Origin: Aliarcobacter sp.
Lineage (GTDB): Bacteria; Campylobacterota; Campylobacteria; Campylobacterales; Arcobacteraceae
Length of the DNA stretch: 38,279 bases
Direction of reading: 5' to 3'
NCBI GenBank assembly: GCA_028703945.1
Contig: JAQVLW010000018.1
Coordinates: 1-38,279 of the forward strand
The notes beneath the pieces are model-generated. The model was not told the DNA's origin, searched no databases, and was given only the letters and a program-made list of their open reading frames with translations. Shown in pieces: positions 1-38,279 of the stretch. The position numbers were made by a program, and so were the translations under genes. How positions within the stretch are numbered: position 1 is the stretch's first letter; each line of letters begins with the position of its first letter.

Positions 1-638
1 ATTACACCTGCTGCAAACTTCTTTTGTGTTAGTTCGTATGCTTTTTGTAGGTTTTCAACAGTTTGAGTAGATAGTTTTAATTGTTCATTGTGAGTTGCTA
101 ATGTAAGCCATGCGTTAATTGTTTCAGCAATCAAACTAACTTTTACTGTATTTGCTGCAAATTGTGTTGAAAGATAGCTTTGTAGGGCACTTTCATTTAG
201 ACTTTGTATTTTTCCAAATAAATCTATTTCGTAAGAAGCTGAGATATTTGCAGAATAATTATGTGAAGTTGTAGTTCCATTTGAAGAGTTTATTGCTCTT
301 GTATGGCTTACATCACCATTTGCATTAACACTTGGAAAACTATCTGCTTTTGTTACACGATATGTTGCCCTTGCTGATTGGATATTTAAAAGGGCAATTT
401 TTAAGTCTTTATTGTTTTTTATGGCTAGGGCAACAACTTTTTTTAAAGTATCATTTTGAACAAAATCTTCCCATGAAGGTTTTATTTGAGTTAAGTTTTC
501 TTCTATTTTTGCCTCAACTGGATTATTCCATTCAAGGGGAATAACTTTAGAATCCAAAGGTTCTAATTTTGGTTCTAGGGAAAAACAACCACTAAAAAGA
601 GTTGAAGCAAGAGCTATTGAAATGGCTTTTTTAAACAT
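1..638 (-). CDS. RND efflux outer-membrane factor lipoprotein (OprM/CmeC/NodT-like), C-terminus truncated by window edge
   Basis: Minus-strand frame from ATG at 638 is open to the window edge: MFKKAISIALASTLFSGCFSLEPKLEPLDSKVIPLEWNN..., with a lipobox-like LFSGC and OMF-like text (NKDLKIALLNIQSARATYRVTKADSFPSVNANGDVS). It lies directly downstream of the RND pump gene. Absent from the ORF track because it is open-ended. Confidence 0.9.
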   Translation of the reverse strand, partial: MFKKAISIALASTLFSGCFSLEPKLEPLDSKVIPLEWNNPVEAKIEENLTQIKPSWEDFVQNDTLKKVVALAIKNNKDLKIALLNIQSARATYRVTKADSFPSVNANGDVSHTRAINSSNGTTTSHNYSANISASYEIDLFGKIQSLNESALQSYLSTQFAANTVKVSLIAETINAWLTLATHNEQLKLSTQTVENLQKAYELTQKKFAAGV

Positions 639-3600
639 TTTGTCCTGCCTTTTTTGATGAAAAAACTTTTTTAATTAAAACAAAAAATAAAGGGACAAAA
701 AAGATAGCTAAAATAGTTGCTGTTAAAGTTCCACCCACAATTCCTGTTCCAATAGAAATTCTACTATTTGCACCAGCTCCTGTTGATAATGCTAGAGGCA
801 TAATTCCTGCAATAAATGCTAAAGAAGTCATCATAATAGGTCTTAATCGCAATGTCGCTCCCTCAACAGCAGCTTCAAGAAGTGGTTTACCATTTTTGTA
901 TGAGATATCCACAAATTCAACAATTAATATAGCATTTTTAGCCGCTAGTCCAATAGTTGTAAGAAGTGCCACTTGAAAATATACATCATTATCCAATCCT
1001 CTAAAATAAACAGCTAAAACAGCTCCTACGATACCCAAAGGTACAACCATTAAAATAGAAAATGGTACAGACCAACTTTCGTATAAAGCAGCTAGGCATA
1101 AGAAAATGATTAATATAGAAATCGCATAAAGTAATCCTGATTGTCCCGTCGATAATCTCTCTTGATATGAAAGTCCACTCCATGAATGCATTGTTCCATT
1201 TGAGAGTTTATCTGCAATCTTATCCATCTCATTCATGGCAGAGCCTGAGCTTATTCCACTGTTTGCTGAACCTTGAATTTGATATGAAGCAAAACCATTA
1301 TAACGGCTTAATTCTTCTGGACCATATTCCCATTTTGTGGTTGCAAATTCTGAAAAAGAAGTCATTGTTCCATTTGTATTTCTAATTTTCCAAGTATATA
1401 AATCTTCAGGTTTTGACCTAAAAGGAGCATCCCCTTGAATGTAAACTCTTTTTACTCTTGATCTATCAATAAAGTCATTTACATAAATACCAGCCCATGC
1501 AGCACTAAGAGTATAATCAATATCACTCATAGAAAGACCCAAAGATAAAGCTTTTTCCCTATCATATTCAATTTTTAGTTGAGGAGTTTCATCTGAACCA
1601 TCTGCCCGAATTGAATTAATTTTATTATTTTGTCCTGCTTCTAATAATATCTTTTCTTTTACCTCTGCAAGAGTAATTCTTGAAGTTATTGCATCTGCTT
1701 GAAGTTGAAATTCAAATCCATCTGTTTGCCCTAAACCTTGAACAACAGGAGGATTCATAGAAATAACTTTTGCGTCACGAATAAAATAAGGTGAAGTTGG
1801 ATTTGCAAATATCTCTGCTGCTCTATGACCAATAATATCAGAACGGCTATTTATATCAGGTCTTAAATCCCAGCTTTTAAGAGAAATGTAAGCTGTCCCA
1901 ATATTTTGTCCACTGCTGTTACTACTATATCCTGAAATGGTAAAAATACTATTTATATTATGGGCTTCTTCTTTTAAGAAATAATCTTTAATTTTTTCTG
2001 CAACTTCAACAGTTCTTGAAGTAATTGCACCTACGGGTAAAGTGTATTGAACCATTAAACTACCCTGGTCTTCTTTTGGAAGAAAACTAGTAGGAAGTTT
2101 TATAAAAACAAAAACTAATAATCCAATAATACTAACATAAATAATCATCCAACGAATAGGCGTTTGTAATACTTTTGTAACACCATTTTTATATCTTGAA
2201 GTAATAGAATCAAATTTGTTCCCAAACCAGTGAGTAAAGCCTTTTTGTTTTTCATTTTTGTCATGGGGTTTTAATATAGTCGCACACAATGCGGGAGTTA
2301 ATGTTAAAGCTACAATAACAGATAAAACCATAGAGGAAATAATTGTAACTGAAAATTGTCTATAAATAACTCCAGTTGAACCACTAAAAAATGCCATTGG
2401 TAAAAAAACCACTGAAAGCACGGTAGCCACTCCAACTAAAGCACTCGTAATTTCTTGCATAGAAATAATAGTCGCTTCTTTTGCAGGAAGTTTTTTTTCT
2501 CTCATATTTCGTTCAACATTTTCTACAACAACAATGGCATCATCAACTAAAAGTCCAATGGATAAGACTACTCCAAACATAGTAAGAGTATTAATTGAAT
2601 AACCAAGAATATTTAAAATACCAAAAGTTCCAAGTAAAACAACAGGAACAGCAATTGCTGGAATTAAAGTTGCTCTCCAGCTTTTTAAGAAAATATACAT
2701 TACAAAAACAACTAATAAAATAGCTTCAAAAAGTGTTTTAACTACTTCATTAATTGAAGCTTGAATAAAAAGTGTTGTATCTCTTGGATAATCTATTTTA
2801 TATCCAACAGGTAGATTTTCCTCATATTTGCTCAAAAGTGCTTTTATACTATTAGCTGTTCTTATAGCATTTGCTCCTGAAGCTAATTGAATTGCAATAC
2901 CAGAAGATGGTTTACCATTTAAAGCCGTGATATTACTATATGTTTGAGCTCCTATTTCAATCCTTGCAACATCTTTTAATTTAACAAATGAACCATTACT
3001 ATTGTGTTTTACAAGAATATTTTCAAATTCTGATACAGTTTTAAATTTTGATCTAGCCGTAACCGTTACTGATAATTGTTGATTGCTAATTACAGGTAAT
3101 CCACCAAGTTTACCAGCTGATGCTTGAGAGTTTTGTGCGCTTATTGCTGATTCTATGTCTGAGGGCATTAGCTTGTAAGATTCTAATTTTATTGGGTCAA
3201 GCCAAATACGCATCGCATATTGTCCCCCAAAAACTTGAACATCTCCAACACCTTCAAGTCTTGAAATACTATCTTGAAGATTACTTATTAAATAATCAGC
3301 AATATCAGCTTTTTCTGCCTTTTCTGTTTCGTCATATAATGAAGCTAATAATAAAAAATCTGATTGTGATTTAACAACTCTTAGCCCTTGTTTTTGAACA
3401 TCATCTGGTAAACGAGAAAGAATCTGTTGGACTTTATTTTGTACTTGTACTTGAGCAATGTCCGGATCGGTTCCTTGTTGGAAGGTTATTTTTATTCTTG
3501 AATTTCCAGAAGAACTACTGCTTGAAGAGAAATAAATCATTCCATCAAGTCCTGTTAGTTGTTGTTCAATAATTTGAGTAACACTATTTTCAACAGTTTG

Positions 3601-3765
3601 CGCAGATGCTCCTGTGTAAGTGGTAGAAATATTGATTTGAGGAGGTGCAATATCTGGATATTGTTCCATTGGAAGTACGTATAGACTTACAATTCCGGCA
3701 ATCATTATTACTAAAGAGATAACCCATGCAAATATAGGTCTAAAAACAAAAAATCTTGCTAACAT
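631..3765 (-). CDS. RND multidrug efflux inner-membrane transporter (AcrB/CmeB/HAE1 family)
   Basis: 1044 aa, MLARFFVFRPIFAWVISLVIMIAGIVSLYVLPMEQYPDIAPPQINISTTYTGASAQTVENSVTQIIEQQ; canonical HAE1-RND signatures and downstream order (adaptor, pump, OMF). Confidence 0.97.
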   Translation of the reverse strand: MLARFFVFRPIFAWVISLVIMIAGIVSLYVLPMEQYPDIAPPQINISTTYTGASAQTVENSVTQIIEQQLTGLDGMIYFSSSSSSSGNSRIKITFQQGTDPDIAQVQVQNKVQQILSRLPDDVQKQGLRVVKSQSDFLLLASLYDETEKAEKADIADYLISNLQDSISRLEGVGDVQVFGGQYAMRIWLDPIKLESYKLMPSDIESAISAQNSQASAGKLGGLPVISNQQLSVTVTARSKFKTVSEFENILVKHNSNGSFVKLKDVARIEIGAQTYSNITALNGKPSSGIAIQLASGANAIRTANSIKALLSKYEENLPVGYKIDYPRDTTLFIQASINEVVKTLFEAILLVVFVMYIFLKSWRATLIPAIAVPVVLLGTFGILNILGYSINTLTMFGVVLSIGLLVDDAIVVVENVERNMREKKLPAKEATIISMQEITSALVGVATVLSVVFLPMAFFSGSTGVIYRQFSVTIISSMVLSVIVALTLTPALCATILKPHDKNEKQKGFTHWFGNKFDSITSRYKNGVTKVLQTPIRWMIIYVSIIGLLVFVFIKLPTSFLPKEDQGSLMVQYTLPVGAITSRTVEVAEKIKDYFLKEEAHNINSIFTISGYSSNSSGQNIGTAYISLKSWDLRPDINSRSDIIGHRAAEIFANPTSPYFIRDAKVISMNPPVVQGLGQTDGFEFQLQADAITSRITLAEVKEKILLEAGQNNKINSIRADGSDETPQLKIEYDREKALSLGLSMSDIDYTLSAAWAGIYVNDFIDRSRVKRVYIQGDAPFRSKPEDLYTWKIRNTNGTMTSFSEFATTKWEYGPEELSRYNGFASYQIQGSANSGISSGSAMNEMDKIADKLSNGTMHSWSGLSYQERLSTGQSGLLYAISILIIFLCLAALYESWSVPFSILMVVPLGIVGAVLAVYFRGLDNDVYFQVALLTTIGLAAKNAILIVEFVDISYKNGKPLLEAAVEGATLRLRPIMMTSLAFIAGIMPLALSTGAGANSRISIGTGIVGGTLTATILAIFFVPLFFVLIKKVFSSKKAGQNV

Positions 3766-3789
3766 ATTAAACCTTTTTGGCTATTTTTA

Positions 3790-4932
3790 TTATTTGTTTT
3801 CAATATATTTACTGCTTACATCAATAGGATTTACTTTACTTTTTTCATTGATTTTATTTAAACCTTCAATAATAATTTTATCATTGTTATTAATTCCCGC
3901 GCTTACTAGCCATCTGTTTCCAATAGCTCTTTCAATAGTAATCATTTGTTTTATAATTGAATTATCTTCTTTTAAAAGAGTAATTATAGGATTTGCTTTT
4001 GCATCCCTTGAAACTGCTTGTTGAGGCAATAAAAATGCTTTTGTATCAATTGCTCCTTGAACAGTTGCTTTTACAAACATTCCTGGTAATAAAATACCTT
4101 TTTCATTTGGAAATAAAGCTCGAAGAGTTACCGAACCTGTATTTTCGTCAACTGCAATTTCTTGAAGTTGTAGTTCACCTTTATGTTCATAAATACTTCC
4201 ATCACTTAATGTTAAAGATACTTCAGTATTTCCTTTTTGAATATTCTTTTGACTTAAAAGTTTTCGTAAAGCTAAAAGTTGAGTATTTGATTGGCTTACA
4301 TCAACATAAACACTGCTTGTATCTCTGATTGTAGCTAGAGCTTCAGTTTGATTTGCTGATATTAATGCTCCTTTTGTTACACTTGAAATACTAATATATC
4401 CAGAAATAGGGGCTTTAATATTTGTTCTTTCTAAATCAATTTTTGCACTTTCAAGACTTGCTTTTTTTTCTTCAACCAAAGCTTCTGCTTGAAGATAAAT
4501 TGCTTTTGCATCTTCTGCTTCTTGTTTCGAGGTACCATCAAATTTTAATAATTCTTCATATCTTTGACTTTTAGTTTTAGCATTTTTTGCATCTACTTTT
4601 GCACTTTCAAGTGAAGCTTTTGCTTGAAAAAAACTAGCTTGATAAGATGCTGAGTCAATTTGATACAAGATTTCACCTTCTTTTACAAAACTACCTTCTG
4701 TAAAAAGTTGTTTAGTAATAATGCCACCAATTTGTGGTCTAACTTGAGAAACCAATTTTGCTTTTACTCTACCACTTAATTCTTGTTGTAATGGGATTGG
4801 TTGTTCTTGAAGTGTAATAACACCAACTTCTATAATTTGAATTTGTGGATTTGAAGAAACTTTATTTTCACAACCACTTAACACTATCAATGTAGCGGTT
4901 ATTAAAATAAAGATTTTAGATTGTTTTGACAC
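3790..4932 (-). CDS. RND efflux periplasmic adaptor subunit (AcrA/MexA/CmeA family)
   Basis: 380 aa lipoprotein (ATLIVLSGCENK) with membrane-fusion protein text (QQELSGRVKAKLVSQVRPQIGGIITKQLFTEGSFVKEGEILYQID). Confidence 0.95.
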   Translation of the reverse strand: MSKQSKIFILITATLIVLSGCENKVSSNPQIQIIEVGVITLQEQPIPLQQELSGRVKAKLVSQVRPQIGGIITKQLFTEGSFVKEGEILYQIDSASYQASFFQAKASLESAKVDAKNAKTKSQRYEELLKFDGTSKQEAEDAKAIYLQAEALVEEKKASLESAKIDLERTNIKAPISGYISISSVTKGALISANQTEALATIRDTSSVYVDVSQSNTQLLALRKLLSQKNIQKGNTEVSLTLSDGSIYEHKGELQLQEIAVDENTGSVTLRALFPNEKGILLPGMFVKATVQGAIDTKAFLLPQQAVSRDAKANPIITLLKEDNSIIKQMITIERAIGNRWLVSAGINNNDKIIIEGLNKINEKSKVNPIDVSSKYIENK

Positions 4933-4999
4933 TTTGGTAGCCTTGATAATAAATTAATTAATTGATTGTATAACATCTATATTAATAAAATATTAATAA

Positions 5000-5845
5000 T
5001 TAAGCCTGTGTATTTGATTTTGACCAAGAAATAATTTTTCTATCTTCCTGAATGATATGATGAACAAGTGCAATATCTATTATTTTTGCTAATTCTTTTT
5101 CAAAAAGACTTTCATCCATAGTCGGAAGTTGTTTTACAAAAGTATTTATTTTTTCGATTATATTAAAATGTAGTGCTTTGTGTTCTTCAAGAAAAGGATA
5201 CTTCATTTCTTGCATAAATAGTTCTTCATGTTTAAAATGTGTTTTCATATATGAATATAAATCTGTTAAAACTTCTTTTATTTTTGCAGTTCTTTGTTCT
5301 GGTTCAACTTCTGTAAATGCTTCTTCTGCAATATCAAAAAGTTTTTTATGTTCTGCATCAATTTTTTTATCTTCAACACTATAAATATCTTTCCATCCAA
5401 AATTCTTTTTTAAATCTGATAAGGAAGTATTCCAAAGTTGGATTTTTTTATCTTCTAAAACAATATGTCTTATAAAATATTCTTCAATAAAATCTATAAG
5501 AGATTTTTCAATATCTTGTAATTCTAAGTTATTTAATTCAGAAATCAAAGTAGTAAGCATATTTAACATATTTTTATGAAGAAGTTTATGTGAGCTAAGT
5601 TCTGGATAATCTATTTGTGCCATATATTTTTGTTCATTAGCAAAATGTGTTCCCACGTAATCAAAAAGTTTTGAAATAACATCTTTTAGTTTTATCTTAA
5701 CCTTATCATCATCTTTTAGTTTTGAAATATTCATGGCTTCTCTAGCAATTGTAAAAAGTTTTTGGTGTTCCTTATCAATCTTGAAATTATGGATATTATA
5801 TTCAGATTTCCAAATTATTGAATTGGAATTTGTGTTATTTTTCAT
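5000..5845 (-). CDS. Tandem (two-domain) bacteriohemerythrin
   Basis: 281 aa with two complete hemerythrin ligand sets: DKEHQKLF/HFANEQ/HKLLHKNML/HIVLED and DAEHKKLF/HFKHEE/HKALHFNII/HIIQED. Confidence 0.9.
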   Translation of the reverse strand: MKNNTNSNSIIWKSEYNIHNFKIDKEHQKLFTIAREAMNISKLKDDDKVKIKLKDVISKLFDYVGTHFANEQKYMAQIDYPELSSHKLLHKNMLNMLTTLISELNNLELQDIEKSLIDFIEEYFIRHIVLEDKKIQLWNTSLSDLKKNFGWKDIYSVEDKKIDAEHKKLFDIAEEAFTEVEPEQRTAKIKEVLTDLYSYMKTHFKHEELFMQEMKYPFLEEHKALHFNIIEKINTFVKQLPTMDESLFEKELAKIIDIALVHHIIQEDRKIISWSKSNTQA

Positions 5846-5958
5846 GAAAACCTTTAATATTTTCTTTTGTTACTTTTATTATGGATTTAAATTATTAATA
5901 CAAGCTTTATTTTAAGATAGTTTACTATAATACAAGTAAAAATAGGAAGCATTTGAAG

Positions 5959-6342
5959 ATGAGTAATATTGATATTATAGAAAAACCAACAACATGTGAA
6001 CAAGAAAAATTAGTACAATCACAATTTAATACAAATGTCGCTTTTTTCATACATTTAAAAGCATATGATAATAAAGTAAGAGATGAATTGGAAAAAAGAT
6101 TAACAGAAGTTTTCTTCTTTTCAAGGGGAATTGACTGGAAATTTGATAGTTTTGGAATAGAAAAAACAGGTTCAAGAGGAACAGATGTTTTAGGGTATTT
6201 TATTTTTAGAGCAGTTGAAATTGAGAAATTACAGAAATTATTTATTGAAGAATTTAAAGATTATGAAAATGCAATAAAAATCACATGTTCAGTTTCAAAA
6301 TATGAAAAAGTTGAAGAGAGCTTTTTTGAGCTAGAGATATAA
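5959..6342 (+). CDS. Uncharacterised ~127-aa protein
   Basis: Open frame (track start is TTG at 5953; ATG at 5959 is better spaced from AGGAAG at 5944-5949). TATAAT-like -10 (ACTATAATAC) around 5931-5937. No recognisable family. Confidence 0.65.
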   Translation: MSNIDIIEKPTTCEQEKLVQSQFNTNVAFFIHLKAYDNKVRDELEKRLTEVFFFSRGIDWKFDSFGIEKTGSRGTDVLGYFIFRAVEIEKLQKLFIEEFKDYENAIKITCSVSKYEKVEESFFELEI

Positions 6343-6433
6343 AATTGAGCCTATAAAATTGTCCTTTTATTTAAGGATTTACAAACATATATTAAATAAA
6401 GAAGAATTAAAAGGGCAACGGGTTTTATACAGT

Positions 6434-6868
6434 TTATTTTACGGGCTCCTGTTTACCTATAAATATCTCAGCATATATCCTATCCGTTCCTGCTATATGA
6501 TGTAAAAACCAATCTACAAGATATATAAGTGTTTCTTGTGAGATTATAATTTCTACTTGGTTTAAATATTCACTATTTGAAATCTGATTATGATATTTTG
6601 TGAATTTATTTAGAAATTCTCTATGTTCATTTTTATGTTCATCTTTCTTATTGTATTTAAGATTATTAAATAATTCTTCTTCACAAGTAAAATGAAAATT
6701 TGCATAATCTATTAGTTTATTAATTATCATAAAAATATCTTTCTTTTGCGTATTGCTATAAATTGAAGTGCTTAATTGATTAATAATATTTAATAATTCT
6801 TTATGTTGTTCATCTATAAGAGGTATTCCTAAACTCATTGTTTTATCATTCCATATTATAGTATTCAT
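6434..6868 (-). CDS. Bacteriohemerythrin (single domain)
   Basis: 144 aa with hemerythrin ligands: DEQHKELL, HFTCEEEL, HKNEHREFL, HHIAGTD. Start overlaps the stop of the upstream kinase (TAATG). Confidence 0.92.
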   Translation of the reverse strand: MNTIIWNDKTMSLGIPLIDEQHKELLNIINQLSTSIYSNTQKKDIFMIINKLIDYANFHFTCEEELFNNLKYNKKDEHKNEHREFLNKFTKYHNQISNSEYLNQVEIIISQETLIYLVDWFLHHIAGTDRIYAEIFIGKQEPVK

Positions 6869-9327
6869 TACTCAACCCCTTTATTTTTATGTAATAATGG
6901 TAAAGAAATCTTAAACTGAGCTCCGTAATAAGAGTTATCTTTATAATTAAAACTCATACTTTCTGCTTCAATAGTTCCATATAAATGCTCCTCAATAATC
7001 ATTTTTGACATATATAATCCTATTCCCGTTCCATTTGTACTTTCTTTTGTTGTAAAATGAGATTCAAATATATTATCTATGATATCTGCTGGAATTCCCC
7101 CTGCATTATCTTTTATATATATCTCCAAAGTGTTGTCCTTTAGAAGAGTATCTATTATTATGAGTTTTATTTCTTTTGTATCTTTTTTTATTAATTCATC
7201 TTTTGCATTATTTAAAATATTTATTAGTACTTGAATTAATTCATTCTCATATGAAAATATAGAAATATCTTGTATATTTTGTTCTATAACTATATTTTTA
7301 TTTTTAAATTCTGAAGATATTAGGTTAAAAGTTTTTTCAAATGTATTATTAATTTTAAATTCATTTTTATTCTTTTCATTATGAAAGAAGTCTCTAAAGT
7401 CATTAATTGTTTGAGATAAATGTTGAACAGAGTTATTAATACAATTCACAGTAAATTCAATATCATCCTCTTCCAATATATTCATTGCCTTTTTTAATTT
7501 TAGTCCAGAAGATGCAGTAGAAATAACTGAAAGAGGCTGTCTCCATTGATGAGCAATATTCTCAAGCATTTCCCCCATAGAAGCCATTTTAGATTGTTTT
7601 TGTATCATTTTTTCTTGTCTTTCTTTCTCTACTTCAATTAACTTTATTGAAGTAATATCTTGAGCTGAAGAATAAATTAATCTATTATCAATATCAATAT
7701 TTGCAGACCATACTAAAGTGACATATGTTCCATTTTTATGTTGGTATCTATTTTCAAATAAAAGCACTGCTTCATAATTTTCTAGCTTTTTCATTTCATT
7801 AATTGTTTTCTCAATATCATCCGGATGAATGAAACCTAAGAAAGATTTATTAACAAGTTCTTCCTTATCATATCCTAGAATATTTTTACAAGCATTATTT
7901 ATTTGAAGAATAAGTCCTGTAGTGTTAGTAATTAAATGTAAATTTATTGATATTTCAAAAAAATTATTAAACTCTTTTTCTAAGGATACTAGTCTATCTT
8001 TTGCTTTTAATTCATCGGTTATATCTGTTATTGTTAAATATAAAACTATTTCATCTTTATAAAATGTTGGTGATGAACTTACTCTTACATGTTTTTGTTC
8101 ATTATTTGAGAGTTTATGCACAAACTCAAAAAAAGATTGCTCATTTTCTCGTGCAAAATTCATTTTTTCTTCAATTTCATTTATAGGAATAATATTAATA
8201 TCTACTAGATTTAATGATAAAAATTCACTTAAAGTATATCCGTAAAAATCGATTGCACTATTATTTACATTTACAATATTCCCATTTGTAGGATTTACTA
8301 ATATAATAATTAATTTATTTAATTCAAATAAATCTTTATATATCTTTTCATTTGCCATAAGTAGTTTTTCTTTTTCTTTTTCTATAGTAATATCTTGAAT
8401 ATTTGCAATAACTAATTTTTCATTTTCACCTTCATTTATGTTTTTCCCAAATGAAATTCTAATAGGAAATAGCTCACCACTTTTTTTTATTGCCTCAAAC
8501 TCTAGATTAATTCCTTTATGTTTTAAAACACTTGTATTGAAATATTTTTTTATCCCATTTTCATGCGCATTCTGATACATATTAGGTACAATTTTTAGTA
8601 AAGAATTTTTCCCTATCATTTCTTCTTTTGAATATCCAAACATTATTTCAGCAGCTTTATTGAAAGTTTTTACATTTAAATTCTTTTCTACAGCGATAAT
8701 TGCATTTGTATTAGATTCAATTATGGTATTAGAATAGTTTTTTTCATTAAGTATTTCATTATTACTTTGTATAAACTTCCTATTTGCAGGTCTAAAAATA
8801 AAAAAACCAACAATTAAAAGTGTAAATAAAGACATAAGTAAAATATAAAATTCAACTTCTTTTAGTTCTTTGATTTTATTTTCTGATTCTATTTGATAAA
8901 GTGATGTAATTTTATCAAAATGCATTAATAAACTTTCAGATTCTTCAAGTAAGTAATCACTGCTATTATCTTTGAAATTTTGCAATAATTGTAATTTTTC
9001 TAAATACTCATTAACTTTTTTATCTAATTGGACAGGAGAATTAAAATAATAATTATTAACTTCTTTACTCATAGGAAGAGAAATTAAATAATTATGAGAA
9101 GAATACATATTATTAATACTCTCTTTAAAAATTTCTAAATTTGAAGTTATTATAGAATTATAAATTCTTTGGCTTAACATTCTTTGTTTACCACTTAAGT
9201 TAATAGTTTTACTATCATTAGTTTGTAAATTTATTATTGTATTAATATTTATATATGCAAATATTGATAAAAACCCTAGAATCAATAAGGCTAATATGTA
9301 TTTACTTGTAAAGTTTATAGATTCCAT
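6868..9327 (-). CDS. Membrane PAS sensor histidine kinase with PilJ/NarX-like N-terminal sensing domain
   Basis: 819 aa; TM, LSGKQRMLSQRIYNSI (PilJ-type N-terminal motif), TM, several PAS domains, H-box MASMGEMLENIAHQWRQPLSVIS, HATPase motifs DNAGGIPADI and GTGIGLYMSK. Confidence 0.9.
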   Translation of the reverse strand: MESINFTSKYILALLILGFLSIFAYININTIINLQTNDSKTINLSGKQRMLSQRIYNSIITSNLEIFKESINNMYSSHNYLISLPMSKEVNNYYFNSPVQLDKKVNEYLEKLQLLQNFKDNSSDYLLEESESLLMHFDKITSLYQIESENKIKELKEVEFYILLMSLFTLLIVGFFIFRPANRKFIQSNNEILNEKNYSNTIIESNTNAIIAVEKNLNVKTFNKAAEIMFGYSKEEMIGKNSLLKIVPNMYQNAHENGIKKYFNTSVLKHKGINLEFEAIKKSGELFPIRISFGKNINEGENEKLVIANIQDITIEKEKEKLLMANEKIYKDLFELNKLIIILVNPTNGNIVNVNNSAIDFYGYTLSEFLSLNLVDINIIPINEIEEKMNFARENEQSFFEFVHKLSNNEQKHVRVSSSPTFYKDEIVLYLTITDITDELKAKDRLVSLEKEFNNFFEISINLHLITNTTGLILQINNACKNILGYDKEELVNKSFLGFIHPDDIEKTINEMKKLENYEAVLLFENRYQHKNGTYVTLVWSANIDIDNRLIYSSAQDITSIKLIEVEKERQEKMIQKQSKMASMGEMLENIAHQWRQPLSVISTASSGLKLKKAMNILEEDDIEFTVNCINNSVQHLSQTINDFRDFFHNEKNKNEFKINNTFEKTFNLISSEFKNKNIVIEQNIQDISIFSYENELIQVLINILNNAKDELIKKDTKEIKLIIIDTLLKDNTLEIYIKDNAGGIPADIIDNIFESHFTTKESTNGTGIGLYMSKMIIEEHLYGTIEAESMSFNYKDNSYYGAQFKISLPLLHKNKGVE

Positions 9328-9400
9328 TTATTGTACTTTATAATTATTTTTAAATTCTAGTATATTATTATTTGAATAAAAGTTTACATTATTTATGGAA

Positions 9401-10012
9401 TTATTTTCTTTTAGATTTCTTTCTGGAAGTATTTATTTTGTATTCTACTTTTTTTAATTTCTCTATTAATTTTGAAGAAAGTTTATACATATCCATCATA
9501 ATATCTTTTTTTTCATTATTTAAATCTTTTTTACTATTATCATATCTATTTATTAAATCTAAATAATTCATATCTTTTAAATATGGATAAAAATATGCAG
9601 TTTTCTCCTCTTCAATTATCCATTCACTTAAAAGTGAAATAACAACTAATTCAGGTATCCAAGAACTGCCATTTGGCAAACAAACTTCAATGGTTTTTAT
9701 TAAAGTATCATAATAAATCATCAAAGGTTCTTCTTTTTTTGCAAGTAATTTTAAAGTCGCATTTTTATGGGCATTTTCTATTAAACTTCTTAAATAAGTT
9801 GAGTTTATTACTGTATCTTGAAGTTGTTCTAGCAACTTCTTTAACGAAGAATAAACCAACTCTTTATCTTTATCATTACCTAATTCAAAGCTATATCCAA
9901 TATTATCTATTTGATAAAAAGATTGCTCCAATGTCGTTCTTATAAATACTAAAAGTGCTTCTGTTTTTACATCTCTTAGAAGTTTTGGTTTTACTCTATT
10001 TTTGCAAGTCAT
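9401..10012 (-). CDS. Uncharacterised 203-aa, apparently alpha-helical protein
   Basis: ATG at 10012, two bases from the stop of the GGDEF gene. No family recognised. Confidence 0.75.
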   Translation of the reverse strand: MTCKNRVKPKLLRDVKTEALLVFIRTTLEQSFYQIDNIGYSFELGNDKDKELVYSSLKKLLEQLQDTVINSTYLRSLIENAHKNATLKLLAKKEEPLMIYYDTLIKTIEVCLPNGSSWIPELVVISLLSEWIIEEEKTAYFYPYLKDMNYLDLINRYDNSKKDLNNEKKDIMMDMYKLSSKLIEKLKKVEYKINTSRKKSKRK

Positions 10013-10014
10013 AT

Positions 10015-11613
10015 TTATGCATTAACTTTTATTTGATTTCTACCACTTCTTTTTGCTTCATAAAGTAAATCATCAGCTTGTTTATAAATTTTATCATCAA
10101 TATCATTTGCATTTTTACATATTAATCCCATAGATGCAGTTATATAAGAACTGGCACTATTAAACTCATGGGTGATTTTTAAATCTTCAATATTACTTTT
10201 TATGGTGTTTGCAAATTCAATAGCTTTTTCTTTTGTATCCATTTGATAGACAATAGCAAATTCTTCTCCACCTAATCTAAAAGCAAAATCAGAAGAACGA
10301 TGTAAACTTTCTTTTAAACAAGTTGCAAATTTTACTAAAACATCATCGCCTTTTTGATGTCCATAATTATCATTATAGAGTTTAAAATGATCAATATCCA
10401 TAAATAAAAAAGAGACTAATTCGTCTTTTCTTTTTGCATTATTTATGATTTTAGGAAAGATTTCATCAAAATATCTTCTATTATAGATATTTGTAAGTCC
10501 ATCTGTAATGCTTAGAATTTCTATTAATTTTCTATCTGTAATATCATATCGTATTGCACTATAACCAACTATTTTTCCTTCTTTGGAAAAATTTGGTTCA
10601 ATGATCGCTTTTACCCAATAATAATCACCATTCTTTTTGAGATTTTTAATCTCTCCTTTCCAAATTTTTCCACTACTAATTGTTTCCCATAACTCTTTAT
10701 ATATTGAATCTGGCATATCAGGATGTTTTAGAATATTGTGATTTTTTCCTAATAATTCTTCTTTTGTATAACCAGATATTTCACAAAAAGCTTCAGAAAC
10801 AGATACTATTCTACCTTTGTTATTTGTTGTTGAAGTAATAATATTTTTATCAATCAAATGATTAAAAATTTTTATCTCTTGAATTTGTTTTAGATTTAAA
10901 AATATATTTATAACCTTTGAAATTAACTCTTCTTGTAAAATAGGTTTTAAAATAATATCATTTGCACCATATTTATAGAATTTTGTTTTTAATTCATTTT
11001 CATTACTTTTAGTAACTATTATAATAGGGGAATTTTTGTAAGAATTCAAAGCTCTTATTTTTCGAGTAAGTTCTAAACCATCTAAATTTGGCATTTCATA
11101 ATCACTTATAATTAATGAAAAACTTCTTTCTTGATTTAATATTTCAAGAGCTTTTGCTCCATCTTCAACAATGCTTACTTTTAATAAGAGTTTTTCTAAA
11201 GTTTGCTTAATTTGATTAGAAACAGTATTTGAATCTTCAACTATTAAAACACTTTCATTACGACAGAATTTCATTGCAGAAACTAAATTATAAATGTATC
11301 TAAACCCATTAGAATCTTTTAAAACATAATCAAGAATATTTGAATACTTGTATAAAAGCTCTTTTTCTAAAGTTGAACTAAAAATGATAGTTGGAATATT
11401 TTCTTTTTCTAATAATTCCAAAATCTGAGAGTTAGGACTATCGTTTAAAAATAGGTTAGAGATAACTACAAAGAAATCATTTTCTTTTATTAGTTTTTCT
11501 GTTTCTTCCATAGAGCTGGCTTCAAAAATTATTAATCTTTGATTATCTACAAATAAATTTCTAATAACACTTCTTATTACTATTGAATTGTCAATTATCA
11601 ATATTTTTTTCAT
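10015..11613 (-). CDS. Diguanylate cyclase with tandem receivers and Aer-type PAS (REC-REC-PAS-GGDEF)
   Basis: 532 aa; second REC LIISDYEMPNLDG; PAS NHNILKHPDMP...WKGEIKNLKKNGDYYWV; GGDEF with FRLGGEEFAIVY and upstream RSSD (RxxD I-site position). Confidence 0.93.
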   Translation of the reverse strand: MKKILIIDNSIVIRSVIRNLFVDNQRLIIFEASSMEETEKLIKENDFFVVISNLFLNDSPNSQILELLEKENIPTIIFSSTLEKELLYKYSNILDYVLKDSNGFRYIYNLVSAMKFCRNESVLIVEDSNTVSNQIKQTLEKLLLKVSIVEDGAKALEILNQERSFSLIISDYEMPNLDGLELTRKIRALNSYKNSPIIIVTKSNENELKTKFYKYGANDIILKPILQEELISKVINIFLNLKQIQEIKIFNHLIDKNIITSTTNNKGRIVSVSEAFCEISGYTKEELLGKNHNILKHPDMPDSIYKELWETISSGKIWKGEIKNLKKNGDYYWVKAIIEPNFSKEGKIVGYSAIRYDITDRKLIEILSITDGLTNIYNRRYFDEIFPKIINNAKRKDELVSFLFMDIDHFKLYNDNYGHQKGDDVLVKFATCLKESLHRSSDFAFRLGGEEFAIVYQMDTKEKAIEFANTIKSNIEDLKITHEFNSASSYITASMGLICKNANDIDDKIYKQADDLLYEAKRSGRNQIKVNA

Positions 11614-11616
11614 TTT

Positions 11617-13800
11617 TTAATCTTTATACCTATTTCTAATCTCTTTAAATTTATCAATATTTTCAAAAAATAAATCAATTAATTTAGGGTCAAAATGTTT
11701 ACCTTTTTCATTTTTTAAAAGAGTAAAAATATCTTCATCGCTCCAAGCTTTTTTATAACATCTATCACTTCCTAAAGCATCAAATACATCTGCAATTGCA
11801 GTAATTCTTCCATAAATATGAATATCTTCACCTTTTAAATTTCTGGGATAACCATTTCCATCCCATTTTTCATGATGGTCACGTGCAACTATTGCTGCTG
11901 CTTTTAAAATTTCTCTTTTAGAATTTTTAAGGATGTTGTATCCTACAACAGTATGTTTTCGCATAACTTTCCATTCATCATCATCTAATTTCCCAGGTTT
12001 ATTTAAAATAGAATCAGGAACACCAACTTTTCCTATATCATGCATTGGACTTGCTGTAAATAAAATCTCACCCTCTTTTTCATCTAACCCATATAATGTT
12101 GCTAAAAGTTTCGAATAAGTAGCAACTCTTTTTACATGATTTCCTGTTTCATTACTTCTACTTTCACCAATTTCTCCCATTTTATAAATTATTTCTCTTT
12201 GGGTTTCTTCTATTTCTTGATGTAGTTCAATTACATCTGTTATCTCTTTTCTGATACTCATATATTCTAAAATTTCACCATTTAGGTTTATGATAGGAAC
12301 TACTGTTGCTAAGAAGTGATGGATTTTATTATCTTTAAGTTTATTACTTATTCTTCCTTTCCAAATTTTTCCTTGTGATAATTCTTTCCACATCTGCTCT
12401 ACTTGAGAATTTTCAGAAACTCTATTTATATAATCATAAGGTTTTCCAATTAACTCTTTTTTTGTGTAACCACTAATTTCATAAAACTCTTTATCTGCAT
12501 AAGTGATATTTTTATTTTTATCAAGTCTTAAAATAATATTACTTTGTTCAATGGCATTTTCATAAAGTTTTGAAAGATTAACTATTTCTTTGAAGTTATT
12601 TTGAGATATATCATATTGATTTTTCAAATACTCTTTAGTCTCTTCATTATTAGTAATATCAGTTCTAATTCCAATATATTCAAGAATTTCACCATTATTA
12701 TCTATTATTGGATTTATTATTGTCTGAACCCAATATGCACTTCCATCTTTTTTTTTATTTTTAACTATTCCACTCCAAGGATTTTTTAATTCTTTAATAG
12801 TGTGCCACATCTCTTTAAATGCTAAAGAATCCATATCGGGATGTCTTACAATATTGTGAGGTCTTCCCAAAAGTTCCTTTTCTTCATATCCTGAAATAGT
12901 ACAAAAAGCTTCATTCGCATAAGTTATTATTCCTTTTGCATCAGTTTTTGAAACAATAAAACTTCTATCTACAGTATTTTTATATTGATTTAATAGTTGA
13001 GTTTTACAAGTAACTTCATCTTCCATATCCTTATCACCTATAAAAATATCTGTTTTTAAGATTAACTCTTCAATAGCATAGGGTTTTCTTATAATCTCTT
13101 TTACGCCTAATCTAAAAGAGTCTCTTATAAGATTTGATGATATGTTTCCTGAGATAATCATGACTTTAATATTCAATTTATCTAATATTAAAGCTCTATT
13201 TTTGATTAAAAAATCATATCCATTAGATTCTTCAAGTTCTAAATCCAATAACATTAAATCAATTTTATTTAAATGAATTATTTCTAATGCTTCTTTTGCA
13301 TTTTTTGCTTCTAATACTGTGTAATTTCTATTATGAAGAATATCTTTTAGTTGTTCTCTAACAACAAAAGAATCATCTACTATTAAAATAGTTTTTGATT
13401 TATTTCTTTCTAATTGTTTTATCAGATTTGGAATTTCTGAAATTTTGTATATAAAGTTTTTATCTTTGTTTATAAAATCTATAATTCCTTTTTGATAAGA
13501 AACCTCTCTTAATTGAGAGTCTGTTTGTGATGTAAGAACTATTATTTTGGCTTTTGAAGAAGATAACTCTTTTATAAGTTCATATCCATTTCCATCAGGA
13601 AGATTTATATCTAAGATTATATAATCTATGTTTTTATTATTGAGTATTTCTCTTGCTTCTTTTAATGTAGGAGCTAAAAATGTATTAAAGCCTGAACTAG
13701 AGAAGATATTATTGATTATTTTAATCATAGAAGAAGAATCTTCTACAATTAAGATATTGAAATTTTTTGATTTAAATTCAAAATAATCACATCTTTTCAT
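11617..13800 (-). CDS. c-di-GMP phosphodiesterase with tandem receivers and two PAS domains (REC-REC-PAS-PAS-HD-GYP)
   Basis: 727 aa; RECs with YIILDINLPDGNG and LMLLDLELEESNG; PAS PHNIVRHPDMD...WSGIVKNKKKDGSAYWV; HD-GYP MHDIGKVG...HHEKWDGNGYPRNLKG. Confidence 0.94.
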   Translation of the reverse strand: MKRCDYFEFKSKNFNILIVEDSSSMIKIINNIFSSSGFNTFLAPTLKEAREILNNKNIDYIILDINLPDGNGYELIKELSSSKAKIIVLTSQTDSQLREVSYQKGIIDFINKDKNFIYKISEIPNLIKQLERNKSKTILIVDDSFVVREQLKDILHNRNYTVLEAKNAKEALEIIHLNKIDLMLLDLELEESNGYDFLIKNRALILDKLNIKVMIISGNISSNLIRDSFRLGVKEIIRKPYAIEELILKTDIFIGDKDMEDEVTCKTQLLNQYKNTVDRSFIVSKTDAKGIITYANEAFCTISGYEEKELLGRPHNIVRHPDMDSLAFKEMWHTIKELKNPWSGIVKNKKKDGSAYWVQTIINPIIDNNGEILEYIGIRTDITNNEETKEYLKNQYDISQNNFKEIVNLSKLYENAIEQSNIILRLDKNKNITYADKEFYEISGYTKKELIGKPYDYINRVSENSQVEQMWKELSQGKIWKGRISNKLKDNKIHHFLATVVPIINLNGEILEYMSIRKEITDVIELHQEIEETQREIIYKMGEIGESRSNETGNHVKRVATYSKLLATLYGLDEKEGEILFTASPMHDIGKVGVPDSILNKPGKLDDDEWKVMRKHTVVGYNILKNSKREILKAAAIVARDHHEKWDGNGYPRNLKGEDIHIYGRITAIADVFDALGSDRCYKKAWSDEDIFTLLKNEKGKHFDPKLIDLFFENIDKFKEIRNRYKD

Positions 13801-13828
13801 TAAAATATATTCCTTGTTTTAAGCATCT

Positions 13829-14218
13829 TTATTCTTTTCTCCATTGTTCATAAAGTTTTTCAGCTTTTATTATCTCTTCACTAGTTGGTTTTCGTCTACA
13901 TGAAAGATAACCCTTAGAATTATCACTTGACTCAAAAGGATAAACTGTTGCAAAAACCCAATAATATCCACCATCTTTTGTTGCATTTTTTACATATCCT
14001 GTCCAAATATTACCTTTTTGAACTGTATCCCATAAACTTTTAAATGCTTTTTTAGGCATATCTTTATGTCTTACCATATTATGCGGTTGTCCCATTAGTT
14101 CTTCAAGTGTATATCCAGCAATTTTACAAAAATCTTCATTTGCAAATTTTATTATTCCTTTAGCATCTGTTTCACTAACTAAAAATGCATTTTTATCTAG
14201 TACTGTTTCTTTTGACAT
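13829..14218 (-). CDS. Stand-alone Aer-type PAS protein (CetB/Aer-PAS-like energy-taxis sensor)
   Basis: 129 aa: GYTLEELMGQPHNMVRHKDMPKKAFKSLWDTVQKGNIWTGYVKNATKDGGYYWVFATVYP, matching the E. coli Aer PAS pattern. Confidence 0.9.
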   Translation of the reverse strand: MSKETVLDKNAFLVSETDAKGIIKFANEDFCKIAGYTLEELMGQPHNMVRHKDMPKKAFKSLWDTVQKGNIWTGYVKNATKDGGYYWVFATVYPFESSDNSKGYLSCRRKPTSEEIIKAEKLYEQWRKE

Positions 14219-14230
14219 CTTTAATTTCCT

Positions 14231-15466
14231 TTAGTTGAACTTTTTACTTTTTGCATCTGCTAACAATTCATTAGCCAACTGTGAAACATTTTGTGCAATT
14301 GATTTCACATGATTTGATTCACTTGCATTTTCTTGTGTTACACGGTCTAACATATTTACTGCATCATTTATCTGTTCAATTCCTGTCATTTGTTCTTTTG
14401 ATGCTCTTGAAACATCTTCTATAATGTGAATTGTTTCTGAAATATTTTTATTTAATTCTTTATAACCATCTATCATATCAGCTGATACTGTTTTTCCATC
14501 ATTTGCTTTCATAGTTGCTTCTTGAACAAGATTTTTTATCTCTTTAGCAGCATCTGCACTTCTATTTGCTAGATTTCTTACCTCTGCTGCAACAACTGCG
14601 AATCCTTTTCCTGCTTCTCCTGCCGTTGCTGCTTCTACTGCTGCATTTAAAGAAAGAATATTTGTTTGAAATGCTATTTGATCAATTACAGTAATCGCTT
14701 CATTTATAGAATTAACTTTTTGATTTATTTCATCCATTGAACTTGCTGTTTTACTAGCTAACTCTTCACCTGTAAAAACAGATTTTTTTACGATTTGTCC
14801 TAATGTTGCCATTTTTGTAGCGTTCTCAGCATTATTTCTTGTGATGCTTGTGATTTCTTCAAGGGCTGCTGCTGTTTCTTCCAAAGATGCTGCCTGATCA
14901 TTTGCTTTTGAAGCTAAATTATTCATAGAAGATGTCATTACAGATGAATTTTGTTCTAAGGTTTGACCATTTTGGAAATTGTTTTTTGCATTTTTTTCTA
15001 AAGAACTTCCTAATTTATTAATACTTTCCATTAATAATTTCATATCATCTTTGTATTTATCAATTACTTTTATACTATCAGTGAAATCATCATCTGTATA
15101 ACTATTAACAACTCTTAGAATTCTTGAAGTAGAGTCATCTAAACTATCTAGCATTTTATTTAGAGTATTTCTTAAAGTAGAAATCATTGGATTATTAGTT
15201 GATGCTTTTATTTTATTTTTATATATACCTTGTTCAACTTTGTCTGCGGTTAAAACAATTTCTCCCAAAACTTTCATATCATCTTTATTTCTATAATCTA
15301 CAGTTCTTATCTCTTCATTCCATTTTTTTAACATAAAATCAAGTTTAGAATTACCTGTTGATTCTATATAATCAAATTCACTTTTTTCATAAGAAATGAA
15401 TTTAATAAATTGCATAAAATAATCATTAACTACTTCTAAATCTTTATTTGAAATTGCACCAAACAT
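14231..15466 (-). CDS. Methyl-accepting chemotaxis protein, apparently soluble (no obvious transmembrane segment)
   Basis: MCP hairpin [41 protein letters not shown]-type core ([21 protein letters not shown]...). Start at ATG 15466 preferred (MFGAISNKD..., preceded by AAGGGGAAGTA); the ORF track extension to 15535 covers the promoter. Confidence 0.93.
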
Positions 15467-15493
15467 TACTTCCCCTTTACTATCTATTGATGT

Positions 15494-15527
15494 AATAGTA
15501 TAAAAAATATGTGACTTTTTTGTGAGC
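15494..15527 (-). promoter_or_regulatory. Candidate OmpR/PhoB-type box plus -10 upstream of the MCP operon
   Basis: Plus strand AATAGTATAAAAAATATGTGACTTTTTTGTGAGC; TGTGA repeats at 15510 and 15521 (11-nt period); minus-strand -10 TATACT at 15502-15497. Confidence 0.6.
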
Positions 15528-15575
15528 TTGTACAAAAATAATTTTATTTATATTTTTTTAGGAGAAGATGGTAAC

Positions 15576-17159
15576 TTATATGGGTAATATAATAGTAAAT
15601 TCAAAACCATTATTTATGTTCTTTACTTCTGTTTTTCCTTTCATATTTTGTTCAATTATTATTTTTGTCATGTATAAACCTATTCCTGTTCCATGGGAAT
15701 TTGTTTTAGTTGTAAAGTATGGTTCAAATATAGATGATAAAATTTCTTTATTTTCTATTCCGCCTCCATTGTCTTGGATAATTAAATTTACAAATGAAGT
15801 GTTTTTTTCTGCATATATTAAAATAATTCCTTTTTCTATATTTTTATTCAATATAGCTTCTCTTGAATTAGATAATATATTGATTAAAGCTTGTTGTAAT
15901 TGATTTTCTAAGCATACTAATGAAATAGTTTCAGGAATATTAACCTCAATTTTTATATTGTCTATTTTAAACTGAATATTTAGTAAAGAGATTACTTTTA
16001 AAACAATTTTTTTTAAGGAAATTCTTTTGAAATTTTCTGTTGATTTATAGAAGTTTTTGAAATCATCAATTGTTTGTGACATAAAATTTAATTGATTATT
16101 CATTTTTATACTCCAGTCATCAACATAGCCTTTATTTAATTTAGAACTTGCATATTTTTTGGTTATTACACATGAAAGAAGTGAAATTATATTAAGAGGT
16201 TGTCTCCAATTGTGAGCAATTGCAGCTATCATTTCTCCCATTACTGCCATTTTAGATTGTTGAATAAGTATTTCTTCTTGTTTATATCGTTTCTTAATTT
16301 CTTCTTCAACTCTTTGTTCAAGTTTTTCTTGAAAATTTTTCTCGCTTGTAATTATTTCAAATGTACAAATAAATCCATTGTTATATTTAACAGTTTTATT
16401 TCTAAACCATTCTTTTATTCCATCACTTTCAAAATAAAATTCTAAAGATTTAGCTTCTCCAGTTAATACTACTTCTTTGTAATTATCAAAAAGGCTTCTT
16501 CCATTAAGAGAATCTAGTGGTTTAAAATTCCCAGGTTGTATTTTAGATAATCGTTGACCAATAAGTTGTTCTTCACTTAAATTAACAATTTTACATGCTT
16601 CTTTATTTGACATTGTGAATATAAAATCAATAATTTCTCCATCTTTATTATAGAAGCTATCAAAAGCCATTATTCCATCAAGAGAACTATCTAAAATAGC
16701 TTTTAAAGAATTTGCTTTTTCTAGTAATCTTTTTTCATTATATTTTTCTTTTGTTACATCATTATGAATACCTATCATTCGTATAGGTTTTCCATTATTA
16801 TCTCTAATTATACTTCCTCTACATCTTATCCAAAGAGTATGTCCTTTTTTATGTTTATAGCGTACAATCTGGTCGTAAGGATGTTCAGGATTTTTATAAT
16901 GCTTGTTAAAATTATCAATTGTCTTTTCTAAATCTTCATAAAATATCAATTCTTGCCATTCTGAAGTTAAATGTTTCTTTTCTTCAAAAGAGTACCCTAA
17001 TACTTTCCAAAACTTGGGACTTAACCATTCATTTTCAGGATTTTCAAGATCCCAATACCAGATTCCGTCTAAAGAATTTTCTTGTAGAAAATCAAAAATT
17101 GTCGAGTCTTTTTGAATTATTTCATATAATTCAGTTTTTAAATAGTAGTCTTTGTTCAC
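15576..17159 (-). CDS. Cytosolic PAS-PAS sensor histidine kinase
   Basis: 527 aa; PAS domains, H-box MAVMGEMIAAIAHNWRQPLNIIS, HATPase DNGGGIENKE and GTGIGLYMTK; no TM segment seen. Confidence 0.92.
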   Translation of the reverse strand: MNKDYYLKTELYEIIQKDSTIFDFLQENSLDGIWYWDLENPENEWLSPKFWKVLGYSFEEKKHLTSEWQELIFYEDLEKTIDNFNKHYKNPEHPYDQIVRYKHKKGHTLWIRCRGSIIRDNNGKPIRMIGIHNDVTKEKYNEKRLLEKANSLKAILDSSLDGIMAFDSFYNKDGEIIDFIFTMSNKEACKIVNLSEEQLIGQRLSKIQPGNFKPLDSLNGRSLFDNYKEVVLTGEAKSLEFYFESDGIKEWFRNKTVKYNNGFICTFEIITSEKNFQEKLEQRVEEEIKKRYKQEEILIQQSKMAVMGEMIAAIAHNWRQPLNIISLLSCVITKKYASSKLNKGYVDDWSIKMNNQLNFMSQTIDDFKNFYKSTENFKRISLKKIVLKVISLLNIQFKIDNIKIEVNIPETISLVCLENQLQQALINILSNSREAILNKNIEKGIILIYAEKNTSFVNLIIQDNGGGIENKEILSSIFEPYFTTKTNSHGTGIGLYMTKIIIEQNMKGKTEVKNINNGFEFTIILPI

Positions 17160-17171
17160 TTTTGCCTTTTT

Positions 17172-17855
17172 TTAATTAACAATTACTAATCTGTAGCCAA
17201 TTTTTGGAATATTTTCAATTATATCACAAGATAATTTCTTACGAATGTTTTTTACTAATGTTCTTAAACTCGTGCTAGTCATTATTTTATCATCGCACCA
17301 TATCATTTGTTCTATAGTTCTATATGAAACGATAGAAGATTTCTTTTGTATTAAAAGTTTTATAAATTCGATCTCTTTGCTGGTAAATTTCCTAATTTCA
17401 TTATTAACTACTACTTGTGAATTTTGTAAATCTAAAATTGTTGAAGGATTTAATTGGATACTTTTATTTATAAATTCATTCTTTTGATGATTATATATTT
17501 TTTCCATTAATTTTTCAATTTTATCAGAAGTTAATGGTTTGATAAAATACCCTTGGATATTACTATTAGAAACTTTTAAAAGATTGTCATTATCAGAATA
17601 AGCCGAAATAACTATAATAGGAATAGAATAGTTTATTTCCTTTATTTTATTTATGGTATCTAAACCATTTAATTTAGGTATATTTAAATCACATAGTATT
17701 ACATTTATTTTATTTGTTTTAAAAATTTCAATAGCTTCATACCCATCTGTTGCACTATATACTGTAGAAAATTCTGATTCAAAGATTCCAATCATAAGTT
17801 CTAATGTTTCTAAATTATCTTCAATAATTAGAATATTTTGTTTTAAAAAATCCAA
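17172..17855 (-). CDS. OmpR/PhoB-family response regulator transcription factor
   Basis: 227 aa; REC (VILCDLNIPKLNGLD, FIKPL) plus winged helix (FTSKEIEFIKLLIQKKSSIVSYRTIEQMIW...LRTLVKNIRKKL). TTG start at 17855 with AAAGG upstream. Confidence 0.92.
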   Translation of the reverse strand: MDFLKQNILIIEDNLETLELMIGIFESEFSTVYSATDGYEAIEIFKTNKINVILCDLNIPKLNGLDTINKIKEINYSIPIIVISAYSDNDNLLKVSNSNIQGYFIKPLTSDKIEKLMEKIYNHQKNEFINKSIQLNPSTILDLQNSQVVVNNEIRKFTSKEIEFIKLLIQKKSSIVSYRTIEQMIWCDDKIMTSTSLRTLVKNIRKKLSCDIIENIPKIGYRLVIVN

Positions 17856-17910
17856 TATATACCTTTAATTCATAGCTGTTGACTTATTTACTACACCTTT
17901 ACTATTGTAA

Positions 17911-17944
17911 AATAATATAAAAAAGATGTGAGTATTTTGTGAGT
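17911..17944 (-). promoter_or_regulatory. Candidate OmpR/PhoB-type box plus -10 upstream of the response regulator gene
   Basis: Plus strand AATAATATAAAAAAGATGTGAGTATTTTGTGAGT; TGTGAGT repeats at 17927 and 17938 (11-nt period); minus-strand -10 TATATT at 17919-17914. Confidence 0.6.
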
Positions 17945-17971
17945 TATAATTAAATTATATTTAACATTATC

Positions 17972-19138
17972 TTATTTTATTGTAAAAACTTTATAAGTAC
18001 TCATTATAAAATAAGCTAAAATCGAAATTAAACAAATAGCCGCACCTATTGGAAAAAAAGTTTCATCATGAAAACTAAGTGCAATTGAAGAAATAATTGC
18101 TCCCAATCCAAATTGTAAAACTCCTACAACACCAGAAGCAACTCCTGCATTTTTGGGAAAGTGTTCTAAAGTTAATGCCATACAATTTCCAAAAATAAAC
18201 GCCATCATACTCATGTAGCAAGCTATTAAAATTACAGTTAAAATAAGAGTTATACTTTCATAATTTAAAGCAAATAATCCACCCGAAATTATTTGTACTA
18301 AAATTGCCATTTTAACTAGTTCAATTGGATTATATTTTTTTAATAATATCAAATTTACTTTTATCATTAGTATTAAAATAATAAAATTAATTCCAAAGAA
18401 AAAAGGAAAATAATCTGTTGGAATTTTAAAATATTCTATATAAATAAATGATGTTTTTGCAATAATTACAAAAAAACCACCAAAACTAAATCCTAAAACA
18501 AGCATTGCTTTTAATGCTTGTTTATGACTTAATACTGTTTTAAAAGATTCAATTACATTTTGTTTTGAATAAGTATAACTTTCTTCCAAATCTTTATATA
18601 TAAAAAATGCAACAAATAAAGCATAAATTGTTAAAAATATAAAAACTGCTTTCCAAGAATAAAAATGAATAATAAACGCACCAATTGCAGGAGCAATTAA
18701 TGGGGCAAAACTTCTTACCATTCCAATAAGTGCAAATACTTTTGCAGCTTCTTTTCCATGAAATCTATCTCTTACTGCTGCTGCTGCATTTACAACTACA
18801 ATTCCCCCAAAAAAAGCTTCAAAAAATCTAAAAAACCATAACTCATAAATAGTGGTACTAAAAATAATTACAAAACTAAAAAGTGCAAAACCTAAAAGTC
18901 CATAAACAGAACTCATTTTTCTTCCATATTTATCAGAAATTGGTCCACCAAATATTTGACCAACCGAAAAACCAATTAAAAATATAGATAAAGATAATTC
19001 TATTTTTTCAATACTTACATTAAAAGCATTTGCAATATCAGGAATAGATGGAATATATGTATCAACTCCCATGGGTGCTACTGAAGATAAAATTGATAAA
19101 AGAATGATTAAGTATAAGTGATTAGTACTTTTTTTCAT
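17972..19138 (-). CDS. MFS transporter, Bcr/CflA drug-resistance family
   Basis: 388 aa; GVDTYIPSIPDIANAFNVS...GPISDKYGRKMSSVYGL; overlaps the MarR stop. Confidence 0.9.
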   Translation of the reverse strand: MKKSTNHLYLIILLSILSSVAPMGVDTYIPSIPDIANAFNVSIEKIELSLSIFLIGFSVGQIFGGPISDKYGRKMSSVYGLLGFALFSFVIIFSTTIYELWFFRFFEAFFGGIVVVNAAAAVRDRFHGKEAAKVFALIGMVRSFAPLIAPAIGAFIIHFYSWKAVFIFLTIYALFVAFFIYKDLEESYTYSKQNVIESFKTVLSHKQALKAMLVLGFSFGGFFVIIAKTSFIYIEYFKIPTDYFPFFFGINFIILILMIKVNLILLKKYNPIELVKMAILVQIISGGLFALNYESITLILTVILIACYMSMMAFIFGNCMALTLEHFPKNAGVASGVVGVLQFGLGAIISSIALSFHDETFFPIGAAICLISILAYFIMSTYKVFTIK

Positions 19139-19563
19139 GATAGTTCTTCCACACTTAAGGCTACTTTTTCAAGAAGCTTAATGAGTGTATTCATATCTTC
19201 ATCTTTTAGTTTTGAACTTAAATTTTTTCTAAAACCTTTTACATAAACTGAACATTTATCCAAAATATCCTCACCTTCTGGTGTTATTTCAATCAAATTT
19301 GTTCTTTTATCTTTTTGAGTTTTTTTAATAAAATCTTTAGTTTCTAAAGCATTTAAAGCTCTACAAATAGTAGTTTTATCTTTTCCTAAAATAGTTGCAA
19401 TTTTTGTTTGAGTTACATCTGATTCATATTTTATAATCTCTAAAACAGCCCTTTGTTCAGGTGCAATATTAAAAGGTTGAAGCATTTGAGTATATTTATT
19501 ATTTATTTTATTTGCTGTTTGGTTGATTTTAAAACCAATTGATCTTTCTAATTCATAAGACAG
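19135..19563 (-). CDS. MarR-family transcriptional regulator (probable non-canonical CTG start; ORF track gives only the shorter 19135-19485)
   Basis: wHTH KIATILGKDKTTICRALNALETKDFIKKTQKDKRTNLIEITPEGE. The frame continues upstream of ATG 19485 with MarR helix-1-like text (L)SYELERSIGFKINQTANKINNKYTQMLQPFNIAPEQ, without ATG/GTG/TTG; CTG at 19563-19561 follows AAAGGA by 6 nt. Confidence 0.75.
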   Translation of the reverse strand: MSYELERSIGFKINQTANKINNKYTQMLQPFNIAPEQRAVLEIIKYESDVTQTKIATILGKDKTTICRALNALETKDFIKKTQKDKRTNLIEITPEGEDILDKCSVYVKGFRKNLSSKLKDEDMNTLIKLLEKVALSVEELS

Positions 19564-19577
19564 AATAAATCCTTTAA

Positions 19578-19604
19578 TTGTATATGCAATAGTTGCATAT
19601 ACAA
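19578..19604. promoter_or_regulatory. Candidate MarR operator
   Basis: Perfect 27-bp palindrome TTGTATATGCAA-TAG-TTGCATATACAA immediately upstream of marR. Confidence 0.75.
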
Positions 19605-19626
19605 CCTTTTAAAAAGGTTAAAAATA

Positions 19627-20283
19627 TTAGTTATTTATTACTTGTAAAATATCTAAAGGATGTTTTACTATAAAATCAGCTCCATTTGTTAAGAGTTCTT
19701 CTTCATCTCTAAATCCCCATAAAACACCAATTGCTTTCATATTTGCACTTTTTGCTGTTTGCATATCAACCATTGTATCACCAACAAAGAATATTTCAGA
19801 ACAAGGAATATTTAATGCTTTTGCTATATTTATTGCGCCAATTGGATCAGGTTTTCTTGGAACTTCTTTTTTTTGTCCATGAACTTCTTTGAAATTATAA
19901 TTTTTAAATAAATGATTTATATAAGCAACCGTAAAATCATGGGGTTTATTTGATAATACTGCTAAATTATAATCAAGTTTTTTAAGTTCATCCAATAATT
20001 CATAAATTCCTGCATAGGGTTTTGTTTTAGCATGAAGTTGTTGGTCGTACTCTTTTTTGAATCTTTTTAAAACTTCATTTTTTATCTCTTGGGAAGAATC
20101 TTTTAAAGCATTATTCACTAAAACATCAACACCACTTCCAACAAAATATTTATAATCATCTATTTTATGTATAGGAAGATTTAATTCCTCCAAAACTTTA
20201 TTCATACAAACAGCTATATCTTCTAAAGAATCTATTAGCGTACCATCTAAATCAAATATTATTGTTTTTTTACCAGCCACCAC
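19627..20283 (-). CDS. gph: HAD-family hydrolase, phosphoglycolate phosphatase-like (Gph)
   Basis: IIFDLDGTLIDSLEDIAVCMNKVLEEL, LSNKPHDFT, PRKPDPIGA, FVGDTMVDMQTAKSANM. Start ambiguous: GTG at 20283 or 20280 favoured over TTG 20301. Confidence 0.85.
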   Translation of the reverse strand: MVAGKKTIIFDLDGTLIDSLEDIAVCMNKVLEELNLPIHKIDDYKYFVGSGVDVLVNNALKDSSQEIKNEVLKRFKKEYDQQLHAKTKPYAGIYELLDELKKLDYNLAVLSNKPHDFTVAYINHLFKNYNFKEVHGQKKEVPRKPDPIGAINIAKALNIPCSEIFFVGDTMVDMQTAKSANMKAIGVLWGFRDEEELLTNGADFIVKHPLDILQVINN

Positions 20284-21199
20284 TTGCTCCTCCTCCACCA
20301 AAACTTCCTCCTTTTCCCGAAAAATCTTTACTTATTGAATTAACACTTTTCATCATATTTCCTACTGTATCTAAAACTTCTTCAAGATTTTTAGAGTTTA
20401 TAGAATTGTTTGAATATTCATTTATCAAAAGATTGTTAAAACTTTTGATGCTCGCATAACTAATTATAAAAACAAAAATAAAAATACCAATTGAGAGTAT
20501 TAAATAGTATTCAGTAAAGCCTTTTGAAATCAAAAAAGTTAAAAACCCTAGAAAAGAAGAATTCATCAATGATCTTGAAGTTTTATAAAAGAATAAATTT
20601 TTTGTTTTTCTTGAAATAGAGTTTGTAAACATTGAAAAAAATATTAAAGCAAAAAAAATCAAAGGAATAAAAAAAGCTAATTTATCGTTATTTGAGAAAT
20701 CCCCCGTATCTGCTTTTGGGCTATATTCACCTTGAATAGATAAAATAATTTCATTAACAGCTTTTAAAACTCCAAGTTCATACTGTTTTGCTTTAAAATT
20801 TGGCATTATTGTATAATTTATAATTTCATGGGAAATTTTATCTGTTAACGCGCCTTCTAGTCCATAACCAACTTCAATACGAATTTTCTTTTCAGCCATT
20901 GAAATTACGAGTAAAACACCATTATTTTTTTCTTTTTCTCCAATTCCCCAATATCGCCCAAGTTGATATGAGTAATCTTCTATTTCATAACCATGAAGTG
21001 AATCTAAAATAACAACAACAATTTGATTTGTTTTTCTTTTTTCATGGTCTTTTAAAATAGAGTTAATATCATTTTTTATTGCAGGTGATAATAAATTTAC
21101 TTGGTCAATTATTCTTCCTTCTAGTTTTGGAAAATATTGAGTTATATCAGCATTTAAAAAAGAGAAGATAAAAGATAGAATTAATATAATTTTTTTCAT
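20270..21199 (-). CDS. TPM-domain protein (YgcG family) with Gly-rich C-terminus
   Basis: 309 aa; signal peptide, FPKLEGRIIDQVNLLSPAIKNDINSILKDHEKRKTNQIVVVILDSL, C-terminal GGSFGGGGASGGW. Confidence 0.9.
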   Translation of the reverse strand: MKKIILILSFIFSFLNADITQYFPKLEGRIIDQVNLLSPAIKNDINSILKDHEKRKTNQIVVVILDSLHGYEIEDYSYQLGRYWGIGEKEKNNGVLLVISMAEKKIRIEVGYGLEGALTDKISHEIINYTIMPNFKAKQYELGVLKAVNEIILSIQGEYSPKADTGDFSNNDKLAFFIPLIFFALIFFSMFTNSISRKTKNLFFYKTSRSLMNSSFLGFLTFLISKGFTEYYLILSIGIFIFVFIISYASIKSFNNLLINEYSNNSINSKNLEEVLDTVGNMMKSVNSISKDFSGKGGSFGGGGASGGW

Positions 21200-21813
21200 G
21201 TTAACTCGATTACATTATTTGGAAGTTCATTTGCATCATCTGCTTTGATTGGGAATTTCTCAATTAAAATAGAACTACAAGCTACGATTGCTTTTATATA
21301 TCCATTTAATAGCTGATTATCTTTTATATCACTTATAAATTCATCTACAATACTTTGCCAATGGCTATTTGGAATACTTTTAGATATTTCTTCATCCACA
21401 ACTATCTCTACAAATTTTTCATCAAAACTTACAAAAAACATTATTACTTGTTTTGATTTTGTTTTATGCAATTGTAAATTAAAAAATTGATTATGGGCAT
21501 TTCTTGAAGCTACTTGATATTTATAATTTTTAGGAAGGATTTTTAAAAAATAGCTTTTAAACCTTTCTGAAAAAACATAAATACCAATAAATACTAATAA
21601 TTGTATTTGAATTAATTCAAATGCAGTTTTAAAACTAACAAGTAATAATAAAAATGAAATGAAGAATAGACTAAAAACTGCAAACATTGCAGAGGCTAAT
21701 TTATAATTTCCGCTTCTTTTTGTAACAACTGCCACAAGTTCCATAGAACTAAATTTCTCAAGATTTTCTATCTCTTTTGAAATAAGTTCTTTTTCTTTAT
21801 TACTCAAAATCAT
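21196..21813 (-). CDS. TPM-domain membrane protein
   Basis: 205 aa; EIENLEKFSSMELVAVVTKRSGNYKLAS, two TMs, and position in a LemA-TPM-TPM cluster. Confidence 0.8.
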   Translation of the reverse strand: MILSNKEKELISKEIENLEKFSSMELVAVVTKRSGNYKLASAMFAVFSLFFISFLLLLVSFKTAFELIQIQLLVFIGIYVFSERFKSYFLKILPKNYKYQVASRNAHNQFFNLQLHKTKSKQVIMFFVSFDEKFVEIVVDEEISKSIPNSHWQSIVDEFISDIKDNQLLNGYIKAIVACSSILIEKFPIKADDANELPNNVIELT

Positions 21814-22406
21814 TAGAATTTAACTTTTGGAGCATCTTGCTCTGTTTGACTTGCACTAAAAGTTTCTTTGATTTTAGCTTCAGGATGTACAATTGCAGCT
21901 ACAAGTTTTCCTGGCATTGTTTTTAACTCTAAGTTGTAAAGTTTTACAGCTTCAATAAAATCTTTTCGGGCAACTGTAATTCTGTTTTCTGTTCCCTCAA
22001 GCTGAGATTGAAGAGCCATAAAATTTTGATTTGCTTTTAACTCAGGATATTTTTCAACAACAACCATAAGTTTTGATAAAGCGCTTGAAAGACCTGTTTG
22101 AGCATTTGAAAATTGTTGCATAGCTTCTTTATTATTTAAACTATCTGCATTTATATTCATTTGAGAAACTTTACTTCTTGCTTCTGTAACTTCAACAAAA
22201 GTGCTTTTTTCATGTTGCGCATAAGCTTTTACAGTTTCAACTAAATTTGGTATTAAATCAGCTCTTCTTTTATATTGATTTTGTACTTGTGACCATTTTT
22301 CATTTACATTTTCATCAAGTTTTGGAATATTATTGTAGTTTGAAATTATTAGATAAATCAAAGGAACGATAATAACAAGAATAATTAAGATAAGAATTTT
22401 TTTCAT
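21813..22406 (-). CDS. LemA family protein
   Basis: 197 aa; NYNNIPKLDENVNEKWSQVQNQYKRRADLIPNLVETVKAYAQHEKSTFVEVTEARSKV. Confidence 0.95.
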   Translation of the reverse strand: MKKILILIILVIIVPLIYLIISNYNNIPKLDENVNEKWSQVQNQYKRRADLIPNLVETVKAYAQHEKSTFVEVTEARSKVSQMNINADSLNNKEAMQQFSNAQTGLSSALSKLMVVVEKYPELKANQNFMALQSQLEGTENRITVARKDFIEAVKLYNLELKTMPGKLVAAIVHPEAKIKETFSASQTEQDAPKVKF

Positions 22407-22514
22407 ATTTGACCTTTTAGGAAATTTAGAGATAGTATAAGAAATATCATTAATTTGCTATAAAGTATTACATAATAAGATTATTATATTAAGCAGTAAT
22501 AAACTATAATCACT

Positions 22515-22536
22515 TTTGTGTAAAAATATACACAAA
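22515..22536. promoter_or_regulatory. Candidate operator upstream of the TPP-enzyme/ALDH operon
   Basis: Perfect inverted repeat TTTGTGTA-N6-TACACAAA. Confidence 0.5.
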
Positions 22537-22638
22537 TTTTTATTTATTTGATAATCGATAGAATATAAACAATTTTTTAATAGATGTTGAATATGATTAT
22601 CAATAATTATTTTTAGAAAACAAAATGGAGTATATAAA

Positions 22639-24285
22639 ATGAACGCATCAGAATTATTTGTAAAAGCGTTAGAAAACGAAGGTGTTGAATATATTTTTGG
22701 AATTCCAGGTGAAGAAAATCTTGATTTTCTTGATGCACTACGAACTTCAAATATTAAATTAATTTTAACAAGACATGAGCAAGGTGCTGGATTTATGGCA
22801 GCTACTTATGGAAGATTAACTGGAAAAGTTGGAGTTTGTTTATCAACTCTTGGCCCTGGAGCTACAAATTTCGCAACAAGTGCAGCTTATGCACAACTTG
22901 GTGGAATGCCTATGATGATGATTACAGGTCAAAAACCAATCAAAAAATCAAAACAAGGAAGATTTCAAATTATCGACATCGTTGGTATGATGAAACCTAT
23001 GACTAAATATGCAAAACAAGTTGTTAATGGAAATAACATTCCATCAATGGTGAGAGAAGCATTTAAAATCGCAACTACTGAAAGACCAGGTGCCGTTCAT
23101 ATTGAATTACCTGAAGATATTGCAGCTGAAGAAGTTGAATTTAATATTTACCCTGTAAAAGAGTTCAAATATCCAAAAGCTGGAAAAGACACTATTGCTG
23201 ATGCAGTTAAAATGATTGAAAATGCAAAAAGACCATTATTATTAGTAGGTGCTGGTGCAAATAGAACAAGAATTGGAACAGCTTTAACAGATTTCGTTAA
23301 TGAAACTGGAATTCCATTTTTCTCTACACAAATGGGAAAAGGTGTTATTGATGAAAATCATAAACTTTGTTTATCAACTGCTGCATTATCTAAAGATGAC
23401 TTTATTCACTGCGCAATTGAAAGAGCTGACTTAATCATTAATGTTGGACATGATGTTATTGAAAAACCACCATTTTTTATGGAAAATACACCAGATGCTA
23501 CAAAAGTTATTCATGTTAACTTTTCACCATCAGATGTAGATGATACATATTTCCCACAACTTGATGTTATTGGTGATATTGCTTCAAATATTACAAGTTT
23601 AACAACTGCAATTTCTCCTCAAGAACATTGGGATTTTGAATATTATATTAGAATGGTTGATGAGATTAAAACGCATTTAAATAAATACTTTGGAGATACA
23701 AGATTCCCAATCTTACCTCAAAGAGCTGTAAGAACTATTAGACAAACATTAGCTGCTGAAGATATTGTAACACTTGATAATGGTGTTTATAAAATCTGGT
23801 TTGCAAGAAACTATAGATGTGCTCAACCAAATACATTATTACTTGATAATGCATTAGCGACTATGGGTGCTGGACTTCCATCTGGAATGGCTGCAAAAAT
23901 GGTAAATCCTGATAAAAAAGTTGTTGCTGTTTGTGGCGATGGTGGATTTATGATGAATTCTCAAGAAATGGAAACAGCAGTTAGATTAGGTCTTGACATA
24001 ACAGTAATTATTTTAAATGATAATGCTTATGGAATGATTAAATGGAAACAAACAGGAATGGGATTTGAAACATTTGGTTTAGATTTAGGGAATCCTGATT
24101 TTGTTAAATATGCTGAAGCTTATGGCGCACATGGTTATAGACCAACATCTTGTGAAGATTTTGCAGAAACTTTAGAAAAATGTGTAAACAGCAAAGGTGT
24201 ACATTTAATTGATTTAGCAGTAGATTACTCTTTAAATCATGCAATTTTAAATGATTTATTAGCTAAAAAACAATGTTTAATATAA
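22639..24285 (+). CDS. Acetolactate synthase-like large subunit (TPP-dependent enzyme)
   Basis: 548 aa; GVEYIFGIPGEENLDFLDAL, RHEQGAGFMAATYGRLTGKVGVCLSTLGPGATN, TPP motif GDGGFMMNSQEMETAVRLGLDITVIILNDN. No small subunit next to it. Confidence 0.9.
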   Translation: MNASELFVKALENEGVEYIFGIPGEENLDFLDALRTSNIKLILTRHEQGAGFMAATYGRLTGKVGVCLSTLGPGATNFATSAAYAQLGGMPMMMITGQKPIKKSKQGRFQIIDIVGMMKPMTKYAKQVVNGNNIPSMVREAFKIATTERPGAVHIELPEDIAAEEVEFNIYPVKEFKYPKAGKDTIADAVKMIENAKRPLLLVGAGANRTRIGTALTDFVNETGIPFFSTQMGKGVIDENHKLCLSTAALSKDDFIHCAIERADLIINVGHDVIEKPPFFMENTPDATKVIHVNFSPSDVDDTYFPQLDVIGDIASNITSLTTAISPQEHWDFEYYIRMVDEIKTHLNKYFGDTRFPILPQRAVRTIRQTLAAEDIVTLDNGVYKIWFARNYRCAQPNTLLLDNALATMGAGLPSGMAAKMVNPDKKVVAVCGDGGFMMNSQEMETAVRLGLDITVIILNDNAYGMIKWKQTGMGFETFGLDLGNPDFVKYAEAYGAHGYRPTSCEDFAETLEKCVNSKGVHLIDLAVDYSLNHAILNDLLAKKQCLI

Positions 24286-24303
24286 AAATTTGAAAGGAAA
24301 AAT

Positions 24304-25695
24304 ATGAGTACAATAGAAGTAACATCACCATTTGACGGCAAAGTTGTTGGAACAGTAAAGTTTAGTACATTTGAAGAAGTAGAAGGTGCTATTGATTTAG
24401 CTCATAAGACTTTTTTAGATACAGCTAACTGGTTACCAAGATACAAAAGAGTTGAGATTTTAGAAAATGTAATGAAAATTATGTCTTCTCAAGTTGAAGA
24501 GCTTACAATCCTTTGCGCAAGTGAAGGTGGAAAGCCTTATATTGACTCAAAAGTTGAAATTCTAAGAGCTATTAATGGTATTAAAATTGCTATTGAACAC
24601 CTAAGTGTTTATGAAGGTAAAGAAATAGCAATGGGACATACAAGTACAAGTGCAAATAGAATGGCTTATACTTTTAAAGAACCAATAGGAGTTGTTGCTG
24701 CAATTTCTGCATTTAATCACCCATTTAACTTAGCAGTTCATCAAGTTATTCCTGCACTTGCTGTTGGTTGCCCTGTAATTATTAGACCAGCTACTCAAAC
24801 TCCAATGAGTGCAATTAGACTTGTAGAGATTCTTGAAGAAGCAGGACTTCCAAAAGGATGGGCACAAGCTGTTGTTTGTGATAGACGTGGTGGAGAGTTA
24901 TTAGCAACTTCTACAAAAACTAACTTCTTAACATTCATCGGTTCAGGACCTGTTGGCTGGTACTTAAACTCAAAAGTAAGTCCAGGTACAAGGGTTGCTC
25001 TTGAGCATGGTGGAGTTGCACCTGTTATTGTTGAGCCAGATGCTGATATTGCAGATATGATACCAGCACTTGCAAAAGGTGGTTTTTACCATGCTGGACA
25101 AGTTTGTGTTTCTGTTCAAAGAATTTATGTACATGAATCAATTTTTGATGAGGTTGCAAATAAGTTAGCAAATGTTGCATCAAAATTAGTTGTTGGTGAC
25201 CAATTAGATCCAAAAACTGAAGTTGGACCATTAATTAACAATGATGAAGTAAACAGAGTTGAAGAATGGGTAAATGATGCTGTTGCTAAAGGTGCAAAAA
25301 TTTTAACTGGTGGAAAAAGAATAGGTGCTTCTTGTTTTGAACCAACTGTTATTTTAAATCCTAGTGAAGATGCAATTATCTCTCAAAAAGAAATATTTGG
25401 ACCGGTTGTTTGTATTTATTCATATAAAACTTTAGATGAAGCAATTGCAAGAGCAAATTCATTAGAAGTATCTTTTCAAGCAGCTGTATTTACAAAAAAT
25501 ATAGACACAGCTTTAAAAGCAGTAAAAAGATTAAATGCAACTGCTGTTATGGTAAATGACCATACTGCTTTTAGAGTAGATTGGATGCCATTTGGCGGAG
25601 CTAGAATTTCTGGTCTTGGAATGGGTGGAATTCCTTATTCAATGGAAGAAATGTCAAACGAAAAAATGATGGTGATTAAATCACCTGTTTTATAA
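24304..25695 (+). CDS. NAD(P)-dependent aldehyde dehydrogenase
   Basis: 463 aa; ISAFNHPFNLAVHQVIPALAVGCPVIIRPA, LEHGGVAPVIV, GGFYHAGQVCVSVQRIYVHE, KEIFGPVVCIYSY. Confidence 0.93.
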   Translation: MSTIEVTSPFDGKVVGTVKFSTFEEVEGAIDLAHKTFLDTANWLPRYKRVEILENVMKIMSSQVEELTILCASEGGKPYIDSKVEILRAINGIKIAIEHLSVYEGKEIAMGHTSTSANRMAYTFKEPIGVVAAISAFNHPFNLAVHQVIPALAVGCPVIIRPATQTPMSAIRLVEILEEAGLPKGWAQAVVCDRRGGELLATSTKTNFLTFIGSGPVGWYLNSKVSPGTRVALEHGGVAPVIVEPDADIADMIPALAKGGFYHAGQVCVSVQRIYVHESIFDEVANKLANVASKLVVGDQLDPKTEVGPLINNDEVNRVEEWVNDAVAKGAKILTGGKRIGASCFEPTVILNPSEDAIISQKEIFGPVVCIYSYKTLDEAIARANSLEVSFQAAVFTKNIDTALKAVKRLNATAVMVNDHTAFRVDWMPFGGARISGLGMGGIPYSMEEMSNEKMMVIKSPVL

Positions 25696-25712
25696 TAAAT
25701 AGCAAAGTTTGT

Positions 25713-25747
25713 AAAAGCTAAGGTTTTTTAACCTTAGCTTTTTTTAT
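25713..25747 (+). terminator. Rho-independent terminator of the TPP-enzyme/ALDH operon
   Basis: AAGCTAAGGTT-TTTT-AACCTTAGCTT, 11-bp perfect stem with 4-nt loop, followed by a T tract. Confidence 0.9.
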
Positions 25748-25769
25748 TTTTAAAAATAATAGGATAATT

Positions 25770-26417
25770 ATGACTTGGGAAGATATAATTGAGAATGAAA
25801 AACAAAAACCTTATTATCAAAGTTTAAAAGAAGAAATTGATAGAAGATATGAAATAAGTACAGTTTTTCCAGAAAAACAAAACATATTTAAAGCTTTTTC
25901 TTTATCAAAAATTGAAGATTTAAAAGTTGTAATTCTAGGGCAAGACCCATATCATGGTTTTGGGCAAGCGCAAGGATTATCATTTTCAACTCCAAAAGAG
26001 ATAAAAAATCCACCATCAATGATGAATATTTTAAAAGAGATTAAAGATGATTTACAAAAAGATTCTATTTGTAGTGATGGAGATTTAACTCCTTGGGCAA
26101 AAGATGGAGTGTTACTTTTGAATACTATTCTAACAGTTGAAGAATCTCTTCCTAAGTCACATCATAAACTTGGATGGGAAATTTTTACAGATAATATAAT
26201 CAAATATATAAGTGATAATTGTGAAAATGTAGTTTTTTTACTTTGGGGAAGTCCTGCAATTTCAAAGTCAAAATTAATTAATACAAAAAAGCATCATATT
26301 TTAACTGCTCCACATCCAAGTCCACTTTCATCTTATCGTGGTTTTTTTGGATGTAAACATTTTTCCAAAACAAATAACATATTAAAAAGTTTAGGAAAAA
26401 AAGAGATAAATTGGTAA
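25770..26417 (+). CDS. ung: Uracil-DNA glycosylase
   Basis: 215 aa; VVILGQDPYHGFGQAQGLSFS, LLLNTILTVEESLPKSHHKLGWE, TAPHPSPLSSYRGFFGCKHFSKTN. Confidence 0.96.
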   Translation: MTWEDIIENEKQKPYYQSLKEEIDRRYEISTVFPEKQNIFKAFSLSKIEDLKVVILGQDPYHGFGQAQGLSFSTPKEIKNPPSMMNILKEIKDDLQKDSICSDGDLTPWAKDGVLLLNTILTVEESLPKSHHKLGWEIFTDNIIKYISDNCENVVFLLWGSPAISKSKLINTKKHHILTAPHPSPLSSYRGFFGCKHFSKTNNILKSLGKKEINW

Positions 26418-26421
26418 AATA

Positions 26422-26769
26422 CTATGAAAAAATATTTGAAAGTCTAGTTTTCATTTTAGAAAGAGATAATTTCATCGCTGAATAAATCATCATTTTAGCC
26501 ATATTTTTCCACTGAGGTTTTTCATAACATGGATTTGGACATTTTCTACATCTAGGTTTTATTTCATGTGGACATTGCTGAAGTCTTGAAAATGAGTAGT
26601 TTATAGATTCTGTACACTCTTTGCATAAAGTCAATTCAATATTAAAAAGATTTGATTTATATTCAAGAGTAATATTTTTTGTTTCTTGGTTACTATGTTT
26701 ATTGTGACAATAAGTTTCAAAAAAGTTTTTTAAAGTATTTATTTCTATTTCAAATTTTTCATTAGTCAT
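26422..26769 (-). CDS. YgbA/nitrous oxide-stimulated promoter family protein (YgbA_NO domain)
   Basis: Cys-rich CPHEIKPRCRKCPNPCYEKPQWKNMAKMMIYSAMK matches the family signature. Start set to ATG 26769 (AGGAT upstream); the track start at 26841 is TTG and runs through the promoter. Confidence 0.85.
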   Translation of the reverse strand: MTNEKFEIEINTLKNFFETYCHNKHSNQETKNITLEYKSNLFNIELTLCKECTESINYSFSRLQQCPHEIKPRCRKCPNPCYEKPQWKNMAKMMIYSAMKLSLSKMKTRLSNIFS

Positions 26770-26831
26770 GATAGTAGTTATCCTATGTAACTTAATTTTC
26801 AATATTTTTACATAAAATACGGAAATAGACC

Positions 26832-26845
26832 TTGACAACAATCAA
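26832..26845. promoter_or_regulatory. Candidate FNR/NssR-type operator
   Basis: TTGAC-AACA-ATCAA, 9/10 match to TTGAT-N4-ATCAA, in the intergenic region between the divergent ygbA-like and Crp/Fnr genes. Confidence 0.6.
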
Positions 26846-26859
26846 TAAAAAGGGAAATT

Positions 26860-27507
26860 GTGGAAAAAACAGGATTAGAAGATTTTTATTTTTTTAGTTT
26901 CTTAAAAGAAGAAGACCTTATTAGATTAAAAGAGATAAGTGTAAAAAAATATTTCAATAAAGATGAAATTCTTTTTTATAAAGGTGACGAAGCTAAATAC
27001 TTACATTTATTAATAAAAGGTATAGCAAAACTTTATACATACGACCACAAAGACAATGAAGTAATAATTCATAATTTAATGGCTCCATCTTTAATTGCAG
27101 AAATTGTAAATTATGAAGAGATGAGATTTCCTGCAAATTGTTCATTTGAAACTAAAGCTGAAGTATTATTAATAGATTATGAAAAGTTTAAAAAAGAGTT
27201 TTTATTAAAACCTGAAATTTCAATATTTTTTATAAAATCATTAACAAAAAAAATAAAAGCATTAGAAAGTTTCATAAACTATAATATAAGTTCAAATAGT
27301 ATAGAAAAAATTGCTAAATTTTTAGTTGATAATGAATCAATACTAATAAATTTAAAGCAAGTGAAAATTGCTCAAATATTAAATATTACTCCAGAAACTT
27401 TTTCAAGAAAACTTGCAAAACTAAAAAAAGAAGAAGTTATCCAAAATGAAAATGGGTATATAAAGATACTAGATTATTCAAAATTAAAACTTTATATAAA
27501 TAATTAA
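26860..27507 (+). CDS. Crp/Fnr-family transcriptional regulator (possibly NssR-like)
   Basis: 215 aa; cNMP-binding-like N-terminus, HTH with ITPETFSRKLAKLKKE (ExxSR recognition-helix pattern); GTG start with AGGGA upstream; only one Cys, so no FNR-type Fe-S cluster. Confidence 0.87.
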   Translation: MEKTGLEDFYFFSFLKEEDLIRLKEISVKKYFNKDEILFYKGDEAKYLHLLIKGIAKLYTYDHKDNEVIIHNLMAPSLIAEIVNYEEMRFPANCSFETKAEVLLIDYEKFKKEFLLKPEISIFFIKSLTKKIKALESFINYNISSNSIEKIAKFLVDNESILINLKQVKIAQILNITPETFSRKLAKLKKEEVIQNENGYIKILDYSKLKLYINN

Positions 27508-27573
27508 GAAGAAATTAATGTCTTTTAAAATTATTTTGTTATAATTATTTAAACCATTTTAAAAGGAGAAAAA

Positions 27574-27924
27574 ATGAAAAGATTAGTTGCATTATTAATG
27601 TTATGTTGTTCTTTTTTGTTTGCAGAAATTAATTTACAAACAGCATCAAAAGAAGAATTAATGAGTGTTAAAGGTATTGGTGAGAAAAAAGCTGAGCAAA
27701 TCATTGAATACCGAAAAACAAACACAATCACAAAAGCTGATGATTTAAAAAATATCAAAGGTTTTGGAGATAGTATTGTTGGAAATGTAAAAGATGCAAA
27801 TCCAGTATCAAAAGAAAAAGTAAACAAAAAAGTTGAAGATAAAAAAGACGAGAAGAAAAAAGAATTAAATGGTGCGGTTGATAAAAAAATAGAAAAAGCT
27901 ACAAGTTTAGTACCAAAATTTTAG
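27574..27924 (+). CDS. ComEA-like helix-hairpin-helix protein with signal peptide
   Basis: MKRLVALLMLCCSFLFAEINLQTASKEELMSVKGIGEKKAEQIIEYRKT; HhH followed by a Lys-rich tail. Confidence 0.87.
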   Translation: MKRLVALLMLCCSFLFAEINLQTASKEELMSVKGIGEKKAEQIIEYRKTNTITKADDLKNIKGFGDSIVGNVKDANPVSKEKVNKKVEDKKDEKKKELNGAVDKKIEKATSLVPKF

Positions 27925-27958
27925 TCTAAAATGGGGAATTTCCTCATTTTAGATTTTT
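27925..27958 (+). terminator. Rho-independent terminator after the comEA-like gene
   Basis: TCTAAAATGGGG-AATT-TCCTCATTTTAGA (one G.T) followed by TTTTT. Confidence 0.8.
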
Positions 27959-28002
27959 ACTTCATTTATGCTAGAATCCTTAAAAATTAAATAAGGTTCT
28001 CT

Positions 28003-28431
28003 TTGAAATTCTCACCAAATGATATTTGTCCCTGTGGCTCTTTAAAAAAATATAAAAAGTGTTGTAAACCTTTTCACGATAAAATTACTTTCCCAAAAAC
28101 TGCACTTGAATTAATGAAATCAAGATTTTCTGCTTTTGCTGTTTTAATTGCGGATTATATAATTTTTACAACTCATGAGAATAATTCTGATTATATAAGT
28201 GATTTGAAATCATGGAATCAAGATATTATGAACTTTTCTAAAAATACAAGATTTGAAAGATTAGAAATTTTAGATTTTATTGAAGGGGAAGTTGAAAGTT
28301 TTGTGACATTTAAAGCTACTTTATTTCAAGATAATACTGATATTTCATTTATTGAAAAAAGTAGATTTTTAAAAGTAGAAGATAAATGGTTATATATTGA
28401 TGGACGATTTATAGATGAAGGAAAAAAATGA
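28003..28431 (+). CDS. YchJ family / SEC-C motif protein
   Basis: NDICPCGSLKKYKKCCKPFHDKITFPKTALELMKSRFSAFAV; TTG start. Confidence 0.87.
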   Translation: MKFSPNDICPCGSLKKYKKCCKPFHDKITFPKTALELMKSRFSAFAVLIADYIIFTTHENNSDYISDLKSWNQDIMNFSKNTRFERLEILDFIEGEVESFVTFKATLFQDNTDISFIEKSRFLKVEDKWLYIDGRFIDEGKK

Positions 28432-29168
28432 AAATACTATTTTCTCCAAGTGAAACAAAAATAGCAGGTGGAAAAGAGATTCCTTTTGATAAAAATAGTT
28501 TTATTTTTCCAGAACTATATGAGAAAAGAATGGAAATTGTAAAACAATATAATGATTTCATTTTAAATGCCTCAAAAGAAGAGTTAATAAAACTTTTTGG
28601 AACAAAAAAAGAAGATGTATTAGCGCAATATTCAAAAGATTTATTTAAAACACCTACAACAAAAGTAATTCAAAGATATGATGGAGTTGCCTTTGATTAT
28701 TTAGAATATTCAAAATTAGAATCAAATGAAAAAGCTTATATAGATGAAAATGTTTTGATTTTTTCAAACCTTTTTGGGGTTTTAAAAGCAGGGGATAATG
28801 GACTTCCTGATTATAAATTAAAACAAGGGGAGACTTTCTCTAATTTAAAAATTGAGAAATTTTATAATGATAATTTCTCAAAAGTTTTAGATGAATATTT
28901 AAAAGATGAAGATATTATTGATTTAAGAGCTGGATTTTATGAAAAGTTTTACAAAATAGAAAAACCATATACAACTATGAAATTTATAAAAGATGGAAAA
29001 GTTGTAAGCCATTGGGCAAAAGCTTATAGGGGAATTATTTTAAAACTATTGGCTCAAAATGATATTAAAACGATTGATGAATTGATAAATATGAAAGTAG
29101 AAAATTTAAGAATCGAAGAGATAAAAAAAGTAAAAATTAAAACAGAAATTGTATATTCAATTATTTAA
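28428..29168 (+). CDS. yaaA: Peroxide stress protein YaaA (UPF0246)
   Basis: MKILFSPSETK, YDGVAFDYLEY, FSNLFGVLKAGD, IIDLRAGFYEKFY; ATGA overlap with the upstream gene. Confidence 0.9.
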   Translation: MKILFSPSETKIAGGKEIPFDKNSFIFPELYEKRMEIVKQYNDFILNASKEELIKLFGTKKEDVLAQYSKDLFKTPTTKVIQRYDGVAFDYLEYSKLESNEKAYIDENVLIFSNLFGVLKAGDNGLPDYKLKQGETFSNLKIEKFYNDNFSKVLDEYLKDEDIIDLRAGFYEKFYKIEKPYTTMKFIKDGKVVSHWAKAYRGIILKLLAQNDIKTIDELINMKVENLRIEEIKKVKIKTEIVYSII

Positions 29169-29177
29169 AGGTTAAAG

Positions 29178-30146
29178 ATGATAAAAAAACCAGCAATAGC
29201 TTTTTTGCTCGATAAAAAAGGTGGAGCAATTGAGTTAAGTTATGAAGAATTAAATCATGTAGATAAAAATGGAAAAATATTATGGGTTCATTTTGATTAT
29301 TCAAGCCCTGAAGCAGTTGATTGGATTACAAATAAAAGTGAGATAGATTCTATCGCAATGGATGCACTTCTAACAGAAGAAACAAGACCTAGAACTACAC
29401 TTCTAAATGATTCAATACTAATTGCCCTAAGAGGTGTAAATTTAAATCCTAATTCAAAGCCTGAAGATATGGTTTCTATTAGATTATATATTTCTACTCA
29501 TTTAATAATTAGTACAAGAAAAAGAGATATTTTATCTGTTACAGAAATAATTGATATTCTAAAAAAAGGTATTGGACCAAAAAGTTCTTCAGAGTTTTTA
29601 ACGGAATTGATTTATAGAGTAACAGATAGAATGGAAGATGTTATAAATCAAATAGAAGATAGAACAAATGCTTTAGAAGAAAATTTGATTGATTCAACGG
29701 ATCTAAAATTTAGAAATGAGATATTATCAGTTAGAAGAGAAATTATTATATTAAGAAGATATTTATTTCCTCAAAAAGAGGCATTAAATAAGCTATATAA
29801 TGACAAAATTACTTGGATAAATGAATATGAAAGAATAGAAATAAGAGAGACAAATGACCAACTTATGAGGCATATTGAAGAGCTTGATACAATAAGAGAT
29901 AAAGTTTCGTTAATTCAAGAAGAATTAGCGAATTCATTAAGTGATCAAGTAAATAAAAAGATGTATATTTTATCTATTATTTCAGCAATATTTTTACCTC
30001 TTACATTTTTGACGGGACTTCTTGGAATAAATATAGGTGGAATTCCTGGTGCTCAAAATGATAATGCTTTTTACATCTTTTCAATAATTTTAGTTATGGT
30101 AACTAGTGTGCAATTTTATATTTTTAAAAAGAAAAAATGGCTTTAG
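29178..30146 (+). CDS. zntB: CorA/ZntB family metal transporter
   Basis: RGVNLNPNSKPEDMVSIRLYI, IEDRTNALEE, two C-terminal TMs with FLTGLLGINIGGIPGAQN. Confidence 0.85.
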   Translation: MIKKPAIAFLLDKKGGAIELSYEELNHVDKNGKILWVHFDYSSPEAVDWITNKSEIDSIAMDALLTEETRPRTTLLNDSILIALRGVNLNPNSKPEDMVSIRLYISTHLIISTRKRDILSVTEIIDILKKGIGPKSSSEFLTELIYRVTDRMEDVINQIEDRTNALEENLIDSTDLKFRNEILSVRREIIILRRYLFPQKEALNKLYNDKITWINEYERIEIRETNDQLMRHIEELDTIRDKVSLIQEELANSLSDQVNKKMYILSIISAIFLPLTFLTGLLGINIGGIPGAQNDNAFYIFSIILVMVTSVQFYIFKKKKWL

Positions 30147-31189
30147 TGATTTTTATTATATTTTATTGATGAGTATAAAGATAATAAAATAAAAGAAATT
30201 CCAATAAGTCCTGTCAAAACTTCAGGAATCTGAAGCTTTGTACTTAAAAGCATAATAAAAGCTAATATTCCAATTGCATAATGAGCGCCATGTTCTAAAA
30301 AAATATAAGTATCTAGAGTTCCTTTTTCTACTAAATATATGGTTAGTGATCGAACAAACATAGCTCCAATTCCCAGACCAATCATAATGGTAACAATATT
30401 CTTAGTAATTGCAAAAGAGCCAATAACTCCATCAAATGAAAAAGAAGCATCTAAAACTTCTAAATATAAAAATCCTATAACACTTCCTTTTTTTATAAGA
30501 TTTTGAAGATTATTACTTCCTTTTTCTAATATTAAACAAATAAAATGAATAACTAAATAAACACTAATCCCCCAAATTCCAGCAATAAAAAAATCATATT
30601 TTTTTGAATCTTCAATAAAATAAAGAAAAAAGATTAATAAAATAAATGTTATAAGATATGGAATAATTTTGTTTTCCCCAAAACTTGATAATTTTTGTTC
30701 AAATTTTTTAGCCCAGAAAATCTTTCTTTTATTATCAAATAAGAAATTTAGAAATACCAAAAATAAAAACATACTTCCAAAAGAACAGACTTCAGAATGA
30801 TGTGAAATCAACTCTTTTGCATAAGTTTCTGGTTCATTTATGGCTAAATTAAATACTTCAATTAAACTAATACTTGTTGTGATCGAAACAATCAAAAGAG
30901 GGAAAAGTAGTCTCATTCCAAAAACTGCAATAAAAATCCCAACAGTTAGAAATGTTTTTTTCCAAAAATTATTCCAATTTTTTATTATTGAAGCATTTAC
31001 AATTGCATTATCAAAAGATAAGGAAATTTCCATAAGAATTAAAATTATAGTTAACCATAAAACATTTAAACTATTTGTTAATCCACCTTTTAGAAAAGCC
31101 AAATAACTTACCAAAATTAAAGAAAATAAAGTAAGAAAAAAGGATAATCTAAAATATTTCAATTTAAATTTTTCTTCTAAAATGTACAT
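30143..31189 (-). CDS. DUF475 integral membrane protein (TerC-superfamily-like)
   Basis: LWLTIILILMEISLSFDNAIVNASIIKNWN...LEVLDASFSFDGVIGSFAIT. Start ambiguous (31213 or 31189). Confidence 0.87.
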   Translation of the reverse strand: MYILEEKFKLKYFRLSFFLTLFSLILVSYLAFLKGGLTNSLNVLWLTIILILMEISLSFDNAIVNASIIKNWNNFWKKTFLTVGIFIAVFGMRLLFPLLIVSITTSISLIEVFNLAINEPETYAKELISHHSEVCSFGSMFLFLVFLNFLFDNKRKIFWAKKFEQKLSSFGENKIIPYLITFILLIFFLYFIEDSKKYDFFIAGIWGISVYLVIHFICLILEKGSNNLQNLIKKGSVIGFLYLEVLDASFSFDGVIGSFAITKNIVTIMIGLGIGAMFVRSLTIYLVEKGTLDTYIFLEHGAHYAIGILAFIMLLSTKLQIPEVLTGLIGISFILLSLYSSIKYNKNH

Positions 31190-32969
31190 CCATTTGAGGA
31201 AAAGGCATTTCAATACTATTTTCTTGTAAAGTGTTATAAATAAATATTAAAAAATCAGACATAGAAGAAGAACCTATTCCATCTTCATTTGGATTTTCAC
31301 TTATCCAAACGAGTAATTCAAAATCTATTGAACTAGCACCCATTAAAGTCATTCTTACTTTTGGTGATTTTTCCAAATTTGTTTTTATATAAATTAAATT
31401 ACTTTTTTCCAATGAATCTAAAATTATTTTAATTACATTTTCAATATTAGAACCATAAGCAATCCCAAAAGGAACATGAAGTCTTCTTACATCATCTGAA
31501 AATGTAAGATTTATTACATTTCCTTGAATTAAAGTTGCATTTGGGATTATAATATCAATATTATCAAAAGTTGTAATTACACTACTTCTCATATTAATTT
31601 GATCTACTTTTCCTCTTAAACCTGTACCGATTTCTATTATATTTCCAACTTGAATTGATTTTTCAAAAATTAGAATTATTCCTGAAATGAAATTTGATAC
31701 AATATTTTGTAAACCAAAACCGATACCAACTGATAAAGCTCCAACTAAAATTGTAAGAGAAGATAAATCAATACCTACAGATTTTAAACCAAATACAAAA
31801 GTCATAGCAACTAAAAAGTAATATCCAAGATTTGCTAACATTGTTCTTGTGGCAATAGAAGTACTTCTTAGATAATGTGTTTTAGCATTAGTGATTCTTT
31901 TTTTATAAAAAGTTGCAATTGAAAAACCAAAAATGAAAATCAGAAAGAATTTTGCAATAGCCAAAATAGATATTCCCTCTCCAATTGGAATAATAGGATT
32001 ATTTATTTCAGTCCAGCCAAATTTTATAATATCAATAAAACTTTGTTTTGTATCTGCAAAAGTAGTTTTTGTAACACCCAATCTTTCCCTTGATAAATAT
32101 TTAAAAAGTTCAGTTAGTGATTCATAATTGGTCGGATTATCTGATATAAATATTTGTAATTCATTATATAAGTTAAAATAAGTAGATTTTTTTTCTTTTA
32201 ATAATGGTAATAATTCTTCAATTTTTAAGTAAACAATTTGATTTATTAACTTTGATTTATCAATTTTTAATTGTTCTATTTGTAAATCAAGTGCTTTAAT
32301 TTTTCCATCGTTTTCAGTTATTTTTGCTTTATCATAAGAAAGTGATAATTTTTTCTCATCTTTTGTTAGGTCATTAAAACTTTCAAAAGATGTATCAATT
32401 CTATTTTTTAGATTTGCGTTAATATTAAACTCAACATTTTCTAAACTATCTAGTAATATCTTTTTAAAATTTGTAAGATATTTTGTATATTCATCAAGAG
32501 TAGATTTATTTTGGATATTTTTTAGTTTGTAATAAGCGTATAATAATTGCGAATTAATGGCAATTATTTCTTCTTTGGTAGTCAGTTTATCTATTTGTTC
32601 TTCTAGAAGATTTATTTTATTATTGTTATCATTGAATTCATTTTTTACTGAATTAAAGTTATCAACACTTTTTATATACTCTTTTACTTGTTGAATATAT
32701 GTTTCAACTGAACTTATTTCTTCAATATTTTGAAAAACAAAAGTATTTTCTTCTTTTATTATTGATTGAAGTTTTTTTAGTAATAAAAGTTGATATTCAA
32801 CTTGTTCTTTATCTTCAGGAGATAAAGAATTTTTAATAGAAGTGATTTTTTTTGTTTGATCTGAATAAACCTTTTCTAAACCTTCTTTTGTACTATCGTA
32901 CCAACTTTTATCAATGCTTAATGCAAATGATGTAGATATTAAAAATATAAATAAGAATATAATTCTCAT
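31164..32969 (-). CDS. Mechanosensitive ion channel MscS/MscK family with long periplasmic coiled-coil N-terminus
   Basis: 601 aa; VGALSVGIGFGLQNIVSNFISGIILIFEKSIQVGNIIEIGTGLRGKVDQINMRSSVITTFDNIDIIIPNATL. Confidence 0.93.
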   Translation of the reverse strand: MRIIFLFIFLISTSFALSIDKSWYDSTKEGLEKVYSDQTKKITSIKNSLSPEDKEQVEYQLLLLKKLQSIIKEENTFVFQNIEEISSVETYIQQVKEYIKSVDNFNSVKNEFNDNNNKINLLEEQIDKLTTKEEIIAINSQLLYAYYKLKNIQNKSTLDEYTKYLTNFKKILLDSLENVEFNINANLKNRIDTSFESFNDLTKDEKKLSLSYDKAKITENDGKIKALDLQIEQLKIDKSKLINQIVYLKIEELLPLLKEKKSTYFNLYNELQIFISDNPTNYESLTELFKYLSRERLGVTKTTFADTKQSFIDIIKFGWTEINNPIIPIGEGISILAIAKFFLIFIFGFSIATFYKKRITNAKTHYLRSTSIATRTMLANLGYYFLVAMTFVFGLKSVGIDLSSLTILVGALSVGIGFGLQNIVSNFISGIILIFEKSIQVGNIIEIGTGLRGKVDQINMRSSVITTFDNIDIIIPNATLIQGNVINLTFSDDVRRLHVPFGIAYGSNIENVIKIILDSLEKSNLIYIKTNLEKSPKVRMTLMGASSIDFELLVWISENPNEDGIGSSSMSDFLIFIYNTLQENSIEMPFPQMDVHFRRKI

Positions 32970-32988
32970 GTTCTCTCTTTTTATTAAA

Positions 32989-34071
32989 TTAAATTTTTGT
33001 TTTTACAAAATAGAGTGCAATTAAAGATAATAGTGAAAATAAAGCACTAAAGATAAATAAAAACTCTCCATAAACAGCACCTGCAACAATAGCTCCTACA
33101 AATCCACCAAGACCATAAGCAACTCCATACATAAACTGTTGCGCTAATTTTTTATTTTCATATAAACTATATAAATAAATAATTACAGAACTATGATAAA
33201 GCCCAAATGAGAAAGCATGAATTGATTGCGTAAGAAATGTCACACCCAATGAATCAGGATATAAATATAATAATATCCATCTTAAAGTTGTAATTGTAAC
33301 ACAGAATTTTATGATTGTTAATAGATTGTTTTTTAAAAGTGGAGCTTGAAAATATAACATTAAGATTTCACAAATAACCCCAAAAGACCAAAGATATGAA
33401 GTCATTTCTAAACTCATTCCATGTTGAGTTTCATATATTGTAAAAAAATTATAAAAAGCACCAAAACTTATTTGCATAAAAAATAGACTCATCCAAAAAG
33501 GCCAATATTTTAAAAAAGAGAAAGGTTCACTATTTTTCTCAATTTTGTGTTCAATATCATATTTTAGTAAAGAAATAGCAAAAATTACAGTTAAAATATT
33601 TAAAACTAAATAATAATGAATTGCAATATAAGGTTGAGTTAAAAACCTTGCTAAAACTAAAGAGATTATCATAAAACCAATAGAGCCAAAAAGTCTAGAT
33701 TTCCCATATTTTTCTTTTCCAAGAGTTGAAATGGCGGTAACTTCTAAATATGGTAAAATCAAAGATAAACAAACTCCTAAAAGAGCATTGTTAAACATAA
33801 ATAAATAAAAATTTTCAATAGTTAAATAAAAACATGCAGATGAAATAATAGATAAATAAAGAGCAGTTTTAAACATTTTTTGATTTAATTCGATATGTTT
33901 TAAAAACATAAAAGGAGTTAAGAATCTCATTAAAGGTGCAAGTGCTAAAACAATACCAATATCAAAAGTACTATATCCAATATCCTGAAGTACCTTTGGT
34001 AAAAATATTACATAAACCCCAACAGCTGCAAAATAAAAAAAATAAAATGCAGATAAGTTAAAAAATAACAT
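32989..34071 (-). CDS. MFS transporter (HcaT/LacY-like)
   Basis: 360 aa, 10-12 TMs; FFYFAAVGVYVIFLPKVLQDIGYSTFDIGIVLALAPLMRFLTPF. Confidence 0.85.
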   Translation of the reverse strand: MLFFNLSAFYFFYFAAVGVYVIFLPKVLQDIGYSTFDIGIVLALAPLMRFLTPFMFLKHIELNQKMFKTALYLSIISSACFYLTIENFYLFMFNNALLGVCLSLILPYLEVTAISTLGKEKYGKSRLFGSIGFMIISLVLARFLTQPYIAIHYYLVLNILTVIFAISLLKYDIEHKIEKNSEPFSFLKYWPFWMSLFFMQISFGAFYNFFTIYETQHGMSLEMTSYLWSFGVICEILMLYFQAPLLKNNLLTIIKFCVTITTLRWILLYLYPDSLGVTFLTQSIHAFSFGLYHSSVIIYLYSLYENKKLAQQFMYGVAYGLGGFVGAIVAGAVYGEFLFIFSALFSLLSLIALYFVKTKI

Positions 34072-34550
34072 TATTTATCGTTGATAATAATAGTGTTTGA
34101 AAGAATATCCTGAAATGTTTTTTTATCTTTATTAAAAAATGGAGTAAAAAGTAAAAAGATTGATACAACAGCAAATAGTGTTGTTATATATCTAACAAGA
34201 ACTTGAAGAACAGAAACTCTTTGTTTTGTCAAGTTATCAACAAGTTTTATATCATAAGCCTTAAGTCCTGGAGTTTGACCATTTTTTAACCAGAGAATAA
34301 GAATTATTATTGAATGAACAAAAAATATAATTCCCCAGCCCATTGCTCTATTTTGAGAAAATTCTTCACCACTTCCCATAATTAAATATATAACTATATA
34401 AAGGATAGGAGTAGTGATTAAAAAAGTATCTAATAAAAAAGCTTTTAGTCTTGATGGAAGAGATGCCAAATCACTTTTAGGTGATTTTATTTTAGAGTTA
34501 GATTTTTCTTCTAAACCTCTATTTTGTTTTACATCTCTCCATTTTGCCAT
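34071..34550 (-). CDS. RDD family membrane protein
   Basis: PSRLKAFLLDTFLITTPILYIVIYLIMG...LWLKNGQTPGLKAYDIKLVD. Confidence 0.9.
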   Translation of the reverse strand: MAKWRDVKQNRGLEEKSNSKIKSPKSDLASLPSRLKAFLLDTFLITTPILYIVIYLIMGSGEEFSQNRAMGWGIIFFVHSIIILILWLKNGQTPGLKAYDIKLVDNLTKQRVSVLQVLVRYITTLFAVVSIFLLFTPFFNKDKKTFQDILSNTIIINDK

Positions 34551-35158
34551 TAGTTTCCTCTGCTACCTGGTTTATAGGCAATAGAACCTTCTTTACACAT
34601 AGGGCAATTATCAGGAGCATACATTTCAAATGCAAAATCTTCAAGTGCAAAAAGTGGTTTATCAAGTGGTAATTTACAGCTATCTTTAGGTTCTATTATA
34701 CTTCCAACTCTAGAACAAAATCCTCTGTTTGCAAGAGCAGCATAAGCAACAATATTTCCACCAGCATTTTCAATTTGCTTTGCAGCTTCAAGTGCACTTC
34801 CACCAGTTGTGATAATATCTTCACAAATAATGTAGTTTTCACCTTCTTTAACTTCAAAACCTCTTCTAATAACCATTTCACCTTCAGCTCGTTCTGCAAA
34901 AATAAATCTTACATCAAGTGCAGTTGCAAGTGCAAACCCAGCTATTAATCCACCAAGTGCAGGTGAACAAACAGCATCAACTTTTATCCCAGAGTTTTTA
35001 ATTTGAATAGCAAGTGCTTCTGCTAAAATTTTTGCAGTTTTTGGGTCTTCTAAAACTTTTGCAGATTGCAAATAAAATTGTGAATGATTTCCACTACTTA
35101 ATTTGAAGTGACCTTCTAATAATGCTTGAGCATCTTTATATATTTGTTCTACATTCAT
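34550..35158 (-). CDS. pyrE: Orotate phosphoribosyltransferase
   Basis: 202 aa; [23 protein letters not shown], PRTase motif [19 protein letters not shown]. Confidence 0.95.
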
Positions 35159-35160
35159 AA

Positions 35161-35718
35161 TTAAATCGTTCTTATTTCTTTTTCTTTTGCTTTTAAAGTC
35201 TCATCAGCTTTAACAACATAAGAATCAGTTATCTTTTGGATTTCATCTTGAGCTTTTTTATTTTCATCTTCAGTGATTAATTTATCTTTTAGAAGATTTT
35301 TTGCTTTAGTATTAGCATTTTGTCTAATATTTCTAATTGCAACTTTTGCATTATCAGTCATAACTTTTGCTTGTTTAACAGTATTTTCTCTTTGATCAGT
35401 AGTCATTGGAGGGAAAAATAGTTTGATTACAACACCATCATTATTGGGATTAACACCAATATTTGCAGCTTGAAGAGCTTTGTCAATTACACCTAAAAGG
35501 TTTTTTTCCCAAGGGTTAATAACAATAGTTGTAGCATCTGGTGATAAAACTGAACCAACTTGACTTAAGTCAGTTGGTGTTCCATAATAATCAATTCTAA
35601 TACCATCTAAGATATTAGGATTTACTTTTCCAGTTCTTAAAGATTTATAATCTTTTCTTAAAGCCTCGATAGATTTTTCCATATGTTCTTTTGTTTGAGC
35701 ATATATTTCTTCTAACAT
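35161..35718 (-). CDS. frr: Ribosome recycling factor
   Basis: 185 aa; [42 protein letters not shown]. Confidence 0.97.
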
Positions 35719-35747
35719 TTATTCTCCTTTATAGTGATTAGTAATTT

Positions 35748-36101
35748 TTATTTACTTTCAGATGTTGTTGGAACAGGAGCTGCCATAGGAGCTGCTGGTG
35801 CTTGTGATTCTGTTTGTGTAACAGGTGCTGGGATTAAAGAGTCTGTTTTTATTGAATCAACAGCACTTTTATTTCTTTGTTGATTATATAAATAACCTAA
35901 AGCAACAGTGTTTATAACAAAAACTAAACCTAGTGCCATAGTTGCTTTTGTTAAGAAGTTTGCAGGACCTTTTGCCCCAAATAATGAGTCATTACTCCCG
36001 CTATAAGCTCCAAGACCGATGCTTGAACTTTTTTGAAGTAAAACAATTATTGTTAATAATATGGCTAAAACGAACTGAACGATTAAAAGTGTAGATGTCA
36101 T
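35748..36101 (-). CDS. secG: Preprotein translocase subunit SecG
   Basis: 117 aa; LLTIIVLLQKSSSIGLGAYSGSNDSLFGAKGPANFLTKATMALGLVF. Confidence 0.95.
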   Translation of the reverse strand: MTSTLLIVQFVLAILLTIIVLLQKSSSIGLGAYSGSNDSLFGAKGPANFLTKATMALGLVFVINTVALGYLYNQQRNKSAVDSIKTDSLIPAPVTQTESQAPAAPMAAPVPTTSESK

Positions 36102-36207
36102 TATCTATTTCCTTTTTTAAAAATGGTAGTTATTTTATCTAAAACTTATTAAGAATAAGTTAAAATGGATATTAAAGCACTTTCAAGAAATTTTATAAAG
36201 AGTAAAT

Positions 36208-36903
36208 TTGTCAGTTAAGAATCAATTTTCAAAATATGCAAAAGAGTATAAAAATCACAATATTATTCAACAAATTGTTGCAAAGTCTCTTATAAGAGAA
36301 TTAATAATCCAACCAAAACGAATTTTGGAGTTGGGTTGTGGTTCAGGACAGATTTTTAATCATATCAATTGGGAAATAGATTTTTATAAAGCAATAGATT
36401 TTTCAGCTTCAATGTGTGAATTACATCCTAAAGCTAAAAATATAGAAGTAAAATGTTTTGATTTTGATACACAAGAATTTTTAGATGAAATAAAAAATGA
36501 TAGCTATGACATTGTTTTGTCATCATCTGCATTACAATGGTCAAAAGATTTATCAAGAATTGTAAAGACTTTATCATATATTACAAATGAAATAAATGCA
36601 GTTTTATTTACTTCAAATACTTTCAAAACAATACAAGAAATTACAAATACAAAATCACCAATATTAGATGAAAATTCTATAAAAGAAGCATTTTCGAAAT
36701 ATTTTAAATGCGAATTTGAAACAATAATGTACAAATTAGAATTTGATAACAAAAAAGATTTATTTGATTATATAAAAAGATCAGGAGTAAGTGGGGGAAA
36801 TTCATCTTTAGATTTTAAAGATGCTAAAAAATTATATAAAGAATATAATCTAAATTATTTAGAATTTGAAGTGATTTTTGTTAAAACAATTTCTAAATTA
36901 TAA
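36208..36903 (+). CDS. SAM-dependent methyltransferase, BioC-like
   Basis: QFSKYAKEYKNHNIIQQ, ILELGCGSGQIFNHI, DIVLSSSALQWSKDLSR, YIKRSGVSGG; TTG start. Confidence 0.75.
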   Translation: MSVKNQFSKYAKEYKNHNIIQQIVAKSLIRELIIQPKRILELGCGSGQIFNHINWEIDFYKAIDFSASMCELHPKAKNIEVKCFDFDTQEFLDEIKNDSYDIVLSSSALQWSKDLSRIVKTLSYITNEINAVLFTSNTFKTIQEITNTKSPILDENSIKEAFSKYFKCEFETIMYKLEFDNKKDLFDYIKRSGVSGGNSSLDFKDAKKLYKEYNLNYLEFEVIFVKTISKL

Positions 36904-37259
36904 AGTTCGTATCTGATATATTTAAAGTTCTCACTAGATTCTATTGAGATTAATTTACAAAATTCTTCAAGAACTCTTGAACTCTCTTGCGCTCTCTTAA
37001 AATTTGCTATTAATATAGAGTATAAATCAGAACGATTTTGTTCACTTTTTATAGAAGTTCTCAAAACATCATTTTTAACATCTCTTGTCTCAAGTAATTC
37101 AATATAGTTTTCTAATCTTGATAGGTGTCTAAGTTCTTTTAGTTTAATTGCAGTTTGTTTGTCATTGTAAATATATCTAAACACATCTTCAACAACTCGA
37201 ATTCCTTCTCGTAGTCTATTTAGATTTGCATCAATAAGTCTTAAATAGTTTTCTTCCAT
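36855..37259 (-). CDS. ThiD2-like domain protein (often annotated thiamine-phosphate pyrophosphorylase)
   Basis: 134 aa; YLRLIDANLNRLREGIRVVEDVFRYIYNDKQTAIKLKELRHLSRLENYI. Confidence 0.75.
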   Translation of the reverse strand: MEENYLRLIDANLNRLREGIRVVEDVFRYIYNDKQTAIKLKELRHLSRLENYIELLETRDVKNDVLRTSIKSEQNRSDLYSILIANFKRAQESSRVLEEFCKLISIESSENFKYIRYELYNLEIVLTKITSNSK

Positions 37260-37271
37260 AAACGTAGTAGT

Positions 37272-37300
37272 TTAAAACTAACTCTTTCGAGTTAGTTTTA
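37272..37300 (-). terminator. Rho-independent terminator-like hairpin after the Bax-inhibitor family gene
   Basis: AAAACTAACTC-TTTC-GAGTTAGTTTT, 11-bp perfect stem; short T run on the minus strand. Confidence 0.7.
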
Positions 37301-37999
37301 TTCTTTATCTCCACTATTCATAATTCCCAAAATTTGTAATAAAGATATAAACAAATTAAGGAAATCTAGGTATAAAGCAAGAGCTGCTTCAATTGGAGAA
37401 TCATATTCTCCTTTTATTATATTTTGTGTGTCATATAAAATGAACGCAGAGAATATTAAAGCACCAACACTTGCAATTGCTAATTGCATCATTGAAGATT
37501 GAATAAAGATATTTGAAATACCAGCAACAATCATAATGATTAAAGCAATAAATAAAAATTTACCCATAGAAGAGAAATCTCTTTTAGTAGTCATTGCAAA
37601 CATTGATATTCCACCAAATGCAACTGATGTCATTAAAAATGCTTGACCAACAATTGCTGCACCATCAGGCATTGCAAAAATTGATGTTAATAACGGAGCA
37701 ATTGTTAAACCAGTAATAAATGTGAATACAAATAAAACTGCTAAGTTTACACCAGGAGTGTGTTTAACTTTTGGAATAACAAAAAAGATTAACGCTAATT
37801 CTATTCCAAATAAAACCCATTTCATTGGTCCCATTAATATTGAAACAATTCCTAATCCTATATAAGCTCCAGCAGTTGCTGCTAATAAAGAACCAGCAAA
37901 TAGTTGATATGTAGCTTTTAAAAAGCTCATCATCTGAACTTGTGATGACTCTTGTGTATATTGACTAGATTGATTTGATAAATAATCTCTATTGTACAT
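37298..37999 (-). CDS. Bax inhibitor-1/YccA family membrane protein
   Basis: 233 aa, 7 TMs; LFVFTFITGLTIAPLL, AFILYDTQNIIKGEYDSPIEAALALYLDFLNLFISLLQILG. Confidence 0.95.
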   Translation of the reverse strand: MYNRDYLSNQSSQYTQESSQVQMMSFLKATYQLFAGSLLAATAGAYIGLGIVSILMGPMKWVLFGIELALIFFVIPKVKHTPGVNLAVLFVFTFITGLTIAPLLTSIFAMPDGAAIVGQAFLMTSVAFGGISMFAMTTKRDFSSMGKFLFIALIIMIVAGISNIFIQSSMMQLAIASVGALIFSAFILYDTQNIIKGEYDSPIEAALALYLDFLNLFISLLQILGIMNSGDKE

Positions 38000-38241
38000 A
38001 TACTTTTCCTTTTAAAATTTAATTTCGTAATTCAGATGAAGTACTTTACATTATAGTATCTTTATGATTAAGACATGAAGATATAAACATTATAGTATAG
38101 TATAAAAGTAAATAAAAGATTAATATGATGGATAAAAATTATCAATTATAGTAAATTAAGCAAAAAACACAATAGAAGTATAGTAAAGTAGTGAGAAAGC
38201 AGCAAATCCAAAAATTTAAGCTAAATTTAAGCGGTAAGCTA

Positions 38242-38270
38242 TTGACAAAGGGACAGAAACCTATTATAAT
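38242..38270 (+). promoter_or_regulatory. Perfect-consensus sigma70-type promoter with GC-rich discriminator at the window edge
   Basis: TTGACA - 17 nt - TATAAT, followed by TCCCGTCCA; downstream gene lies outside the window. Confidence 0.8.
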
Positions 38271-38279
38271 TCCCGTCCA

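Follow-up and report, generated by a model that had tools for sequence, protein, structure and literature searches.

Genes and predicted promoter blocks at the locus

The window, by which we mean the whole stretch of 38,279 nucleotides analysed here, belongs to a 2.33-Mb Arcobacteraceae genome, in which it forms contig C35, and has a G+C content of 27%. All genes discussed lie on its minus strand (Table 1). A response regulator (RR) gene with a promoter-like block upstream is followed after 12 nt by the gene of a PAS histidine kinase (HK), and a second, closely similar block stands ahead of the gene of a methyl-accepting chemotaxis protein (MCP). The genes of the MCP, a single-PAS protein, an HD-GYP protein, a GGDEF protein and a 203-aa protein then follow each other with gaps of 2–28 nt. 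The MCP start at 15466 proposed in the first-pass annotation agrees with the orthologues, which align from residue 1.

Table 1. Genes and predicted promoter features of the regulator locus and the adjoining taxis/c-di-GMP operon, in window coordinates
Feature	Coordinates	Strand	Basis
Response regulator of the OmpR/PhoB type with REC and Trans_reg_C domains; start codon TTG; predicted binder of both blocks	17172..17855	-	Pfam; recognition helix identical in six orthologues
PAS histidine kinase, predicted RR partner	15576..17159	-	Pfam; adjoins RR at all six loci
Predicted autoregulatory operator-promoter block, ahead of the RR-HK unit	17912..17943	-	Full match; same copy in G023, analogous operon-head copy in G006
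Half-site 1 TCACA, RR copy	17938..17942	-	
Half-site 2 TCACA, RR copy	17927..17931	-	
Probable -10 TATTAT (TAnnAT), RR copy	17912..17917	-	
Predicted operator-promoter block ahead of the MCP/c-di-GMP operon (conserved core of 32 nt)	15495..15526	-	Full match to CTCACAAANNNNTCACNNNTTTTNTRTANNAT; kept in six genomes
Half-site 1 TCACA, MCP copy	15521..15525	-	
Half-site 2 TCACA, MCP copy	15510..15514	-	11 nt from half-site 1
Probable -10 TACTAT (TAnnAT), MCP copy	15495..15500	-	Follows half-site 2 at 9 nt; TAnnAT kept without change in 11/11 blocks
MCP, opening the predicted target operon; start codon ATG 15466	14231..15466	-	Pfam; orthologues align from residue 1
Single-PAS protein, paired with MCP	13829..14218	-	Pfam; MCP-PAS pair conserved in many genomes
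REC-REC-PAS-PAS-HD-GYP-type c-di-GMP phosphodiesterase	11617..13800	-	Pfam
REC-REC-PAS-GGDEF diguanylate cyclase	10015..11613	-	Pfam
203-aa protein, presumed end of the tight operon	9401..10012	-	2-nt gap to preceding gene

The 203-aa protein matched no Pfam or NCBIfam family; it is conserved, with homologues in the related genomes G023, G029 and G082. A second PAS kinase and a hemerythrin gene downstream of it perhaps belong to the operon too. Two hemerythrin-domain proteins are encoded past this second kinase, where the operon region ends (5000–5845 and 6434–6868), hinting at an oxygen or redox theme. In G023, an additional MCP gene, absent from the window, lies between the HD-GYP and GGDEF genes (L100:11052-12095).

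The RR scored above the gathering thresholds for both Response_reg (1.7e-23) and Trans_reg_C (1.7e-10), which places it in the OmpR/PhoB family, and the receiver residues E12/D13, D56 and K106 of a predicted phosphorylatable receiver are invariant in seven sequences. The kinase of G029 (L101) is a shorter open frame of 392 rather than 527 aa, without roughly residues 150–270 of the window kinase; the RR and the block are kept there.

Sequence and uniqueness of the blocks

The two 34-nt blocks (15494–15527 and 17911–17944) agree at 29 of 34 positions, exactly as the first-pass annotation had stated, and the best 34-mer identity in 120 first-order Markov resamplings of both intergenic regions was 20.8 ± 1.3, with a maximum of 24/34. 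The TGTGA pairs it had described, with starts exactly 11 nt apart, are likewise present in both blocks (15510/15521 and 17927/17938). Across 11 homologous blocks, the invariant columns are CTCA, A6, A8, the CA of the second TCAC, TTTT and TA..AT. The TCAC cores stand 11 nt apart in the aligned blocks, a few of which carry single-base departures, and the consensus of the two half-sites, which a helical turn separates, is (A)CTCACAAA-N4-(T)CAC(A/T). Conservation is stronger in half-site 1 than in half-site 2 (T/A CAC A/T), and the TCACA repeat is inexact in some blocks because this second half-site is the weaker one.

The -10 hexamer had been annotated as TATACT or TATATT, 7 nt beyond the repeats. 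A -10 element does appear to lie downstream of the repeats, but its register is probably 2 nt further on: it is best read as TAnnAT, 9 nt after the second TCACA, because these columns are invariant in 11/11 blocks whereas the second base of the annotated hexamer varies between A, G and T. With this -10 at -12 to -7, half-site 1 would span about -37 to -33 and half-site 2 about -26 to -22. The blocks have two direct half-sites at the spacing of about 10–11 bp typical of OmpR/PhoB-type operators, and these overlap or replace the -35 region with respect to the predicted start site. In a leave-one-out analysis, the blocks gave matrix scores of 31.8–39.9 bits against a null maximum of 16.8 bits in 6 Mb.

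Within its own 2.33-Mb genome the motif is not scattered at random density. TCACA-N6-TCACAT has exactly three matches, namely the two blocks and one site inside a 357-codon open frame. When a -10-like TATANT was required at the observed distance, the two blocks were the only full matches, both at predicted promoters, with none at one mismatch and five at two mismatches. At up to three mismatches the motif count is at the level of the reversed-pattern control (51 vs 48); these scans were pattern searches, not matrix searches, and might miss weak sites. Setting the -10 one nucleotide too far recovered neither block, giving background matches only, and thereby served as a control of spacing. The third exact match and most of the two-mismatch matches were dismissed as sites, lying in open frames or having no proper -10. 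One two-mismatch match, C79:63415, overlaps the start of another RR gene and was left uncounted; it sits on the ribosome-binding region of that gene.

Conservation of the block and its linkage to the response regulator

Among 104 genomes of the family, RR orthologues of at least 60% identity (60–100%) occur in six: the own genome, G023, G029, G011, G006 and G083. The next-best RR is 41% identical, in G082. When 399 genomes of the order were searched with a profile, the orthologue group including G082 scored 343–403 bits, its members also sitting in the profile itself, against at most 193 bits for the rest. A protein search of genome contigs with the RR found one near-identical Aliarcobacter MAG (L034; RR 96% identical), and the remainder were unrelated receivers.

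The block is conserved in the orthologous promoters of all six genomes with an RR orthologue, each time directly 3' of the kinase gene, and in one fragmentary assembly. It precedes the MCP gene at five of the six loci; at the sixth, in G029, it precedes the HD-GYP gene, and the MCP orthologue lies elsewhere without a block. With the six diverged loci aligned on the block, their identity, binned by 10 nt from the block start onwards, was 0.97, 0.65, 0.75 and 0.57, and beyond the block it was near 0.35, the value expected from composition. Conservation beside the RR could be due in part to synteny, although the flanks have diverged. Because the compared genomes are related, these counts are not independent events, and their strength comes from conservation against diverged flanks and from the separate second copies.

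Such second copies, upstream of the RR transcription unit, were found in three of the six genomes (own, G023 and G006). The extra block of G006 (C1:1401795) heads a tight four-gene run, encoding a 1506-aa hybrid kinase, a REC-GGDEF protein, the RR and the HK, in which neighbouring genes overlap by 13 nt or lie 18–21 nt apart, so that the RR transcription unit is preceded by a block there as well. No block was found upstream of the RR in the 8–9.5 kb scanned in G029, G011 and G083, where the RR stands behind another co-directional gene. The autoregulation proposed in the first-pass annotation thus gains support in three genomes, in G006 through the operon-head copy, and would not be universal. 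Judged by where the blocks lie, control of the downstream operon would be the constant element and autoregulation would depend on the lineage. In G083, the REC-PAS-GGDEF gene just upstream of the RR is broken by a DDE transposase gene of opposite orientation (L104:1691-3055; C1 about 1140190-1141554), and this insertion may have cut the RR from its original promoter.

The block keeps company with the RR. Allowing up to three mismatches, the 32-nt pattern has ten matches in seven whole genomes (the six with an RR orthologue and G082), eight of them at the RR locus, one heading the G006 RR operon and one, with three mismatches, away from the locus in G029; the reversed pattern has a single match in total in the same genomes. 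With at most one mismatch, the block occurs in just five of the 399 order genomes, which are the five sampled genomes with an RR orthologue, and there only at the RR locus. Conversely, inspection of the upstream 260 nt revealed no block at any of six MCP-PAS orthologues with 78–81% identity and no adjoining RR or HK (G009, G007, G008, G002, G029 and the second G006 copy). Nor was a block present at the kinase orthologues of G102 (52% identity) and G071 (48%); neither genome yielded an RR orthologue, and in G071 the contig starts right ahead of the kinase gene. Co-occurrence, together with absence from HK or MCP-PAS orthologues that have no RR, supports the suggested linkage of block and RR.

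Two further loci deserve description. In a similar signalling cluster of G102, a GGDEF-like protein takes the place of the RR ahead of the 52% kinase orthologue (L162:5434-7038), and the kinase partner may have been swapped or lost there. In G018, the one exception to this linkage among the sampled relatives, an assembly with a completeness of 54% in which no RR orthologue was found, the block is kept beside a remnant of the kinase gene: about 100 C-terminal kinase residues adjoin the block and the MCP-PAS pair (L164:1790-2575; C168). This copy is perhaps a decaying module.

The recognition helix of the RR, STSLRTLVKN, is identical in the six orthologues and slightly changed in the RR of G082 (MSSLRTLIKN). 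In the same place, the G082 block reads CTCATA-N5-ATCATT (CTCATAAAAAAATCATT, followed by TATAAT). Regulator helix and operator might therefore have diverged together, a hint from a single genome.

Proposed regulation and related systems

We consider it very probable that the blocks are operator-promoters of the RR encoded at 17172–17855, through which it would autoregulate the RR-HK unit and control the MCP/PAS/HD-GYP/GGDEF operon. In the proposed mechanism, the neighbouring PAS kinase would phosphorylate the RR, and two RR molecules would bind the two half-sites head to tail as a tandem dimer. The bound RR would then substitute for the -35 element just upstream of the TAnnAT -10 and most likely recruit RNA polymerase. 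Since one block would drive the RR-HK unit and the other the MCP-PAS-HD-GYP-GGDEF genes, sensor, regulator and taxis/c-di-GMP outputs would form a small closed regulon. What the sequences show is the position of the blocks, their uniqueness and conservation and their link to the RR; binding of the RR, its dependence on phosphorylation, the sign of its action and its signal are what we infer here.

Provided that the RR binds the block, activation is the likely sign of its action. The missing -35 is weak evidence for activation, because sigma-70 promoters of Campylobacterota often have no -35 element. The RR might instead repress from the same blocks: on half-sites spanning about -37 to -22 it would sit across the -35 region and could keep RNA polymerase off the promoter. 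Negative autoregulation would then be combined with repression of the taxis operon until a signal alters phosphorylation, and the promoter might work alone, given that promoters in this phylum are generally not dependent on a -35 element. We regard repression as unlikely, though worth keeping in mind, since the position of the sites and the lack of a recognisable -35 fit the activator sites of same-family regulators in the phylum, HP1043 (PMC5253667) and PceP (PMC7755780).

That the block belongs to a different, perhaps global, regulator, or is a special core promoter found at these genes by coincidence, seems considerably less probable than repression. Its T-rich spacer and TAnnAT are ordinary promoter features, and RR binding is a prediction; however, the block is almost absent elsewhere in the genome, it appears among the 399 order genomes only where the RR orthologue is present, and orthologues of the kinase and of the taxis genes without the RR have none. 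Least credible of all is a recent promoter duplication or conversion of no regulatory meaning, with cross-genome conservation as inherited synteny: the copies are indeed very alike (29/34) and 2.4 kb apart in the own genome and G023, but their similarity to each other stops at the block edge, identity between genomes drops to background directly outside it, and G006 carries its second copy elsewhere, in front of the RR operon.

Binding by the RR, which remains our preferred reading, would have several relatives. For the DccR regulator of Campylobacter jejuni, Wosten et al. in 2010 reportedly described the box WTTCAC-N6-TTCACW. The half-site of the block would resemble this repeat, and an OmpR-type RR would again be associated with TCAC cores that lie across the -35 region at a distance of exactly 11 nt. 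The targets of DccR, genes of periplasmic and membrane proteins, differ from those considered here. A small regulon of DccR to which dccR itself belongs is cited in PMC7118207.

A documented case of like geometry is that of HP1043/HsrA in Helicobacter pylori, an OmpR/PhoB-type regulator of the same phylum, whose box TTTAAG-N5-TTTAAG has direct half-sites with centres 11 bp apart and replaces the -35 just upstream of the -10 (PMC5253667). As in the block, its first half-site is better conserved than the second (PMC5253667). HP1043 is, however, an essential orphan regulator with a wide regulon (PMC5253667), whereas the RR has an adjacent kinase and a predicted local regulon of two promoters. The block does not belong to the HP1043/HsrA boxes, its half-site being CTCACA/TCAC and not TTTAAG; the geometry is common to both. 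In Sulfurospirillum, PceP/PceS (RR2) provides a phylum precedent for a local, self-activating regulon: 5-nt direct repeats overlap the -35, and this OmpR-family regulator is the proposed activator of its own operon and of an adjoining gene cluster (PMC7755780). It differs in its repeat, CTATW, in the 17-bp distance between the bound repeats, with a central copy in the -35, and in controlling organohalide respiration (PMC7755780).

The first-pass annotation had called the repeat PhoB-box-like. This holds as far as the geometry goes: the Pho box is built of direct repeats in 11-nt units, to which PhoB/PhoP, an RR of the OmpR/PhoB family, binds head to tail (PMC4415409). An identity with PhoB, on the other hand, was rejected: the RR reaches 65.7 bits against the cutoff of 296.2 bits of the PhoB equivalog (NCBIfam TIGR02154), the half-site is CTCACA and not the CTGTCAT of Escherichia coli, and no link to phosphate genes was seen. 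OmpR/PhoB-family sites with direct repeats of 11 bp standing in for the -35 are already known, and it is the half-site that differs from those of PhoB and HP1043.

Possibly, though we hold this only tentatively, the two-component module carries the block along as a portable element. After the kinase gene, the block would capture whichever signalling gene lies downstream, in most lineages MCP-PAS, a pair that has no block elsewhere in the family, and in G029 HD-GYP directly, with regulator and operator perhaps having co-diverged to a TCAT-type repeat in G082. If this is true, a self-contained sensor-plus-operator cassette would have rewired the genes of taxis and of c-di-GMP turnover so that they form a single private regulon.

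The genome of A. butzleri encodes 42 response regulators and 37 sensor kinases, and its non-chemotaxis two-component systems are too unlike those of other bacteria for functional prediction (PMC2147049). One of the dozens of two-component systems in Arcobacter hereby gains a predicted operator and a predicted feedback loop, and its predicted output would be a taxis receptor along with the synthesis and breakdown of c-di-GMP. RpoN and FliA are absent from A. butzleri (PMC2147049), and the proposed regulon might be relevant to how bacteria without these two factors couple motility genes to signals. In architecture only, the pair of MCP and single-PAS protein resembles the bipartite energy-taxis system CetA/CetB of C. 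jejuni (PMC2628428; PMC3558505).
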